From NCBI RefSeq assembly GCF_016863395.1, contig NZ_BOOU01000053.1, positions 62,001-126,000 of the forward strand: a DNA stretch of 64,000 nucleotides, read 5' to 3'. The stretch is from Sphaerisporangium rufum. GTDB taxonomy: Bacteria; Actinomycetota; Actinomycetes; Streptosporangiales; Streptosporangiaceae. Under the pieces are notes generated by a model. The model was not told where the DNA came from. It made no database searches and saw nothing but the letters and a program-made list of their open reading frames with translations. Position 1 is the first letter of the stretch. Each line of letters begins with the position of its first letter. Made by a program: the position numbers and the translations under genes. Shown piece after piece: positions 1 to 64,000 of this stretch.

Positions 1-241
1 CGGCCGGCTCGACCCCGCCGCGCTGGCCGGCCTGCCGGCGCCGGTCCGCACCGGGCTGCTGGAGGCGCTGGCCACCTCCATCTCCGGCATCTTCGTCTGG
101 GCGATCGCCTTCGCGGTCGCGGTGCCGGTGCTGGCGGCCTTCATCAAGGAGATCCCGCTGCGCGGCGCCACCGCGCCCGGCGGCCCGGCCGGCCCCGACT
201 CGGCGGCGAGCAAGGAGGAGGCCGTCGCCGCCTTCGACTGA
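1..241 (+). CDS. MFS transporter, C-terminal end (partial)
   Basis: Only the last 79 codons are inside the window, read from base 2 to the TGA at 239-241. The visible part is a hydrophobic helix rich in F, V, A and W (about 88-150) followed by the sequence FIKEIPLRG and a short polar Ala/Gly/Pro tail ending EEAVAAFD. A last transmembrane helix followed by a charged IKEIPLR stretch is typical of the cytoplasmic end of 14-helix DHA2-type drug efflux MFS proteins; that family assignment is an inference from this short piece. A second, degenerate copy of the same tail lies at 1108-1167. Confidence 0.6.
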   Translation, partial: GRLDPAALAGLPAPVRTGLLEALATSISGIFVWAIAFAVAVPVLAAFIKEIPLRGATAPGGPAGPDSAASKEEAVAAFD

Positions 242-307
242 CGCACCCGCCTCCGCCGGCCGGAAATCCGGTGGCCCGGCCGGCGGAGCCGTTGCTACCG
301 TCGCCCG

Positions 308-1078
308 ATGATCGAGGAGCGGCTGGCCGGAGGCGGCGTCAACGAGGTGGTGCGGGTCGGCGCGACCGTGCGGCGACCGGCCGGGCCGTGGACGCCCACG
401 GTGCACCGGCTGCTGGCGCACCTGGCCGGCCAGGGGTTCGCCGGCGCGCCGCGGGCCCACGGACTGGACGAGCGCGGCCGCGAGGTGCTCGACTTCGTGC
501 CCGGCGAGGTCGCGCACTATCCGGTGCCCGGTCACGCGCGGACCGACGCCGCGCTCGCGGCGGCCGGCGCGTTGCTGCGCGCCTACCACGACGCGTCCGC
601 CGGGTTCGTGCCACCGCCGGACGCCGTCTGGTACCACCCGCCGCGCGAGCCGGCCGAGGTCGTCTGCCACGGCGATGTCGCGACCTATAACTGCGTCTAC
701 CGGGACGGCCTGCCGGTCGCGTTCATCGATTTCGACACCGCCCACCCCGGCCCGCGGCTGGCGGACGTCGCGTACGCGGCCTACCGCTTCGTCCCGCTGG
801 CCGACCCCGAGCGGGTGGGGGAGGACGCGCCACCGGTACCCGAGCAGGCGCGCAGGCTGCGGCTCTTCCTGGACGCCTACCGGCTGGACGCGCCGCGGCG
901 GGCCGGGCTGCCCGAGGCGGTGGCCGAACGGCTGGACGCCCTGGTGGATCACATGCGGCGGCGGGCCGCGGCGGGCGACCGGGCCTTCGCCCGGCACCTG
1001 GCCGACGGGCACGACCGCGTCTACCACGTCGACCGCGAGCACGTCGTCCGGCACGCGGCGAGGTTCCGGCTGCTCTGA
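308..1078 (+). CDS. APH/choline-kinase-fold phosphotransferase
   Basis: 256 aa protein of the phosphotransferase enzyme family (APH, protein-kinase-like fold), which moves a phosphate from ATP or GTP to a small hydroxylated molecule such as an aminoglycoside or amino alcohol. The catalytic loop H121-G-D123 with N128 and the metal-binding segment IDFDTAHPGPR (D141, D143) are intact. The N-terminal lobe is short (about 110 residues before the catalytic loop) and I cannot point to a clear ATP-anchoring lysine. The substrate is unknown. A TACCGT -10 box at 296-301 lies 6 nt before the ATG with no Shine-Dalgarno sequence, so the message is probably leaderless. A perfect hairpin at 1190-1220 follows the gene. 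Confidence 0.75.
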   Translation: MIEERLAGGGVNEVVRVGATVRRPAGPWTPTVHRLLAHLAGQGFAGAPRAHGLDERGREVLDFVPGEVAHYPVPGHARTDAALAAAGALLRAYHDASAGFVPPPDAVWYHPPREPAEVVCHGDVATYNCVYRDGLPVAFIDFDTAHPGPRLADVAYAAYRFVPLADPERVGEDAPPVPEQARRLRLFLDAYRLDAPRRAGLPEAVAERLDALVDHMRRRAAAGDRAFARHLADGHDRVYHVDREHVVRHAARFRLL

Positions 1079-1107
1079 CCGGGAGATCCGCCGCCCGGCG
1101 CCGGCGC

Positions 1108-1167
1108 CCCGGCGGGATCGGGCCGGGTTCGCCCGCGGGCGAGGAGGAGGCCGTCGCCGCCTCCGAC
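1108..1167 (+). pseudogene. Remnant copy of the MFS transporter tail
   Basis: Bases 1144-1167 match 215-238 (the last codons of the MFS gene) at 23 of 24 positions. In the corresponding frame the peptide PGG..GPGS.A..EEAVAASD aligns with the tail PGG..GPDSAA..EEAVAAFD of the upstream protein, and the frame then runs on to a TGA at about 1200 without a start codon of its own. This looks like a decayed piece of a duplicated or recombined MFS 3-prime end lying on the other side of the APH gene. Confidence 0.45.
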
Positions 1168-1189
1168 GGGATCCAGGCCCGCCCATCCG

Positions 1190-1220
1190 CGAGGCCGTGA
1201 CCGCCGAGGTCACGGCCTCG
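1190..1220 (+). terminator. Hairpin terminator after APH-like gene
   Basis: Arms cGAGGCCGTGACC (1190-1202) and GGTCACGGCCTCg (1208-1220) pair perfectly over 13 bp around the 5-nt loop GCCGA. There is no U-tract, which is common for actinomycete terminators. It lies 112 nt after the stop of the kinase gene and before the regulated promoter of the hydrolase. Confidence 0.6.
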
Positions 1221-1328
1221 GCCGTCTCCGGCGCCGCGTTGCCGCGCCGCCCCGAGCGCGCGCCTCCTCGCCGATCTCATCAGGGTGCGCCCGAGCAGGA
1301 ACACCTCGACTCCGTGCATGTCCGTGAC

Positions 1329-1396
1329 GTGCATCAAGGCGGATGCATCTTTCCGTATACATCTGTCTTGATACATCCAAAAAGATGCTTTATGGT
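1329..1396 (+). promoter_or_regulatory. Regulated promoter with 14-bp-phased heptamer array
   Basis: Four heptamers of consensus RTRCATC start at 1329 (GTGCATC), 1343 (ATGCATC), 1357 (ATACATC) and 1371 (ATACATC), each exactly 14 bp after the last, with unrelated 7-bp spacers. A degenerate fifth (ATGCTTT) is at 1385. A good sigma-70-type promoter overlaps the last units: -35 TTGATA at 1368-1373, 17-bp spacer, -10 TATGGT at 1391-1396. The area is much more AT-rich than its surroundings. The layout suggests a direct-repeat-binding regulator controlling the hydrolase at 1445; which protein binds is not evident. Confidence 0.65.
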
Positions 1397-1444
1397 GTTG
1401 ATGTGCCGAGGGGCGGAACCCGCTCCGGAATCTGAGGGGACTTC

Positions 1445-2293
1445 ATGGACATCACCACCGCCGGCCGGACGACGACAGGCATGCTCCGGGTAGACGGCGC
1501 CTCGCTCTACTACGAGGTGCGCGGCACCGGTCCCGTGCTGCTCATCTCTCAGAGCGGCGAGGGAGACGCCGGACGCAGCAAGGACCTGGTCGACCTGCTC
1601 GCCGGCGACTACACCGTCGTGACCTACGACCGGCGCGGCCTGTCCCGCAGCACTCCGGACGACCCCGCCCAGGGGACGAGCCTGGCCGGCCACGCGGACG
1701 ACGTGCACCGCCTGCTGGCCGAACTGACCGACGAGCCGGCGCTCATGCTCGGCTGCAGCCTCGGCGCCTCCATCGGCTTCCATCTGATCCTGGAGCACCC
1801 CGGGCAGGTCGGCACGCTCGTCGCCCACGAACCCGTCACCCCGCGGTTGCTGCCGGGTGACCAGCGCGCCCGCCACGAGCAGGAGTTGGCGCACGTCCAG
1901 CAGGTCCACCGGCGCGACGGGCTGGCCGCGACGTTCAAGGTGATCGCCGAGGTGCTGGGCATCGACCCCGCCGACCCCGACGTCGAACCCGGCCTCACCC
2001 CTCAGCCGATGACGCCCCAGCGGGTGCGCAACTTCGACTACTTCGTGGAGCACGACTTCACCGCGATCATCGGTGACACCCTCGACGTGGCGGCCCTCGC
2101 CGGCAGTCCGACCCGCATCCTGCCGGCCGCGGGGCGCACGACACCGCGCACCGTCTTCGACAACAAGTGCGCCTTCGCGCTGGCCGACCTGCTTGGCACC
2201 GAGGCGCTCGAGTTCCCCGGCGGCCACAACGGCAACACCACCCACCCTCGTGCCTACGCCTCTGCCTTGCGCGCCGCCCTCCGGTCTGTGTGA
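1445..2293 (+). CDS. Alpha/beta hydrolase
   Basis: 282 aa cytoplasmic alpha/beta-hydrolase-fold protein. The nucleophile elbow is GCSLGA with S105, preceded by the strand and turn TYDRRGLSRS that follows the second beta strand in this fold; the late GGHNG (around residue 260) supplies the catalytic histidine. No cap-domain feature identifies a substrate, so esterase, lipase or haloperoxidase-like activity are all possible. The ATG is preceded by GAGGGGA at 1434-1440. Expression is presumably controlled by the phased-repeat promoter just upstream, and the gene seems to stand alone. Confidence 0.8.
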   Translation: MDITTAGRTTTGMLRVDGASLYYEVRGTGPVLLISQSGEGDAGRSKDLVDLLAGDYTVVTYDRRGLSRSTPDDPAQGTSLAGHADDVHRLLAELTDEPALMLGCSLGASIGFHLILEHPGQVGTLVAHEPVTPRLLPGDQRARHEQELAHVQQVHRRDGLAATFKVIAEVLGIDPADPDVEPGLTPQPMTPQRVRNFDYFVEHDFTAIIGDTLDVAALAGSPTRILPAAGRTTPRTVFDNKCAFALADLLGTEALEFPGGHNGNTTHPRAYASALRAALRSV

Positions 2294-2372
2294 CTTCGTC
2301 GCCATCCCGCCCGGCCGGCCGGGCGTTGCGGGGCCGTGACCGCCGGGCCGAGCAGGGTAGTAGCGTCGACAC

Positions 2373-3302
2373 ATGCGACTGGGCGTCCTGGACATCGGCT
2401 CCAACACGGGGCACCTACTGGTGGTCGACGCGCATCCCGGTGCCCGGCCGCTGCCGGCCTATTCGCACAAGGCCGAGCTGCGGCTCGCCGAGGCCCTCGA
2501 TGGTGACCGGCTGTCGGCCGGCGGCCAGGCCGCGCTGCTGCGGTTCGTCGAGGAGTCGCTGCGCGTCGCCGAGGACAAGGGCGTGCAGGACGTCATGGCG
2601 TTCGCCACCTCCGCGGTGCGCGAGGCCGTCGACGGCGAGGAGGTGCTGGCCGCCATCCGGGCCGCGACCGGGGTGGACATCCGGGTGCTGCCCGGTGCGG
2701 AGGAGGCCCGGTTGACCTTCCTGGCGGTGCGACGCTGGTTCGGCTGGTCGTCCGGGCGGCTGCTGGTGATGGACATCGGCGGCGGCTCGCTGGAGATCGC
2801 CGCCGGTCTGGAGGAGGCCCCGGACGTCGCGGTCTCGCTGCCGCTGGGCGCCGGCCGGCTGACCCGCGAGTGGCTCACCGGCGACCCGCCGCCTCCCGGG
2901 CAGGTGCGCGAGCTGCGCAGGATGGTGCGCGCCGAGATCGGCCGGGTCGTCGGGGACGTGGTCCGCGGCGGGCGGCCCGACCACGCGGTCGCCACCTCCA
3001 AGACCTTCCGGCAGCTGGCCCGGATCGCCGGCGCCGCCCCGTCCGCGGAGGGGCCTTACGTCCGGCGGTCGCTGTCCCGGGCGGACCTGGCGGGCTGGGC
3101 CGAGCGCCTGCCGGGGATGCCGGCCGCCGAGCGCGCGGCACTGCCCGGCGTCTCCGCGGGCCGGGCGCCCCAGCTGGCCGCGGGCGCACTGGTCGCGGAC
3201 GCGGCGATGGACCTGTTCGACGTCGACCGGCTGGAGATCTGCCCGTGGGCGTTGCGGGAGGGGGTGATCCTGCGCCGCCTCGACATGATGTCGGCGGGGT
3301 AA
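2373..3302 (+). CDS. Ppx/GppA family phosphatase
   Basis: 309 aa member of the exopolyphosphatase/guanosine pentaphosphate phosphohydrolase family (ASKHA fold), which removes terminal phosphates from polyphosphate or pppGpp. Phosphate-binding loops are clear: [13 protein letters not shown] at the N-terminus and [10 protein letters not shown] near residue 133. The length corresponds to the short actinobacterial form (Ppx1/Ppx2 type, catalytic domains only, no C-terminal HD-like domain). A TAGCGT -10 box at 2361-2366 sits 6 nt before the ATG, so the transcript is probably leaderless. Confidence 0.85.
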
Positions 3303-3457
3303 CCCTTCGGCGTCGAATGGGGCCTGGCCCGGGTCGACCGGCCGATGCATCGGAACTTTCCGGAAAAATCAGCCCTTGCGGTAGGAGGGAACGCGTGTGA
3401 GTTCCGATCTTCGGGGCACGTGTCCCAGCGCGACAACAGCAGAGGGAGGATCCGGCG

Positions 3458-4240
3458 ATGATGGCCGTCATCGGCACGATTTGGACATTGCTCATCGTTC
3501 TGGTGCTGATGGCAGCCGCGGTCATAGTGATCGCGGTCGTCACCCTGGTCATCCTGGCGCTGCTGGCCTCCACCACCAGCCCCGAACCCGACCTTTCCGA
3601 CCCCGCCCTCCCGGAACCCGGGGGCACCACCGGCGCTGCGGGCTCCGCCGCGGCCCGCGTACCGTCCATCGCCTTCCCCTCCACCGCCTCGGTGGCCTCC
3701 GCCGGTCCCGCCTGGCCGGCCGGTCCCGGCGGGCGCCCGGTGCCCGCGGCCATGTCCCGGCCGACCACCCCCGCCGCGTCCGCGCCGGCCACCGGCAGCC
3801 GCCCGCCCGCCGGGGCGCCGGTCCCGGTCACAGCGCCGCCGGCGGGCCTGTCCACCGGAACCGGCCGGCCCCGGGCGACCGGCCCCGCCTCCGCCGGGCC
3901 GCAGCCGACCGGCGGCGGGCCGGAGACGCCCGGCGGGGGAGCGGACGGGCCCGGAGGCGGACCCGAAAAGCCCGCCGACGGACCGGAGGCGTCCGCCGGC
4001 GGAGCGGGGACGAGCGGAGGCGAATCGGCGGCGACCGCCGCCGAACCCGCGGAGCGCACCGCCGGGGAAGGCCCGCGCCGGGAGACCGCCGGGACGACCG
4101 GCCCGCGCCCCGGCCCGAGGTCCCCGGCCGGCGACCGGCAGCGGGACGGGTACGCCGGCGCTCCGGGCCGGGAGGCCGGCGCCCGCCGCGAGCGCCGGGT
4201 CAAGGTCGCCACGAGCAAGGCCCGCGCCCGCCGCGGCTGA
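3458..4240 (+). CDS. Membrane-anchored low-complexity protein
   Basis: 260 aa. Residues 4-37 form a strong hydrophobic helix of V, I, L and A; the rest is a Pro/Gly/Ala-rich, disordered chain with GGG-containing repeats (roughly residues 150-195) and a short basic C-terminus (VKVATSKARARRG). No family is recognised. Starts at ATG 3458 with GGAGG nine bases upstream. The hydrophobic segment and start signal support it, but long GC-rich low-complexity frames also occur by chance, so the length of the tail is less certain than the anchor. Confidence 0.45.
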   Translation: MMAVIGTIWTLLIVLVLMAAAVIVIAVVTLVILALLASTTSPEPDLSDPALPEPGGTTGAAGSAAARVPSIAFPSTASVASAGPAWPAGPGGRPVPAAMSRPTTPAASAPATGSRPPAGAPVPVTAPPAGLSTGTGRPRATGPASAGPQPTGGGPETPGGGADGPGGGPEKPADGPEASAGGAGTSGGESAATAAEPAERTAGEGPRRETAGTTGPRPGPRSPAGDRQRDGYAGAPGREAGARRERRVKVATSKARARRG

Positions 4241-4350
4241 CCGGGTGCCCGCGCCACCTCGGCCGTGGCCGGCGCGACCTGAGGGCCGGCGTCCGGACGG
4301 GGCGCGCCGAGCGGGTCACGCCCGCGGGGAGGCCGCGCGTCGGAAAGGCC

Positions 4351-4382
4351 GCGCGCCGGGGAGGTGGCGCGCCGGGGAGGTG
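4351..4382. repeat. 16-bp tandem repeat, two copies
   Basis: GCGCGCCGGGGAGGTG occurs twice in perfect tandem in the gap between the low-complexity gene and the 3-prime end of the helicase operon. No function is evident. Confidence 0.6.
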
Positions 4383-4395
4383 GCGCGGCGGCGGT

Positions 4396-5763
4396 TCAGT
4401 GCGGCGGCGCGGCCGGGACGCGGTGCTCGGCCAGCCGGGCGAGCACCGCCTGGTTGGCCTCCCAGCCGTCCGGGAACTTGACCGGGACGCCGAGCCGGAC
4501 CGCGTCCGCCGACGGGTGGGCGTCCAGCAGCTCGGGGATCCCGGCCCGGGCCACCACGACGCAGGCGTGCCGATGCCGCGAGGTAAGGACGCACAGCCGG
4601 CCCGACTCCAGGTGGAACGCGGTGGCGTCCCGGCGCCCGGACAGCGGATGCAGCACGATGGTGACGTCGTACTCGCGGCCCTGTAGCCGGTTGGCGGTGT
4701 CCACCGTGACGCCGGCGGGCAGCCCGGCGGCCCGGATCGCGGCCACCTGGTCACGGTGCGCGGCGCCGACGGCGACCCGCTCGGCGGTGACCGGATGCTC
4801 GCCGCGCTCGGAGACGGTGACCGGCGAGCGCTGCAGCAGCCGGGTGGCCAGCACCGCGACGGCGCGCACCGCCTCGGCGTCGGTGCGCACGGTGTGCCGG
4901 TCCGGCAGCTCGTACAGCGCCCAGCCGGACGCGGCCGCCTCCTCCAGCGCCCGGTCGTAGGCGGTGCGCATGCCGCCGGTCGCGAACCCCATCCGCCGCT
5001 CCTCGGGCCCGGTGCCGGCCCGGAATCCGGTGAACGGGTAGAACGCCTCCGACACCAGCGGCGCCGCGGACGCGGGCAGCCGCCAGGAGACGGGCAGGCG
5101 ATGCACCGGCAGGTCGGGATTGTGGCGCAGCAGCACCGCGACCGCGCTCTGCAGTGGATCCCACGACAGGCCGGCCCACCGGTCGCCGTCCACCACCGAG
5201 AACGGGTCGAGCTGGCCGGGGTCGCCGACGAACAGCGCCCGCTCGAACAGCCCGGCGATGCGCAGCAGCTTGTCCGAGCGCATCTGGTAGGCCTCGTCCA
5301 CGATCGCCCACGGCCACACCCGGTCGCCGACCCAGGCCCACTTGTCGGCGGTCGCGATCACCACGTCCGGGTCGCCGAGATCGGCGAGCCGGGTGCCGAT
5401 GGCCGCCCGGCCGGTCACCCGGGCCGGCGCGGTGTAGTCGCCCGCCGACAACCGCCCCAGGCGCAGCGCGGGGTGCGCGGCGGCGAGCCGGACGATCAGG
5501 TCGTCCACCTGCTCGTTCGTCTGCGCGATGATCATCAGGGGTTCGCCGCCCGCGGCCAGGTGCCCGGCGGCGCGCACCACCAGCGTCGACTTGCCGGCGC
5601 CCGGCGGGGAGTCGACGACCACGCCGCGGTGGCGGGGCAGGTCGGCGAGCACCGCGTCCACGACCGCGCCGGCCTCCGCCGCGGGGGACAGGCCCGCCGG
5701 CCCGGCGGCGCCGGTGGCCGGCACGGCCACCGCTCCGGACCGCCGGCCGCCGGTGCGGGTCAT
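4396..5763 (-). CDS. SF1B (DNA2/Upf1-like) helicase, split-Dna2 subunit
   Basis: 455 aa superfamily 1 helicase core. In order: motif I SPPGAGKST (52-60), Ia AQTNEQVD (80-87), II DEAYQ (156-160), III GDPGQLDP (180-187), IV SWRL (226-229), V TANRLQGREYDVTIV (356-370) and VI LTSRHRHACVV (from 393). The Q before motif VI and the DEAY/DEA box resemble the AAA_11/AAA_12 DNA2-Upf1 group rather than UvrD/Rep. It lacks the usual N-terminal stalk and beta-barrel of that group. The ATG at 5763 overlaps the TGA of the upstream 489-aa gene (ATGA), so the two are translationally coupled, and the missing N-terminal part is plausibly supplied by that protein. Predicted role: ATP-driven DNA translocase working with the operon nuclease in repair or defence. 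Confidence 0.8.
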   Translation of the reverse strand: MTRTGGRRSGAVAVPATGAAGPAGLSPAAEAGAVVDAVLADLPRHRGVVVDSPPGAGKSTLVVRAAGHLAAGGEPLMIIAQTNEQVDDLIVRLAAAHPALRLGRLSAGDYTAPARVTGRAAIGTRLADLGDPDVVIATADKWAWVGDRVWPWAIVDEAYQMRSDKLLRIAGLFERALFVGDPGQLDPFSVVDGDRWAGLSWDPLQSAVAVLLRHNPDLPVHRLPVSWRLPASAAPLVSEAFYPFTGFRAGTGPEERRMGFATGGMRTAYDRALEEAAASGWALYELPDRHTVRTDAEAVRAVAVLATRLLQRSPVTVSERGEHPVTAERVAVGAAHRDQVAAIRAAGLPAGVTVDTANRLQGREYDVTIVLHPLSGRRDATAFHLESGRLCVLTSRHRHACVVVARAGIPELLDAHPSADAVRLGVPVKFPDGWEANQAVLARLAEHRVPAAPPH

Positions 5764-7229
5764 GACCAGTCCTCCTCGGCGTCGTCCTCGGCCGGCACGT
5801 ATTCGGGCGGCGGGCCGCCGTGCGTCCACGGTGTCTCCTCCGGCGCGGGCAGCGCGGCCGGCGGCTGGTACTCGTCGGTGAGCGCCGCGTAGCACACCAC
5901 CTCACCGACCTGCGGGACCGCGCCCGGCGTGGCCGTCGTCCCGCGCCCCATCCCCTTGACGATCTTCAGGGTGACCTCGCCGCCCGCGACGTCGACGACG
6001 TCGGCCCGCTGGCCGCGCCGGGCCGGCGTGGCGAGCCGCGCCCCGGCCGCCAGCCGCACCGGATCGCCGGTGCGCACCACCAGCAGCGGCCGGAGCTTGC
6101 GGCCCCGTCCCTCGCCCTCGGTGCGGTCCGGCTCGGCGGCGACCACGGTCCCGGTGAACGCCTCGCCGGCCAGCCGGTGGCCCGCCATCACCAGCGGATC
6201 GTCGAAGGCCCGCTGCGCGTCGTACACCGCCCGGGCCCGCTCCATCCGCGCCAGCCGGGCCGCGGCGGCCACCGCGCCGTCCCGCCGAGGCTGCGGCGGC
6301 GCGCCCTCGGCGAGCTGCGCCGCGAACGCGGTGAACGCGGTACGGTCCCCCTCCCAACGGGCCGCGGCCCCGCCGCCGGGCGGCAGGGCCCGCAGCAGAT
6401 CGACCGCCCGCCACATCAGCCGCCAGGTCGGCTCCAGCTGGGAGCGGACCGCCGCGGCCACCGCGGCCGCCGCCCGCTCGCCGGGTGCCTCCTGGTAGGC
6501 GCGGATCGCCGGGGCGAGCACCTCGGCGTCGAACCCCGGGTCGGTGGCCGGCCCCGCGGGCGGCCAGACCAGCGGGTCCTCCGCCTCGCGGGCCGCGCTC
6601 GCGCCGCTCATGCCGGGCGGCGGGTCGATCCAGCCCAGCAGCGACGCCAGGTTGGCGTCCTCCAGGGCGCTCTGCCCGGTGGCCCAGTGCAGCGAGAGCA
6701 GGTCGGTGGCCGCGGCCAGCAGCACCGACCCCGGATACTGCGCCCGCCGGCCGAAGAAGGTGAGCCACCGGCCGAGCACCGGCACCGAGGGGTGCACCGC
6801 GTACGGTCCCTCGGCGCGGCGGAAGCGGGTGGACCTGCCGAGCAGCTGGACGAACGTGACCCCCGCCGGGTTCGGGACGAGCAGCTGCGGGGCGTCCACG
6901 CACCGCTCGTATGGTTCGGCGCCGCGCCGCTCCACCGTCTCGGTGGCCTTCTGCAGGCCCTCCACGTACGGCAGCACGACCTCGGCCAGCTCGGCGGTGA
7001 AGGCGAACCGCAGGTCGCGGTCGCGCGGCTGCGGCACCACCAGCAGCCGGGGATGATCGGGATCGGTGCCGGCCATCGCGGCCAGCGGGGCCGCCGCCTC
7101 GCCGGCCAGCCGCAGCGGGATGAGGACCATCGGCCGGTCGGACAGGTGGCAGTGGCGCACGGTCGCCAGCCGCTGCGCGCGGCCCTCCCGCAGCGCGCGC
7201 AGCCGGGCGAGCGCCGACAGGGTGCTCAC
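5760..7229 (-). CDS. Uncharacterised 489-aa protein linking nuclease and helicase
   Basis: No family is recognised. The start is GTG at 7229 overlapping the upstream nuclease stop (GTGA); its own stop overlaps the helicase ATG. The first two thirds are mixed alpha/beta with few motifs. From about residue 357 a run of short beta-like segments (GTVVAAEP, RPLLVVRTGDPVRL, ADVVDVAGGEVTLKIV, PQVGEVVCY) resembles the small beta-barrel (domain 1B) that lies between nuclease and motor in DNA2/Upf1 helicases. This is my reading of pattern, not an alignment. Gene order and tight coupling suggest it is a structural subunit of one nuclease-helicase machine. Acidic C-terminus EDDAEEDWS. Confidence 0.65.
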   Translation of the reverse strand: MSTLSALARLRALREGRAQRLATVRHCHLSDRPMVLIPLRLAGEAAAPLAAMAGTDPDHPRLLVVPQPRDRDLRFAFTAELAEVVLPYVEGLQKATETVERRGAEPYERCVDAPQLLVPNPAGVTFVQLLGRSTRFRRAEGPYAVHPSVPVLGRWLTFFGRRAQYPGSVLLAAATDLLSLHWATGQSALEDANLASLLGWIDPPPGMSGASAAREAEDPLVWPPAGPATDPGFDAEVLAPAIRAYQEAPGERAAAAVAAAVRSQLEPTWRLMWRAVDLLRALPPGGGAAARWEGDRTAFTAFAAQLAEGAPPQPRRDGAVAAAARLARMERARAVYDAQRAFDDPLVMAGHRLAGEAFTGTVVAAEPDRTEGEGRGRKLRPLLVVRTGDPVRLAAGARLATPARRGQRADVVDVAGGEVTLKIVKGMGRGTTATPGAVPQVGEVVCYAALTDEYQPPAALPAPEETPWTHGGPPPEYVPAEDDAEEDWS

Positions 7230-8335
7230 GAGACCTCGGCGTACAGGCGGTCGGCCAGGCGGAGCAGCCGGGCGATCTCCGCGCGATCGTCGTCGGGCGC
7301 GAGCGAGCCGTCGGCCAGGGCGAGCGCCTCGGCGACCGTGGCGACCCCGCCGAGCTCGTCGCGGACCTGCCGGCCCAGCAGGTCGGTCGCGCCGGCCTCG
7401 GCCGCCTCCTCCCGGCAGAAGAAGCACAGGTCACAGGTGTTGAGGCAGTCCGGGGCGTAGCGGGCGCCGACCTCGCGCACCGCCGAGCGCAGCTCGGCCA
7501 CCGGGCGCCGCGGCACGCCGCCGTCGTCCCGGCCCAGGTCGAACGTCAGCGTGTCCGGCAGCGGCTCGACGATGGCGCCGACCCGGGTCATCCGGGCGAG
7601 CTGCCGGCGCAGCACCGCCAGCTCGCGGCGTACGTCCACCAGCGTGGCCGCCGGGCGGTTGGCGAAGTTCTCCGGGCAGACCAGGACGATCTCGTGCGAC
7701 ACCCGCGACGGGTCGTGGCCGAGCTCGGCCAGCAGCGTGCTCAGCGCCAGCACGTACACCGCGGCCTGGCGGGCGGCGGCGGCCACCTTGTCCGGCTCGG
7801 CCTGCCCGTCCACCACGGCGAACGACTTGATCTCCACGATGTGGAACCGGCCGCCCAGCTGGAACGCCACCACGTCCGGCTCCAGGTAGGAGTGGTACCC
7901 GGCGATCTCCAGCCGCAGCAGCGGATGGTCGTACAGGGTGGCCGCCTCGCCGGCGTCCCGCGCGGCGCGGTCGATGAGCCGCCGGGTGTGGGAGTGGCGC
8001 AGGTGCGCCGACGGGTTGCCGCCCACGTCGGCCAGGTCGGTGTAGCCGGCCAGCGGCAGCGGCAGCCCGAGCAGCTCGCGCAGCAGCCGCAGCAGCTCCG
8101 CGCCGCCGCCCTCCTTGACCAGCGCCTCGAAGGCGTCGCCGCGGGTGATGGCGAACGGCGACCGGCCGAAGGGCGCGGGGAAACCCAGGTGGGTGGCGAC
8201 GGCGTCCTTGTCCACGCCGGCGGCGTCCAGCACGGCACGGCGGGCGCACCCCGGGTTGGCCGCGAGGGCGGCGATGGCGCGGGCGTCGTGCGGGCGCGGC
8301 GGCTCCGGCCCGCGCAGCCGGTCGAGTCGATCCAC
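7226..8335 (-). CDS. Cas4/AddB-like Fe-S PD-(D/E)XK nuclease
   Basis: 369 aa. The nuclease core is readable: D154 (LEPDVVAF), E168-x-K170 (HIVEIKSF) and the RecB-family QxxxY motif Q190/Y194. Four cysteines sit as in Fe-S nucleases of the Cas4, AddB and Dna2 type: C30 near the N-terminus (NPGC) and C297, C301, C304, C307 in DCLNTCDLCFFC near the end, giving one spare ligand candidate. An early RGDAFE motif (65-70) corresponds to the first helix of RecB-like nucleases. Start GTG 8335 follows GAGAGG. It is second in a four-gene operon and overlaps the next gene by 4 nt. Predicted DNA end- or flap-processing nuclease partner of the helicase encoded two genes downstream. Confidence 0.8.
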   Translation of the reverse strand: MDRLDRLRGPEPPRPHDARAIAALAANPGCARRAVLDAAGVDKDAVATHLGFPAPFGRSPFAITRGDAFEALVKEGGGAELLRLLRELLGLPLPLAGYTDLADVGGNPSAHLRHSHTRRLIDRAARDAGEAATLYDHPLLRLEIAGYHSYLEPDVVAFQLGGRFHIVEIKSFAVVDGQAEPDKVAAAARQAAVYVLALSTLLAELGHDPSRVSHEIVLVCPENFANRPAATLVDVRRELAVLRRQLARMTRVGAIVEPLPDTLTFDLGRDDGGVPRRPVAELRSAVREVGARYAPDCLNTCDLCFFCREEAAEAGATDLLGRQVRDELGGVATVAEALALADGSLAPDDDRAEIARLLRLADRLYAEVS

Positions 8336-8401
8336 CTCACACCTCTCTCTCGTCCGCCGGGCGCGGCCGGGCGCGGGGCCGGCCCCGGGATGGGGCCGGG
8401 C

Positions 8402-9229
8402 TCAGCACGAGGCCTCCGCCAGGCCCAGCGGCAGGCCGCCGAACAGGCGCTCGGCGTCGCCCAGCCGCGCGCGGGCACGACCGGCGATGTCCGCCCGGGC
8501 CGCGGCGTCGGCCGCCGCGTGCACCCGCAGCTCGGCGTGGGCCGCCTTGACCACGGTGCGCGGATCCGGCGCGGCCGGGACACCCGGACGGCCGGGGCCG
8601 CCGGTCGCGCCAGGGACGTTGCGGGCCAGCCGGGCCAGCAGCCGCTCGGCACCCGGCGCGGCGGGCTCGCCCGCCTCGGCCAGCCGCAGCACGTGCTCGG
8701 CGACGCGCACCGCCGTGGTGAGGAAGTCGACCCGCGGGCTCAGCGGGCCGACCACCCGGCGTTCCAGCGGCCAGGTGCTCACCGCGAACAGCCCGCGCGA
8801 GGCCGACAGGCGATCGGTGAGCGCGGCGCACAGGTAGTAGGGGCGGGCGTAGGGCGCGCCGCGGAAGGACCGTTCCTCGTCCCGGCGCAGGCTGGCCAGC
8901 CGGCCGCCGCCCAACGAACCGGCGTGCAGCGCGGCGTGCACCGCCACGATCATCCGCGCGGCCGCGGGTGCCCCGATCAGGGTGAGCGCCTGGTGCACCT
9001 GCTCGCGGACCGGCAGCAGCGAGGCCGGCTCGCCGGCCCGCTCGGTGGTCCCGGCCGCGGGGTCGGCGGCCTCCGGCCCGGCCACGGCCCGGTCCCACGC
9101 CCGTTCGGCGCCGCGCAGCTCGGCGCGCAGCTCGCGCGCCAGCGCGCCGTCCCGGGCTCGCACGGCCCGCCGGATCTCCCCGCGCAGCGCGCTGATCCGC
9201 GCCTCCAGGGCGTCCAGCGTCTCGCTCAC
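8402..9229 (-). CDS. Uncharacterised 275-aa protein, first gene of nuclease-helicase operon
   Basis: No family recognised. Residues 2-48 are a charged heptad-like helix (predicted coiled coil). The middle part, from REQVHQALTLIGAPAAARMI to GRLASLRRDEERSF, has the spacing of a winged helix-turn-helix with an arginine-rich recognition helix, so DNA binding or targeting is a reasonable guess. The C-terminal third is alanine-rich helix. I choose GTG 9229 (SETLDALEAR follows); an upstream in-frame ATG at 9277 would add 16 residues but has poor composition for coding. It is separated from the nuclease gene by 66 bp, so probably cotranscribed. Confidence 0.6.
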   Translation of the reverse strand: MSETLDALEARISALRGEIRRAVRARDGALARELRAELRGAERAWDRAVAGPEAADPAAGTTERAGEPASLLPVREQVHQALTLIGAPAAARMIVAVHAALHAGSLGGGRLASLRRDEERSFRGAPYARPYYLCAALTDRLSASRGLFAVSTWPLERRVVGPLSPRVDFLTTAVRVAEHVLRLAEAGEPAAPGAERLLARLARNVPGATGGPGRPGVPAAPDPRTVVKAAHAELRVHAAADAAARADIAGRARARLGDAERLFGGLPLGLAEASC

Positions 9230-9524
9230 GCCCGGAGCGTACCAGTGGTTCCCTCCGGTTCCAGAGATTTCCAGCATTCACCCGCGTGCCATCCGCCCCG
9301 GCGGGCCCGACCGCACCTGCGGACGGCTCCCGCCCGCGGGACGCGGGGGGACACGGCCGCCCGGCTCCGGCGCGGCGGACCCGGTGGCGGATCCGGTGGC
9401 GGCGTCCGGGCGGCCGGGCACCCGGCGGTCATCATCCGGCGTCACCATCCGGGCCGCCGGCCGCGGCGGTCCCGGCCCGCCCGACAGCGGTACGTGACCG
9501 CGAAGTACCCCTATGCTGTCCGTC
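9230..9524. promoter_or_regulatory. Divergent promoter region, nuclease operon / TetR
   Basis: About 295 bp with no gene. On the TetR side a TATGCT -10 box at 9512-9517 lies 7 nt before ATG 9525. The inverted repeat GGTAC (9489-9493) ... GTACC (9505-9509) with an 11-bp spacer overlaps this promoter and may be the TetR autoregulatory site. I see no equally clear promoter for the leftward operon. Confidence 0.4.
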
Positions 9525-10172
9525 ATGGCGACCCTGGCGGGGAACGACGGGCGTGATCCGGACCGGCGCCGGGTGCTGCTCGACGCGGCCGACCGCGTGA
9601 TCCTCCGCGAGGGACCGCAGGCGTCCATGGCGGCCATCGCCGCGGAGGCGGGCATCACCAAGCCCATCCTCTACCGCCATTTCGGCGACAAGAGCGGCCT
9701 GTACCAGGCGCTGGCCGACCGGCACATCCGCACGGTCGTCCGTGAGCTGCGGCAGCGGTTCGCCGGCACCGGCGCCGGCCCGCGCACCCGGGCCGAGGCC
9801 ACCATCGAGACCTACCTGGACATGATCTCGGCCAACCGCAACCTCTACCGCTTCCTGTTCCACCGCGCCGGCGCCGAGGACAGCAGGACGCATTCGCACA
9901 TGGCCGCCATCGTGCGCAGCCTGGGGGAGGAACTCGGCGCCGTCATCGCCGGCGACGGCGCCGACCCCGTCCGCGCGCAGATCCTCGGCCACGCCTTCGT
10001 CGGCATGGTGCACACCACCGGCGACTGGTGGCTGGAGCATCGCGAGGTCGACCGCCGCCGGGTCGTCGGCACCCTCGCCGACGTCATCACCGCCGCCATG
10101 GCCGCCCCCATCACGCCTGACGATGTTCGGCATCCTGGATTTCCGGCAGTGGACACGGGTGCTGGACGGTGA
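9525..10172 (+). CDS. TetR/AcrR family regulator
   Basis: 215 aa one-component repressor. Helix-turn-helix: RRRVLLDAADRVILREG followed by SMAAIAAEAGITKPILYRHF, the usual TetR signature, then a helical ligand-binding domain (about 70-200). The ATG at 9525 is preferred over one four codons upstream because a TATGCT -10 box lies 7 nt before it. It is divergent from the nuclease-helicase operon and convergent with the symporter operon, so either could be its target, in addition to its own promoter. Confidence 0.85.
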   Translation: MATLAGNDGRDPDRRRVLLDAADRVILREGPQASMAAIAAEAGITKPILYRHFGDKSGLYQALADRHIRTVVRELRQRFAGTGAGPRTRAEATIETYLDMISANRNLYRFLFHRAGAEDSRTHSHMAAIVRSLGEELGAVIAGDGADPVRAQILGHAFVGMVHTTGDWWLEHREVDRRRVVGTLADVITAAMAAPITPDDVRHPGFPAVDTGAGR

Positions 10173-10309
10173 GCCGGTCGACGGGCGCACGTACATCTGG
10201 CGGGTGCGCGCCGAGGACCGCCCACCGGCTCCTGATCCACGACCGCCGGACGGCGACCGACCGGCCGGGGACGAGGCCGGAGACCGGCCCCGTCCTCCGG
10301 TGCCGGTGG

Positions 10310-11917
10310 TCAGTGGGAGCCGGAGAGTTCGATCTCGTGGACGCGGGGGTCGCCCTCGTCGGCGGTGTAGTCCGACGGCCGGGTGCCGTCGGGGCCGTCG
10401 GCCAGCCTGCCGGCCCGGGCGATCAGGGTGCCGGCGGCCGCGACGGCCAGGTTGACGATCAGGGCCAGGAAGCCGGCGTAGATCGTCATCTTGGTGTCCA
10501 GGCCGAGCTGGGACAGCGGGAACGCCGAGCCGCCGAAGTGGGCGTGGTTGATCGCCGGGTTGGCGATGTTGTAGAGCAGGATCATGCCGGCGGCCATGCC
10601 CGCGACCAGGCCGGCGATCAGTCCCGCCCGGTGGAACCAGCGGGTGAACAGCCCGAGGGCCACCGCGGGCAGGGTCTGCAGGATGATCACGCCGCCGATG
10701 AGCTGCAGGTCGATGGAGAACTGCGGGTCGATCATCAGGATCACCGCGACCGCCCCCACCTTCACCACCAGGGACGCGATCTTGCTGACCGCGGCCTCCT
10801 GGGCGTCGGTGGCGTCCGGCTTGAAGTACTCGCGGTAGATGTTGCGGGTGAACAGGTTGGCCGCGGCGATGGACATGATCGCCGCGGGCACCAGGGCGCC
10901 GATGCCGACCGCGGCGTAGGCGACGCCGGCCAGCCAGTCGGGGAACATCTTGTCGAACAGCAGCGGCACCACCGTGTTGGCGTCGGCCTTGCCGCCGGAG
11001 GTGATCGGCTTGACGCCCGCCGCGATCGCCATGTAGCCGAGCAGGGCGATCAGGCCGAGCAGCAGGCTGTAGGCGGGCAGCGCGGCCATGTTCCGCTTGA
11101 CCACGCCCCGGTTGCGCGCGGCGAGCACGCCGGTGACGCTGTGCGGGTAGAGGAACAGCGCCATGGCCGAGCCGAGCGCCAGGGTGATGTACTGCAGCTG
11201 GTTGTTCGGGTTGAGCAGGATGCCGTCGCCCGGTGCCGGTGTGGCGTCGAACTTGGCCTTGGCCGCGTCGAAGATCGAGCCCCAGCCGCCGAGCTTCGCC
11301 GGGATGTAGATCACCGCCACCAGGATGATCAGGTAGATCAGCGAGTCCTTGACGAAGGCGATGAGCGCCGGGGCGCGCAGTCCGGACTGGTAGGTGTAGG
11401 CGGCCAGGATCGCGAACGCGATGATCAGCGGCAGGTCGCCGGTGACGCCCATCGTCTTCAGCACGGCCTCGATGCCGACCAGCTGCAGGGCGATGTACGG
11501 CATGGTCGCCACCAGGCCGGTGATCGCGACCAGCAGGGCGAGGGTGGGCGAGCCGAACCGCACCCGGACGAAGTCGGCCGGGGTGACCAGGTTGTGCACG
11601 TGCGACACCGACCAGAGCCGGATCAGCACCAGGAACACCAGGGGGTAGGTGATGATGGTGTAGGGCAGCGCGAAGAAGCCCATCGCGCCGGCGCCGAACA
11701 GCAGCGCGGGCACCGCGACGAAGGTGTAGGCGGTGTAGAGGTCGCCGCCGACCAGGAACCAGGTGACCCACGAGCCGAACTTGCGCCCGCCGAGCCCCCA
11801 CTCGTGCAGGCTCGCCAGGTCGTCGGGGCGGCGCCACCGGGCGGCCACGAAGCCCATGCCGCTCACGACCAGGAACAGGATCGTGAAGACGACGATCTCG
11901 GTGATGTGCTCGCTCAT
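10310..11917 (-). CDS. Sodium:solute symporter (SSS family, monocarboxylate type)
   Basis: 535 aa integral membrane protein with about 13-14 hydrophobic helices, typical of SSS transporters of the ActP/MctP/PutP group, which import acetate, lactate, pyruvate or related solutes with sodium or protons. The N-terminus (SEHITEIVVFTILFLVV), the helix-3 region WSVSHVHNLVTPADFVRVRFG and the paired small upstream DUF3311 protein match the actinobacterial monocarboxylate permeases. The ATG at 11917 overlaps the stop of the DUF3311 gene (ATGA), so the two are translated together. A cytoplasmic tail of about 30 charged residues ends the protein. The exact substrate cannot be read from sequence. Confidence 0.85.
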   Translation of the reverse strand: MSEHITEIVVFTILFLVVSGMGFVAARWRRPDDLASLHEWGLGGRKFGSWVTWFLVGGDLYTAYTFVAVPALLFGAGAMGFFALPYTIITYPLVFLVLIRLWSVSHVHNLVTPADFVRVRFGSPTLALLVAITGLVATMPYIALQLVGIEAVLKTMGVTGDLPLIIAFAILAAYTYQSGLRAPALIAFVKDSLIYLIILVAVIYIPAKLGGWGSIFDAAKAKFDATPAPGDGILLNPNNQLQYITLALGSAMALFLYPHSVTGVLAARNRGVVKRNMAALPAYSLLLGLIALLGYMAIAAGVKPITSGGKADANTVVPLLFDKMFPDWLAGVAYAAVGIGALVPAAIMSIAAANLFTRNIYREYFKPDATDAQEAAVSKIASLVVKVGAVAVILMIDPQFSIDLQLIGGVIILQTLPAVALGLFTRWFHRAGLIAGLVAGMAAGMILLYNIANPAINHAHFGGSAFPLSQLGLDTKMTIYAGFLALIVNLAVAAAGTLIARAGRLADGPDGTRPSDYTADEGDPRVHEIELSGSH

Positions 11918-12147
11918 CGGCCACCCCGCTTCCGGCCGGTCCGGTAGACGATGGTCGTGCAGACGACCCCGACGGCCACGAACGCGAGCTGCAGCCAGTA
12001 GAACAGCGGGAAGCCGAGCAGCCGGGGCTGGTCGGCGTTGTACAGGGCGGTGATCAACGGGATGACGATCGGCACGAGCAGCAGCCAGTTCCACGGGTTG
12101 CGGTCGCTGCGTGCCGGACGCTGATCGCTGGATGGCGTGGTCAACAC
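11914..12147 (-). CDS. DUF3311 small membrane protein
   Basis: 77 aa with two transmembrane helices (WNWLLLVPIVIPLITALY and LFYWLQLAFVAVGVVCTTIVY) and a basic C-terminus. DUF3311 proteins are regularly encoded just before SSS symporters and are assumed to be an accessory subunit. Starts at GTG 12147 behind GAGGAGAG and overlaps the symporter ATG by 4 nt. A 24-bp perfect inverted repeat lies 24 bp upstream of the start. Confidence 0.85.
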   Translation of the reverse strand: MLTTPSSDQRPARSDRNPWNWLLLVPIVIPLITALYNADQPRLLGFPLFYWLQLAFVAVGVVCTTIVYRTGRKRGGR

Positions 12148-12170
12148 ACTCTCCTCGGAGAAGAGTCGCG

Positions 12171-12194
12171 TGACTAGCCTGATGCGGCTAGTCA
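12171..12194 (-). promoter_or_regulatory. Palindromic operator of the symporter operon
   Basis: TGACTAGCC (12171-12179) and GGCTAGTCA (12186-12194) form a perfect 9-bp inverted repeat around TGATGC. It sits 24-47 bp upstream of the DUF3311 start, where a repressor would cover the promoter. Arms and spacing fit a dimeric one-component regulator (GntR or TetR type). The nearby TetR at 9525 is one candidate binder. Confidence 0.55.
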
Positions 12195-12361
12195 GCCGGT
12201 CGTGCGGAAGCGTAGTTACGGCCGCGCGTCCGGGACCTCACCGATCGGTGAACGGGCGTGTCGGCGCGCCGAATGGTCACCACCGCTCACCGGCGCGCCG
12301 CCGTCCCGGCCGGCGGTCCGAAGCCGACGGCGGCGCCCGCCCGCCGGGACGGGGACCCGCC

Positions 12362-13954
12362 TCAGTCCAGGTGGGGCAGGACGACCGCGGAGGGGTGCGC
12401 GGGGTCGTGGAAGATCTCCTGGTCGGCGGGGACGCCGGTGGCGCCGGAGGCGAGCGGCTCGCCGGTGCCGAGGTTGCGGGCCAGCCGGGGGTAGGCGCCG
12501 CCGGCGATCTGTACCCGTATCCGGTGGCCGCGGCGGAACCGGTGGGCGACCGGCCACAGCTCCACCTCCACCCGGCGCACCCCGTCCTCGCCGGCGGGCG
12601 GCGTGCCCGGCGCCAGCCGCCGCACCCCCTCGCACACGTTGAGCGAGGTGCCGTCCGGTGCCACATCGCAGACCCTGACCACCAGGTCGGTGTGCGGGGT
12701 GCCGGCCCGCACGTAGATCTCCGCCGCCACCGGCCCGATCACCTCCAGGCCGGCCGCCAGCGGCGCGCCGGTGTAGACCAGGACGTCCGCGCGCGCCTCC
12801 AGCGGCCGGTTGTCGCGCGGCGCGGAGTTGCCGAGCAGCGTCGGCCCGCCGAGCGCCGGCGTCGGGAAGCCGGGGTGGTAGCGGAACCGGTCGGGCGGCG
12901 CGTCCGCCGGGCCGTCCGGGCCGAGTCCCGCCCCCTGCTGCAGGTGCCAGCGGCGGGCCCGGGTGCCCGGCACCGGCCAGTCGGCGAAGTCGCGCCACTC
13001 GCCGGCGCCGGTGACGTACAGCCGCACCGGGCTCGCCCGCAGCCCGGAACGGTCGCCGAGCAGGTGGGCGCGGAACCAGGCCAGCGCGTCCAGGTTGGCC
13101 AGCCGCCCGTGCCGCACGTCGGCGTGGTGCCAGGGCCCGATGGTGAGGTACGGGTGCCGCCCGGCGGCGCGCATGGCCGCGTAGTCCTTGAGCTGCCAGG
13201 GCAGGAAGACGTCGTACCACCCGCCGGTCATGGTGACCGCGGCGTCCACCTCGCCGACGGTGGCCGAGTGGTCGCGCTTCTTCCAGAAGGGCACCGCCGG
13301 GTCGGCGTGGTGGGCCAGCACGTCCTGGAAGAAGGGCAGCGGCCGGCCGGCGGCCAGCACGTCCAGTTCCCCGACCGGCCGGCCCGACAGCATCGCCCGC
13401 TGGGCGCGGCGCGGCGCGAACCACACCGCGGCCCCGCTGAGCGGGCCGGACATCATCGCGGTCAGCGTGCTCCAGCTCAGCGTCGCCTCCAGCGCGAACG
13501 AGCCGCCGACGTAGGCGGCGTCCCGGAACTGGGAGGCGGTCACCTGGGTGGCCATCGCCTTGAGGTCGGGGCCCGCGTAGGGGGCGATCGCCCACTGGGC
13601 GAAGCCGAGGTAGCTCGGGCCGTGCATGGCGAAGGCGCCGCCGTACCAGGGCTGGGCGCGCATCCATTCCACGGTGGCCAGCCCGTCGTCCTGCTCGTCC
13701 AGCGGCGCCGGCTCGCCCTGCGACCCGAAGCCGCCCCGGCAGCTCTGCAGCACCACCTGGAACCCCTGGCGCGCGAACGCCCGCCCGTAGGCGAGCCCGA
13801 ACAGGCCGCGCCGGCCGTAGGGCGACCGGATGAGGATCACCGGCGCGCGCGGCACGCCGAGCGGCACCCAGCGGTCGGCCAGCAGCGTCACGCCGTCCGG
13901 CATGGGCACCCGGACGTCCCGATGGAGGGCCACCCGATGCGGTATCCCGGCCAT
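12362..13954 (-). CDS. CocE/NonD family serine hydrolase
   Basis: 530 aa member of the CocE/X-Pro dipeptidyl-peptidase (S15) superfamily, which hydrolyses esters, amides or acyl-prolyl bonds. The start contains the family strand RDVRVPMPDGVTLLADRWVP; the nucleophile elbow is GPSYLG (S114); NWG-like and late jelly-roll beta segments (GPVAAEIYVRAGTPHTDLVVRVCDV, then RRVEVELWPVAHRFRRGHRIRVQIA) mark the C-terminal domain. No signal peptide, so probably cytoplasmic. ATG 13954 is preceded by GGGAGCG. It is divergent from the trp leader; the shared 320-bp region holds a TetR-like palindrome and a CRP-like site. Confidence 0.85.
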   Translation of the reverse strand: MAGIPHRVALHRDVRVPMPDGVTLLADRWVPLGVPRAPVILIRSPYGRRGLFGLAYGRAFARQGFQVVLQSCRGGFGSQGEPAPLDEQDDGLATVEWMRAQPWYGGAFAMHGPSYLGFAQWAIAPYAGPDLKAMATQVTASQFRDAAYVGGSFALEATLSWSTLTAMMSGPLSGAAVWFAPRRAQRAMLSGRPVGELDVLAAGRPLPFFQDVLAHHADPAVPFWKKRDHSATVGEVDAAVTMTGGWYDVFLPWQLKDYAAMRAAGRHPYLTIGPWHHADVRHGRLANLDALAWFRAHLLGDRSGLRASPVRLYVTGAGEWRDFADWPVPGTRARRWHLQQGAGLGPDGPADAPPDRFRYHPGFPTPALGGPTLLGNSAPRDNRPLEARADVLVYTGAPLAAGLEVIGPVAAEIYVRAGTPHTDLVVRVCDVAPDGTSLNVCEGVRRLAPGTPPAGEDGVRRVEVELWPVAHRFRRGHRIRVQIAGGAYPRLARNLGTGEPLASGATGVPADQEIFHDPAHPSAVVLPHLD

Positions 13955-14007
13955 TCAGCGCTCCCGGATGTGGACGGAGGCACGCGTCATTCGCGGAAAT
14001 CGACGAT

Positions 14008-14021
14008 TTACTCGTCAGTAA
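14008..14021. promoter_or_regulatory. TetR-type palindrome TTACT-N4-AGTAA
   Basis: TTACTCGTCAGTAA is a perfect 5-bp-arm palindrome in the AT-rich island 54 bp upstream of the CocE start and 114 bp upstream of the trp leader peptide. The form fits TetR-family operators. The promoters of both divergent genes probably overlap it. Confidence 0.45.
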
Positions 14022-14049
14022 CATATTAGTGCTATCGTCCGCGAACCGC

Positions 14050-14065
14050 TGTGACCTGGCTCACA
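14050..14065. promoter_or_regulatory. CRP/FNR-like site TGTGA-N6-TCACA
   Basis: TGTGACCTGGCTCACA matches the full CRP consensus dyad; including the flanking C and G the arms are 6 bp. Actinobacterial Crp proteins recognise GTG-N8-CAC-type sites, so this fits. It lies between the CocE gene and the trp leader peptide, and could act on either. Confidence 0.5.
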
Positions 14066-14134
14066 GGGCCCGGCGGTGCGGCGGGCCGGCCGAAACGGTG
14101 GCGGCCGGTGGGCGCGACCGCTACGATTCGAAGC

Positions 14135-14176
14135 ATGCGAACTCTCTCACCTGCGAAGTGGTGGCGCCGCGTATAG
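14135..14176 (+). CDS. trpL: trp leader peptide
   Basis: A 13-codon reading frame encodes MRTLSPAKWWRRV, with tandem tryptophan codons at 14159-14164, immediately followed by mutually exclusive RNA hairpins and then the fused anthranilate synthase gene. This is the arrangement of a transcription-attenuation leader peptide: scarcity of charged tRNA-Trp stalls the ribosome on the two UGG codons. No strong Shine-Dalgarno sequence precedes the ATG. Attenuation of a trpE(G)-type gene has been described in Streptomyces, which supports the call. Confidence 0.85.
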   Translation: MRTLSPAKWWRRV

Positions 14177-14235
14177 GCGGCGCGAGTTTCGCACATCCAA
14201 CGGACGGCCGCCCCGGGAGGCGGCCTTTCTCGTTT
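14159..14235 (+). terminator. trp attenuator (alternative hairpins and terminator)
   Basis: Segment 1 GCGCCGC (14164-14170) pairs with segment 2 GCGGCGC (14177-14183). Segment 2 core GGCGGC (14176-14181) can instead pair with segment 3 core GCCGCC (14207-14212), forming an antiterminator. Segment 3 GGCCGCC (14206-14212) pairs with segment 4 GGCGGCC (14219-14225), followed by TTTCTCGTTT: a rho-independent terminator. Stalling at the Trp codons just upstream of segment 1 frees segment 2 and prevents termination. Confidence 0.85.
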
Positions 14236-14277
14236 GCCCGCCCCGGGGCTCATCGAAGATCAGAAGGGCGAGGCAGG

Positions 14278-16425
14278 GTGGACACGAGCGGATATACCAC
14301 CGCCGGTGGCATCGATGTCGAGGTGACGACCTCCGATGTCGCGGAGACCGTGCTGGAGGACGTGGTCTCCTCCCTCGGCGAGCGGCGGGGCGGGGTCCTG
14401 TCGTCCGGCATGGAGTATCCGGGGCGGTACAGCCGATGGCACCTCGCCTACGCCGACCCGATCCTGGAGATCGTCGCCCGCGGCCGGCGGGTGCGGGCCC
14501 GAGCCCTCAACCAGCGGGGCCGCGTCGTGCTGCCCGCGGTCGCCTCCTGCCTGCTGGCCGCCGGCAAGACCACCGGCGAGCCCACCCTGGACGAGGTCGA
14601 GGTGCACGTCGACGAGTCCGAGGACATCCTGCCCGAGGAGATGCGCAGCCGGCGGCCCACGGTGTTCACCGCCATCCGGGAGATCATCGGCGCGTTCGCC
14701 GGCCCCGACGAGCACCTCGGCCTGTACGGCGCGTTCGGCTACGACCTGGCCTTCCAGTTCGAGCCCATCCGCCAGGTGCTGGAGCGGGCGGCCGACCAGC
14801 GCGACCTGGTGCTGCACCTGCCCGACCGGGTCATGGTCATCGACCGCAAGCGCGAGACCAGCCGCGAGTACCGCTACGAGTTCACCGTGGACGGCGTGTC
14901 CACCCGCGGCCTGCCGCGGGCCGGCGAGTCCGTCCCGCCGGCCGGGCCGCCTTCGGCGCTGCCCGCCGACCCGCCGCGCGGCGAGTACGCCACCGTGGTC
15001 GAGGCCGCCAAGCGGCGCTTCCGCCGCGGCGACCTGTTCGAGGTCGTCCCCGGCCAGGTCTTCCACGCGGCCTGCGCCGACCCGGCCGCGTTCTACCGGA
15101 GCCTGCGCCACAGCAACCCCGCCCCGTACGAGTTCCTGTTCAACCTCGGCGAGGGGGAGCACCTGGTCGGCGCCAGCCCGGAGATGTACGTCCGGGTGCA
15201 GGGCGACCGGGTCGAGACCTGCCCGATCTCCGGCACCATCGCCCGCGGCGCCAACCCGGTCGAGGACGCCGAGGCGATCCGCACCCTGCTCAGCTCGGTG
15301 AAGGAGGAGTCCGAGCTGACCATGTGCACCGACGTCGACCGCAACGACAAGTCGCGTATCTGCGTCCCCGGCTCGGTGCAGGTGATCGGCCGCCGGCAGA
15401 TCGAGATGTACTCCCGGCTGATCCACACCGTCGACCACATCGAGGGCCGGCTGCGCCCCGGGTTCGACGCCCTGGACGCCTTCCTGACCCACATGTGGGC
15501 CGTCACCGTGACCGGCGCCCCCAAGACGTGGGCGATGCAGTTCATCGAGGACCACGAGGCCACCCCGCGCCGGTGGTACGGCGGCGCGGTCGGCTACCTG
15601 GGGTTCGACGGCTCCATGAACACCGGCCTGACCCTGCGCACCGCGCAGATCCGCGGCGGCGTCGCCACCGTCCGGGCCGGAGCGACCCTGCTGTTCGACT
15701 CCGACCCGGCGGCCGAGGAGCGCGAGACCGAGCTCAAGGCGAGCGCGCTGCTCGGCGCGCTGGCCGCCGTCGGCGCGGAGCGGTCCGCGGCCGGCGCGCC
15801 CGCGCCGGTGCCCGCGCCGGCGGCCGAGCGGCCGGGGGAGGGGACCACCGTGCTGCTCGTCGACTATGAGGACTCCTTCGTCAACACGCTGGCCGACTAC
15901 TTCCGCCAGCAGGGCGCCCAGGTGGTGACCCTGCGGCACGGGTTCCCGCTCGCCATGCTGGAGGAGGTCGCGCCCGACCTGGTGGTCCTGTCGCCGGGCC
16001 CCGGCTGGCCCGCCGACTTCGGCTGCGCCGCCCTGCTCGAGGCCGTGTACGACCGCGGCCTGCCGGTCTTCGGCGTCTGCCTCGGCCTGCAGGCCATGGT
16101 CGAGCAGGCCGGCGGCTCGCTGTCCCTGCTGGACCACCCCCAGCACGGCAAGCGCGGTGAGGTGACCCGGCAGGGCGGCGGCGCGCTGCTCGACGGGCTA
16201 CCGGAGCGGTTCATCGCCGCCCGCTACCACTCGGTGCACACCACCGAGGCCGACGTGCAGGGTTTCACGGTGACCGCGCGCACGCCCGACGGCGCGGTGA
16301 TGGCCCTCGAGGACACCGCCCGGCGGCGGTTCGCCGTCCAGTTCCACCCCGAGTCCATCCTCACCACCGAGGGCGGCGCCGGCGCGCGGGTCATCGCCAA
16401 CGTGCTGCGGCTCTGCCGGAGATGA
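14278..16425 (+). CDS. trpEG: Anthranilate synthase, fused TrpE-TrpG
   Basis: 715 aa single-chain anthranilate synthase, converting chorismate and glutamine to anthranilate, the first committed step of tryptophan synthesis. Residues about 1-505 are the chorismate-binding component (GTIARGANPVEDAEAIRTLL, SELTMCTDVDRNDKSR, VTGAPKTWAM); after an Ala/Pro linker the class-I glutamine amidotransferase domain begins near 520 with catalytic C601 (FGVCLGLQAM) and the His/Glu pair in QFHPES. Length and order match the Rhizobium/Streptomyces TrpE(G) form. Start GTG 14278 is preceded by GGCAGG. The upstream Trp-rich leader and attenuator show the product is made for tryptophan supply rather than phenazine-type chemistry. 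Confidence 0.92.
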   Translation: MDTSGYTTAGGIDVEVTTSDVAETVLEDVVSSLGERRGGVLSSGMEYPGRYSRWHLAYADPILEIVARGRRVRARALNQRGRVVLPAVASCLLAAGKTTGEPTLDEVEVHVDESEDILPEEMRSRRPTVFTAIREIIGAFAGPDEHLGLYGAFGYDLAFQFEPIRQVLERAADQRDLVLHLPDRVMVIDRKRETSREYRYEFTVDGVSTRGLPRAGESVPPAGPPSALPADPPRGEYATVVEAAKRRFRRGDLFEVVPGQVFHAACADPAAFYRSLRHSNPAPYEFLFNLGEGEHLVGASPEMYVRVQGDRVETCPISGTIARGANPVEDAEAIRTLLSSVKEESELTMCTDVDRNDKSRICVPGSVQVIGRRQIEMYSRLIHTVDHIEGRLRPGFDALDAFLTHMWAVTVTGAPKTWAMQFIEDHEATPRRWYGGAVGYLGFDGSMNTGLTLRTAQIRGGVATVRAGATLLFDSDPAAEERETELKASALLGALAAVGAERSAAGAPAPVPAPAAERPGEGTTVLLVDYEDSFVNTLADYFRQQGAQVVTLRHGFPLAMLEEVAPDLVVLSPGPGWPADFGCAALLEAVYDRGLPVFGVCLGLQAMVEQAGGSLSLLDHPQHGKRGEVTRQGGGALLDGLPERFIAARYHSVHTTEADVQGFTVTARTPDGAVMALEDTARRRFAVQFHPESILTTEGGAGARVIANVLRLCRR

Positions 16426-16506
16426 CCGGCGCGGGCCGGGACGGCGCCGCCGTCCCGGCCCGGCCGCTCCACTACGATGGCGGCCGACGGGAAGGGGGCC
16501 TTACCG

Positions 16507-17217
16507 GTGAGGTTCGAGAGCGACGTGACGGTCGAGCTGGTCAGGCACAGTGCCGCCGACTCCGACGTGGTGTGGGCCGCGCGGGTCTCCACCGCGGGCG
16601 AGCAGTCGCTGGAGGCGGTCCACCAGGACGCCGGGCGCTCGGCCGGTCTGATCAACTACCTGATGCGCGACCGGCACGGCAGCCCGTTCGAGCACAATTC
16701 CATGACCTTCTTCATCAGCGCCCCCATCTTCGTCTTCCGCGAATTCCACCGCCATAGAGTTGGATGGTCGTATAACGAGGAGAGTGCGAGGTATCGCGAG
16801 CTAAGTCCGGTTTTCTACCTGCCGGCGGGGGAGCGGAAGCTGGTGCAGCGGGGGAAGCCGGGGCGGTACGAGTTCGTCGACGGCGACGAGGGTCAGCGCA
16901 AGCTGGTCGCCGAGGCGATGGAGCACTCCTACCGGACCTCCTACACCGCCTACCAGGAGATGCTCGCGGCCGGGGTGGCGCGGGAGGTGGCCCGGGCGGT
17001 GCTGCCGGTCGGCCTGTTCTCCTCGATGTACGCCACCTGCAACGCCCGCTCGCTGATGCACTTCCTGTCGCTGCGCACCAAGGACGAGCGGGCGAAGGTG
17101 CCGTCCTTCCCGCAGCGCGAGATCGAGATGGTCGCCGAGAAGATGGAGGCCCACTGGGCCGGCCTGATGCCGCTCACCCACGCCGCCTTCAACGCCGCCG
17201 GGCGGGTCGCACCCTGA
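16507..17217 (+). CDS. thyX: Flavin-dependent thymidylate synthase
   Basis: 236 aa ThyX, making dTMP from dUMP with methylene-tetrahydrofolate, FAD and NADPH as a homotetramer. The signature RHRVGWSYNEES (from about residue 82) is the RHR-x(7-8)-S dUMP/FAD motif, here with the 8-residue spacing; later SLRTKDERAKVPSFPQREI carries the conserved substrate-contacting Arg/Gln. I choose GTG 16507, which follows GGGAAGGGGG; an ATG at 16477 lies inside a TACGAT -10 box and is probably not transcribed. The gene stands 81 bp after trpEG. Confidence 0.93.
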   Translation: MRFESDVTVELVRHSAADSDVVWAARVSTAGEQSLEAVHQDAGRSAGLINYLMRDRHGSPFEHNSMTFFISAPIFVFREFHRHRVGWSYNEESARYRELSPVFYLPAGERKLVQRGKPGRYEFVDGDEGQRKLVAEAMEHSYRTSYTAYQEMLAAGVAREVARAVLPVGLFSSMYATCNARSLMHFLSLRTKDERAKVPSFPQREIEMVAEKMEAHWAGLMPLTHAAFNAAGRVAP

Positions 17218-17294
17218 CGGGAACCGACCCGCCCGGGCGGGCGGCCGCGGGCAGGTAGGGATCAGGCGGCGCCGGCCCGCCGTCGCGGCGGGTG

Positions 17295-18107
17295 TCAGGC
17301 GGCGCCGGCGCGCGCCGCGGTCACCGCGACGGTGACGAACCGGGCGGTGAACCGGCCCCCGACCGCGTCGATCGCCGCCGCGGTGCTCGCCGCCACCTCC
17401 GCTCGCTGCGCCGGGGTGAGCCGGGCGTGCAGGCCGCTGGTGGACAGCGTCTCCAGCCACTCGTCGCGGGTGTAGGGCCGCTCCGAGTCGAAGCGCCGTT
17501 CCTCGGGCTCGTCGAACACCGCCGCCGCGCGGATGCCCTCGGCCGCCGCGGCGCGCGTCGGACCGTACGGGTCCGCGTCCCGCGAGGCTTCGGTGAGGGC
17601 CGGCGGCAGGCCCGGCACGGCCGAGCGCAGGCCGGCGGCGAACTCCTCCGCCAGGCCGGGCGGGGGCAGCGCCATGTTCCAGAACACCGCCAGCCGGCCG
17701 CCGGGGCGTAGTGCCCGGCCGGCCTTCACCGCACCCGCGGCCGGGTCGATCCAGTGCCAGGCCTGGGCGGCGATGACGGCGTCGAAGAGCCGTCCCGCCG
17801 GGTCCCATTCCTCGAAGGAGGACACCTCCACCGGGAAGCCGTCCCGCCGGGCGAGCTCGGCCATCCGCGGGTCGGGCTCGACGCCGAGCACCCGGCAGCC
17901 GGCCGCCCGGAACTGCCGGGCGGCGATGCCGGTGCCGATGCCGACGTCGACGACGTCGAGTCCCGGCGTGGCGGCGACGATCGCCGCCACCAGCTCGCCG
18001 GGATAGTCGGGGCGGGCCCGGTCGTAGCGCTCGGCGTCGGCGCCGAACGACTCGGCCATGTCCCGCTGGTGGTGGGAGTGCATCTCCTGATGTTCATGAG
18101 TGGGCAT
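17295..18107 (-). CDS. Class I SAM-dependent methyltransferase
   Basis: 270 aa methyltransferase of the UbiE/Coq5-like (Methyltransf_11) type. Motif I is VVDVGIGTGIAARQF (about 51-65), followed by the acidic loop VEPDPRMAEL that binds the SAM ribose, and motif LRPGGRLAVFW. The N-terminus is histidine-rich. The substrate is unknown. The start codon lies inside the first of two TetR-type operators and a TACTAA(T) -10-like box is 7 nt upstream, so transcription is probably leaderless and repressed by the divergent TetR. Confidence 0.8.
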   Translation of the reverse strand: MPTHEHQEMHSHHQRDMAESFGADAERYDRARPDYPGELVAAIVAATPGLDVVDVGIGTGIAARQFRAAGCRVLGVEPDPRMAELARRDGFPVEVSSFEEWDPAGRLFDAVIAAQAWHWIDPAAGAVKAGRALRPGGRLAVFWNMALPPPGLAEEFAAGLRSAVPGLPPALTEASRDADPYGPTRAAAAEGIRAAAVFDEPEERRFDSERPYTRDEWLETLSTSGLHARLTPAQRAEVAASTAAAIDAVGGRFTARFVTVAVTAARAGAA

Positions 18108-18136
18108 GCGCCCATTAGTAGTGGGCGTGTGCCCAC
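18101..18136. promoter_or_regulatory. Twin TetR operators TGGGC-N4-GCCCA
   Basis: TGGGCATGCGCCCA (18101-18114) and TGGGCGTGTGCCCA (18122-18135) are two copies of the same dyad with start points 21 bp apart, two helical turns, so two dimers could bind one face. The second extends to a 16-bp palindrome. They cover the methyltransferase start and the TetR promoter region. Confidence 0.75.
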
Positions 18137-18183
18137 TTGGTCAAGCCCGATAGGATTCGGCCGAGCGAGGTCGGGAGGACGGC

Positions 18184-18783
18184 ATGCCGACGGGAGTGGC
18201 CATCCGGGACGTGCGCGAGCAGCTGTTCGCCGCCGCCGACCGCGTCCTGCTACGGGACGGGCCGAGCGGGCTGACCAGCCGGGCGGTCACCGCCGAGGCG
18301 GGCTGCGCCAAAGGGGTGCTGCACCGCCACTTCGCCGACTTCGACGACTTCCTGGCGGCCTTCGTGCTGGACCGGGTGCACCGGATGGACGCCCAGGCCG
18401 CCGCGCTGCGCGACTCGGCCGGCTCGGGTACGGTGATCGGCAATCTCGCCGCGGCGCTCAGCGCCCTGTTCGGCTCGGTGGCCGTGGCGATCGTCGCGCT
18501 GGTCACCTTCCGCGATGAGCTGCGCGGCCGGTTGCGCGACACCTGGCCGGCCGGCGTCCCGGTGCTGACCGAGGCGGTGACCATGATCGCCGATTATCTG
18601 GCCGCCGAGCGCGGGCTCGGCCGCCTGGCGTCCGGCGCCGACGTGGACGGGCTCGCGCCCACGCTGATCGGCGCGGCGCACCTGCTGTTCGCCGACCGGC
18701 GGGCCGCGCCGCCCGAGCCCGGCGCGGTCCACCGGATGGTGACCTCCGTGGTCGGCGGCCTGGTGCGGGAACCGCCGCGGTGA
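18184..18783 (+). CDS. TetR/AcrR family regulator
   Basis: 199 aa repressor. HTH region: VREQLFAAADRVLLRDG and SRAVTAEAGCAKGVLHRHF, with the usual TetR spacing, then a ligand-binding helical domain. Starts at ATG 18184 after GGGAGGA. A TAGGAT -10 box is at about 18151. It is divergent from the methyltransferase, with two matching operators between them, so it most likely represses both genes and responds to a compound the methyltransferase modifies. Confidence 0.88.
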   Translation: MPTGVAIRDVREQLFAAADRVLLRDGPSGLTSRAVTAEAGCAKGVLHRHFADFDDFLAAFVLDRVHRMDAQAAALRDSAGSGTVIGNLAAALSALFGSVAVAIVALVTFRDELRGRLRDTWPAGVPVLTEAVTMIADYLAAERGLGRLASGADVDGLAPTLIGAAHLLFADRRAAPPEPGAVHRMVTSVVGGLVREPPR

Positions 18784-18798
18784 CCGGCGGGCGGTAGG

Positions 18799-18846
18799 CG
18801 ATCCCCGGTCCGATCCCCGGTCCGATCCCCGGCCCGATCCGCGGCG
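18799..18846. repeat. 12-bp tandem repeat in convergent gap
   Basis: CGATCCCCGGTC repeats at 18799 and 18811, then with one change (GGCC) at 18823 and a decayed copy from 18835. It fills the gap between the convergent TetR and MoaD/ThiS-like genes. No function seen. Confidence 0.6.
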
Positions 18847-18878
18847 CGCGGCCAAGGCGCGGGACTGCGGGGCGCGCT

Positions 18879-19184
18879 CTAAAGGGCGGGCAGCACGTAC
18901 ACCTCGGCGCCGGGCGGCAGGGCACAGGAGAGCCCGCCGAGGCGCCGGGCGTTCTCGCCGCAGACGAACATGCTGATGTGCCGGCGGATGCCGCCGTGGT
19001 CGTCGCACAGCCGCCGGCCGAGCGTCGGGTGGACGCGGCGCAGCGTGTGCAGGGCGGCGCCGAGGGTCGGATGGCCTTCGGCGGACTCGGCGACCGCGAA
19101 TACGCGGACCTCCGCGGCGCCGGTGCCCCAGTGCCACAGCGGGCTGGGCAGCACGAACTTCACGAGCGTGACGGGTCTGGCCAT
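18879..19184 (-). CDS. MoaD/ThiS-like ubiquitin-fold protein
   Basis: 101 aa beta-grasp protein. The pattern AALHTLRRVHPTLGRRLCDDHGGIRRHISMFVCGENARRLGG and GAEVYVLPAL follows MoaD/ThiS sulfur carriers. In true carriers the chain ends in GlyGly, which is adenylated and thiolated; here it stops at LPAL with no diglycine. It may therefore need trimming by nothing and not act as a carrier, or serve as a fold-only partner. ATG 19184 starts 4 nt after a short upstream reading frame ends, so translation may be coupled. No cofactor-biosynthesis genes are adjacent. Confidence 0.65.
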   Translation of the reverse strand: MARPVTLVKFVLPSPLWHWGTGAAEVRVFAVAESAEGHPTLGAALHTLRRVHPTLGRRLCDDHGGIRRHISMFVCGENARRLGGLSCALPPGAEVYVLPAL

Positions 19185-19188
19185 GGGA

Positions 19189-19245
19189 TCAGCGCGCCGC
19201 CGCCGCGGAGCGGGGGAGCGGGGCGGCGGGCGGGGTGGCCTGCAT
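19189..19245 (-). CDS. Possible 18-aa upstream peptide
   Basis: ATG 19245 has a strong GGAAGG seven bases upstream and opens an 18-codon frame (MQATPPAAPLPRS, then Ala-rich) whose TGA lies 4 nt before the MoaD/ThiS-like ATG. The placement and good ribosome-binding site suggest a leader peptide or translational coupler. Composition alone cannot prove it is made. Confidence 0.35.
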   Translation of the reverse strand: MQATPPAAPLPRSAAAAR

Positions 19246-19445
19246 GGTGGCCCTTCCTTTCGCGGTGTCGGGCCGCATCGCCTGTCCCCCCGGTTCGGCG
19301 TGCTCGCACCCGATCGACATGTCGGCCGCTGCGCGCGGATCGGCATCATCGTGTCACGTCCCCCGGCGGCCGGCGGGGCACTCCGCCGGATTCGCCCGCG
19401 CGGGCCGCGACCGGACGCCGCCGGCGGCTCGGCTCGGGCCGCCCC

Positions 19446-20549
19446 TCACCGGCGGACGGCGTCCCGGTGGATGCGCGCCGCCGGCACCCCGTCATCCCGC
19501 AGCCGCCGGACCGTCTCCTCCACCATCGCGTCCGGCCCGCAGACGTAGATCTCCTGGTCGGCCCAGACGGGAAAGCGGCCGAGCACCTCCGGTGGCGTGC
19601 CGCGGACGCCGTCGTAGGACGGTTCGTCGGACACGACGGGCAGCACGCGCAGCGGCGGGTAGGCGGCCTCCATCCGTATCAGGTCCGGCAGATCGTACAA
19701 CTCGGCGGAGGTGCGGGCGCCGAACAGCAGATGGACCGCGGTCTCCCGCCCGGCGCCGATCACATGCTCGACGATCGCCTTCAGCGGCGCCAGGCCGGTG
19801 CCTCCGGCGACGCACAGCAGGTCGCGCCCGGGATCGGCGGGCGGGGCCATGGTGCCCACCGGCGGGCCGAGCAGCAGCGTATCGCCGATCTTGGTGTGCA
19901 TGACCAGCGCCGAGCTGACCCAGCCGCCGCCGATCGCGCGCACGTGCAGGCGTAGCGTGTGGTCCGGCCGGGGGGCGTTGGCGATGGAGTAGCTGCGCCA
20001 CACCCGGGGCCAGCGGGGGGTCTGCACGTCGATGTATTGGCCGGGGACGTACTCCAGCGGCGGATCCGGGCGCAGGGTGAGGACCGCGATGCCGGGCGTG
20101 CGGCGTTCGTGGCCGATCACCTCGGCCGGCCACCACGCGGGACCCGCGTGCGCCTCGGCGGCCTGGATCATGATGTTGGCGGCCGCGGTGTAACCGGCCA
20201 CCCAGGCCGCCTCGACCTCGGTGTCCCAGCCGTCGGCGGCGAACCGGCGCATGGTCGCCAGCAGCGCGTTGCCCACCGCGGTGTAGTGCTCGGCGACCAC
20301 GCCGTACTTGCGATGGTCCCGGCCGAGCTGGGCGAGATAGTCATGCGAGCCGGAGCCGTCCAGGCTCCACACCACCCGGGCCAGCGCGCCGAACAGCCGG
20401 TCGCGGCGCACGTCCATGGCCGGGGGGAACATCCCGCGCAGCGGCGGTGCCTCGGCGAACAACCGGCCGTAGAAGTACGCGGCGGCCCTGCCCATGACCG
20501 GCCGAATGGCCGAAAAGCTTTCTTTGACAAGACGCGGATTCAACGACAT
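19446..20549 (-). CDS. Globin-FAD/NAD reductase (flavohemoglobin-like)
   Basis: 367 aa two-domain protein. Residues 1-135 are a globin with the B-helix AAAYFYGRLFAEAPPLRGMFP and the proximal-His region HRKYGVVAEHYTAVGNALL. Residues 140-245 are a ferredoxin-reductase FAD domain with the flavin motif RSYSIANAP; the NAD-binding part carries GGTGLAPLKAIVEH and the terminal CGPDAMVEE. This is the flavohemoglobin layout, normally turning nitric oxide into nitrate at the cost of NAD(P)H. It is somewhat shorter than E. coli Hmp (396 aa). No NsrR-type site is obvious upstream. The frame is open further upstream, but ATG 20549 begins the conserved globin domain. Confidence 0.85.
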   Translation of the reverse strand: MSLNPRLVKESFSAIRPVMGRAAAYFYGRLFAEAPPLRGMFPPAMDVRRDRLFGALARVVWSLDGSGSHDYLAQLGRDHRKYGVVAEHYTAVGNALLATMRRFAADGWDTEVEAAWVAGYTAAANIMIQAAEAHAGPAWWPAEVIGHERRTPGIAVLTLRPDPPLEYVPGQYIDVQTPRWPRVWRSYSIANAPRPDHTLRLHVRAIGGGWVSSALVMHTKIGDTLLLGPPVGTMAPPADPGRDLLCVAGGTGLAPLKAIVEHVIGAGRETAVHLLFGARTSAELYDLPDLIRMEAAYPPLRVLPVVSDEPSYDGVRGTPPEVLGRFPVWADQEIYVCGPDAMVEETVRRLRDDGVPAARIHRDAVRR

Positions 20550-21050
20550 GTGTCGACGCCCACCCAGAGACGGATCGGAATTTCCCTTCCGATCGTGCGG
20601 TCCACCTCCCTGACATTCCGGGTGACGAGCGTCCGGCGGCCCCGGCCCGGCCGTCCGCTCCGAACGGAGTCTTCCATCGCCGTGGCCGGGTTGCCACCCT
20701 TTCTCCATAAGGTGGGGAGAAGGTGAACTATTCGTAATGACCGGGGTTTTCGGGTGGCCCGGCAATCGCATATCGGCACATGAATAATCATCGCCTTCGC
20801 CGGAAATGATTTACGGTCACGCCCGGGCATGTCGTGACCCGGCCGGGACGCCGGGGGCGGTGGGTGGCCAGGCGGCGGGCTCCCGGCTCCCGGTACGCCG
20901 GGACCGTGGAGGTCGCGGTGACGCGACTGATAGCTAGATAGTGGACATATCCGAAATCTGGCTGCGCCATGATGGTGGCTTGCCACTGCAAACGCACGGG
21001 TGCGCCGCTGTGCGACGGCGGCCGCCACGCGCGAGCCCCGGGAGTTCCCC
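20550..21050. other. Intergenic region, divergent promoters
   Basis: About 500 bp with no convincing gene. It is AT-richer than average near 20700-20820 and 20925-20960. An inverted repeat GGTCAC (20815-20820) / GTGACC (20834-20839) with a 13-bp gap is present, and near 20929-20945 the direct repeat GATAG appears twice. A short CDGSH-like cysteine cluster read from 20969 is discussed under rejected items. Confidence 0.5.
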
Positions 21051-21737
21051 ATGCTGCGACCGCTGATCGGTATCACCACCTACTTCGACCCCGCCCGGTG
21101 GGGCGCCTGGGTCCGCGAGGCGGTGATCTCCCCGCCCGCCTACGCCAAGGCGGTCGACCGGGCGGGCGGGTCGCCGGTACTGGTCCCGCCGCTCAGCCTC
21201 GGCGCCATCGAGGGATACGTGCGCGGCCTCTCCGGGCTCATCCTGGCCGGGGGCGTGGAGGTCGATCCCGCCGTGTACGGGGAGGAACGCGACGAGCGGG
21301 TGGCCGAGCCCCAGCCCGGGCGGGACCGGTTCGAGATCGCGATCGCCCGGGCGGCCATCGAGGCCGACCTGCCCGTGCTCGGCGTGGACCGCGGGCTGCA
21401 CGTCCTCAACGTGGCCCTTGGCGGTACCCTCATCCCCTGGCTGCCCCAGGCGGTGCATCACGACCGGCACGCCGGTGGCGAACCGCACGTCCTGCAGGTC
21501 AGCGTGTCCAGCAAGGTGGGCAAGGCGGTCGGTGACCGCCTGGAGGTGACCGCGCCGCACCACCAGGGCATCCGGCGGCTCGGCGACGGGCTGCTGGCCG
21601 TGGCGTGGGCCGACGACCAGATCGTCGAGGCGGTGGAACTGCAGGGTCACCGCTTCTGCGTGGGCGTGCAGTGGCACCCCGAACGCGGCGGCGACAACCG
21701 GATCGTGGACGCCCTGGTCGAGGCGGCCATGCCCTGA
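21051..21737 (+). CDS. Peptidase C26-like GATase, catalytic Cys replaced by Asp
   Basis: 228 aa class-I glutamine-amidotransferase-like protein of the gamma-glutamyl-GABA hydrolase (PuuD, C26) group: LIGITTYFD, ILAGGVEVDPAVYGEE and QWHPERGGD are all in place. The nucleophile motif, normally G-x-C-R-G-x-Q, reads LGVDRGLHVLNVALGG: the codon is GAC, so the nucleophilic cysteine is aspartate and the following Gln is His. The His-Glu pair (WHPE) remains. The protein is therefore unlikely to hydrolyse gamma-glutamyl amides by the standard mechanism, and may bind ligand or act by another route. ATG 21051 follows GGGAG. The 3-prime end overlaps the convergent methyltransferase by 91 nt. Confidence 0.8.
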   Translation: MLRPLIGITTYFDPARWGAWVREAVISPPAYAKAVDRAGGSPVLVPPLSLGAIEGYVRGLSGLILAGGVEVDPAVYGEERDERVAEPQPGRDRFEIAIARAAIEADLPVLGVDRGLHVLNVALGGTLIPWLPQAVHHDRHAGGEPHVLQVSVSSKVGKAVGDRLEVTAPHHQGIRRLGDGLLAVAWADDQIVEAVELQGHRFCVGVQWHPERGGDNRIVDALVEAAMP

Positions 21738-22384
21738 GCGAACCCGGCGGGCCGGCCACGCTGGCCGGCCGCGGCGGCGGCCTGGAGCGGCGAGAGCAGC
21801 CGGGGCCGGCGGGCGTGGTAGACGAACGCGGGGGGCATGTTGCGCCACACGGTGCGGCCCGGCACGACCTCCTCGAAGCACTCGCCCAGCCGGTGCCGGA
21901 AGGCGATCGCGGCCGGCAGCGCCCGGGCGTGGACGTAGGCGAAGGTGGTGAACGCCCCGTCCGCCGCCAGCGCACCGGCGATGGCGCCGAGCAGCCGATC
22001 CTGCAGCGCGCCGGAGAAGGCCGCCCACGGCAGGCCGCTCACCACCACCTCGGCCCGGCCGAGTCCTTGGTCGGCCAGCAGGGCGGGCAGGCGCGCGGCG
22101 TCGCCCACCACGACCGCGGCGCCGGGGACGCGCGCGGTGAGCCGGCGGGCCAGCGCCGGGTTGATCTCGACGGCCAGGTGCCGGCCGCGCCCGCCGAGCC
22201 GCCGCTGGATCTCCTCGGTGAACACCCCCGTGCCCGGACCGAGCTCCACCACGAGCGGATCACCTCGCTCGGGCACCGGGCCGGCCACCGCCCGCGCCAG
22301 CCGGCGCGAGCTGGGCGCCACCGCGCCGGTGGTGCCGGGGAACCGGAGGAACTGCTCGAAGAAGAGCGCCGCGTCGTTGACCAT
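21647..22384 (-). CDS. PmtA-like phospholipid N-methyltransferase
   Basis: 245 aa SAM-dependent methyltransferase resembling phospholipid/rRNA-adenine-type methyltransferases: ALFFEQFLRFPGTTGAVAPSSRRLARAV is the usual N-terminal signature, motif I is VVELGPGTGVFTEEI, and VVVSGLPWAAF occupies the N/DPPY-like site. Likely substrate is phosphatidylethanolamine, by family, but this is not certain. ATG 22384 is chosen because the conserved part starts a few residues later. The last 30 codons run antisense through the end of the GATase gene, so the C-terminal tail sequence is probably unconstrained. Confidence 0.75.
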   Translation of the reverse strand: MVNDAALFFEQFLRFPGTTGAVAPSSRRLARAVAGPVPERGDPLVVELGPGTGVFTEEIQRRLGGRGRHLAVEINPALARRLTARVPGAAVVVGDAARLPALLADQGLGRAEVVVSGLPWAAFSGALQDRLLGAIAGALAADGAFTTFAYVHARALPAAIAFRHRLGECFEEVVPGRTVWRNMPPAFVYHARRPRLLSPLQAAAAAGQRGRPAGFAQGMAASTRASTIRLSPPRSGCHCTPTQKR

Positions 22385-22569
22385 GGCAACGACCCTAGGG
22401 AAAGCACGGCGGCCGAGGCTCCACCCGCCGAGCGATTCCGGTCCTTCCGGAAGGGGGTTTCCGCTTCCTCCTCCAGGAGGAGGCCCGCCGCGGCCGGGCG
22501 CCGGGGCGGCCACCGCGCGCCGGCCCGTCCCGGTAGGGTCGGCACCAGACGCGCGAGGGGGTTCACGGG

Positions 22570-23148
22570 GTGAGATCGGCGGAGGACCGGATCTGGACGG
22601 TTCCGAACGTGCTGAGCATGCTGCGGCTGCTCGGCGTGCCGGTGTTCCTGTGGCTGGTGCTGGGCCCGCGGGCCGACGCCTGGGCCCTGGCCCTGCTGAT
22701 GGCGGCCGGCCTGTCGGACTGGCTGGACGGCAAGCTCGCCCGGGCCTGGAACCAGACCAGCAGGCTGGGCCGGCTGCTCGACCCGGTCGCCGACCGGCTG
22801 TACATCCTGGCCACGCTGCTCGGGCTGACGCTGCGCGAGGTGATCCCGTGGTGGCTGACCGGGCTGATCGTCGCGCGGGACGTGCTGCTCGCCATCGGCG
22901 TGCCGGTGCTGCGCCGGCACGGGTTCGGCCCGGCGCTGCCGGTGCACTTCCTGGGCAAGGCGGCGACCGCCTGCCTGCTGTACGCCTTCCCGCTGCTCTT
23001 CCTCGCCTCCCACCAAGGCTGGTACGCCGACGGGGCCAGGATCTTGGGATGGGCCTTTGCCATCTGGGGAACAGGTCTGTATTGGTGGGCGGGGGCGCTG
23101 TACGTGGCTCAGGGGCGCCGGCTCATCGGAGGGGCGCGCCCGACGTGA
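22570..23148 (+). CDS. CDP-alcohol phosphatidyltransferase
   Basis: 192 aa membrane enzyme. The family motif D53-G-x2-A-R-x8-G-x3-D71-x3-D75 is complete (DGKLAR...GRLLDPVAD). It transfers a phosphatidyl group from CDP-diacylglycerol to an alcohol such as glycerol-3-phosphate or an inositol phosphate; which one is not decided by the sequence. About five to six hydrophobic helices follow. GTG start at 22570. A related gene (pgsA2) lies in the same neighbourhood, upstream of garA, in mycobacteria. It precedes the sugar nucleotidyltransferase by 94 bp and may share its transcript. Confidence 0.88.
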   Translation: MRSAEDRIWTVPNVLSMLRLLGVPVFLWLVLGPRADAWALALLMAAGLSDWLDGKLARAWNQTSRLGRLLDPVADRLYILATLLGLTLREVIPWWLTGLIVARDVLLAIGVPVLRRHGFGPALPVHFLGKAATACLLYAFPLLFLASHQGWYADGARILGWAFAIWGTGLYWWAGALYVAQGRRLIGGARPT

Positions 23149-23242
23149 ACGCCGACGGCCCGTCCCGGCGGGTCCTGACGGCGGTCGCCCACGCCGGCGT
23201 GGCCGCGTGCCCACCGTGACGACACGAGCGGGAGGGTGATCT

Positions 23243-25741
23243 GTGAAGGCCGTCGTGATGGCGGGCGGGGAGGGCACTCGGCTGCGGCCGATGACCGCCA
23301 ACCAGCCCAAACCCCTGCTCCCGGTGGTCAACCGTCCCATCATGGAGCACGTGCTGCGGCTGCTGAAGCGGCACGGCTTCACCGAGACGGTCGTCACCGT
23401 GCAGTTCCTGGCCGCGCTGGTGCGCAACTACTTCGGCGACGGCGGCGAGCTGGGCATGCGCCTGCACTACGCGACCGAGGAGATCCCGCTCGGCACGGCG
23501 GGCAGCGTCAAGAACGCGGCCGACAAGCTGCGGGACGAGCGCTTCCTGGTCATCTCCGGCGATGCGCTCACCGACATCGACCTGACCGACATGATCAGGT
23601 TCCACGAGGAGAACGGCGCGCTGGTCACCATCGGCCTCAAGCGGGTGCCGAACCCGCTGGAGTTCGGCATCATCATCGTCGACGACCACGGCCGGGTGCA
23701 GCGGTTCCTGGAGAAGCCCACCTGGGGCCAGGTGTTCTCCGACACGGTGAACACCGGCGTGTACGTCATGGAGCCCGAGGTGCTGGACGAGGTGGCCGGC
23801 GGCGTGCCGGTCGACTGGTCCGCCGACGTCTTCCCGCGCCTGCTGGCCCGGGGCGCCCCGCTGTACGGATACGTGGCGAGCGGTTACTGGGAGGACGTCG
23901 GCACCCACGAGAGCTACCTGAAGGCGCAGGCCGACGCCCTGTCGGGCCGGGTGCGGCTGGACGCCGACGGGTTCGAGCTGTCCCCGGGCGTGTGGGTCGC
24001 CGAAGGCGCCTCGGTGGACCCGGACGCGGTGTTGAAGGGCCCGCTCTACATCGGCGGGTACGCCAAGGTCGAGGCGGGCGCCGAGCTGCGCGAGTTCACC
24101 GTGCTGGGCGACAACGTCGTGGTCAAGGAGGGCGCCTTCCTGCACCGCGCGGTGGTGCACGACAACGTCTACGTCGGCTCGCGCGCCCACCTGCGCGGCT
24201 GCGTGATCGGCAAGAACACCGACGTGATGGCCGGCGCCCGGATCGAGGAGAACGCGATCGTCGGCGACGAGTGCGTGATCGAGTCCGAGGCGTACGTCAC
24301 CTCCGGAGTGAAGATCTATCCGTTCAAGACCATCGAGGCCGGCGCGGTGGTCAACACCAGCGTGATCTGGGAGTCGCGCGGCCAGCGCAGCCTGTTCGGC
24401 CAGCGCGGCGTCTCCGGCCTGGTGAACGTGGAGATCACCCCGGAGCTGTGCGTGCGGCTGGCCAGCGCCTACGCCACCACCCTGAAGAAGGGCGTCTCGG
24501 TCGTCACCTCCCGCGACGGCTCGCGGGCGGCCCGGGCCCTCAAGCGCGCGGTCATCAGCGCGCTCACCGCCAGCGCGATCAACGTCCTGGACCTGGAGGC
24601 GACGCCGCTGCCGGTGGCCCGCTTCCACACCTCCAAGGAGACGGTGTCGGGCGGCATCGCGCTGCGGACCACCCCGGGCGACCCGCAGAGCGTCGACATC
24701 ATCTTCATGGACGAGAACGGCGCCGACCTGTCGCAGAACGCCCAGCGCAAGCTGGAGCGGGTCTTTTCCCGGCAGGAGTTCCGGCGGGCCTTCCCCGGCG
24801 AGATCGCCGACCTCACCTTCCCGGCCAGGGCGGTGGAGGACTACACGCGCGAGCTGCTGCGCTGGGTGGACATGAGCGGCGTGCGGGACGCCGAGATGAA
24901 GGTCGTCATCGACTGCGCGGGGGGCACCGCGGCCCTGGTGCTGCCCAGCCTGCTCGGCCGGGTCGGGGTGGACGTGCTCACCGTCAACAACCGCCTGGAC
25001 GACGCCTCGCCGACCGAGACGCTGGCCGAGCGGCGCCGCGACCTGCAACGGCTGGCCGAGCTGGTCGCCTCCTCCCGGGCGGCCTTCGGCGTCCGCTTCG
25101 ACCCGGTGGGGGAGCGCCTCTCGCTGGTCGACGAGATGGGCCAGCTGATCAGCGAGGAGCGCGCCCAGCTGGTGGTCCTCGACCTGGTCGCCGCCGAGCG
25201 CCGCGGCGGCCGGGTGGCGGTGCCGGTGACCACCACCCGGGTCGCCGAGCAGGTCTGCCGATTCCACGGCGCGCAGGTGCAGTGGACGCCGACCACGGTG
25301 GACGCGCTGACCGCCGCGGCGGCCGACCCCGAGCTGATCTTCGCCGCGGACGGGCGGGGCGGGTTCATCGTGCCGGAGTTCGCGCCGACCGTGGACGGGC
25401 CGGCCGCGTTCCTGCGGCTGCTCGGCCTGGTGGCCCGCACCCGGCTGTCGCTCAGCCAGATCGACGCGCGGATCCCGCAGGCCAGGATGCTCAAACGCAC
25501 GGTCCCCACCCCCTGGGCCGCCAAGGGCGCGGTGATGCGGTCGGTGGTCGAGGCGGCCGACGGGCACCGGCTGGACACCACCGACGGTGTGCGGGTGGTG
25601 CACGACGACGGCTGGGCGCTGATCCTGCCCGACCCGGCCGAGGCGGTGACCCACCTGTGGGCCGAGGGTGACGACATCGATGTCGCCCAGGCGTTGCTGG
25701 AGCGGTGGGCACGCGTCGTCGAGCACGCGGTCGGCACCTGA
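23243..25741 (+). CDS. Sugar nucleotidyltransferase-phosphomannomutase fusion
   Basis: 832 aa, annotated in actinobacteria as mannose-1-phosphate guanylyltransferase. Residues 1-235 are a nucleotidyltransferase ([44 protein letters not shown]); 250-370 are hexapeptide left-handed beta-helix repeats; 380-832 are a phosphoglucomutase/phosphomannomutase domain. In the mutase domain the phosphoserine loop (usually TASHNP) reads LRTTPGDPQ and the metal loop (usually DGDGDR) reads [10 protein letters not shown], so mutase chemistry is probably lost and the domain may be regulatory. GTG 23243 follows GGGAGGGTG. Likely product NDP-mannose or NDP-glucose for cell-envelope glycans. Confidence 0.85.
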
Positions 25742-26120
25742 ATGGGGTGCCGGCGGCGGGACACGCCGCCGAATCGGTGGGATCTTCTGGTGCGAACAGC
25801 CTGATTATCGGCAAATTCGAACGGCGTGCCGGATGGACCATGAGCGCGATGGGACGGTAGCTTTGGACCGGCGCGGCGAGCCGAGTCGGAGGGAGGGCGA
25901 GCGCCGGCAGGATGCGGACGCGAGCCCCCCGTCGCCGAGGACCCGAGCCAGCCTCACCACACCCGTCCGAACACATGGGCGTGCCCTCGCCTTGACCAGT
26001 GCCTCTCATCAGCGTAAGTTGCGGCATTCGCAGTCTGAGCAACCATGAGAAGCGAAGAGCCGGGGGACACCGTTCACAGCACCGTCGCCGCGACTTCGCG
26101 GTAGGAGGACGAGCCGATCG
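25742..26120 (+). promoter_or_regulatory. Upstream region of garA with strong promoter
   Basis: No gene seen in these 379 bp. A near-consensus sigma-70 promoter is present: -35 TTGACC at 25992-25997, 17-bp spacer, -10 TAAGTT at 26015-26020, giving a start near 26027 and a leader of roughly 95 nt before garA. Confidence 0.6.
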
Positions 26121-26627
26121 ATGCCGAGCGTCTACTGCACGCAGTGCGGTCATGCCAACCCCGATGACGCCCGTTTCTGTTCACGGTGCGGCTCGCCGCT
26201 GAATCGTGTCGAGAGCAGCACGCCAGGGGACACCACCTCGACGATCTCGCTCACCGGGATCGAGGCGATGGACTCCGATGCGACGGGACAGACGCTCCTT
26301 CCCGACCGGGCGGCGGTCGAGCAGCTGCCCCCGGGCACGGCGCTGCTGGTGGTCATGCGCGGCCCGAACGCCGGGAGCCGGTTCCTGCTCGACAGCGACC
26401 TCACCACCGCCGGCCGCCATCCGGAGAGCGACATCTTCCTGGACGACGTGACCGTCTCCCGCCGGCACGCCGAGTTCTACCGCCGGGGTGACTACTTCAC
26501 CGCCCGCGACGTCGGCAGCCTCAACGGCCTCTACGTCAACCGCGAGCGCATCGAGGAGCAGCCCCTCACCGGCGGCGACGAGGTTCAGATCGGCAAGTTC
26601 CGGCTGGTGTTCCTCACGCGTGGGTGA
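26121..26627 (+). CDS. garA: Zinc-ribbon FHA protein, GarA/OdhI-like
   Basis: 168 aa. A zinc ribbon (C6, C9, C20, C23) precedes a linker with the phospho-acceptor motif DTTS (T38/T39), then an FHA domain (about 72-165) with GRHPESD, SRRHAEF and SLNGLYVN. In mycobacteria and corynebacteria the homologue is phosphorylated on the threonine pair by Pkn kinases, which makes it bind its own FHA domain and stop inhibiting 2-oxoglutarate dehydrogenase and regulating glutamate enzymes. The zinc ribbon is an extension seen in many other actinobacteria. The order FHA, MerR, DUF151, MerR, glycine cleavage gene is the same as at Rv1827-Rv1832 of M. tuberculosis, which supports the symbol. Confidence 0.85.
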   Translation: MPSVYCTQCGHANPDDARFCSRCGSPLNRVESSTPGDTTSTISLTGIEAMDSDATGQTLLPDRAAVEQLPPGTALLVVMRGPNAGSRFLLDSDLTTAGRHPESDIFLDDVTVSRRHAEFYRRGDYFTARDVGSLNGLYVNRERIEEQPLTGGDEVQIGKFRLVFLTRG

Positions 26628-26639
26628 CGGGGCACGGTG

Positions 26640-27320
26640 ATGGGGGCGCCTGCCGCGAGGGCGTTCATGAGCATCGGGGAGGTCCTGGAGATCCTCCGGG
26701 CCGAGTTCCCCGACGTCACCGTCTCCAAGATCCGGTTCCTGGAGGGCGAGGGGCTCATCGAGCCGCAGCGCTCGCCCTCGGGGTACCGCAAGTTCAGCCA
26801 CGCGGACGTCGAGCGGCTGCGGTACATCCTGACCGCGCAGCGGGACCGCTACCTCCCGCTGCGCGTGATCAAAGATCATCTGGACACCGGCCGGCCGGAC
26901 GGGGCCGCCGGCGCGCGGCCGCGGGCGGTCGGCGCCGAGGCCGCCCCGGCCGAGGTGCGGCTCAGCCGGGCCGAACTGCTGGAGGCGGCCGGGCTGGCGG
27001 AGGAGACGCTGGCCCAGCTGGAGGACTACGGGCTGGTCACCCCGGTGGCCCGCTGGTACGACGCCGAGGCCCTCACCGTGGCCCGCGTCTCGGGCGTGCT
27101 GGCCGGTTTCGGCCTGTACCCCCGCCACCTGCGGGTGCTCAAGGCGGCGGCCGAGCGGGAGGCCGGCCTGGTGGAGCAGGCGGTGGCGCCGCTGCAGCGG
27201 CGCCGGGCCCCGGGGGCCGCGGCGCGGGCCGAGGAGGCCGCCCGTGAGCTGTCCGGTCTGCTGCGGGAACTGCACGCCGCCCTGGTACGCGGGGGCCTCA
27301 AGGGCGTTCTGGGCCGCTGA
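26640..27320 (+). CDS. ftsR: MerR-family regulator, FtsR-like
   Basis: 226 aa. N-terminal winged HTH MSIGEVLEILRAEFPDVTVSKIRFLEGEGLIEPQRSPSGYRKF with YLPLRVIKDHL, the signature of Rv1828/Cg1631. In Corynebacterium this protein, FtsR, activates ftsZ, so it may couple division to the neighbouring metabolic genes. The C-terminal half is a helical effector-like domain with no cysteines for metal sensing. ATG 26640 is used because homologues have the same short N-terminal extension; ATG 26667 is the alternative. It lies 12 nt after garA. Confidence 0.82.
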   Translation: MGAPAARAFMSIGEVLEILRAEFPDVTVSKIRFLEGEGLIEPQRSPSGYRKFSHADVERLRYILTAQRDRYLPLRVIKDHLDTGRPDGAAGARPRAVGAEAAPAEVRLSRAELLEAAGLAEETLAQLEDYGLVTPVARWYDAEALTVARVSGVLAGFGLYPRHLRVLKAAAEREAGLVEQAVAPLQRRRAPGAAARAEEAARELSGLLRELHAALVRGGLKGVLGR

Positions 27321-27453
27321 CGGAGTCGCCCGGTCAATCAGCGCCGCGAGGATGTTACGTTGAGTTTTGCGGCGATGGTCACGCCGCGAGCCGAGAGCCC
27401 CCGCAGGGCCGGTCCCGGGCCGGCACTCGCGAGCCGACGAGACGGAGCCGCCT

Positions 27454-27924
27454 GTGTTGCAGATGGAGGTCGTGGGCGTACGCGTGGAGATGCCCACCAA
27501 CCAGCCCATCGTCCTGCTCAAGGAGGCGAAGGGGGAGCGTTACCTGCCGATCTGGATCGGCATGACCGAGGCGACGGCCATCGCGCTGGCGCAGGCCGAG
27601 GAGCCGCCGCCCCGGCCGCTGACCCATGATCTGTTCAAGGACGTGATCGAGGCGCTCGGGGTGCGGTTGCAGACCGTCAACATCGTCGCGCTGCGCGACG
27701 GCATCTTCTTCGCCGACCTGGTGTTCTCCAACGGGGTGGAGGTGAGCGCCCGGCCGTCGGACTCGATCGCGCTGGCCCTGCGCACCGGTGCGGGGATCTT
27801 CGCGAGCGAGGACGTCGTCCGCGAGGCCGGAGTGATCATCCCCGACGACCAGGAGGACGAGGTCGAGAAGTTCCGGGAGTTCCTTGACACGATCACCCCG
27901 GAGGACTTCGGGCGGGCGGGATAG
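27454..27924 (+). CDS. DUF151 bifunctional nuclease-family protein
   Basis: 156 aa. Pattern MEVVGVRVEMPTNQPIVLLKEAKGERYLPIWIG, ATAIALA, PLTHDLFKDVIEALG and DSIALALRTGAGIFASEDVV marks the DUF151 family (BFN domain), linked in plants to nuclease activity and in Thermotoga to a dimeric structure; its role in actinobacteria is not settled. The C-terminus is acidic (DDQEDEVEKF). GTG 27454 is chosen because the domain starts three codons later. Conserved position between the two MerR genes. Confidence 0.85.
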   Translation: MLQMEVVGVRVEMPTNQPIVLLKEAKGERYLPIWIGMTEATAIALAQAEEPPPRPLTHDLFKDVIEALGVRLQTVNIVALRDGIFFADLVFSNGVEVSARPSDSIALALRTGAGIFASEDVVREAGVIIPDDQEDEVEKFREFLDTITPEDFGRAG

Positions 27925-28071
27925 TCATATCGGGCATTTACGCTTCACGACGCGCCGGGCGGGATCGTTGACTGAGCATCCGACCGGTCCTACGGTGCAA
28001 GGGAACCCACGGTTGTAATTCACGAACCCCCAGATCAGGCCGTGGGATGAGAGAAAGCCGGAGGTCCGCAA

Positions 28072-28695
28072 GTGGCGGTCAGCAGCGGCGAGGGAAAGAC
28101 GGCCGGCCCGCATGATCCGGCGCGACGCGAGTCGGCGCGGGAGCGTGCGGGCGAGCAGGGGCTGTTGTTCGATGATCGGCCGGCGTCCCTGCCGGCCGAC
28201 GTGGGATACCGCGGCCCCACGGCCTGCTCGGCGGCCGGCATCACATACCGGCAGCTCGACTACTGGGCCCGCACCCAGCTCGTCGAGCCGTCGGTGCGGC
28301 CGGCGCAGGGGTCGGGGTCACAGCGGCTCTACGGCTTCCGCGACATCCTCGTGCTCAAGGTGGTCAAGCGCCTGCTCGACACCGGGGTGTCCTTGCAGCA
28401 GATCCGCACCGCCGTGCAGCACCTCAGGGAGCGCGGGGTCGACGACCTGGCGCAGATCACCCTGATGAGCGACGGCGTGAGCGTCTACGAGTGCACCTCG
28501 GCCGACGAGGTGATCGACCTGCTGGAGGGCGGCCAGGGCGTGTTCGGCATCGCCCTGGGCGGCGTGTGGCGCGAGGTCGAGGGGTCGCTGGCGGAGCTGC
28601 CGGGGGAACGGGCGGAGCCGGCCGATCACGGGGGGCCGGCCGAGCACCCCGGTGACGAGCTGGCTCGGCGCCGCAGGGCCCGTCGCACGGGCTGA
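28072..28695 (+). CDS. MerR-family regulator (Rv1830-like)
   Basis: 207 aa. A disordered N-terminus of about 45 residues precedes the winged HTH GPTACSAAGITYRQLDYWARTQLVEPSVRPAQGSGSQRLYGFRDILVLKVVKRLLDTGVSLQQIRTAV (positions about 48-115), then a helical domain ending in a charged tail. No metal-binding cysteine cluster. GTG 28072 follows GGAGG. It is the last gene before the glycine riboswitch, in the position of Rv1830 in mycobacteria, where this regulator is implicated in cell division or growth control; effector unknown. Confidence 0.82.
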   Translation: MAVSSGEGKTAGPHDPARRESARERAGEQGLLFDDRPASLPADVGYRGPTACSAAGITYRQLDYWARTQLVEPSVRPAQGSGSQRLYGFRDILVLKVVKRLLDTGVSLQQIRTAVQHLRERGVDDLAQITLMSDGVSVYECTSADEVIDLLEGGQGVFGIALGGVWREVEGSLAELPGERAEPADHGGPAEHPGDELARRRRARRTG

Positions 28696-28826
28696 GACGT
28701 TCTCGGGGAGCGGGGGCGCCGGGCGGTCCCGCCGATGGTGGGGCGCCGACTCCGGCATACCGGTGGATAGGGGTATCCCTGGTCGCGGGGCGAGACGGTA
28801 CCATTGAGCCAAGGCTGACGACCCTG

Positions 28827-29062
28827 TGCGGGAGAGACCAGGGTGCGAGCCGGTCTCGCGCCCAGCGGCGTGGTGCCGGTGAGCGCCGCTGGCGCCGAAG
28901 GAGCAACCTCCCCGGAATCTCTCAGGCACCCGTACCGCACAGGCGAGGCGCCTCTGGAAAGTAGACGTGCCCGCCAGGCGTGTCTCACCGACGGTGCAAA
29001 TCCCGAAATCAGGGATGAAGCTCTCAGGTCGCGATGCACATATCGCGCTGACAGAGGGGGAG
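28827..29062 (+). ncRNA. Tandem glycine riboswitch
   Basis: Two adjoining aptamers are recognisable. Aptamer I (about 28827-28962) has GCGGGAGAGACC, CGCCGAAGGAGCAA, GAATCTCTCAGGCACCC and CTCTGGAAAG, with an extended stem made of CCAGCGGCG and CGCCGCTGG. Aptamer II (about 28963-29062) has CACCGACGGTGCAAAT, GAAGCTCTCAGGT and GACAGAGGGGGA. It precedes gcvP, as expected for a switch that turns on glycine cleavage when glycine is abundant. Downstream, AGACC (29061-29065) and GGTCT (29091-29095) can pair just before the AGGAGG of gcvP, a possible expression platform. Confidence 0.92.
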
Positions 29063-29115
29063 ACCCGGTACTCGCGCGCGCCCAGCGCCCGGTCTCGAAC
29101 CTCCAGGAGGGCCCC

Positions 29116-31977
<2,862 letters not shown>

Positions 31978-32087
31978 CCGTCACGCCCCAGGCGATCATC
32001 CGGATCGGCATAATATGTCGGGCGCGAGCGCGCGCCCGCCGCCGATCGGCCCGGGCCCCTGCCGATCCGGAGATGAGGTCGTTGGTG

Positions 32088-32918
32088 ATGGCGGCGCACG
32101 AGGTGGAGTCCGGACGGCCGATCGACGACGCGCGCCGGCTGGCCGAGGACGGTGACCTCGACGCGGCGGCGGAGATCTTCACCCGGCTGGTCGCCGACGA
32201 GGGCGCGGCCGACCGCGCCCAGGCGGCGGTCGGCCTCGCCGTGGTGCTGGAGAAACGCGGTGACCTGACCGGCGCCCGGGCGGCGGCCCGGGCGGCGCTG
32301 GCCACCGGGCATCCCGAGTACGCGGCGCAGGCGGCCTGCCTGCTGGCCCGCGGCTTCGAGCGCGAAGGCCTGGCCGACCAGGCACGCGCCGCCTGGCAGG
32401 CGGTCATCGGGGTCGGCACGCCCGCCTACCTGCCCGCCGCCCACCTCGGGCTGGCCCGGATCGCCGCCGAGGAGGACGACGGCGCGGTGGCCGAGGAGGA
32501 ACTGCGCGCCGCGCTGGCCACCGGGGACCCCGAGGCGGGGTCGCACGCGGCCCAGATGCTGGCCGAGCACCTGCTGGCCGCCGGCGAGCCGGGTGCCGCG
32601 GCCGACGCGCTGCTGGACGCGCTCGCCCTGCCGGGCGCCGCCGACCCCGGGCGGTTACGGGTGCTGCTCGGCATGGCGCACCTGGACATGGCCTGTGGCG
32701 AGTTCGCGGCCGCCGCCGGCGAGCCGGGTGATGTGGACGGCGCCGCGCTCGCGATCGAGCTGCTGGCCCGAACCCTGCCGCTGCGCGGCCGGGACGAGGA
32801 CGCCGAGGCGGTCTGGTCGTACGGTCTGGACCATCCCGACGAGGCGGTCGCCGAGCAGGTACGGCTGCGCCTGCGGCGCGGGGACGACCCCGCGCCCGGC
32901 GCCGGTCCGCAGGCGTAG
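32088..32918 (+). CDS. Tetratricopeptide-like repeat protein
   Basis: 276 aa soluble helical protein. Repeating 34-36-residue units are visible (for example ARRLAEDGDLDAAAEIFTRLVAD, AVVLEKRGDLTGARAAARAALATG, LARGFEREGLADQARAAWQAVIG, LARIAAEEDDGAVAEEELRAALATG), the TPR/Sel1-like pattern of small-Ala-Gly helices. Such proteins are scaffolds; the partner is unknown. ATG 32088 has GAGG ten bases upstream; ATG 32073 is an alternative in frame. It lies 110 bp after gcvP. Confidence 0.7.
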   Translation: MAAHEVESGRPIDDARRLAEDGDLDAAAEIFTRLVADEGAADRAQAAVGLAVVLEKRGDLTGARAAARAALATGHPEYAAQAACLLARGFEREGLADQARAAWQAVIGVGTPAYLPAAHLGLARIAAEEDDGAVAEEELRAALATGDPEAGSHAAQMLAEHLLAAGEPGAAADALLDALALPGAADPGRLRVLLGMAHLDMACGEFAAAAGEPGDVDGAALAIELLARTLPLRGRDEDAEAVWSYGLDHPDEAVAEQVRLRLRRGDDPAPGAGPQA

Positions 32919-32934
32919 CGCGCGGTGGCCGGGG

Positions 32935-33321
32935 TCAGTGGCGGCGGCGGCCCACGGCGACGGCCATGTTGACCAGCACGATCCCGATCCAGGTGATCAG
33001 CAGGCCGACCATGCCGGAGGCGTCCGCCGCGATCGCGGTCAGCGGCACGCCGATGCCCAGCGAGCCGAGTGCCACCGGGATGGTCGGGTCGGTCTGCTTG
33101 CGGGGCTGCTGGGGCGGCACCGGGCCCCCGTAGCCGTGGTGCCCGCCCGGGTGATGGCCGCCCTGCTGGGCCGCCACCTCCTGGCGGATGCGCGTGTCGA
33201 TCGCGGCGTCCATCTTGTGAAGGAAGGACTCGATCAGCGCGTTGTCGTATTCGGGGCCGAGATCCCGGCGGGCCTCCACGGTGGCGCGCAGCTCGTCATG
33301 GGGGAGTGTATTGTCCGGCAC
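32935..33321 (-). CDS. Small membrane protein with His/Gly/Pro-rich linker
   Basis: 128 aa. The N-terminal 45 residues are charged and helical (ELRATVEARRDLGPEYDNALIESFLHKMDAAID), a pattern seen in actinobacterial proteins with an SHOCT-like or DUF1707-like leader; then a HHPGGHHGYGGP linker; then two transmembrane helices (VALGSLGIGVPLTAIAA and GLLITWIGIVLVNMAVAV). The GTG 33321 start has GGAGGA unusually close, one base away, so the true start is not certain. Function unknown. Confidence 0.65.
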   Translation of the reverse strand: MPDNTLPHDELRATVEARRDLGPEYDNALIESFLHKMDAAIDTRIRQEVAAQQGGHHPGGHHGYGGPVPPQQPRKQTDPTIPVALGSLGIGVPLTAIAADASGMVGLLITWIGIVLVNMAVAVGRRRH

Positions 33322-33403
33322 TCCTCCAATGTGGCACAGATCGGCGCGCCGTGGGCATCCCCCGCCGGTAGGAAGCGGGTCCTCCGCCGGTACGGTGTGC
33401 GGC

Positions 33404-33997
33404 ATGCGGATCGTGACACCGGCCGGGACGGCGACCGCGGAGATCGACGAGGCGCGCGACCCGCGGTTCTTGTGCGTGTTGACCCATGGGTCGGCCGGGG
33501 GAGTGGAGTCGGCGGACCTGCTGGCCGTGCGGGACGCGGTGACCGCGATCGGCGGCTCGGTGGCCCGGGTCGTCCAGCCCTTCCGGCTGGCCGGCGCCCG
33601 GGCGCCGGGTTCGCCGGAGCGGCAGGACCGGGCGTGGGGGGTCCTGGTGGCGGCGCTGCGCATCCGCTTTCCGGGGCTGCCGCTGGTGCAGGGCGGGCGG
33701 AGCAACGGAGCGCGGGTGGCCTGCCGGACCGCCCGGGCGGTGGGGGCGCGGGCCGCGGTGGCGCTGGCCTTCCCGCTGTGCCCGCCGGGCCGGCCGGATC
33801 GGTCCCGGGCTCCGGAACTGCGGGCGGCGGGGACGGAGGTGCTGGTGGTCGCCGGCGGCCGGGACCGTTTCGGGGTGCCCGAGGCCGCGGACGCGACATC
33901 GCTGGTCGTGCTCCCGGGAGAGGGGCACGACCTCGACCGGGATCCCGCCCGGGTGGGCGAGACCGTGGCCGGCTGGCTGGAGCCGCGGCTCGGCTGA
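33404..33997 (+). CDS. Alpha/beta hydrolase (KANSL3/Tex30-like)
   Basis: 197 aa small alpha/beta hydrolase. FLCVLTHGSAGGVES supplies the oxyanion strand-loop, the nucleophile elbow is GGRSNGAR, and GEGHDLDRDP carries the catalytic His; an Asp in AGGRDRFG is the likely acid. This matches the dienelactone-hydrolase-like Tex30/KANSL3 group; the substrate is not known. A TACGGT -10 box at 33391-33396 lies 7 nt before the ATG, so the mRNA is probably leaderless. Ends 2 bp before the convergent DUF5999 gene. Confidence 0.78.
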   Translation: MRIVTPAGTATAEIDEARDPRFLCVLTHGSAGGVESADLLAVRDAVTAIGGSVARVVQPFRLAGARAPGSPERQDRAWGVLVAALRIRFPGLPLVQGGRSNGARVACRTARAVGARAAVALAFPLCPPGRPDRSRAPELRAAGTEVLVVAGGRDRFGVPEAADATSLVVLPGEGHDLDRDPARVGETVAGWLEPRLG

Positions 33998-33999
33998 AC

Positions 34000-34200
34000 T
34001 CAGGCGGCGCTGACGGCCAGGTCGGTGGGACGGTGCGGAGCGATGACCGCGCCGTCGGGCAGGAGCTCCCCGGTGTCCTCGAAGAGCACGATGCCGTTGC
34101 ACAGCAGGCTCCACCCCTGCTCGGGGTGGGCCGCGATCGTGCGGGCGGCTTCGCGGTCCGGCGCGGTCGTGTCCGGACAGGACGGCTCATGCGGGCACAT
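34000..34200 (-). CDS. DUF5999 family small protein
   Basis: 66 aa. MCPHEPSCPDTTAPDREAAR, then HPEQGWSLLCNGIVLFEDTGELLPDG, is the signature of DUF5999, a small actinobacterial protein with three conserved cysteines (C2, C8 and the one in LLCNG). Function unknown; the cysteines might bind metal. The chosen ATG begins the conserved sequence; upstream codons in frame look non-coding. Confidence 0.85.
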   Translation of the reverse strand: MCPHEPSCPDTTAPDREAARTIAAHPEQGWSLLCNGIVLFEDTGELLPDGAVIAPHRPTDLAVSAA

Positions 34201-34521
34201 CGGCGTGCCTCCGGTTTTCTCTCTCGATCCGGTGCTCGGCCAGGGGCCCCGGAGCCGGCGCCATCGCCGGCCGATTCCCCTCCCCCGTTGGACGAGGACG
34301 AGCGCTGTGTGGTTGACATGTGCGCCACGGCACATCTACAGAGTAAGTGTGCTGCGGGTCACACGCGGGCGACATAGCCCGTTAGGACGGTTTCGATCCT
34401 TCGATTAGGGGGTCCGAGGGGGCCCGAAGGGCTGGTTCGGCGGTGTGACCTGCGACACAAGCGTGCCGCAGGGAAGATAACGGTCCAAGCACGACTCGCC
34501 GCCGGGCGGATAAACGTACGG
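34201..34521. other. Intergenic region with an orphan rightward promoter
   Basis: No gene seen in 321 bp. TTGACA at 34313-34318 followed after 18 bp by TACAGA (34337-34342) resembles a rightward promoter, though no rightward gene follows. The dyad ATGTGC-N6-GCACAT (34318-34335) lies exactly in its spacer. A small RNA or an operator for the leftward DUF5999 gene are possible readings. Confidence 0.35.
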
Positions 34522-35112
34522 TTACGTATCGGCAAGGCCGGCGAGCAGCGCGTCCAGGCCGCGCTCGAAGGCCGCGACCGCCTCCTCGGCCGGCTCGCCG
34601 GCCGCCGCCGGCCCGTCCCCGGCGGCCGCGGCGGCCCAGCCGGAACGCTGGATCTCCACCGCGACGCTGCCCATCACGTACGCGCGCAGCGCGCGCACCG
34701 CGGGTGCCGCGTCGGGGAGGCCGGCCGCGGCCAGCTGCTCGGCCTGCTCGCCGATGGACAGCAGCGCGGCGCCCCGGGGCGGCCGGGTCAGCGCCAGGGC
34801 GAGCACTCCCGGATGGGCCAGCAGCGCCTGGCGGGCGGCGTGCGCCCACGCCCGCGCGACCTGCGGCCAGCCGGACAGGCCGCCCGGGTCGACGTGGACC
34901 GCCGTGACGTGCTCGGCGAGCGCGTCCATCAGCGCGTCCTTGCCGCGCGGCAGGTGGTGGTAGATCGCCATCGCCTCCACCTGCAGGGCGTCGCCGAGGC
35001 GGCGCATGGTCAGGCGGCGCAGGCCCTGGCCGTCGGCGATGTGCAGGGCCGCTTCGATGATGCGATCGCGCGACAGCGGCACGGGAGGTCGTTTCGCAGG
35101 CATGCACGGCAT
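34522..35112 (-). CDS. TetR-family regulator with TetR_C domain
   Basis: 196 aa. HTH: LSRDRIIEAALHIADGQGLRRLTMRRLGDALQVEAMAIYHHLPRGKDALMDALAEHV. Tyr-His-His after the recognition helix and the following PRGKDAL are typical for the tetracycline-repressor-like C-terminal group (TetR_C). The rest is helical ligand-binding domain. A TTAC-TTT-GTAA operator lies 16 bp upstream of the start. It is divergent from the 132-aa gene at 35263. Confidence 0.85.
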   Translation of the reverse strand: MPCMPAKRPPVPLSRDRIIEAALHIADGQGLRRLTMRRLGDALQVEAMAIYHHLPRGKDALMDALAEHVTAVHVDPGGLSGWPQVARAWAHAARQALLAHPGVLALALTRPPRGAALLSIGEQAEQLAAAGLPDAAPAVRALRAYVMGSVAVEIQRSGWAAAAAGDGPAAAGEPAEEAVAAFERGLDALLAGLADT

Positions 35113-35125
35113 GATCCGGCTTCGG

Positions 35126-35139
35126 GCTTACTTTGTAAA
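35126..35139. promoter_or_regulatory. TetR operator TTAC-N3-GTAA
   Basis: CTTACTTTGTAAAG contains the dyad TTAC-TTT-GTAA. It lies between the TetR gene and the divergent 132-aa gene, so autorepression is likely. The half CTTTACAAWGTAR recurs at 50590-50604 and 52276-52290. Confidence 0.5.
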
Positions 35140-35262
35140 GGGCGCCGCGCCTGTAATGGACACCTACGCGGGGGCACCGGCACGAGCGCCACCCGCTCCG
35201 GCGTACGCTATGGCCAGCGAGAAACCGCCGGATCACCGGCGAAAGCCGAGAAAGGGCAGGCG

Positions 35263-35661
35263 ATGGCGTTTTTCCGTCCGAGTGTGAGCCGGGAGGCGGA
35301 GGTCAGGCACCACGCCGACCAGGAGGTCGGGAACAGCTTCCCGCGGCTGCTGGAGAAGGCCCGCGAGGCGGAGCACGCGCTGCGCGCCGCCCAGGCGGCA
35401 CAGGTGCCCGATGACGAGCTTCGCGCGGCCGGGCTGGCGTTCGACCGGGCGCTGACCGACGCGCTGCGCGCCGCCGAGGCGGCCCGGCGCGCGGCGTTCG
35501 GGATCAAGGCGTACGACGACCGCATCCGGCGGCGCAAGGGGGTGGCCACCCCGCACGGCGCCATGTGGGACGCCGAGGTGAGCCGGCTGCGCACGCTGCG
35601 CGAGGAGCACCGGCTGACCGGCATCGCGCGCGTGCCGCGGCCGATGCCCGCCGCGGGCTGA
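35263..35661 (+). CDS. Uncharacterised 132-aa coiled-coil protein
   Basis: No family recognised. Residues about 15-80 are a long, charged, Ala/Glu/Arg-rich helix (predicted coiled coil); the C-terminus is basic and Pro/Arg-rich. No signal peptide or membrane segment. ATG 35263 with AAAGGGCAGG upstream and a TACGCT -10-like box near 35205. It ends before a strong bidirectional terminator. Confidence 0.6.
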   Translation: MAFFRPSVSREAEVRHHADQEVGNSFPRLLEKAREAEHALRAAQAAQVPDDELRAAGLAFDRALTDALRAAEAARRAAFGIKAYDDRIRRRKGVATPHGAMWDAEVSRLRTLREEHRLTGIARVPRPMPAAG

Positions 35662-35670
35662 ACACGGGAC

Positions 35671-35698
35671 GGGCGGCCTCCCGCACGGGAGGCCGCCC
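35671..35698. terminator. Bidirectional hairpin terminator
   Basis: GGGCGGCCTCCC (35671-35682) and GGGAGGCCGCCC (35687-35698) pair perfectly around GCAC. It sits between the convergent 132-aa and sigma-factor genes, 10 and 14 bp from their stops, and can end both transcripts. Confidence 0.8.
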
Positions 35699-35711
35699 GA
35701 TCACGTGGCGG

Positions 35712-37142
35712 TCAGCTGGCCCAGTCGAGCAGCGGACGGGTGTTGCTCGGGTGGCGCAGCTTGGACAGCGACTCCTTCTCGAGCTGGCGGATGCGCTCAC
35801 GGGTCAGGCCGAGATGCTTGCCGATCTCGTCCAGCGTGTGCGGCTTGCCGTCCACCAGACCGAAGCGCAGGGCCATGATCTTCGCCTCGCGCGGGGTGAG
35901 GTTGCCGAGCACCCCGCGCAGCTCGGCCCCAAGCAGCTGCCGGTCGACGACCTCCGAGGCCTCCGGGGCGTCGACGTCCTCGATGAGGTCGCCGATGGTC
36001 GTCTCGCCGTCCTCGCCGATGGTGGCGTTCAGGCTGATCGGCTGGCGGCTGGTGCGCAGCAGCTCCTCGATCTGGTCGGGCGTCTTGTCCAGCTCGACCG
36101 CCAGCTCCTCGGGAGTGGGCTCCCGGCCGAGCCGCTGGTGCATGTCGCGCTCGATCCGCGAGAGCTTGGACAGCATCTCCAGCACGTGCACCGGCAGCCG
36201 GATCGTGCGGGCCGAGTCGGCGAAGCCGCGCTGGATGGCCTGGCGGATCCACCACATGGCGTAGGTCGAGAACTTGTAACCCTTGGAGTAGTCGAACTTC
36301 TCCACGGCCCGGATGAGCCCGAGGTTGCCCTCCTGGACCACGTCGAGCAGGGCCATGCCCCGGTCGGTGTACTTCTTGGCGACCGAGACGACGAGGCGGA
36401 GGTTGGCCTCCAGCATGTGGTCCTTGGCGCGGCGACCGTCCTCGACCACGCACGCCAGGTCGGCGCGCCGCTCGGCGCTGAGCCGCTCGGTCTCCAGCTT
36501 GTGCTCGGCGTACAGGCCGGCCTCGATGCGCTTGGCCAGCTCGACCTCCTCGGCGGCGGTCAGCAGGGTGCGCCGGCCGATCGACTTGAGGTAGGTGTGC
36601 ACCGAGTCGCCCATGACCGAGGACTGGTCGTCCAGGTCGAGGGTCTCCTCCTGCAGATCGGCCTCGGTCGGCTCCTCCCAGGCGTCGGCCTCGGGGGAGC
36701 CGTCGGGACGGGCGGGGGCCGGCCGGGCGGCGGGGTCAGCCGCGGCGCGACGGGCGGCGGCGCCGCGGGCGCGCACGCCGGACGGCGTCTCGGCGGTGCC
36801 GCTGGTGGTGCCGCTGGTGGTGACCGTGGCGGTCCCGGCGGCCCGTCGTGCGGTGGTCTTGCCGTGGGTCTTGGTCGTCACTGTCGTGCTCTTACGGCTC
36901 TTTCCCGCCCGTCCGGCGGCGCGTGGCTCGGTCTCGGCGTCGGCACCCAGCCGCACGCCGGCCTCGGTCAGCTCGCGCACGATCGAACGGCCCTTCGCCG
37001 GGCCCACGTGCGCAGCGGTGAACGCCTCGCGCAGCTCCGCGAGGGACAGGTGACCTTGCGCTCGGGCGCGGTCGAGGACCTGGGCGAGGGAGGCCTGGGG
37101 CGCCTCGCGCTCGGTGGTGGTAGCCAGGGCGGTTCGGGGCAT
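35712..37142 (-). CDS. RNA polymerase sigma factor, RpoD/SigA family
   Basis: 476 aa sigma-70. A region-1.1-like domain (about 20-70, LDRARAQGHLSLAELREAFTAAHVGPAKGRSIVRELTEAGVRL) is followed by a long Thr/Ala/Arg-rich linker. Then region 1.2 (DSVHTYLKSIGRRTLLTAAEEVELAKRIEAG), 2.1-2.4 (DHMLEANLRLVVSVAKKY ... YAMWWIRQAIQRGFADSARTIRLPVH), 3 and 4.2 (TRERIRQLEKESLSKLRHP). It recognises ordinary -35/-10 promoters. Several residues differ from the Streptomyces HrdB pattern (for example QRGFADSARTIRLPVHVLE), so it may be a second, group-2 factor rather than the primary one. ATG 37142 follows GGAGGTG. Confidence 0.88.
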   Translation of the reverse strand: MPRTALATTTEREAPQASLAQVLDRARAQGHLSLAELREAFTAAHVGPAKGRSIVRELTEAGVRLGADAETEPRAAGRAGKSRKSTTVTTKTHGKTTARRAAGTATVTTSGTTSGTAETPSGVRARGAAARRAAADPAARPAPARPDGSPEADAWEEPTEADLQEETLDLDDQSSVMGDSVHTYLKSIGRRTLLTAAEEVELAKRIEAGLYAEHKLETERLSAERRADLACVVEDGRRAKDHMLEANLRLVVSVAKKYTDRGMALLDVVQEGNLGLIRAVEKFDYSKGYKFSTYAMWWIRQAIQRGFADSARTIRLPVHVLEMLSKLSRIERDMHQRLGREPTPEELAVELDKTPDQIEELLRTSRQPISLNATIGEDGETTIGDLIEDVDAPEASEVVDRQLLGAELRGVLGNLTPREAKIMALRFGLVDGKPHTLDEIGKHLGLTRERIRQLEKESLSKLRHPSNTRPLLDWAS

Positions 37143-37346
37143 GAGCACACCTCCTCCGTCACGGAGTCGTCTTGTCCGGTTCATGGGATGGCGCGGCGGG
37201 TCGGCGTCCGGCGCCAGTATCAATAACGTCGTGGCGCGGTTTTTGTTCCCGGGTATCCTCCGGCCGCCGCAGGTCGTCCTCCTCATCGTCTCACCTGTCG
37301 TCGCTGGTTCTCCGCTCCCTGCCCCGGATCCGGGCCCTGACACGGC

Positions 37347-37378
37347 CGGAGGCGGGCCGCCACTGCGGCCCGCCTCCG
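37347..37378 (-). terminator. Hairpin terminator
   Basis: CGGAGGCGGGCCGC (37347-37360) and GCGGCCCGCCTCCG (37365-37378) pair perfectly over 14 bp around CACT. It lies 60 bp downstream of the 120-aa gene (leftward) and upstream of the sigma-factor gene, so it isolates the latter from read-through. Confidence 0.75.
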
Positions 37379-37437
37379 CGGGGTCGTCGTCCGGCGCGTC
37401 CGGCGCGCCCGTCCTGGCTCGTGCGCCGCCCGGCCGG

Positions 37438-37800
37438 CTACTTGGTGGGCTTGGCGGTCGGCTTGGCCTCCGGGGTGAGGACGGGCATGGGCAGCGGCTC
37501 GGCCTGCTCCATCCGGCGCTCGGTCCAGTGCTCGGCGACCTTGAGCGGGTCGGGGTTCATGTTGTGGTCCTCGGCGACGATCTCGCTGGGCGCGCGGGTG
37601 GGCTCGGCGTTCTTGTCGACCGGGCCGGGAATCTGGCCCGGGGCCTCGCCGGGCCGCGGGGTGGTCGCCCCGCCGACCTGGCCGACCTGCGCGGTGGTGT
37701 CGACCCGGCCCGACGCGGCGGCCAGCGCGACCGAGACGCCGCCAGCGAGGACCACACCGGTCACTCCGGCACAGATCCACATCTTTCGGGTTGGGTTCAT
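37438..37800 (-). CDS. Predicted secreted or membrane-anchored protein
   Basis: 120 aa. A basic N-terminus (MNPTRKMW) and hydrophobic stretch ICAGVTGVVLAGGVSVALAAASG form a signal peptide or anchor. The rest is a Pro/Glu-rich chain with a short helical part (NPDPLKVAEHWTERRMEQAEPL), and ends in a PTAKPTK tail. No family recognised. ATG 37800 has GGAAGG nine bases upstream. Followed by the terminator at 37347-37378. Confidence 0.7.
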   Translation of the reverse strand: MNPTRKMWICAGVTGVVLAGGVSVALAAASGRVDTTAQVGQVGGATTPRPGEAPGQIPGPVDKNAEPTRAPSEIVAEDHNMNPDPLKVAEHWTERRMEQAEPLPMPVLTPEAKPTAKPTK

Positions 37801-37880
37801 CGAGGTTTCCTTCCTAGCTCCATCTGTCCCCTATGACGAGCGATGGGGACATAAGGTTCCCCTGTGCCGGGCCATTGTGG

Positions 37881-39074
37881 TCAAGAAACCTCTGCTGTGC
37901 TGGCAAACCGTGAAATATCACGACGAATCTGGACGATGTCGGGCTTGCCGTTGGGCAGCAGTGGCAAGCGGTCGACCACCATCAGCGCGCGGGGCGCCGC
38001 GTACGCGGGCAGGCCGGCCTTCACCAGGGCCCGCAGCCCGGGCAGCGACGGGGGAGCGGCCGGGTCGGCCGGCACGACGACCGCGACCACCTCCTCGCCC
38101 CAGTCCGGATGGGGCCGCCCGACCACCACCGCCTCGCGCACGGCGGGGTCGCCGGCCAGCACGCCCGCCACCGCGCCGGCCGTCACCTTGCGGCCGCCGG
38201 TGTTGATCACGTCGTCCGCGCGGCCGCTCACCCGCAGCCGGCCGCCGGCCACCACGCCGAGGTCGGCGGTGCGGAACCAGCCGTCCGGCCGGGCGGCCGC
38301 GGTCAGGTCGGGACGCAGCCGGTAGCCCGTGAACAGCACCGGGCCGCGGATCATGATCCGCCCGTCGCCCGGTCCGGCCGCCACCTCCACGCCGTCGAGC
38401 GGGACGCCGTCGTAGACGCACCCGCCGCAGGTCTCGCTCATCCCGTAGGTGGTGACCACCCGTCCGCCCGCGCGCCGGGCCGCCGCCAGCAGGCCGGGCG
38501 GGGCGGCGGCGCCGCCGAGCAGCACGGTGCGGAACCGCGACAGGTCGGCGCCGTGGTCGATCAGCCGGCGCAGCTGGGTCGGCACCAGCGACACGTGATC
38601 GGCGCCCGCCGCCGCCACCGCGGCCGGGGAGAAGCCGGGGTGGATCAGCGGCTCGGACCCGGCGAGCAGCGAGCGGACCAGCACCTGCAGCCCGGAGACG
38701 TGCGAGGGGGGCAGGCAGCACAGCCACCGCTCGCCAGGCCCGGCCGACAGCCGCCGCAGCGAGGCAGCCGCGGCGGCCGACAGCGCGGCGGCCGACAGCT
38801 CCACGCCCTTGGGCGGCCCGGTGGACCCGCTGGTGGTGATGACCACCGCGGTGCCGGCGCCGGCCGGCACCCCGTCCGGGACGGTCCGGGTGCCCTCCGC
38901 GGTGACCAGGTGAGTGGGGCGCACGGCCGCCAGCACGTCCCGCAGCGCGGGCGCGGGCAGGTCGGGATCGAGCGGGACGATCGCCGGGCCGTCATCGTGC
39001 AGCGCCCGGCGGACCAGGTCGAACAGGGGCGGACCCGCAGGCAGGACCACCGCGTGCACAGGTCGCTCACTCAC
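37881..39074 (-). CDS. menE: o-Succinylbenzoate-CoA ligase
   Basis: 397 aa acyl-adenylating enzyme. AMP-binding core VITTSGSTGPPKGVE, YGMSETCGG, WFRTADLG and GRADDVINTGGRKV; the C-terminal lysine is in PLLPNGKPD. The compact size and the divergent menD identify it as MenE, which activates OSB for ring closure in menaquinone synthesis, rather than a fatty acyl ligase. Start GTG 39074 is 7 nt after a leftward TAACCT -10 box (39087-39082), so leaderless. In the classical (not futalosine) menaquinone pathway. Confidence 0.88.
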   Translation of the reverse strand: MSERPVHAVVLPAGPPLFDLVRRALHDDGPAIVPLDPDLPAPALRDVLAAVRPTHLVTAEGTRTVPDGVPAGAGTAVVITTSGSTGPPKGVELSAAALSAAAAASLRRLSAGPGERWLCCLPPSHVSGLQVLVRSLLAGSEPLIHPGFSPAAVAAAGADHVSLVPTQLRRLIDHGADLSRFRTVLLGGAAAPPGLLAAARRAGGRVVTTYGMSETCGGCVYDGVPLDGVEVAAGPGDGRIMIRGPVLFTGYRLRPDLTAAARPDGWFRTADLGVVAGGRLRVSGRADDVINTGGRKVTAGAVAGVLAGDPAVREAVVVGRPHPDWGEEVVAVVVPADPAAPPSLPGLRALVKAGLPAYAAPRALMVVDRLPLLPNGKPDIVQIRRDISRFASTAEVS

Positions 39075-39263
39075 GGTCGTAAGGTTAGTCCCGTTGGACT
39101 GCGCCCCCGCGCGGGCCGGGTGGCGCAGGCGAGTGAGGAGCGAGAGTGACCCTGAGCACCGTCGACTGTTCCGCTTCCCGCGCCGTCCCTAGATGAGGCC
39201 CGTCTCCGGCGTCACGCGCGCGCGCGTTCTCCGGCCGGCCCCCCGGCCGGTGGAGGGGGGCAG

Positions 39264-40919
39264 GTGAATCCGGCGACCGCGTTCTGCGGCGTGCTCGTCG
39301 ACGAGCTGGTGCGCTGCGGCCTGACCGACATCGTGCTCGCGCCCGGTTCGCGGTCGGCGCCGCTGGCGATCGCCGCGCACGGCGACCCGCGGGTGCGGCT
39401 GCACGTGCGCGTCGACGAGCGGTCGGCCGCGTTCCTGGCGATCGGGCTGGCCCGCCGGTCCGAGCGGCCGGTCGCGGTGGTGTGCACCAGCGGCACCGCG
39501 GCGGCGAACTTCCACCCGGCGGTGATCGAGGCGCACGAGGCCGGCGTCCCGCTGCTGGTGCTGACCGCCGACCGGCCGCCGGAGCTGCGCGGCACCGGGG
39601 CCAGCCAGACCATCGACCAGCTCAAGCTGTACGGCTCGGCGGTGCGCTGGTTCGCCGAGGCCGGGGTGCCCGAGGACCGTCCCGGCCAGGTGGCCTACTG
39701 GCGCTCGCTGGCCGGTCGCGCCTACCAGCGGGCCCTCGGCCCGGGCGACCCCGGGCCGGTGCACCTGAACCTGGCCTTCCGCGAGCCGCTGATCCCCGAC
39801 GGCGACACCACCTGGTGCGAGCCGCTGGAGACCGGCGTCACCGGGCCGTGGGTGCGGGTGCGCGTCGCGCCGTCGTCGGCGGGCCTGCACGTGCCGCCCA
39901 CCCGGCGCGGCGTGCTGGTGGTGGGCGACGGCGCGGTCAACGTGCGGCGCTACGTCGCGGCGGCGGGCATGGCGGGGTGGCCGGTCCTGTCGGAGCCCAG
40001 CGGCGGCGGCCGGTACGGGGATCACGCGATCTCCGCCTACCATTTCCTGCTCGGCACCCCGGGGTTCGCCGAGGCGCACCGGCCGGACGTGGTGGTCACC
40101 CTGGGCCGGCCCAGCCTGTCCCGCCCGTTGCTGGCCTGGCTGCGGCACGCTCCCGAGCACATCGTGGTCACCTCCGCGCCGGCCCGCTGGCCGGATCCCA
40201 CCCGCTCGGTCACCCAGGTCGCCGAGGCGGTGGAGATCACGGCGGCGGCCGGCGACGACGGCTGGCTGCGTGCCTGGCGGTCCGCCGACGCCGCCGCCCG
40301 GGAGGCGGTGGACGCCGTGCTCGACGGCTCGCCGCTGAGCGAGCCGCGGCTGGCGCGCGACCTGGCCGACGCGCTGCCCAACAACGCGCTGCTGTTCTGC
40401 GGCTCCTCCATGCCCATCCGCGATCTCGACCAGGCGATGCGCCCGCGGCGGGGCCTGCGGCTGATGGCCAACCGCGGCGCCTCCGGCATCGACGGCCTGG
40501 TGTCCACCGCGCTCGGCGCGGCGCTGGCGCACAACGGCCCTTCCTACGCGCTGCTCGGCGACCTCACCCTGCTGCACGACCAGAACGGCCTGATCCTCGG
40601 CCCGCGCGAGCCCCGCCCGGACCTGTGCCTGGTGGTGGCCAACAACGACGGTGGCGGCATCTTCTCGCTGCTGCCGCAGGCGGCGCTGCCCGACTCCTTC
40701 GAGCGGGTCTTCGGCACCCCGCACGGGGTGGACCTGGCGAGCGTGGCGGCGGCCACCGGCACCCCGCACACCCTGCTGGATTCGGCCGCCGGCCTGTCCA
40801 AGGCGATCAGGGGCGAGGGCGTGCGGATCGTGGAGGCGCGCACCGACCGGGCGGAGAACGCGCGGGTGCACGCGGAGATGCGCGAGGCGGCGCAGGCGGC
40901 GGTGCGCGCGCTCGGCTAG
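39264..40919 (+). CDS. menD: SEPHCHC synthase
   Basis: 551 aa ThDP-dependent enzyme joining isochorismate and 2-oxoglutarate in menaquinone synthesis. N-terminal TPP domain: VLAPGSRSAPLAIAAHGDP and HVRVDERSAAFLAIGLARRS (conserved Glu); VVCTSGTAAANFHPAVIEA; RPPELRGTGASQTIDQ; C-terminal metal/TPP site GDLTLLHDQNGL and VVANNDGGGIFSLLPQA. The full set is diagnostic of MenD. GTG 39264 has GGAGG about ten bases upstream. Divergent from menE with a 189-bp shared promoter region. Confidence 0.95.
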   Translation: MNPATAFCGVLVDELVRCGLTDIVLAPGSRSAPLAIAAHGDPRVRLHVRVDERSAAFLAIGLARRSERPVAVVCTSGTAAANFHPAVIEAHEAGVPLLVLTADRPPELRGTGASQTIDQLKLYGSAVRWFAEAGVPEDRPGQVAYWRSLAGRAYQRALGPGDPGPVHLNLAFREPLIPDGDTTWCEPLETGVTGPWVRVRVAPSSAGLHVPPTRRGVLVVGDGAVNVRRYVAAAGMAGWPVLSEPSGGGRYGDHAISAYHFLLGTPGFAEAHRPDVVVTLGRPSLSRPLLAWLRHAPEHIVVTSAPARWPDPTRSVTQVAEAVEITAAAGDDGWLRAWRSADAAAREAVDAVLDGSPLSEPRLARDLADALPNNALLFCGSSMPIRDLDQAMRPRRGLRLMANRGASGIDGLVSTALGAALAHNGPSYALLGDLTLLHDQNGLILGPREPRPDLCLVVANNDGGGIFSLLPQAALPDSFERVFGTPHGVDLASVAAATGTPHTLLDSAAGLSKAIRGEGVRIVEARTDRAENARVHAEMREAAQAAVRALG

Positions 40920-40946
40920 GTCATTCGCCGCAATAGGGTGGTGGCC

Positions 40947-41618
40947 ATGCATGTCGAGGAATGGCTCCAGGCGATCCCCCCGGTGTGGATCTGTGTCATC
41001 GTCGGCGTCGTCATCGGCGTGGAGAGCCTCGGCATCCCGCTGCCCGGCGAGGTGGTCCTGGTCAGCGCCGCGCTGATGTCGGCGCAGCACGTGGTCAGCC
41101 CGGTGTGGGTGGGCGTGTGCGCCAGCGTGGGCGCCATCATCGGCGACTCGATCGGGTACGCCATCGGCCGCAAGGGCGGGCAACCGCTGTTCGACCGCCT
41201 CGGCCGGCGTTTCCCCAAGCACTTCGGGCCCGAGCACATCGCCAGGGCGCAGCGGGTCTTCGACCGGTACGGCATGTGGACGGTGTTCTTCGGCCGGTTC
41301 GTGGCGCTGCTGCGCATCCTGGCCGGCCCGCTGGCCGGCGCGCTGCGCATGCCGTACTGGCGCTTTCTGGTGGCCAACGTGCTCGGTGGCATCCTGTGGG
41401 CCGGCGGCACCACCGCGGTGATCTACTATCTCGGCATCGTGGCCGAGCGCTGGCTCAAGGGGTTCTCCTGGGTCGGCCTGGTCGTGGCGTTGCTGGTCGG
41501 CCTGGGCACGACCCTCTACATCAAGCGCAAGGCCCTGCGGGCGGCCGGCGAGAGCCCCGTGCCGGGCCCGGACCCGGAGGACGGTCAGCGTTCGATCAGC
41601 GTGACCTCCAGCGAGTAG
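40947..41618 (+). CDS. DedA family membrane protein
   Basis: 223 aa, five to six transmembrane helices. The DedA/SNARE-associated signature is complete: GESLGIPLPGEVVLVSAA-type first loop (ESLGIPLPGEVVL), GDSIGYAIGRKGG, and FGRFVALLRILAGPLAGALRMPYWRF. DedA proteins take part in undecaprenyl-phosphate or phospholipid recycling and membrane potential homeostasis. ATG 40947 chosen over GTG 40938; AGGGTGG is just upstream. The 3-prime end overlaps the convergent GntR gene by 34 nt. Confidence 0.88.
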   Translation: MHVEEWLQAIPPVWICVIVGVVIGVESLGIPLPGEVVLVSAALMSAQHVVSPVWVGVCASVGAIIGDSIGYAIGRKGGQPLFDRLGRRFPKHFGPEHIARAQRVFDRYGMWTVFFGRFVALLRILAGPLAGALRMPYWRFLVANVLGGILWAGGTTAVIYYLGIVAERWLKGFSWVGLVVALLVGLGTTLYIKRKALRAAGESPVPGPDPEDGQRSISVTSSE

Positions 41619-42325
41619 TGCGAGGCGCGGTAGACATGCGAGCCGTGCTCGACGGCGCGCCCCTGGTCGTCGTACCCGGTGCGGGTCATGGTGAGCAGCG
41701 GCGCGCCGCGGCGCTCGTCCAGCAGGCGCGCCTCGGCCGGGGTGGCCGACCGCGCGCCGATGCGCTGGCTGGCCACCCGCATGCGCACCCCGCCGGTGCG
41801 CAGCAGCTCGTACAGGCCGTGCTCCTCCAGCGCCTGGGGGGTGAGCGCGGCGAGCCCGGCGGGCAGCCAGTTGTGCAGCAGGGCCAGCGGCTCGCCCGCC
41901 GCGTAGCGCACCCGCTCGAGTTCGAGGACCTCGGCGCCCGGTGCCAGGCCGAGCACGCCCGCCACCTCCTCGCCGGCCGGTACCGGCCGTAGCGAGATCA
42001 CCCGGGTGGTCGGCGTCTGGCCGGCCAGGCGCAGGTCGTCGTAGAGACTGGTCAGCTTGACCGAGCGCTTCACCTGGCCGTGCACGACCTGGGTGCCGAC
42101 GCCGCGCTTGCGCACCAGCAGGCCCTTGTCCACGAGATACTGGATGGCCTGGCGGATGGTGGGGCGGGACAGGCCGAGCCGGTCGGCGAGCAGGATCTCG
42201 TTGTCCAGCCGCGCGCCGGGCGCCAGGTCGCCGCGCCGGATGGCCTCGGAGATCTGCTCGGCGACCTGGAAGTAGAGCGGCACCGGGCTCGACCGGTCGA
42301 GCGCGATGTCGAACCCTGTGCTCAT
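41585..42325 (-). CDS. GntR/HutC-type regulator with UTRA domain
   Basis: 246 aa. Winged HTH PLYFQVAEQISEAIRRGDLAPGARLDNEILLADRLGLSRPTIRQAIQYLVDKGLLVRKRGVGTQVV (15-80), then a UTRA effector domain (VLELERVRYAAGEPLALLHNWLP ... RIGARSATPAEARLLDERRGAPLLTMTRTGYDDQGRAVEHGSHVYRASHYSLEVTL). Such proteins repress sugar, histidine or phosphonate catabolic genes until an effector binds. No catabolic partner lies alongside; the targets are elsewhere or include itself. Confidence 0.88.
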   Translation of the reverse strand: MSTGFDIALDRSSPVPLYFQVAEQISEAIRRGDLAPGARLDNEILLADRLGLSRPTIRQAIQYLVDKGLLVRKRGVGTQVVHGQVKRSVKLTSLYDDLRLAGQTPTTRVISLRPVPAGEEVAGVLGLAPGAEVLELERVRYAAGEPLALLHNWLPAGLAALTPQALEEHGLYELLRTGGVRMRVASQRIGARSATPAEARLLDERRGAPLLTMTRTGYDDQGRAVEHGSHVYRASHYSLEVTLIER

Positions 42326-42419
42326 GCCCGCTCCCGGCGCCGAGGTGATCCGCTGATCCGACGAGATTAGCGGACGTCAGAATGTCCTGACAAATGTTGA
42401 CACCAGGGAAAGTGTGCTG

Positions 42420-43142
42420 TCAGGCATGGCTGATATCCGGGGAATCCGGGGAAGGAGTCCGGACGGCGCGGGCGCCGAGGTAGGCGTCCAGGGCGGCGGC
42501 GCCGGCGAGCATGGCCCGGCCCTGGGCGGCCAGCCGCGCGTGCCAGTCGCGCAGGGTCGACTCCAGCGGGACGACCCCGCCGGCCGCGCGGACCTGGGCG
42601 ATCAGCGGGGCGATCTGCGCCAGCAGGTAGCCGCCCCGCCGGAGCTGGTGGGCCAGCCGGACGTCCCGCACGTCGGCGGCGCTGTAGACCCGGTAGCCCG
42701 TCCGCGGGTCGCGGCGCGGCCGGACCAGCCCGGCGCCCTCCCACTTGCGCAGGGTGGCCGGCCGGATGCCGAGCCGTCCGGCCAGCGGTCCGATGAACGT
42801 CTCGCCGCGCTCGGCGGGCACCGGCGCCAGGTCGCCGAGCGCGGCCTGCACGGCCTGCAGGGTGCGGCGGTCGTCGAGCAGCCGGCAGTGGCTCTCGTCG
42901 ATGATCCGCAGCGCGTCCTCGGCGGCGTCCCGGTTCACCGCCTGCATGATCGACGTGGCCGTGCGGTGGCCGTGCGCGCGCGCCAGGGTGAGGAAGGCGC
43001 GCAGGGCCTGCGCGTGCAGCGGGGTGTAGGTGCGGTAGCCGTGGACGGTGCGGCCGGCGACGGGCAGGATGCCCGCCTCCTCATAGTTGCGGACGGCCTG
43101 GGGGGACAGGCCGTGCTCGCGCGCCAGATCCACCGGTCTCAT
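42420..43142 (-). CDS. Double-MerR regulator (TioE-like)
   Basis: 240 aa with two MerR-type HTH domains: VDLAREHGLSPQAVRNYEEAGILPVAGRTVHGYRTYT (4-40) and FIGPLAGRLGIRPATLRKWEGAGLVRPRRDPRTGYRVYSAADVRDVRLAHQLRRGGYLL (about 115-175). TioE-type regulators have this tandem arrangement. No metal-binding cysteines. It is divergent from the erythromycin-esterase homologue and a perfect 18-bp dyad lies between them, so the pair is likely a sensor and its drug-modifying target. Confidence 0.8.
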   Translation of the reverse strand: MRPVDLAREHGLSPQAVRNYEEAGILPVAGRTVHGYRTYTPLHAQALRAFLTLARAHGHRTATSIMQAVNRDAAEDALRIIDESHCRLLDDRRTLQAVQAALGDLAPVPAERGETFIGPLAGRLGIRPATLRKWEGAGLVRPRRDPRTGYRVYSAADVRDVRLAHQLRRGGYLLAQIAPLIAQVRAAGGVVPLESTLRDWHARLAAQGRAMLAGAAALDAYLGARAVRTPSPDSPDISHA

Positions 43143-43211
43143 GGCTGCCCCGCTGTTTGAGGGTTCTCACGACAATAACTGCTCAATACGCTGGCAAGTT
43201 TACACCGTATG

Positions 43212-43229
43212 TTCAACGATAGCGTTGAA
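43212..43229. promoter_or_regulatory. Dyad TTCAACG-N4-CGTTGAA
   Basis: TTCAACG (43212-43218) and CGTTGAA (43223-43229) form a perfect 7-bp inverted repeat directly before the esterase ATG at 43233. It is the likely operator of the divergent double-MerR protein. Confidence 0.55.
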
Positions 43230-43232
43230 GGT

Positions 43233-44411
43233 ATGGACATCACGGACATGGCGCGGCCGCTCGACGGCGCGGGAATCTCGGCGTTCCTCCGGTCGCTGCC
43301 CGCCCGGCCCCTGCTGCTCGGCCTGGGAGAGGCCAGGCACTTCGTGGCCGAGTTGGGGGAGACGCGCAACGAGATCTTCCGGCACCTCGTCGAACACGAG
43401 GGGTACCGGTCGTTCGCCATCGAGAGCGACTGCCTGATGGGCCTGGTGGTGGATGACTACGTCACCGGGGGTGCGGGCACGCTCGACGACGTCATGGCGC
43501 GCGGCTTCAGCCACCGCTTCGGCACCGCACCGGCCAACCGCGAGCTCGTCCGCTGGATGCGGGCCTATAACCAGGAGCACGAGGAGAAGGTCCGCTTCTT
43601 CGGGTTCGACGGCCCGCTGGAGTACTGGGCGGCGAGCCCGCGCCAGGCGCTCACCGCGCTACGCGCCCTGCTCGACGGGCCGCTGGTGGACGCGGTGGTG
43701 ACCGAGGAGACCTTGGAGACGTTGCTGGGCCCGGACGAGCGGTGGTCCGACGAGGCCACCGTCATGGATCCGTCCCGGTCGATCGGCCGGTCCGCCCAGG
43801 CCCGGCGGCTGCGGCTGATCGCCGACGAGCTGGTGGCCTTGCTGGAGACGCAGGCGCCGCGGCTCGCCGCCCCGGAGCGGGCGCGGGCCGAGTTGTACGG
43901 GCGCACCGCCGTCGGCCTGCTCCGCTACCATCACTGGCTGGCCGACGCCTCCCCGGTGCGGATGAGCCATCTGTCGGCGCTGCGGGACGCGATGATGGCC
44001 GGCAACCTGCGTGCCGTCGCCGAGCACGGCCCGGCCCTGGTCTTCGGGCACAACCTGCACTTGCAGCGGCCCCCGAGCCGCATGCCGCTCGGCGACCTGC
44101 GGCTGGAGTGGTGGAGCGCCGGGGCGATCATCGCGGCGCACCTGGGCGACCGGTACGCCTACCTGGCCTCGGCGTTCGGCACGGTCGGCGAGGACGCCCC
44201 GCCCCCCGGCAGCCTGGAGGGCATGCTGTCCACCCTCCCCTGGGAGCGCGCGGTGGTCGACGCCCGCCGGCTGGCCGCGGCCGTCAAGGCGCCCGACCCG
44301 CGCGTCTCCCGCGATTTCGCGTACTTCCCGATCGATCCCGCCGGGCTCGACATGATGGACGGCGTCGTCTTCCTCCGGCGAGCGGCCGGGATCGCGCCTT
44401 TTCCGTCGTGA
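43233..44411 (+). CDS. Erythromycin-esterase family protein
   Basis: 392 aa. LLGLGEARHFVAELGETRNEIFRHLVEHEGYRSFAIESDC carries the family glutamate and histidine; FFGFDGPLEYW, VFGHNLHLQRP and GDRYAYLASAFGTVG are further Ere-family motifs. EreA/EreB hydrolyse the macrolactone ring of macrolides; distant homologues like this act on unknown cyclic esters or amides. ATG 43233 is used, with GAAGG upstream; ATG 43209 lies inside the putative promoter. Regulation is likely by the adjacent double-MerR protein. Confidence 0.78.
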   Translation: MDITDMARPLDGAGISAFLRSLPARPLLLGLGEARHFVAELGETRNEIFRHLVEHEGYRSFAIESDCLMGLVVDDYVTGGAGTLDDVMARGFSHRFGTAPANRELVRWMRAYNQEHEEKVRFFGFDGPLEYWAASPRQALTALRALLDGPLVDAVVTEETLETLLGPDERWSDEATVMDPSRSIGRSAQARRLRLIADELVALLETQAPRLAAPERARAELYGRTAVGLLRYHHWLADASPVRMSHLSALRDAMMAGNLRAVAEHGPALVFGHNLHLQRPPSRMPLGDLRLEWWSAGAIIAAHLGDRYAYLASAFGTVGEDAPPPGSLEGMLSTLPWERAVVDARRLAAAVKAPDPRVSRDFAYFPIDPAGLDMMDGVVFLRRAAGIAPFPS

Positions 44412-44564
44412 TCGCGCCCCTCATGTGGCCGGCGCCGGCCGGGTGATTCGGCTGACAGCGATTCAGGTGACGGCGACGCTGGGGACGGCGCCGTCAAGCC
44501 GGGCTGATCGAGCCCGCGCCGATCGGGGCCGGCCCGCGTGAGGACGGCGGCCCGCGGGCGCCGG

Positions 44565-45794
44565 TCAGCCTTCCAGGGCGTAGCGCATGACGCGGAACTT
44601 GGCCTGCGCCTCGGCCAGCTCGGCGGCCGGGTCGGAGCCGCCCATGATGCCGCAGCCGGCGAACAGCCGGGCCCGGCGGCCCTCGACCTGGGCGCAGCGC
44701 AGCGCGATGCCCCACTCGCCGTCGCCACGGCCGTCGATCCAGCCGACCGGCCCGGCGTAGCCGCCGCGGTCCATGCCCTCCAGCTCGCGGATGACGTCCA
44801 GCGCGACACCGGTGGGCGTGCCGCCGACGGCGGCGGTCGGGTGCATGGCCGCGACGACGTCGAGCACCGACGCGCCGTCGGCCAGCCGGCCGCGCACCCG
44901 GCTGGCCAGGTGCTGGACGTTCGGCAGCACCAGCAGCTCGGGCTCGGCCGGGATGTCCAGGGCGGCGCACAGCGGGGTGAGCGCCTGGCGGACCGAGGCG
45001 ACCGCGCACGCGTGCTCGTGCCGGTCCTTGGCCGAGGCGAACAGGGCCGCGGCCTGCCCGCGGTCCTCGGCGGCGGTCGCGCCGCGGTAGGTCGTGCCGG
45101 CCAGCACCAGGGACTCGACGGCCGAGCCGGTGTGCCGGACGAGCAGCTCGGGGGTGGCGCCGACCAGGCCGGCGCAGGAGAAGGTGTAGCAGCCGGGATA
45201 GGCGCGGGCCAACCGGTCCAGCAGCAACCGCACGTCGATGTCGCGCTCGCCGGTGGCCACCAGGTCGCGGGCCAGCACGACCTTCTCCAGCCGGCCCGAC
45301 CTGATCTCGGTGACCGCGCGGGCGACCGCGTGCTGCCACTGCGGCGCGCTCAGCGACCCGTCCCCGTAGACGACGCGGCCCGGCGTGCCGGCCGGGGCCA
45401 TCAGGTCGATCGGCGGCTCTCCGACGGTGGTGAGCCAGGCGTGGCCGCCCCGCCGGCCGAGCAGGACCCGCGGGACCACCAGCACCGAGCCGGCGACGTC
45501 CGGGTCGAAGGTGAAGGAGCCGAAGGCGACCGGGCCGGAGCCGGGGACCCGCACCTCGTCCTCGACCCGCAGCTCGTCGAAGACGGTGGCCAGCCAGCGC
45601 CGCGCCCACTCGAAGCGCCCCTTGCCCGGCGGCACCGCCACCCGGGCGGCCTCGCCCCACGCCACCAGGCCGTCGCCCCGGTGGACCCAGGCGTACGGGG
45701 CGACCTGCGGTAGTCGCGCGACCAGGTCCTCGGGGTGGTGGACCGGGACGGTGCGGACCAGCGGGGGGCGGGTTATACCGAGCGCGACACTCAC
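44565..45794 (-). CDS. menF: Isochorismate synthase
   Basis: 409 aa MenF/EntC/DhbC-type chorismate-binding enzyme: FGSFTFDPDVAGSVLVVPRVLLGR, LEKVVLARDLV, VGATPELLVR, AGTTYRGATAAEDRGQAAALFASAKDRHEHACAV, VQHLASRVRGRL and MHPTAAVGGTPTGVAL, GPVGWIDGRGDGEWGIALRCAQ. Together with menD and menE in the same region it makes isochorismate for menaquinone; a siderophore role is possible but no siderophore genes are near. GTG 45794 lies 7 nt after a leftward TAAGGT -10 box (45807-45802), so the transcript is leaderless. Confidence 0.88.
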   Translation of the reverse strand: MSVALGITRPPLVRTVPVHHPEDLVARLPQVAPYAWVHRGDGLVAWGEAARVAVPPGKGRFEWARRWLATVFDELRVEDEVRVPGSGPVAFGSFTFDPDVAGSVLVVPRVLLGRRGGHAWLTTVGEPPIDLMAPAGTPGRVVYGDGSLSAPQWQHAVARAVTEIRSGRLEKVVLARDLVATGERDIDVRLLLDRLARAYPGCYTFSCAGLVGATPELLVRHTGSAVESLVLAGTTYRGATAAEDRGQAAALFASAKDRHEHACAVASVRQALTPLCAALDIPAEPELLVLPNVQHLASRVRGRLADGASVLDVVAAMHPTAAVGGTPTGVALDVIRELEGMDRGGYAGPVGWIDGRGDGEWGIALRCAQVEGRRARLFAGCGIMGGSDPAAELAEAQAKFRVMRYALEG

Positions 45795-45995
45795 TCTGCC
45801 CACCTTATGCGGAAACTGAACGCGTTCGACATCGGGTGCCGCTCTGGCCGCCCGCCCGGCCCGCCGGGGGAGTGCGGTGGCCTGTCAAGCCACGATAGGG
45901 ACTTGGTCAACGGTAGCAACGCCTGGCCGCACGGTGATGGAGACCGCGGTGCCGGGGCCCCTACGTTGGGTGGCCGGGACGGCGGGGGAGGGGTC

Positions 45996-46952
45996 ATGGT
46001 CGGCAGGCTGGTGTCCGTGCTCGCGGCCGCGGCGGTGGGCACGGCGGGCGCGGCGGTGCCGGCGGCGGGCGGGACGGCGGCACCGGCCGCCGCCGAGGCC
46101 CGTGCCGAGATCCGTGCCGAGATCCGTGCCCAGGTCGGTGCCGGGGGGCGCGCCAGGGGTCGTGCGGCGGCCGAGCCGGTGCCCGCGGTGATGGCGGCCC
46201 TCGGCGATTCCATCACCGCCGGCTTCAACGCCTGCGGCTGGTACGCCGCCTGCCCGGCGCGTTCCTGGTCCACCGGCGACGCGGCCGGGGTGCGCAGCCA
46301 CTACCTGCGCCTGCTGGCGCTCGACCCGGCGCTGCGCGGGCACAACCTCAATTTCGCGGTGCCCGGCGCCACCAGCGCCGGGCTGGCGGCCCAGGCCGCC
46401 CGGGCGGTCGCCGCCCGCGCCGGATATGTCACGGTGCTGATCGGCGCGCAGGACGCCTGCTCCCGCCGGCAGGCGCGGATGACCCCGGTGGCGACCTACC
46501 GGGCGCGGATCACTCGGGCGTTCGCGCTGCTGGCCACCACCGGAACGAAGATCTTCGCGGCCAGCGTCCCGGACCTGTGGCGGCTGTGGCGGATCGGCCG
46601 CGACAACATGGTCGCCCGGTCGTTCTGGGCGATCGGCCACATCTGCCCGGCCATGCTGGCCGACGCCGCCTCCGATGCCCGCGCCGACCGGCTCCGCCGC
46701 GCGCGGGTGCGGGCCCGGGTGCGCGCCTACAACGCGGCGATGGCCGAGGTGTGCGCGGCGTACGGCCCGGGCTGCCGGTACGACGGGGGCGCGGTGTTCG
46801 ACTACCCCTTCACCCTGGACCACGTCAGCGCCTGGGACTTCTTCCATCCCGACGATCAGGGCCAGCGGGCGCTGGCGGAGGTGACCTACGCGGCCGGTTT
46901 CCGGTGGGACGCCGCCGTGGCGCCCGCGCCGCAGGCCGCCCGGCGGCGCTGA
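45996..46952 (+). CDS. Secreted SGNH/GDSL hydrolase
   Basis: 318 aa. A signal peptide (about 1-35, GRLVSVLAAAAVGTAGAAVPAAGG) is followed by an RAEIRAEIRAQ tandem-repeat stretch and then the SGNH domain: block I GDSITAGF, block II/III region NFAVPGATSAG and VLIGAQDAC, and block V SAWDFFHPDDQGQ. Likely an extracellular esterase or lipase. Several cysteines in NACGWYAACPARS and AYGPGCRYD may form disulfides. ATG 45996 has GGGGGAGGGG upstream. Confidence 0.82.
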   Translation: MVGRLVSVLAAAAVGTAGAAVPAAGGTAAPAAAEARAEIRAEIRAQVGAGGRARGRAAAEPVPAVMAALGDSITAGFNACGWYAACPARSWSTGDAAGVRSHYLRLLALDPALRGHNLNFAVPGATSAGLAAQAARAVAARAGYVTVLIGAQDACSRRQARMTPVATYRARITRAFALLATTGTKIFAASVPDLWRLWRIGRDNMVARSFWAIGHICPAMLADAASDARADRLRRARVRARVRAYNAAMAEVCAAYGPGCRYDGGAVFDYPFTLDHVSAWDFFHPDDQGQRALAEVTYAAGFRWDAAVAPAPQAARRR

Positions 46953-47014
46953 CCCGGCGGCCGCCGCGGGAGCCGCCGCCGGGCGGCCGCCGCCGGGGGC
47001 CGGGCCGCCCGCGG

Positions 47015-47635
47015 TCACAGCCAGCCGTTGTGGCGGGCCAGCGCGGCCGCCTCGATGCGGTTGCGGGTGCCGGTCTTGCCGATCGCCGCCGACAGGTAGT
47101 TGCGGACGGTGCTCTCCGACAGGTGCAGCCGGCCGGAGATGTCGGCGACGGTCGACCCGTCGGCGGCGGCGGCCAGCACGTCGCGTTCCCGTTCGGTGAG
47201 CGGGCTGGGGCCGGTGCTCAGCGCGGCGGCGGCCAGCGCCGGGTCGATCACCCGCTCGCCGGCGAGCACCCGGCGGATCGCGGCGGCCAGGTCCTCCACC
47301 GGGCCGTCCTTCACCAGGAAGCCCGCCGCGCCGGCCTCCATGGCGCGGCGCAGGTAGCCGGGCCGGCCGAACGTGGTGAGGATGAGCACCCGGCAGCCGG
47401 GCAGCCGGTCGCGCAGGTCGGCGGCGACCTCCAGGCCGCCGCGGCCGGGCATCTCGATGTCGAGCAGGGCCACGTCCGGCCGGTGCTCCAGCGCGGCGGG
47501 CAGCACCGCGTCGCCGGCGGCGACCTGGGCGACCACCCGCATGTCCGGCTCCATGTCGAGCAGCAGGGCGAGGGCGCCGCGCATCATGCCCTGGTCCTCG
47601 GCGAGCAGCACCCGGATCTCGGCCGGCCCGGTCAA
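47015..47635 (-). CDS. NarL/LuxR-type response regulator
   Basis: 206 aa. Receiver domain RVLLAEDQGMMRGALALLLDMEPDM, phospho-acceptor Asp in VALLDIEMPGRGGLE, TTFGRPGYLRRAMEAGAAGFLVKD; output HTH PLTERERDVLAAAADGSTVADISGRLHLSESTVRNYLSAAIGKTGTRNR. The TTG start at 47635 follows GGAGGTG by six bases and overlaps the kinase stop (TTGA). Controls the linked ABC exporter or lipid genes, by analogy with DesR-type systems. Confidence 0.9.
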   Translation of the reverse strand: MTGPAEIRVLLAEDQGMMRGALALLLDMEPDMRVVAQVAAGDAVLPAALEHRPDVALLDIEMPGRGGLEVAADLRDRLPGCRVLILTTFGRPGYLRRAMEAGAAGFLVKDGPVEDLAAAIRRVLAGERVIDPALAAAALSTGPSPLTERERDVLAAAADGSTVADISGRLHLSESTVRNYLSAAIGKTGTRNRIEAAALARHNGWL

Positions 47636-48828
47636 CGCGGCACCTCCGGCAGGATGACCTGGAGGTGGAACCCGCCCTCGGGCCCGTCGGCGGCCGCCAG
47701 CTCCCCGCCGGCCGCCTCCACCCGCTCGCGCAGACCGGGCAGGCCGTGGCCTGGGGAGCCGGACCTCGCCGGTCCGGCGCCGCCCCGGCCGTCGTCCTGG
47801 ATGGAAAGGACGGTGCGGCCCTGGCCGGCGGTCAGGTCGATCCGGCACGATCGGGCGCCGCTGTGCCGGATCAGGTTGGTGACCCCCTCGCGGACGGCCC
47901 AGCCGAGCAGGGCGTCGGTCTCCGGAGGCAGGGCGATCACCGGGACGCGGATGGCCGGCGTCACGCCCGCGTCGGCCAGGACGGCGCGGGCCGCGTCCAG
48001 CTCGGCGGCCAGCCCGCGGCCGCGGTACCCGGTGACGGCGGCGCGGACCTGGGTCAGCGCGTCGCGGCCGGTGCGCTCGATGTCGGCGGCCTGCCCGGCG
48101 GCCGCGGCGGTGTCGCCGGGCAGCAGCCGGCGGACCGCCTCTGCCTTGACCACCATCACCGAAAGGGTGTGGCCGAGCAGGTCGTGCAGGTCGCGGGAGA
48201 AACGCAGCCGCTCCTGCTCCACCGCGGCCCTGGCCAGCTCCTCGCGGGTCGCGCGCAGCTCGGCGATGACGTCGAACAGCCGCAGGATGATGGCCGGGAC
48301 CAGCCCGGCGGTGAAGGTGCCCCAGGCCATGGACAGGATGCCCGACCAGTCCTCGCCGTTGCGGGCGGCGAACAGCACCGCCGCGGCCATCACGGCGCCG
48401 AGCGCGACGCTCGTCTGGCGCAGGGAGGTCAGCGCGACCCCGCAGGCGATGGCGAGCAGCAGGAAGAGCATCTGCCAGCCGCTGGACAGCGCCGCGTTGA
48501 GCAGGACCACCAGCGCGCCCAGCGCGGGCAGCGGCCACCGGGCGGCGTGGCCCGGGCGGGTGAAGGCCAGCCGGATTGTGTACACGTACAGCGCGGTCAC
48601 TCCGGCGATTCCCGCCACGGCGAGCCAGACCGGGCGGGCGTCGCCGTGCAGCGTGTCCCACACCGGGACGGCGAGCAGCGACAGCCAGGGCAGGAAACCG
48701 CGGAAGGTCGGCCCTTGGGCGGCGAAGTCGCGCCCGGCCCGTCCGCCGCGGGGCGCGGCGGACGGCGGCGCCGAGGAGCCGGGGGACGACCCGGCGGACG
48801 TCCCCGCCGACCTGGAGGTCACGGTCAC
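47632..48828 (-). CDS. DesK-type sensor histidine kinase
   Basis: 398 aa. A disordered Ser/Pro N-terminus, five or so transmembrane helices (about 45-180), then HisKA_3 with phospho-acceptor RFSRDLHDLLGHTLSVMVVKAEAVRRLL and an HATPase with DDGRGG and GHGLPGLRERVEAAGG. Typical partner of a NarL-type regulator. Besides being in the exporter operon, it has a leftward TAGGTT -10 box (48840-48835) 6 nt before GTG 48828, so it may also have its own leaderless transcript. Confidence 0.9.
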   Translation of the reverse strand: MTVTSRSAGTSAGSSPGSSAPPSAAPRGGRAGRDFAAQGPTFRGFLPWLSLLAVPVWDTLHGDARPVWLAVAGIAGVTALYVYTIRLAFTRPGHAARWPLPALGALVVLLNAALSSGWQMLFLLLAIACGVALTSLRQTSVALGAVMAAAVLFAARNGEDWSGILSMAWGTFTAGLVPAIILRLFDVIAELRATREELARAAVEQERLRFSRDLHDLLGHTLSVMVVKAEAVRRLLPGDTAAAAGQAADIERTGRDALTQVRAAVTGYRGRGLAAELDAARAVLADAGVTPAIRVPVIALPPETDALLGWAVREGVTNLIRHSGARSCRIDLTAGQGRTVLSIQDDGRGGAGPARSGSPGHGLPGLRERVEAAGGELAAADGPEGGFHLQVILPEVPR

Positions 48829-48853
48829 CGCCCCAACCTAGCCGCTCGCCGGC

Positions 48854-49585
48854 TCATGCCCGGCGGCCGGCGTAGCGGTAGCCGTACCGGGCGTACATCC
48901 CGAGGACCAGCAGCCAGCCGAGCAGGATCAGCGCGGAGCGGAGGGTGGGCGACTGGCCGAAGGCGACGTGCCGGGCGATGTCGGCGTAGTTGTGGGTGGG
49001 CGTCCACTGCGCGATGGCCTTCAGCCAGCCGGGGAAGCGCTCGATGGGCAGCCACAGGCCGCCGGCGACGGCCAGTCCCATGGTGGCGGCGAGGTTGGCG
49101 AGGCCGGCCGACTGGCCGGTGAGGCGGTAGCCGTTGCCGAGCCCGAACAGGGTGAAGGGGATGGTGCCGAGCCATAGCAGCGCGACGATGGCCACCCACT
49201 GGGCGGGCCGCAGCGTGACATCGTTGATCAGCACGCCGGCCAGCAGCACCGCGGCGATGCCCGGTACCACCACGACCATGCCGGTGACGGTCTTGCCGGC
49301 CAGCACGGCGGTGGGGGACAGGGGGGTGAGGCGGAGCTGGCGCAGCCAGCCGGTGGCGCGGTCCTCGCCGAGGCCGGTGCCGTTGTTGAAGGCCGATCCC
49401 ATGCCGCCGTAGGCGGCCATGCTGACCATGATGAACAGCGCGACCTCCTGCCGGCCGTCGCCGGGGGCCAGCCCGAGGGTGGTGAAGATCAGGTACATCA
49501 CGGTGGGCATCGCGACGCCGAAGACGAGGAAGGTGACGTCGCGCAGCACGCGGGCGAGTTCCAGGCGGACGTAGCCGAGCATCAC
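48854..49585 (-). CDS. ABC-2 type transporter permease
   Basis: 243 aa with six transmembrane helices; opening LGYVRLELARVLRDVTFLVFGVAMPTVMYLIF and the mid-protein GWLRQLRLTPLSPTAVLAGK follow ABC-2 exporters of the drug/lipid class. GTG 49585 (or ATG 49582) overlaps the stop of the ATP-binding gene. Works with the ATPase encoded immediately upstream, and is cotranscribed with the two-component pair 26 bp downstream. Confidence 0.88.
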   Translation of the reverse strand: MMLGYVRLELARVLRDVTFLVFGVAMPTVMYLIFTTLGLAPGDGRQEVALFIMVSMAAYGGMGSAFNNGTGLGEDRATGWLRQLRLTPLSPTAVLAGKTVTGMVVVVPGIAAVLLAGVLINDVTLRPAQWVAIVALLWLGTIPFTLFGLGNGYRLTGQSAGLANLAATMGLAVAGGLWLPIERFPGWLKAIAQWTPTHNYADIARHVAFGQSPTLRSALILLGWLLVLGMYARYGYRYAGRRA

Positions 49586-50499
49586 AGGGAGGTCCCTTCC
49601 AGGGCGGGGGTGGCGGCGGAGCCGGCGGTGAGGGCGACGAAAGCGTCCTCCAGGTCGGCGGGTGCGACCTCCAGGTCGCGGATGGCGCCGGCCGCGGCGA
49701 TGGCGGCCACGGTGGCGTCGGAGTCGGTGCAGCGCAGGTGGGCCCGGCCGCCGCGCAGTTCGACGGAGGTCACTCCGGGCAGCTCGCGGAGCCAGGTGGT
49801 GGAGTCGCCCGAGACCGTCAGGCTGACGGTGGTGAGCGCGGCGACGCGCTTGATCTCCCGGCTGGTGCCGTCGGCGACCACCCGGCCGCGGTCCACGACC
49901 ACGATCCGGTCGGCGTGCTCGTCGGCCTCCTCCAGGTAGTGGGTGGAGAAGAGGACGGTCTTGCCGCGGGCGGCGAACCGCCGCATGCCCTCCCAGAACC
50001 GGCGGCGGGCCTCGACGTCGAGCGCGGCGGTCGGCTCGTCCAGGATGAGCAGGTCGGGGTCGCCGACCAGGGCGAGGGCGAACCGGACCCGCTGGGCCTG
50101 ACCGCCGGAGAGCCGGTCGACCCGGCGGCCGGCCTCGCCGGTGAGCCGCGCGGCGGCCAGGACGTCTTCCAGGGGGAGCGGGGCACGGTAGGTGCCGGCC
50201 ACGAACCGGAGCAGTTCCTGGACGGTGACCCGGGAGGGCAGCCCGCCCTCCTGCGGCATCGCGCCCATCCGGCCGTCGCGCAGCGCCTGCTCGGCCGGAC
50301 CGCCGAAGATGGCCGCCCGGCCGGAGTCCGGCTCGACCAGGCCGAGCATCATGCCGATGGTGGTGGACTTGCCGGCGCCGTTCGGGCCGAGGAGGGCCAC
50401 GGTCTGGCCCGAGGGGATGTCCAGGTTCAGGCCGTGCACGGCGCGGACCGTCCCGTATGTCTTGGTCAGCTCAGTGAGCGACACCGCTTCGCTGCTCAT
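49582..50499 (-). CDS. ABC transporter ATP-binding protein
   Basis: 305 aa. Walker A LLGPNGAGKST, Q-loop MPQEGGLPS, signature RLSGGQAQRVRFALALVG, Walker B LLILDEPTAALD and H-loop FSTHYLEEADEHA. The C-terminal ferredoxin-like extension (VSLTVSGDSTTWLRELPGVTSVELRGG) matches drug/lantibiotic exporters. First gene of the leftward exporter/two-component operon. TAGATT at 50511-50506 lies 6 nt before ATG, so initiation is leaderless. Confidence 0.93.
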   Translation of the reverse strand: MSSEAVSLTELTKTYGTVRAVHGLNLDIPSGQTVALLGPNGAGKSTTIGMMLGLVEPDSGRAAIFGGPAEQALRDGRMGAMPQEGGLPSRVTVQELLRFVAGTYRAPLPLEDVLAAARLTGEAGRRVDRLSGGQAQRVRFALALVGDPDLLILDEPTAALDVEARRRFWEGMRRFAARGKTVLFSTHYLEEADEHADRIVVVDRGRVVADGTSREIKRVAALTTVSLTVSGDSTTWLRELPGVTSVELRGGRAHLRCTDSDATVAAIAAAGAIRDLEVAPADLEDAFVALTAGSAATPALEGTSL

Positions 50500-50545
50500 G
50501 GATCGAATCTAGGAGGACCCCGCGCGGCGGGGTAGGCATCGAGAT

Positions 50546-50583
50546 CCCCTGCCGGGCAGGACAAATGTCCCGCCCGGCAGGGG
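50546..50583. repeat. 38-bp hairpin
   Basis: CCCCTGCCGGGC (50546-50557) and GCCCGGCAGGGG (50572-50583) pair perfectly; inside, GGACA (50559-50563) and TGTCC (50566-50570) continue the symmetry around AA. It lies between the RidA stop and the ABC start. Terminator for ridA, or operator with the inner dyad GGACA-AA-TGTCC, are both possible. Confidence 0.7.
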
Positions 50584-50587
50584 GTTG

Positions 50588-50604
50588 TGATCTACATTGT
50601 TAAG
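50588..50604. repeat. 17-bp direct repeat, left copy
   Basis: TGATCTACATTGTTAAG. Identical to the right copy at 52274-52290 except for one base. The two bracket the RidA/WYL pair. It also contains the TetR-like dyad core TACATTGTA in near form. Confidence 0.65.
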
Positions 50605-50681
50605 CGCATCGCTCGCGTACTGTTCGAACACGCACGGCCGGGCGGCTTCGGTTCACCGTTCCGGCGCGCGGCCGGGCGGCC

Positions 50682-51083
50682 TCACCCTACGGCGGTCCCC
50701 TCGAGCTCGACCATCAGTTCGGTGATCGCCAGCCGGGTCACCCCGAGCAGCGTGGTGGGCGGTGTCACCCCGGCGGCGCCCAGCCGCGCGGCCAGCACCC
50801 CGTAGTGCTCCAACAGCCGGTCGACGTCGGTGGTGTAGACGTTGAGCCGGACCAGGTTCGCCAGCGACATGCCGGCCTCGCCGAGCACGGCCGCGAGGTT
50901 GTCCAGGCTCAGCGCCAGCTGCGCCGCCATGTCACCGGTATGCTGGGGCCGGCCGTCGCCGTCCGTCGCGGTCTGCCCGGCGCAGAACAGGGTCCGGGTG
51001 TGCCCGGAGACGACCTCCCCCTGGTCGTACCCCACCTTCACCGACCACTCCCACGGGTTGACCGGCGTTCGCTCCACTGCCAT
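50682..51083 (-). CDS. RidA family protein
   Basis: 133 aa YjgF/YER057c/UK114-fold protein. RidA enzymes deaminate reactive enamines and imines left by PLP enzymes. The pattern TLFCAGQTATDGDGRPQHTGDMAAQLALSLDNLAAVLGEAGMSLANLVRLNVYTTDV and PTTLLGVTRLAITELMVELEGTAV is typical, with the trimer-interface loop; the catalytic Arg of RidA proper is replaced by GVTRLA-type sequence as in Rid1-7 subgroups. Divergent from the WYL regulator, which is its likely controller. Confidence 0.88.
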   Translation of the reverse strand: MAVERTPVNPWEWSVKVGYDQGEVVSGHTRTLFCAGQTATDGDGRPQHTGDMAAQLALSLDNLAAVLGEAGMSLANLVRLNVYTTDVDRLLEHYGVLAARLGAAGVTPPTTLLGVTRLAITELMVELEGTAVG

Positions 51084-51211
51084 CTCGGCTCCTCATCATT
51101 TCGTCGATCCGGCGTCCCCAGGCCGGCCCGGTGGCCGGATGCCGGACGCGTCGCCGAGCCTCGCAGAGAAATCACGACACCTTCTGTCATGTATTTCGAT
51201 AATCTTCGCGG

Positions 51212-52234
51212 GTGCGCGCCGACCGGCTGGTCTCGCTGGTGCTGCTGCTGCGCCGGCACGGCCGGCTGCCGGCGGCCGCGCTGGCCCGCGAGCTGGAGGT
51301 GTCCACCCGCACCGTGCTGCGCGACATCGAGGCGTTGTCGGCGGCCGGCGTCCCGGTGTACGCCGAGCGCGGCCGGCACGGCGGGTTTGCGTTGCTGCCC
51401 GGCTTCCGGACCGAGCTCACCGGGCTCACCCCCGATGAGGCCCTCGCGCTGCTGGTCGCCGGATCGCGGCGCGGCGCGCAGGCGTTCGGCCTCGGCTCGG
51501 CGCTCGCCACCGCGATGCTCAAGGTGATGGACGCGCTGCCGGAGGGCTACCGGGACACCGCCGCCGGCGCCGCCGGGCGACTGCTCATCGAGCCGCAGAC
51601 CGACCTGCTCTCGCGCCGGCTGGTCGAGGAGGAGGTGCCGGACGCGATCGCGGCCGAGGTCCTGCGCGCGGTGGTCGCCGGACACCGGCTCGAGATCCAG
51701 TACGCGGCCGCGGACCGGCCCCCGACGTGGCGCACGGTGGACCCGATCGGCCTGGTCACCGTCCGCGACCGGGGCTACCTGCTGGCCACCAGGTCCGGCG
51801 CCGACCGCACCTACCGGCTGTCGCGGATCCTGGCCGCCAGGGAGCTCGACGAGCCCGCCCGGCGAGCGGACCGGGTCGACCTGGACCGTGCCTGGCGGGA
51901 CCGCGGCACCCGATTCCGGGCCGGCGGCGACCAGGTCGCCGTGCTGGCGCGGGTGGACCCGGCGGTCCGGGAGGACCTGATGGGCACCGCGCTGGCCGTC
52001 CGCACCGAGGAGACCGGCCCGGACGGCCGGCTGCGGCTGGAGGTCACCTTCCAGGATCGCCGGCACGCCGAATGGGCGCTGTGGCGGCTCGCCGCCGGCG
52101 CCGAGGTGCTGGCCCCGCAGTGGCTGCGCGACGCGCTGGGCGACCGGGCCGCCGCGATCGCCGCCCGCTACGCGCGGCGCCCGGCCCCGCTCGCCGGCCG
52201 GCCGGACGAGCCGGATCACATCGGGACCGGCTGA
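51212..52234 (+). CDS. WYL-domain DeoR/YafY-like regulator
   Basis: 340 aa. N-terminal HTH_11 MRADRLVSLVLLLRRHGRLPAAALARELEVSTRTVLRDIEALSAAGVPVYAERGRHGGFALLPGF (1-65), a middle helical region, then a WYL domain (about 165-245: EIQYAAADRPPTWRTVDPIGLVTVRDRGYLLATR ... YRLSRILAARELDEPARR) and WCX C-terminus. GTG 51212 start. The 128-bp gap to divergent ridA has GACA-N5-TGTC (51176-51188), a plausible operator. Members sense nucleic acid or metabolite ligands. Confidence 0.87.
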   Translation: MRADRLVSLVLLLRRHGRLPAAALARELEVSTRTVLRDIEALSAAGVPVYAERGRHGGFALLPGFRTELTGLTPDEALALLVAGSRRGAQAFGLGSALATAMLKVMDALPEGYRDTAAGAAGRLLIEPQTDLLSRRLVEEEVPDAIAAEVLRAVVAGHRLEIQYAAADRPPTWRTVDPIGLVTVRDRGYLLATRSGADRTYRLSRILAARELDEPARRADRVDLDRAWRDRGTRFRAGGDQVAVLARVDPAVREDLMGTALAVRTEETGPDGRLRLEVTFQDRRHAEWALWRLAAGAEVLAPQWLRDALGDRAAAIAARYARRPAPLAGRPDEPDHIGTG

Positions 52235-52273
52235 GCGCGGCGGCCGCGCGCGCGATGCCGGGCGGCACTTCTA

Positions 52274-52290
52274 TGATCTACATTGTAAAG
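52274..52290. repeat. 17-bp direct repeat, right copy
   Basis: TGATCTACATTGTAAAG; 16 of 17 bases match 50588-50604. It lies between two gene ends (WYL stop 52234 and tricorn stop 52312), where no promoter is needed, which argues for a recombination scar as much as an operator. Confidence 0.65.
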
Positions 52291-52311
52291 GCGCTGGATC
52301 GGAGTAGTTGA

Positions 52312-55300
52312 TCACTGGGTGTCCTCGCCGGCCGACCATCGCCGTGGCGGCAGCGACGGGAGACTCAGCCGGGGACGGTCGGTCGGGTCCGGCGTGTGGG
52401 GAGGGAAGGCGGCCAGCCGTTCCAGGGCGGCCTCGATGGCGCGGTCCAGCTGGGTGTCGGCGCCGCGGGCGTGGTCCTGCGGCGTGATGTCGACCTCGAT
52501 GTCGGGGTCGGTGCCGTAGTTCTCCACCCGCCAGCCGACGTCGTCGAAGGCGAAGGAGAACTCCGGCTGGGTGGTGACGGTGCCGTCCGCCAGCCGGTGC
52601 CGGGGCCAGATGCCGATCACCCCGCCCCAGGTGCGCTTGCCGACCAGCGGGCCGAGCCCGAGCAGCTTGAAGGTGTGGCTGAAGATGTCGCCGTCGGAGC
52701 CGGCCCACTCGTTGGTGATCGCCACCATGGGGCCGCGCGGCGACTCGGCCGGGTAGGGCTCGGGGACGCCCCATCGCGGGAAGTCGTAGCCGAGCCGCCG
52801 GCGGGCCAGCTTGTGCACCAGCAGGCCGGACACGTTCCCGCCGCCGTTGAAGCGGACGTCGACGATCAGGCCGGCCCGGTCGTACTCGGCCAGGAAGCCA
52901 CGATGGAACTCGGCGTACCCGCTGATGGACATGTCGGGGATGTGCAGGTAGCCGATCCGGCCGCCGGTGCGCTCGTGCACCAGGGCCCGGTTGGCCGCCA
53001 CCCAGTCGCGGTAGCGGCCGGCGCGCTCGTCGCCGACGGCGCGGACGGTCACCGTGCGGGGCGGGTCCTCGCCGCGCCGGACGGTCAGTTCCACCTCCTC
53101 GCCGGCCTGGTTGACCAGCAACCGGGCCGGCCCGCCCGGGATGTCGGCCGGCCGGCCGTTGACGGCCAGCACGGCGTCCCCGGGGCGCAGGTCCAGTCCG
53201 GGACGGTTGAGCGGGGAGGTGGCGTCGGGGTCCCAGGGATCGCCGTGCACGATGCGCTCGATCACCGGGACACCGCCGGCGGTCGACCAGTCGACGCCGA
53301 GCATGCCCTGGGAGTAGTGCGGTCCAGGACGGTACTCGCCGCCCATCTCGTAGGCGTGGGAGGTGCCGAGCTCGCCCTGTAGCTCCCACAACAGGTCGGA
53401 GAACTCGCCGCGGGTGCCGACCCGGTCGACCAGCGGAAGGTAGCGCTGGTAGACGGCGTCCCAGTCGATGCCGGCCATGTCCTGCAGCCAGAAGTGCTCG
53501 CGCTGCAGGCGCCATGCCTCACGGAACATCTGCCGCCACTCGGTGTCCGGGCGGACCGAGACCTTGACCCGGTCCAGGTCGACCCAGCCGCCGGCCCGGC
53601 CCGGCGCGCCGTCCTCGGGCGGCGTCTCGCCGGCCCTGACCACCCGGAGCCGTTCTCCCGACTGGTACAGCAGGGTGGTCCGGTCGGGGCCGAGGCGGAA
53701 GTCGGCGACGTCGGAGATCAGGGTCTCGCATTTCTGCTTGGTCAGGTCGAAGACCTTGAGGGCGCAGCCGGCGTGCTCGGCGTGCTCGTCGCCGTGGCCG
53801 CCCTGGACCGGCCGGCAGGTGAACAGCACCTTGTCCTTGGTGGCGGCGATCCGCTCGTAGCGGCCTTCGGGCACCGGGAAGGCGACGACGCGGCGGTCGA
53901 TGCCCGCAAGGTCCACGCGCAGCTCGGCCGCGGGTTCGGTCCCGGCGTCCCGGCCACCTTCCCGGTCGCCGTCCGGGCCGGCCGGCGGGTCCTCGCCGGC
54001 CTGCTCGTCGGCGGGGGCGCCGGCCGGACGTGCCTCGGCGGGCCGGCGGTCCTCGCCGGCCGGCAGCGGGCGGGGCTCGGTGAAGAAGGGCGAGGGGACG
54101 TCGGCGCGCAGGGTGACGGCGTAGGGCCGGGTGCCGAGCGGGAAGCCGAGGTCGAACTGCAGGGCGTCGTGGACGGGGTTGAAGACCCGCTGGCCGATGA
54201 AGTACAGGTGGCGGCCCTGGGGGTCGAAGGCGGGGCGGGCGTCGCGCAGCACCGGGCGGGTGGCCTGGTGGGCCTGGCCGGTGTCGGGGTGGTAGAGCTT
54301 GATCGCGGTGGTCTGCGCGCTGTCGGGGCAGGTGTAGGCGAGCCAGTCGCCGGCCGGGGACCAGGCGGGGTCCTCGATCCGGCCGTAGGGGCTGCGGTCG
54401 GCGAGGGTGAGGATGGGGTCGCCGTCGGCGGGCAGGTCGACGACCAGCAGCTCGTTGCGGTGGTTGGTCAGGGCGATCCGGCCGGTGGCGGAGACCTCCA
54501 GCTCCAGGGCGCGCCCGGTGTCCAGAGTGGTCAGCCGGGCGGGGGGCTCGCTGCCGTCGGCGGCCAGCACCACCAGCACCTCGCGGTCGCCCTCGTCGCT
54601 GGCCGCCGCGACCAGCCGCCGGTCGTCGGGCAGCGGGGTGAGCAGGCGGTAGCGGACGCCGTCCGGCTCGCCGTGCTGGCGGACCGGGCCCTCCCAGTTG
54701 CCCAGGGAGTACGCCTTGCCGCGGGTGGTGATGGCCAGCCGGCTGCCGTCGGGGCCGAGTCGCGCGCTGTCGAGGTAGCGGGCGGCGGGGACGAAGCGGC
54801 GGCCGCGCTGGGTGCGGGAGCTGCCGAGGCGAACGTCGATCCGCCGGGTGCGGTCGGTGGCCGGGTCCAGCAGGTACAGCTCGGCGGCGGCGTGGTAGAC
54901 GAGCCGGCGGCCGTCGGTGGACAGGTTGCGGGCGTAGTAGTCGGCGTGGTCGGTGTGCCGGCGCAGGTCCTGGCCGTCGGGGGTGCAGGAGTAGACGTTG
55001 CCGACGCCCTCGTGGTCGGACAGGAAGTAGACGCGCTCGCCGGTCCAGCAGGGGGAGGCGAGGTTGCCGTCCAGGGTGATGAGGCGGGTGAAGGCGCCGC
55101 CGCCGTCCCGGTCGATCCACAGGTCGCCGACGGTGCCGCCGCGGTAGCGCTTCCAGCGGGCCGGGTCGGCGGTGTTGCGGCCGAGGACGACGCCGCCGCC
55201 GGGGCCGTAGGAGATGGAGTTGGCCGGGCCGTAGGGGAGGCGTTCGGTGGCGCCGGTGGTGCCGACGCGGTGCAGCCATCGGTAGCGGGAGAAGGGCTGG

Positions 55301-55614
55301 CGGGCGTCGGTGGTGTAGATGACGCCGCCGGCCGGGTCCCAGCCGGTGACGGTGCAGCTGCCGCCGTCGTAGGTGAGCCGCCGGGCGTCGCCGCCGTCGG
55401 TGGGAATGACGTAGACCTCTTCGGGCCCCTCCTCCTCGCCGACGAAGGCGATGTCCTTGCCGTCGGGGGAGAACCGGGGGTAGCCGGCCTCCGCGACGCC
55501 CGCGGTCAGGCGGTAGGCGCGCCCGCCGCCGGCGGGGACGAGCCACAGGTCGTCCTCGGCGGTGAACGCGACGAGGTCATCACAGATCGTGGGGAAGCGG
55601 AGGTAGCCGGACAT
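52312..55614 (-). CDS. Tricorn protease homologue (S41)
   Basis: 1100 aa. The first ~650 residues are two beta-propellers of WD-like blades ([44 protein letters not shown], and repeats), then an acidic linker, a C1 domain, a PDZ ([21 protein letters not shown]) and the S41 catalytic domain with nucleophile S973 in [11 protein letters not shown]. The last two are in the order of archaeal tricorn, whose nucleophile is at a nearly equal position. Cytoplasmic hexameric peptidase that trims proteasome products to small peptides. The ATG is preceded by AGAGGATCG. Confidence 0.92.
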
Positions 55615-55822
55615 CGATCCTCTTGTTCGGGGGGCGGGAGGCTCGCCATGACCGCGTGCCGGTGGCGGGGCCGGGCCGGAGGTGCCGCCGGTGCCGGGAA
55701 CGGTCCGCCGGCCTCGCGGCCGGTGGACCACCGGTTTGATCATGGTTGTGGTCGTCTGCCCAATGTAGAGGCTGGGCCGGCCCGGCGGATACCGCCTCGG
55801 CGGCGTCGCCGGGCCGGCGCGG

Positions 55823-55963
55823 TCAACGCGCCTCGGCGGACTCCGCGGGACGCTGATCGGTTTCCGGTGGTTTGTTGGACTTATTACCACGCGTGGCCTT
55901 TATCGCGGCCTTCTTGGCTTTTCCGGTGGCCTTACTGGATTTCTTTGATGCGCCGGCCATCAT
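55823..55963 (-). CDS. Small lysine-rich protein (46 aa)
   Basis: A short frame with codon use like real genes: [20 protein letters not shown], then [19 protein letters not shown] and AESAEAR. Eleven Lys in 46 residues, Ser/Thr/Ala-rich, no hydrophobic core: it resembles the tails of histone-H1-like nucleoid proteins and other disordered basic peptides. AGGGGG lies just upstream of the first of two ATGs (55963 or 55960). It is too short for most gene callers. DNA or RNA binding is the natural guess; no homologue is recognised. Confidence 0.6.
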
Positions 55964-56260
55964 GCCCCCTGATACTTGTCGCCGGGTGGGAAGGGTAATG
56001 CGCCCTGGCCGGGCGCATCATTGGCGTTAAATACCCATCAATGCGATGAACCATCCGCATGTCGCATGGAATGCTGCCCGATGAACCGGTACGGCCGGCG
56101 CGCGCGGCGGATCCGGTGGTGGCCGGCGCTCCCGGTGCGGCCTCGCCGAACCGCCCCGCGACGCGGAAACCGGCGGCAAAAAGTCGATCGGCGTACGGCT
56201 AAGGATCTTCGTGGCGGGCACAACTCGGGCACACCGCTTGCGTTGCCGGGAGGTTTCGGC
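55964..56260. promoter_or_regulatory. Divergent region between lysine-rich and DUF3040 genes
   Basis: About 297 bp without a convincing gene. ATGCGCCC (55998-56005) and GGGCGCAT (56011-56018) form a perfect 8-bp inverted repeat 35 bp upstream of the lysine-rich gene; the core GCGCAT/ATGCG recurs around 56013-56070. The stretch 56015-56090 is AT-rich, as expected of promoters. Confidence 0.4.
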
Positions 56261-56533
56261 ATGGCCTGGTCGCAGGACGAGGAGCGAATGCTTGCCCAGA
56301 TCGAGAGTTACCTCATCGATGAGGATCCGCGACTGGCCGCCCGGCTGGAGTCGTTCAACGAGCGCGTCGAGCGCCGGGAGAACGGCCGGCCCAGGCGAGC
56401 GGCCCGGGCGGCGGGGCGGCGTCCCAGCAGGTCCACCGTCATCATCCTGGTGAGCTGGCTGCTGATCGCCACCCTGATCGCGACCTTGCTGATCATGGTG
56501 TTCCGGCAGGACGCGGCCTCGCTGCCCCTGTGA
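56261..56533 (+). CDS. DUF3040 membrane protein
   Basis: 90 aa. MAWSQDEERMLAQIESYLIDEDPRLAARLESF is the DUF3040 signature, followed by a basic stretch and one strong helix (STVIILVSWLLIATLIATLLIMVF). Single-pass actinobacterial membrane protein of unknown role. ATG 56261 follows GGGAGG at a good distance. Confidence 0.88.
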   Translation: MAWSQDEERMLAQIESYLIDEDPRLAARLESFNERVERRENGRPRRAARAAGRRPSRSTVIILVSWLLIATLIATLLIMVFRQDAASLPL

Positions 56534-56607
56534 TCCGCCCTCGCCATGCCCGATGATCGGAGAGCCGGTGGTCACCCGCCGGCTCGTCGATCGACGGGAG
56601 GTTCGTG

Positions 56608-57426
56608 ATGGCCGACGTGCGGGTCGAGACGGACGGGGCGATCACCACGATCTGGCTGGAGCGTCCGGAGCGCCGCAACGCCGTCGACCGGGCGATGGCC
56701 GGCGAGTTGCGGGCGGCGCTGGCGGAGTTCGAGGCCGATCCGGCGCGGCGGGTGGCCGTGCTGGCCGGCGCGGGCGGCACCTTCTGCGCCGGATTCGACC
56801 TGACGGCGGTGGGCGACCCGGACCGGCGGCCGGAGCTGGACCCCGGCGGCGGCGGCAGCGGCCCGATGGGGCCGACCCGGATGCGGCTGGGCAAGCCGCT
56901 GATCGCGGCGATCGCCGGTCACGCCGTCGCGGGCGGCCTGGAACTGGCGTTGCTGGCGGATCTGCGGGTGATGGAGCGCGACGCGGTGCTCGGCGTCTTC
57001 TGCCGCCGCTGGGGGGTGCCGCTGATCGACGGCGGCACCGTGCGGCTGCCCCGGATCATCGGGCTGAGCCGGGCATTGGACCTGATCCTGACCGGCCGCC
57101 CGGTCGCGGCGGACGAGGCGCTGGCGATCGGCCTGGCCGACCGGGTCGTGGACACCGGCCGCGGGGTTGAGGCGGCCCGGCGGCTGGCCGCGCAGATCGC
57201 GTCCTTCCCGTTCGAGTGCGTGCTGGCCGACCGGGCGTCGACCTATGCCGGGCTGGACCTGCCGCTGCTCGAGGCGCTGCGCGCCGAGGGGGCGGCCGGG
57301 GTGCCCATCGTGGCGCGCGAGGGCGTGGCCGGTGCGGCCCGGTTCGCGGCCGGGGCCGGCCGGCACGGCGGCCTGCCGGCGGAGCAGGCGGCGGCCGCGG
57401 CCGAGCCGGGGCCGCCCGCGGGGTGA
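56608..57426 (+). CDS. Enoyl-CoA hydratase/isomerase family protein
   Basis: 272 aa crotonase. TTIWLERPERRNAVDRAM, VAVLAGAGGTFCAGFDLTAVG (oxyanion hole), AIAGHAVAGGLELALLADLRV (second oxyanion glycine), then WGVPLIDGGTVRLPRIIGLSRALDLILTGRPV. One hydratase glutamate position (usually GELG/E) is unclear: the loop reads CRRWGVPLIDGGTV, so it may be an isomerase, hydrolase or dehydratase rather than a classical hydratase. ATG 56608 has GGGAGG eight bases upstream. Confidence 0.82.
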   Translation: MADVRVETDGAITTIWLERPERRNAVDRAMAGELRAALAEFEADPARRVAVLAGAGGTFCAGFDLTAVGDPDRRPELDPGGGGSGPMGPTRMRLGKPLIAAIAGHAVAGGLELALLADLRVMERDAVLGVFCRRWGVPLIDGGTVRLPRIIGLSRALDLILTGRPVAADEALAIGLADRVVDTGRGVEAARRLAAQIASFPFECVLADRASTYAGLDLPLLEALRAEGAAGVPIVAREGVAGAARFAAGAGRHGGLPAEQAAAAAEPGPPAG

Positions 57427-57456
57427 CCGGCGGGGTGACCGGCGGCGGGCGGGCCG

Positions 57457-59094
57457 TCAGCCGCCGGGTAGCGCGCGCAGGAAGCGGGCGGCGATGGGGG
57501 CGGCCACCTCGCCGCCCATGCCGCCGCCCTCGACGACGACCGCGAAGGCGACGTCGCCGCGGTAACCCATGAACCAGGCGTGCGAGTCGAGCTTGGGGCC
57601 GGTGCCGAACTCGGCGGTGCCGGTCTTGCCCGCGGTGCCGGCGGGCAGCCCCGCGCGCCGGGCGGTGCCCTTGGTGACCACGGCGGCCATCATGGTGCGC
57701 AGGTCGCGCACCACCTTCTCCGGCAGCGGCCGCGGCTCGGCCCGTTGGGTCAGCCCGGGCACCAGGGTGGGCGGCCGCCAGGTGCCGTCGGCGACGGCGG
57801 CGGCCACCGAGGCGACCACCAGCGGGCTGGCGGTGATGCGGCCCTGCCCGAACGACTCGGCCGCCAGGTCGGCCGGGCCGGTGGGATCGGGCATGCTGCC
57901 CCGGGTGGCGGGCACGCCGATGGACAGCGGCTGGTTGAAGCCCAGCCGGCCGGCCACCTGCGCCAGCTTGCCGCCGGTGAGGTGGCGGGCGGCCAGCGGG
58001 GCGAAGGTGGTGTTGCACGAATGGGCGAAGGAGTCCAGGAAGGACAGCGAGCCGAACGACTCGTGCTCGGAGTTGCGGATCGGCAGGCCGCCGACGTTCG
58101 CCTTCTTCGGGCAGGTGACCGTCTGGCGGGCGGTGACGCCCTCGGCCAGCAGCCCGGCGGCGGTGACGACCTTGAACGTGGAACCGGGGGGGTAGCGGCC
58201 GTCCAGGGCCCGGTTGAAACCACCCTGGCTGTTGACCACGGCGAGGATCTCCCCGCTGGACGGGCGGATCGCCACCAGCGACGCGGGCTTGTCCACGCCG
58301 TCGACCGCGCGGACCGCGGCGCGCTGCGCGCCGGGGTCGAGGCTGGTGCGCACGGCGGCGCCGGCCGCGCCCTCCATGGTGGCCAGGGTGCGGACGGCCT
58401 TGCGGGAGCCGTCGGTGACCACGACGCGGGTGGTGGGCCGGCCGGCGAGCTTCTTCTCGAAGGTCTGCTGCAGGCCCGACCGGCCGATCGCGTCACCGGG
58501 CCGGTAGGCGGGGCCGAGCCGGGTGACGTCCTTGCCGGTGGCCTTGTCCAGGTAGCCGACGAGCTGCTGCACCGAGCCGCCGGCGTCGCCTTGGTCGATG
58601 CGGGCGCCGGTGGCGTCCTCGATCGCGGCCCGCTGCGGCCAGCTGGTCTTCAGGCCCAGGTGGGTGGCGGCGGTGAGGGCCGGATGCACGGTGGCGGGCG
58701 TCCAGGCGACCTTCCAGTGCCGGTCGCGGACCACCAGGTCCAGCGAGCCTTCGTAGGTCCAGTCGCCGACGTCCTTCAGGCCGAGGGTGGCGGTGTAGGC
58801 CGCTTTGGCGCGGCCGTCGCCCGCCGGGGTGACCGGGCCCAGGGTGACGCGGACGTGCTGGGCGCCGAGGCCGTCGCGCTGCTCGCGGTAGGCGGTCTCG
58901 AAACCCGGCGCGGCGGCGGCCAGGTCGGCGCGCATCGCCGCCAGGTCGCCGCGGGCCCACGCCGCGGTGAAGTGCCGGGCGGTCTCCGCCGCGCTTCCCC
59001 TAGTGTGCAGCACGTAGTAGGCGCCGCCGCCGGCGGCGCCCGCCGCCAGCACGGTCGCGGCCGACACGATCACGATGGTGCGGCCCCGGGCCAC
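57457..59094 (-). CDS. MecA-type class B penicillin-binding protein
   Basis: 545 aa. One N-terminal membrane anchor (RTIVIVSAATVLAAGAAGGGAYYVL), an NTF2-like MecA_N domain (about 35-150: ETARHFTAAWARGDLAAMR), a PBP dimer-like part, and the transpeptidase: S305-x-x-K308 (PPGSTFK), S359-C-N361 and KTGT near 492. All three active-site boxes are intact. It cross-links peptidoglycan outside the membrane; members of this group can have low beta-lactam affinity. Start GTG/ATG region at 59094. Leftward and probably monocistronic. Confidence 0.9.
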   Translation of the reverse strand: MARGRTIVIVSAATVLAAGAAGGGAYYVLHTRGSAAETARHFTAAWARGDLAAMRADLAAAAPGFETAYREQRDGLGAQHVRVTLGPVTPAGDGRAKAAYTATLGLKDVGDWTYEGSLDLVVRDRHWKVAWTPATVHPALTAATHLGLKTSWPQRAAIEDATGARIDQGDAGGSVQQLVGYLDKATGKDVTRLGPAYRPGDAIGRSGLQQTFEKKLAGRPTTRVVVTDGSRKAVRTLATMEGAAGAAVRTSLDPGAQRAAVRAVDGVDKPASLVAIRPSSGEILAVVNSQGGFNRALDGRYPPGSTFKVVTAAGLLAEGVTARQTVTCPKKANVGGLPIRNSEHESFGSLSFLDSFAHSCNTTFAPLAARHLTGGKLAQVAGRLGFNQPLSIGVPATRGSMPDPTGPADLAAESFGQGRITASPLVVASVAAAVADGTWRPPTLVPGLTQRAEPRPLPEKVVRDLRTMMAAVVTKGTARRAGLPAGTAGKTGTAEFGTGPKLDSHAWFMGYRGDVAFAVVVEGGGMGGEVAAPIAARFLRALPGG

Positions 59095-59175
59095 GCCATC
59101 ACCCCCCGGTGTCTTGACGTGGTCTTGAGCCTAGCGTGGGCCGCGAGCGGGCGGCGGGCGCTCCGGCGGGCCCGT

Positions 59176-59823
59176 TCAGGCCGCCCGGCGGCCGGGGGCG
59201 TAGCTCGGCACGTACTCCTGGCCGGACAGGGCCTGGATCGCCTGCATGACCTCGTCGGTGACCGCTCGCCGGTCGGCCGCGCGTCCCGGATCGCCGGTGA
59301 AGGTCATCGGCTTGCCGATCCGGATCCCGATCTTGGCGATCCGGGGGATGGTGGCGCCGCGCGGCAGCACGCGGTCGGTGTTGATCATCGCGACCGGGAG
59401 CACCGGCGCGCCGGTGGTCAGTGCCAGCCAGGCGACGCCGATCTTGCCGCGGTACAGCCGGCCGTCGGGGGAGCGGGTGCCTTCGGGGTAGATGCCGAAC
59501 AGCCCGCCGGCCCGGAGCACGCCGGCGGCCGCGTCCAGCATGGCCTGCGCGGCCCGGGCGCTGTCGCGGTCGATCTCGACCTGCCCGGTGGCGCGCATGA
59601 AGAAGGAGGTCAGCCGGTTGCCGGTGAAGTACTCGGTCTTCGCGACGAAGGTCACCTGGCGGGGGAGCATCTGCGGCAGGAACATCGAGTCCAGCACCGA
59701 CAGGTGGTTGGAGGCCAGCAGCGCCGGCCCGGTGGCGGGCACGTGCTCGGCGCCGGTCAGCTCCGGTCGCCACAGCAGCCGGACGAAGGGACTGCTGATC
59801 AGTTTGGTGATTCGGTACAGCAC
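59176..59823 (-). CDS. plsC: 1-acyl-glycerol-3-phosphate acyltransferase
   Basis: 215 aa. NHLSVLDS (the NHx4D box), YPEGTRS (PEGTRS box), GVAWLALTTGAPVLPVAMI and a hydrophobic N-terminus identify an AGPAT/PlsC enzyme that acylates lysophosphatidic acid at the membrane. GTG 59823 is chosen because GGGAGAG lies five bases upstream; the conserved part begins a few codons later. The gene follows a strong hairpin at 59920-59960. Confidence 0.88.
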   Translation of the reverse strand: MLYRITKLISSPFVRLLWRPELTGAEHVPATGPALLASNHLSVLDSMFLPQMLPRQVTFVAKTEYFTGNRLTSFFMRATGQVEIDRDSARAAQAMLDAAAGVLRAGGLFGIYPEGTRSPDGRLYRGKIGVAWLALTTGAPVLPVAMINTDRVLPRGATIPRIAKIGIRIGKPMTFTGDPGRAADRRAVTDEVMQAIQALSGQEYVPSYAPGRRAA

Positions 59824-59919
59824 GGACTCTCCCGATGTGCGAACGACCAAGGTCAACGATACCGCCGCAGGCGGGACCGCGGTGGTGCGCCGCTTCAAGG
59901 AAGGGTCAGGCGGCATATC

Positions 59920-59960
59920 GACGAAGCGACCCGCGAGGCGTGCTCGCGGGTCGCTTCGTC
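59920..59960. terminator. 18-bp perfect hairpin
   Basis: GACGAAGCGACCCGCGAG (59920-59937) pairs perfectly with CTCGCGGGTCGCTTCGTC (59943-59960) around GCGTG. No U-tract. Its length is unusual. Terminator or a repeat-like element; 97 bp upstream of the plsC start. Confidence 0.65.
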
Positions 59961-60088
59961 AAGGCCGATGTGGCGGTCGCCTCCTCGGCGAGAGGCACAA
60001 CACGGCTCCAGCCGAACGGTATTCCGTGAAGGCGGTGATTGCGGCCCGGGGGACACAAACCACATCGGCACACCGAGCCTAACCCACG

Positions 60089-60119
60089 CCGGGGCCCGGA
60101 TGTTCCATCCGGGCCCCGG
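60089..60119 (-). terminator. 13-bp hairpin terminator
   Basis: CCGGGGCCCGGAT (60089-60101) and ATCCGGGCCCCGG (60107-60119) pair perfectly around GTTCC. It is 81 bp downstream of the response-regulator stop and probably ends the ABC/two-component operon. Confidence 0.7.
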
Positions 60120-60199
60120 ACAGGGGTGCGGCGTGCCCCGGAAGGGGGCCGCCGGCCGGCCGCCCGGTCGTCACCATGGCCGCCCACCCGGTGCCGGCT

Positions 60200-60820
60200 C
60201 TAGCCGAGCAGGCCTCGGCGGTATCCCTCGCCGACGGCGGCGGCGCGGTCGCGGACCCCGAGCTTGTCGTAGATGTGCAGCAGGTGGGTCTTGATGCTGG
60301 CCTCGCTGATGAAGAGTCTGGCGGCCGCCTGGCGGTTGGAGGCGCCGTCGGCGACGAGGGTGAGGACCTGCAGCTCGCGGTCGGTGAGGGCGGCCTTGGC
60401 CGGCCGGCGTACCTGGCCCATCAGCCGGCCGGCGACCGAGGGGGACAGGACCGGTGCGCCGGCGGCCGCGGCGCGGACGGCGCGCAGGAGTTCGTCGGTG
60501 GGGGCGTCTTTGAGGAGGTAGCCGGTGGCGCCGGCCTCGATGGCGGGCAGGACGTCGGAGTCGCCGTCGAAGGTGGTCAGCACGAGGGTCTTGATGTGCG
60601 GGTGGGAGCGGCGCAGGGCGGTGATGGCGCTGACCCCGTCCATCTCGGGCATGCGCAGGTCCATGAGGACGATGTCCACCTCGATGGTGGCGGCGAGGTC
60701 GATGCCTTCCCGGCCGTTGGCGGCCTCGCCGGCGACCTCGATGTCGGGTTCGGCGTCGAAGGCGGCGCGCAGGCCGTCGCGGACGATGGGGTGGTCGTCG
60801 ACGATGAGGAGGCGGATCAT
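60200..60820 (-). CDS. NarL/LuxR-type response regulator
   Basis: 206 aa. Receiver IRLLIVDDHPIVRDGLRAAFDAEPDIEVAGEAANG with the acceptor Asp in VLMDLRMPEMDG, LVLTTFDGDSDVLPAIEAGATGYLLKDA; HTH AALTDRELQVLTLVADGASNRQAAARLFISEASIKTHLLHIYDKLGVRDR. ATG overlaps the kinase stop by 4 nt (ATGA). It ends the leftward operon and is followed by a hairpin at 60089-60119. Confidence 0.92.
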   Translation of the reverse strand: MIRLLIVDDHPIVRDGLRAAFDAEPDIEVAGEAANGREGIDLAATIEVDIVLMDLRMPEMDGVSAITALRRSHPHIKTLVLTTFDGDSDVLPAIEAGATGYLLKDAPTDELLRAVRAAAAGAPVLSPSVAGRLMGQVRRPAKAALTDRELQVLTLVADGASNRQAAARLFISEASIKTHLLHIYDKLGVRDRAAAVGEGYRRGLLG

Positions 60821-62025
60821 CGGGGGTTCCCTTGGAGTGCGGGGACGGTGGCGCTGACGGCGGTGCCTTCGCCGGGCGTGCTCTCGATCTCCAGGGAGCC
60901 CCCGACGCCGCGCAGCCGTTGTCTCATGCTGTTGAGGCCGAATCCTTTTCCGTTGAGATGGTGGATGCCGGTGCCGTCGTCGCGGATGTCGAGCAGGACG
61001 ACCGGACCGGTGTAGGAGAGGGTGAGCCCGGCGCGGGTGGCACCCGCGTGCTTGGCCACGTTGGCGAGGGCCTCCTGGGCGACCCGGAAGAGGGTGACCT
61101 CGATGGCGGGGCTGAGCGGCACGCGGTCGCCGGTCACCTCCACGTGAAGGTCGACGCCGGTGGTCCGGGTCCAGTCGCGCGCCAGGGTGGCCATGGCCTC
61201 GGGGAGGTGGGCGTCCTGGAGCTGGTGGGGTTGGAGGGCGGCGACGGAGCGGCGGGCCTCGGTGAGGCTGTCTTGGGCGAGGCCGAGCGCGAGCTCGACG
61301 TGGGCGCCGGAGTCCGCGACGCGCTGGGCGGCTCGCAGCTGGGTGATGATGCCGGTGAGGCCCTGGGCGAGGGTGTCGTGGATCTCACGTGCCATGCGCC
61401 CGCGTTCGTCGAGGATGCCGGCCTGGTGGGCCTGGGCGAGGAGCTGGGCGTGCAGGCCGGCGTTCTCCTCCAGGGCGGCCTGCAGGTCGCTGACCGCCTT
61501 GCGGTATTTACGCTGCCTGTCCTCGATCCGGACCCCGGCGATCTGGCCGCCACCGATGGCGATGGTCTGCACGGCGATGATCGCCAGATGGAAGGCGAGG
61601 AGCTGAGGCGTGGCCTGGGCCCAGTCGAGGGTCGATCCGTACAGGACGACGGAAGTGGCGGCCACGGCGGCGAAGGTCCACCTGGACGGGGCGAAGTCGG
61701 CGGCGAGGAAGAAGCCGGAGATGCAGTAGATGATGAAGATCGGGTCGTGGAAGGCCAGCAGCGCGGCGGTGGCCAGGACACCGGCGAAGTGCACGGTGAC
61801 GGCGGCCCTCCGCCGGCGCCCGGCGGTGCGAAGGAGCATCCCGGCGCCGAGAATCCACGCGACGGCCAGGGCGGTGAGCGCCAGGGTGCGGGAGGTCCCG
61901 CCTTCGGGCCGGTCGGGGGAGGCCAGGCTGATGACGAGGGAGGCGGCCAGGGTGACGGCCGGGACGATCTTGACGAGGTACTCGAAGCGCCGTTCCCAGG
62001 TGGAGGGCGGGAAGGGATCGTTCAT
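60817..62025 (-). CDS. Sensor histidine kinase (HisKA_3)
   Basis: 402 aa. Five or six transmembrane helices (about 20-165), a coiled-coil stalk (RKYRKAVSDLQAALEENAGLHAQLLAQAHQAG), the HisKA_3 site DERGRMAREIHDTLAQGLTGIITQLRAAQ, and an HATPase (LFRVAQEALANVAKHAGA, DDGTGI, GFGLNSMRQRLRGVGG). Partner of the response regulator just downstream, and of the ABC genes upstream, which it presumably controls. ATG 62025. Confidence 0.92.
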   Translation of the reverse strand: MNDPFPPSTWERRFEYLVKIVPAVTLAASLVISLASPDRPEGGTSRTLALTALAVAWILGAGMLLRTAGRRRRAAVTVHFAGVLATAALLAFHDPIFIIYCISGFFLAADFAPSRWTFAAVAATSVVLYGSTLDWAQATPQLLAFHLAIIAVQTIAIGGGQIAGVRIEDRQRKYRKAVSDLQAALEENAGLHAQLLAQAHQAGILDERGRMAREIHDTLAQGLTGIITQLRAAQRVADSGAHVELALGLAQDSLTEARRSVAALQPHQLQDAHLPEAMATLARDWTRTTGVDLHVEVTGDRVPLSPAIEVTLFRVAQEALANVAKHAGATRAGLTLSYTGPVVLLDIRDDGTGIHHLNGKGFGLNSMRQRLRGVGGSLEIESTPGEGTAVSATVPALQGNPR

Positions 62026-62060
62026 CCGGGCGGTGCGCCTCCTGTCGGGCAGGCGTGGTC

Positions 62061-63887
62061 TCACCTGGCGGTGGCCGATGAGGACGAGCTTAGGCGCATG
62101 GGGATCAGGGTGGCGTAGCCGTACATGAGCAGCCCAAGGGCGATCATGAAGATGATGGTCGGCCACTGCCAGATCGGCGGGAGGTGCAGGGCGAGGAACC
62201 ACAGCCGGTTGTCGATGCCGAGGATCTTCATGACCATGGGCACGATTCCCTGGGGGAACAGGGGAAGCCAGGCGATGGTGTAGCCGATCGTGACGCCGAT
62301 CCGGTGCCGGAGGGGGAGGTCGGCGGTGGTGGGCTTGCTCGCCTTCGCCCGCGGGGCGGGGCCGTGCTTCATGAGGTTGAGCAGCTCGATCCCGCGCTCC
62401 TGGAGCCTGCGGTAGGCGATCCTGCCGAAACCCCAGGCGCAGAGGAGACCGGTCAGCACACCGGTGGCGAGGCCGGCCCAGGGGTGCAGCAGGACGGCGC
62501 CGGCCGCGGGGAGGGCGGTGGCGGGGACGGCGAGGAGCACGAGCCAGGCGAGGCTCGTCTCGGCGGTCTCGTCGGCGCCGGTGCTGAGCGGGTTGCCGCC
62601 GCGCTTGTGCGGGTCGGTGCCGGGGACGAGCGAGGTGACGGCGAGCAGGACGACGACCCCGGCTCCGCCGCCGAGGAGGGCGGGCAGCAGGCCGAGCACC
62701 CACGGCCAGGCCCAGGTCTGGCCGCCGGCCAGGGTGCCCGCCAGGGACAGGACGACGGCGGCGGGCCCGACGATGAGGAGCCAGGCCAGCTGGCGGCCGC
62801 GCACGTCGGCGCGTTCGGCTCCGGGGGTCATGAGGGTCAGCCACAGGGCGGTCCCGTCGGCGCCGTAGAGGTTGGCCGCGGACGCGGTGGCCATCACGAT
62901 CGCGACGAGCCCGGTGAAGGGCACCAGCGCCCAGACGCCGATGGTGACGAGCAGCAGGGGGGTGACGATGGCGTAGGAGAAGGCGGTGGCGAGGAGCTGG
63001 ATGCGCACCAGGTCGCGCCACCAGGCGCGCAGTTCCTTGGCGGCGGCGACGCGGGCGCCGCCGGTCAGCGGGAAGGGCCGGGGGCCACCGCGCCGGACCG
63101 GCACACCGCCGCGGGCGGCCGACACGACGCGCCGCGACAGCAGCCCGGCCCAGGCGACCAGGAGCAGGGCGATCACGCCGGCGGCGGCGAGAAGGATCAG
63201 CAGGGCCGCCGGCCAGGAGGCCTCGACGGCGGCCACGCCCCATCCGGAGGGCAGGACGCGGACGAAGATCTCCGACCAGGCGGTGGGGCCGGTGCCGCCC
63301 AGCGCCACGACGGGTGCCCAGCCGTTGCTGCACAGGGCGATGGCGGTGCCGGTCGCGATCCCGACGGCGGCCGCGGTGGCGCGGGACCTGACGTACAGCC
63401 CGATGAGCGCCACGATGACCCGGGAGATCATCACCATGGTGACGAGCGTGGTGAGGGCCGCCACCAGGCCGATGAGGACGCCGGCCGGGCCGAAGCGCAG
63501 GCCGTACACCGGCAGGGACAGCAGCGCGATGAGGTTGACCAGGGGTGCGGGACCGGCGAAGGCTCCGGCGAGCAGCGCCGCCGCGATCCGGCGGGATGCG
63601 AGCGGGAGCATGGAGAGGTATTCGGGGCGCAGGGCCTCGTTGCCACCGCCGATGAAGATGGGGCCGAAGATCCAGCCGGCGAGCCATCCGGCCAGGGTGA
63701 GCGGCAGGTGGGCGGGCCACCGGACGGCGACGGCGATCGTGCCGAGGGCCAGGGCCAGTCCGAGGGTGGCGCCGATGTAGAGGTTCGTGGCCTTGTCGCC
63801 GCGCAGCGAGTTGCGCGTGAGCGCCAGCCGCATGCGGATCATGTGGTGGGCCAGGGCGGCCGGTCCGGGGGTCAGGAGGTGAGCCAT
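62061..63887 (-). CDS. ABC transporter permease (ABC-2 superfamily)
   Basis: 608 aa with around 14 hydrophobic helices in two halves joined by a basic loop (VPVRRGGPRPFPLTGGARVAAAKELRAWWRDLVR). ABC-type exporter permeases of this size are common beside ATPases and two-component kinases in actinobacteria. ATG 63887 begins 16 nt before the stop of the upstream ATP-binding gene, so the two overlap and are translated together. The substrate is unknown. Confidence 0.8.
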   Translation of the reverse strand: MAHLLTPGPAALAHHMIRMRLALTRNSLRGDKATNLYIGATLGLALALGTIAVAVRWPAHLPLTLAGWLAGWIFGPIFIGGGNEALRPEYLSMLPLASRRIAAALLAGAFAGPAPLVNLIALLSLPVYGLRFGPAGVLIGLVAALTTLVTMVMISRVIVALIGLYVRSRATAAAVGIATGTAIALCSNGWAPVVALGGTGPTAWSEIFVRVLPSGWGVAAVEASWPAALLILLAAAGVIALLLVAWAGLLSRRVVSAARGGVPVRRGGPRPFPLTGGARVAAAKELRAWWRDLVRIQLLATAFSYAIVTPLLLVTIGVWALVPFTGLVAIVMATASAANLYGADGTALWLTLMTPGAERADVRGRQLAWLLIVGPAAVVLSLAGTLAGGQTWAWPWVLGLLPALLGGGAGVVVLLAVTSLVPGTDPHKRGGNPLSTGADETAETSLAWLVLLAVPATALPAAGAVLLHPWAGLATGVLTGLLCAWGFGRIAYRRLQERGIELLNLMKHGPAPRAKASKPTTADLPLRHRIGVTIGYTIAWLPLFPQGIVPMVMKILGIDNRLWFLALHLPPIWQWPTIIFMIALGLLMYGYATLIPMRLSSSSSATAR

Positions 63888-64000
63888 GCCAGCCCCTCCG
63901 TTCCGCCGGTGCGGGCACCGACGAGGTCGACGAAGGCGTCCTCCAGGGTCGCGGTGCCGCGTACCTCGGCCAGCGGGCCGGCGGCGACGACGCGCCCGCC
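63872..64000 (-). CDS. ABC transporter ATP-binding protein, C-terminal end (partial)
   Basis: 42 codons plus stop remain in the window. The visible part reads GGRVVAAGPLAEVRGTATLEDAFVDLVGAR and ends LAWLTS. TLEDAF(V/L) followed by a short tail is the normal end of drug/multi-drug ABC ATPases. It overlaps the permease start by 16 nt and continues beyond the window. Confidence 0.8.
   Translation of the reverse strand, partial: GGRVVAAGPLAEVRGTATLEDAFVDLVGARTGGTEGLAWLTS

What the first reader, a model, noticed from the sequence alone, without database searches (positions are those of the whole stretch)
4396..9229. Operon encoding a split Dna2-like nuclease-helicase plus two unknown proteins
Seen: a Fe-S PD-(D/E)XK nuclease (C30, D154, E168, K170, Q190/Y194, C297-C307), a 489-aa protein with a beta-rich end, and an SF1B helicase core, in that order and with stop/start overlaps GTGA and ATGA; a 275-aa unknown precedes them by 66 bp. 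Known: Dna2 has nuclease, beta-barrel, then motor in one chain, with the same Fe-S nuclease type. Inference: one machine made from separate subunits, with the 275-aa protein as a possible DNA-binding or regulatory part. Role could be end resection, recombination or anti-phage defence; the gene set matches no named defence system I know.
Basis: partly seen in the sequence, partly recalled or inferred. Interest (0 to 1): 0.78.

Follow-up and report, generated by a model that had tools for sequence, protein, structure and literature searches.

The report
Split Dna2-like helicase-nuclease operon in actinomycetes
Four neighbouring genes probably make one DNA-unwinding and DNA-cutting machine that many soil actinomycetes carry as a fixed chromosomal set, and that some also carry as extra copies beside known defence genes; no library or paper searched here names it.

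Summary
In detail: four minus-strand genes (window 4396-9229): unknown-275, Fe-S-type nuclease, unknown-489, SF1B helicase, with a 66-bp gap and GTGA/ATGA overlaps. Only the helicase has domain hits. Of 80 relatives, 71 keep all four genes in order; in the 7 Micromonospora loci lacking the helicase it lies elsewhere in the genome (7 of 7). One draft relative fuses 489-protein and helicase. "One machine of separate subunits" is well supported.

New: the operon has two lives. (i) Core copies in conserved chromosomal surroundings (the window's; 58 of 61 Streptomyces-like genomes have the helicase). (ii) Accessory copies: of 23 Streptomyces-like genomes with a strong 275-protein, 12 have an extra SbcCD and 10 a pPIWI-RE defence island encoded divergently next door; Wadjet follows in 4 of the 12. 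All 10 pPIWI-RE-linked copies lost nuclease catalytic residues but kept the four cysteines; 19 of 19 SbcCD-linked and 19 of 19 core copies are intact.

Best reading: a Dna2/Bad-like helicase-nuclease for DNA ends, core here, recruited to defence elsewhere. Not shown: activity, fold, barrel, interfaces (structure prediction was off).

The parts
8402..9229 (-). Q1: 275-aa protein, coiled-coil-like N terminus (by eye), conserved C-terminal half (LRRDEERSF and GPLS motifs); no family; accessory subunit
   Evidence: not found in the 16 Streptomyces-like core regions; present in accessory copies
7226..8335 (-). Q2: 369-aa putative Fe-S (iron-staple-like) PD-(D/E)XK nuclease: C30, D154, E168, K170, Q190, Y194, C297-x3-C301-x5-C307
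   Evidence: residue conservation; no profile hit
7415..7447 (-). C-terminal cysteines of Q2 (codons 297-307)
   Evidence: C297, C301, C307 invariant in 160 of 160 rows; codons checked
7826..7876 (-). Predicted catalytic residues of Q2 (codons 154-170: D154, E168, K170)
   Evidence: changed in all 10 pPIWI-RE-linked copies
5760..7229 (-). Q3: 489-aa protein of unknown fold, conserved PWTHGGPP near the C terminus; proposed bridging subunit
   Evidence: no solved relative; fused to Q4 in one relative
4396..5763 (-). Q4: 455-aa SF1B (UPF1/SMUBP2/DNA2-type) helicase core
5590..5592 (-). Walker A lysine codon (K58) of Q4
   Evidence: invariant in the Q4 sets (72, 19, 10 and 19 sequences); codon checked

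Best explanation
Q2, Q3 and Q4 are subunits of one helicase-nuclease that works like a split-chain Dna2/Bad: Q4 moves 5'-3' along single-stranded DNA (inferred from SF1B class), Q2 cuts the strand with an Fe-S-stabilised RecB-type nuclease (inferred from residue pattern), Q3 joins the two (inferred from gene order, co-retention and one Q3-Q4 fusion), and Q1 is an optional adaptor or loader. The window's copy is the core, vertically inherited form, most likely processing DNA ends or 5' flaps in chromosome maintenance. Accessory copies with Q1 have been recruited into defence loci: next to a dedicated SbcCD (sometimes with Wadjet) they probably degrade invading DNA after ends are made or opened; next to pPIWI-RE they keep the motor but not the nuclease residues, and probably act as motor or scaffold for another nuclease. 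Shown: gene content, order, conservation, neighbours, residue losses. Inferred: every activity and the roles.
For: Gene order kept in 71 of 80 loci; the 9 exceptions are 7 Micromonospora loci, whose genomes all hold Q4 elsewhere (7 of 7), and 2 loci at contig ends. A divergent set outside the class has Q2, Q3 and Q4 side by side (L223: 8.5e-21, 2.9e-19, 5.2e-64). In-frame Q3-Q4 fusion in L208. Motor related to DNA2/SMUBP2 and to TIGR00376-like helicases (hhalign 99.1%). Core form: Q4 in 58 of 61 genomes of genus g46; shared neighbours in 16 of 20 regions that I chose, the other 4 being second copies; shared neighbours within other genera. Accessory form: 23 of 295 g46 genomes with a strong Q1, all with Q1-Q2-Q3-Q4 in order; 12 with SbcCD, 10 with pPIWI-RE, 1 with neither; the linked SbcD is an extra copy in 12 of 12. 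None of 19 g46 core regions held SbcCD, Wadjet or pPIWI-RE markers. Catalytic residues changed in 10 of 10 pPIWI-RE-linked copies, cysteines kept in 10 of 10; intact in 19 of 19 SbcCD-linked and 19 of 19 core copies.
Against: No profile or structural proof that Q2 has a PD-(D/E)XK fold or that Q3 is a barrel or scaffold. Cysteine spacing is C-x3-C-x5-C, not the C-x2-C-x5-C that I recall for DNA2 and AddB. The nuclease site is also altered in L074 and L025 (D154A), L027 (D154G, E168T), L176 (E168A) and L021 (E168Q), so cutting is not always needed. Polarity and substrate are guesses; the solved relatives also include UPF1. Accessory associations are clustered on the tree (pPIWI-RE one clade at 100/100; SbcCD one side of a branch among the labelled rows at 77/79), so the counts are not independent events. 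The own genome has 4 PD-(D/E)XK (PF12705) matches elsewhere, two close together on contig C83, so a core end-processing role could be redundant. The fusion is a single case in a draft genome.
Confidence: 0.6

Rival explanations
1. All copies, the core ones included, are one anti-phage/anti-plasmid defence system; the core position only means that it was fixed early.
For: Accessory copies sit with SbcCD, Wadjet I/II and pPIWI-RE, and single ones near HmaA, a type IIG enzyme, and type III res-like and SNF2 helicases; one Micromonospora copy (L072) has a GmrSD_N (PF03235) gene inserted between Q3 and Q4 and another (L073) an unrelated gene.
Against: Core copies have stable neighbours and near-universal presence in genus g46, unlike patchy defence genes; 0 of 19 g46 core regions hold the SbcCD, Wadjet or pPIWI-RE markers. 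No Q3 relative was found in phage records or viral contigs.
Confidence: 0.2
2. The trio is the 5'-3' arm of a RecBCD-like two-motor machine, partnered with a UvrD-type helicase-nuclease encoded nearby or elsewhere.
For: Two divergent operons adjoin a UvrD-PDDEXK_1 gene: same strand downstream in L160, tail to tail in L223 (769 bits to that of L160). The own genome carries two close PF12705 matches in large frames on C83, which I take to be AdnAB from recall.
Against: Of the loci scanned only L154, L160 and L223 held such a gene at 100 bits or more; the window's copy has none beside it; a partner in trans was not tested.
Confidence: 0.12
3. Q4 is an RNA or RNA-DNA helicase (UPF1/SMUBP2-like) and the set acts on R-loops or RNA.
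For: Solved relatives include SMUBP2 and UPF1; pPIWI-RE systems are proposed to act on DNA-RNA hybrids (PMC3702460, passages).
Against: The RecB-like residue pattern of Q2 and the links with SbcCD and Wadjet point to DNA.
Confidence: 0.05
4. Neighbouring but functionally separate enzymes.
For: Q2-Q3 and Q4 lie apart in 7 Micromonospora genomes; Q1 is absent from many copies.
Against: Co-retention when split (7 of 7), overlaps, one fusion, trio kept together across classes.
Confidence: 0.03

Closest known systems
Bad (bacterial DNA2-like helicase-nuclease, Geobacillus; PMC7430649) and eukaryotic DNA2
   Same: In Bad the order nuclease - central domain of unknown homology - SF1B motor matches the gene order Q2-Q3-Q4; four cysteines with RecB-type catalytic residues; Bad lies beside a type III-like methyltransferase gene, so a restriction role was proposed there too (passages and Discussion)
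   Different: Here three chains plus Q1, not one; cysteine spacing C-x3-C-x5-C; nearly fixed in a genus rather than rare and sporadic; homology of Q3 to Bad's central domain not tested
AddAB / AdnAB / RecBCD
   Same: helicase-nuclease logic for DNA ends; Fe-S nuclease type (AddB)
   Different: The motor is SF1B (UPF1/DNA2 type), not UvrD type; two divergent relatives do adjoin a UvrD-nuclease gene (L160, L223)
pPIWI-RE system (PMC3702460, passages; PADLOC PprPDDEXK/PprRE/PprDinG)
   Same: Encoded divergently next to 10 accessory copies
   Different: A separate known system, mostly found without this operon beside it: 42 of 295 genomes have a relative of its PD-(D/E)XK protein, 10 of them with the operon next door
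Wadjet types I and II, with SbcCD
   Same: Wadjet genes follow Q4 in 7 accessory loci
   Different: Separate known system; not near the window's copy
PLuB and Mokosh helicase proteins
   Same: Weak similarity in the motor core only
   Different: Models of 1112-1256 positions, of which Q4 matches only the motor part; no match in Q1-Q3

Membership tests
DNA2/Bad helicase-nucleases | SF1B motor with DNA2/UPF1-type motifs | tested here: met
   hmmsearch to DNA2 5eax 1.7e-8, SMUBP2 1.7e-11; hhalign 99.1% to four TIGR00376-like helicases; motif residues invariant
DNA2/Bad helicase-nucleases | four cysteines bracketing a D...ExK...QxxxY nuclease motif | tested here: met
   spacing of the last three is x3/x5, not the x2/x5 recalled for DNA2
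DNA2/Bad helicase-nucleases | PD-(D/E)XK fold of the nuclease | tested here: inconclusive
   no profile hit; no structure prediction
DNA2/Bad helicase-nucleases | nuclease and motor in one chain | tested here: not met
   separate genes; only one Q3-Q4 fusion seen (L208)
DNA2/Bad helicase-nucleases | middle domain homologous to that of Bad, or beta-barrel | not tested
   Bad sequence not on hand; Q3 shows nothing to four SF1B helicases, which does not settle it
AddAB/AdnAB/RecBCD | UvrD-type motor fused to nuclease | tested here: not met
   no UvrD hit for Q4 and no PDDEXK_1 hit for Q2
Named defence systems (PADLOC 2.0, NCBIfam) | system-specific models for the subunits | tested here: not met
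   no hit for Q2 and Q3; Q4 hits are partial, to the motor core; Q1 only ZorF3 at 0.0012
Zorya (ZorF) | ZorF3/DUF2894 similarity of Q1 | tested here: not met
   E 0.0012 over residues 5-94 only; DUF2894 at 12.1 bits, cut-off 25; ZorA/B were not searched for
Wadjet | JetABCD genes | tested here: not met
   no Jet-like gene found in the window by phmmer with type I and II Jet proteins (one search scanned the window's frames too); present next to L110, L111, L199 (type I) and L170, L183, L184, L205 (type II)

The most novel reading that the evidence does not exclude
The operon is a general-purpose DNA-end machine of mycelial actinomycetes that was turned into a plug-in for immunity: SbcCD opens blocked (hairpin or protein-capped) ends, Wadjet linearises circles, and Q1-Q4 unwinds and degrades the product, so the cassette covers linear and circular invaders alike; in the pPIWI-RE version the same machine is kept with its nuclease dead and serves as motor for the system's own PD-(D/E)XK enzyme. 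Copies near the ends of linear replicons suggest a tie to linear-end biology.
Probability: 0.3. Interest if true: 0.85.

Novelty: new variant of a known kind. Interest (0 to 1): 0.72.

Why it matters
Bad was described as rare, its role and central domain as unknown. A three-chain relative that is nearly fixed in a whole genus gives tractable hosts in which to ask what Dna2-like enzymes do in bacteria. The pairing with a dedicated SbcCD, with interchangeable Wadjet types, and with pPIWI-RE (where the nuclease residues are lost) makes a concrete, testable proposal for what happens to DNA after Wadjet or pPIWI-RE acts, and suggests that housekeeping DNA-end machinery was re-used as an immune module.

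Tried and rejected
Not tried again, so no fold comparison was made.

Profile comparison of Q2 with PD-(D/E)XK domains (PprPDDEXK, UvrD-nuclease, four own-genome PF12705 domains) gave nothing convincing (best 8.3% probability, with L218, its shuffle 0.2%). Q3 against four TIGR00376-like helicases likewise (at most 0.8%), while Q4 as positive control scored 93-99%. PDB hits of the Q2 profile to designed repeat proteins are repeat artefacts.

ZorF/DUF2894 for Q1: rejected as a probable coiled-coil match. The idea that the pPIWI-RE-side PD-(D/E)XK gene was specially acquired to replace the dead Q2 is weakened: PADLOC lists it as a part of that system (PprPDDEXK) and relatives occur in 42 of 295 genomes, only 10 with the operon next door. 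Weak Q4 hits with long frames were looked at as possible single-chain relatives: L189-L192 are caspase-, kinase- or PLD-type helicase fusions and L194 an AfsR-like regulator; L193, L195 and L196 were not scanned. Viral contigs: 15 pattern matches for Q3, none a relative; phages: no match for Q3. A locus-tag search for S. coelicolor genes guessed from map position (SCO2817-2822, recalled) led nowhere.

Papers: PMC7430649 (passages and Discussion); PMC3702460, PMC12839542 and PMC10586767 (passages); all others search listings only. No description of this operon was seen in the listings of searches of an open-licence library; that is not proof of absence in print.

Full report
WHAT IS IN THE WINDOW. 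Four genes lie head to tail on the minus strand: Q1 (275 aa, 8402-9229), Q2 (369 aa, 7226-8335), Q3 (489 aa, 5760-7229) and Q4 (455 aa, 4396-5763). The search with Q3 found one copy in the own genome. Neighbours look ordinary: a Ppx/GppA-like gene at 2373-3302, a TetR-like gene at 9513-10172 and a transporter-like gene at 10310-11917 (names by eye, not from a model).

FAMILIES. Q2 and Q3 have no hit in Pfam, PADLOC, NCBIfam or PHROGs up to E 1; Q1 has only weak ones (best ZorF3, 0.0012); Q4 has AAA_11 4.4e-7 and AAA_30 1.1e-6 above cut-off and partial motor-core hits such as PLuB_AAA 9e-13 below it. Among solved structures the Q4 profile finds SMUBP2 (1.7e-11), DNA2 (1.7e-8) and UPF1 (4e-5); Q3 finds none, Q1 only weak ones (best 0.06), Q2 only repeat artefacts and chance hits.

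RESIDUES. In 160 rows of Q2 (159 distinct; the window's protein stands twice) the cysteines C297, C301 and C307 never change and C30 once; D154, E168, K170, Q190 and Y194 are kept in 154, 150, 150, 158 and 157. This resembles the iron-staple nuclease signature described for AddB, DNA2, Cas4 and Bad (PMC7430649, passages and Discussion), with C-x3-C-x5-C spacing. Ten motor residues of Q4 do not vary in sets of 72, 19, 10 and 19 sequences. The nuclease fold itself could not be shown by profile.

ONE MACHINE. Of 80 named relatives, kept from 443 candidate stretches, 71 hold all four genes in order on one strand; L072 and L073 have an extra gene between Q3 and Q4, L031 an opposite-strand one there. 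Exceptions: L078 and L086 lie at contig ends; seven Micromonospora loci have Q2+Q3 only. L208 fuses Q3 and Q4 in one open frame (a single draft genome). G762, of another class of the phylum, has a far-diverged Q2-Q3-Q4 set on one strand with the cysteines kept. The divergent L160 operon has all four genes. In the phylum draw 10 of 198 genomes matched Q2; in the class draw 48 of 296 matched Q3; both counts include the own genome.

TWO LIVES. Sixteen of the 20 regions that I chose there share chromosomal neighbours and hold Q2-Q3-Q4 without Q1; the other four are second copies. Within Streptosporangium/Planobispora, Nonomuraea, Actinomadura and the split Micromonospora loci the neighbours are also shared. 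Q1 occurs in 25 of 295 g46 genomes at E<=0.001; two of these (G341, G348) are weak and were dropped, leaving 23. I looked at the surroundings of all 23, and all have Q1-Q2-Q3-Q4 in order: 12 have SbcCD genes divergent from Q1, 10 have a pPIWI-RE island there, one (G574, L210) has neither. Selecting by Q1 could bias this; but the six extra full-length Q4 copies lie in five genomes, all among the 23, three SbcCD- and two pPIWI-RE-linked. In 12 of 12 SbcCD genomes a second, distant SbcD (30-36% identity) lies elsewhere, so the linked one is an extra; in L184 the linked SbcD is truncated (172 aa called), and on plasmid L110 SbcCD is in pieces. SbcCD also adjoins copies in other families in another arrangement: downstream of Q4 in L077 and L082, and an SbcD downstream of Q4 in the Micromonospora copy L241. 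Wadjet type I genes follow Q4 in L110, L111 and L199, type II genes in L170, L183, L184 and L205; on the Q4 tree these seven lie in one ten-row branch (100/100) in which a type I and a type II locus are sisters (L199 and L184, 100/99), so the Wadjet type has been exchanged behind the same operon. Other defence genes nearby: HmaA (L209), a type IIG enzyme (L157), type III res-like and SNF2 helicases (L182, L203); of the ten neighbours scanned, the other eight had no hit or only weak or repeat-type ones. None of 19 core g46 regions held SbcCD, Wadjet or pPIWI-RE markers at 100 bits or more.

DEAD NUCLEASE. All 10 pPIWI-RE-linked Q2 proteins have changed catalytic residues: seven have E168L and K170R, three have D154Q, K170R and Y194S; all keep the four cysteines, and their ten Q4 motor residues are intact. 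SbcCD-linked copies (19 of 19, several genera) and g46 core copies (19 of 19) are intact. The ten form one clade, so this is one or a few events, not ten. The island's own PD-(D/E)XK protein keeps D416, E429, K431 and C522/C525/C531 in 7 of 7 aligned rows, which come from 6 of the 10 genomes (G340 stands twice; four genomes were not aligned). It is a listed part of pPIWI-RE systems with relatives in 42 of 295 genomes, so it was probably not acquired for this purpose. Altered sites elsewhere (L074, L025, L027, L176, L021) suggest that the complex can have a role without cutting.

HOW IT MOST LIKELY WORKS. An SF1B motor, an Fe-S nuclease and a large linking subunit in the order nuclease-middle-motor resemble Bad, a 5'-3' ssDNA translocase and ssDNA endonuclease with preference for 5'-flap or 5'-overhang substrates (PMC7430649). 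I propose the same for Q2-Q3-Q4: load at a 5' single strand, unwind, and trim. [quoted passage not shown] These are inferences from neighbours and classes.

STANDING. 'Works like Dna2/Bad' has moderate support; 'is a DNA2 family member' fails on chain architecture and is untested for the middle domain. The window's copy is best called a core DNA-processing operon; defence is shown only as genomic association of accessory copies.

Noticed in passing
G379:C1 (L180, L212), G453:C1 (L201), G419:C1 (L198): Among accessory copies on single-contig chromosomes, the SbcCD type lies within about 25 kb of a chromosome end in 3 of 4 genomes (G379 and G453 at both ends, as in terminal inverted repeats; the fourth, G434, is about 524 kb from the end), the pPIWI-RE type in 0 of 4 (G340, G518, G570, G585). 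Plasmid copies L110 (record marked circular) and L111 (linear) lie within about 16 kb of the record ends.
   Followed up: partly
L160 and L223: The two most diverged operons, from different classes, both adjoin a UvrD helicase fused to PDDEXK_1 (L223's scores 769 bits with L160's), which would make a RecBCD-like two-motor set.
   Followed up: partly
L072 9622-11919; L073 9746-10555; L031 9534-10877: Extra genes between Q3 and Q4: a GmrSD_N (PF03235) gene, a gene that looked RhuM-like by eye, and an opposite-strand alpha/beta-hydrolase-like gene by eye.
   Followed up: partly
L087, L091, L096, L098, L099, L101, L107: Micromonospora core copies are split: Q2-Q3 in one place, Q4 30-76 kb away on the same contig in four and on another contig in three; a Q1 was found in only two of the seven genomes (G792, G796), each with a second, accessory Q4.
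   Followed up: yes
window 2373-3302: Ppx/GppA-like gene (by eye) near the operon, with a similar gene called in 24 of 80 related loci.
   Followed up: no
L209 13395-16619: HmaA (Hma defence system helicase) directly beyond Q4 of a pPIWI-RE-linked copy.
   Followed up: no
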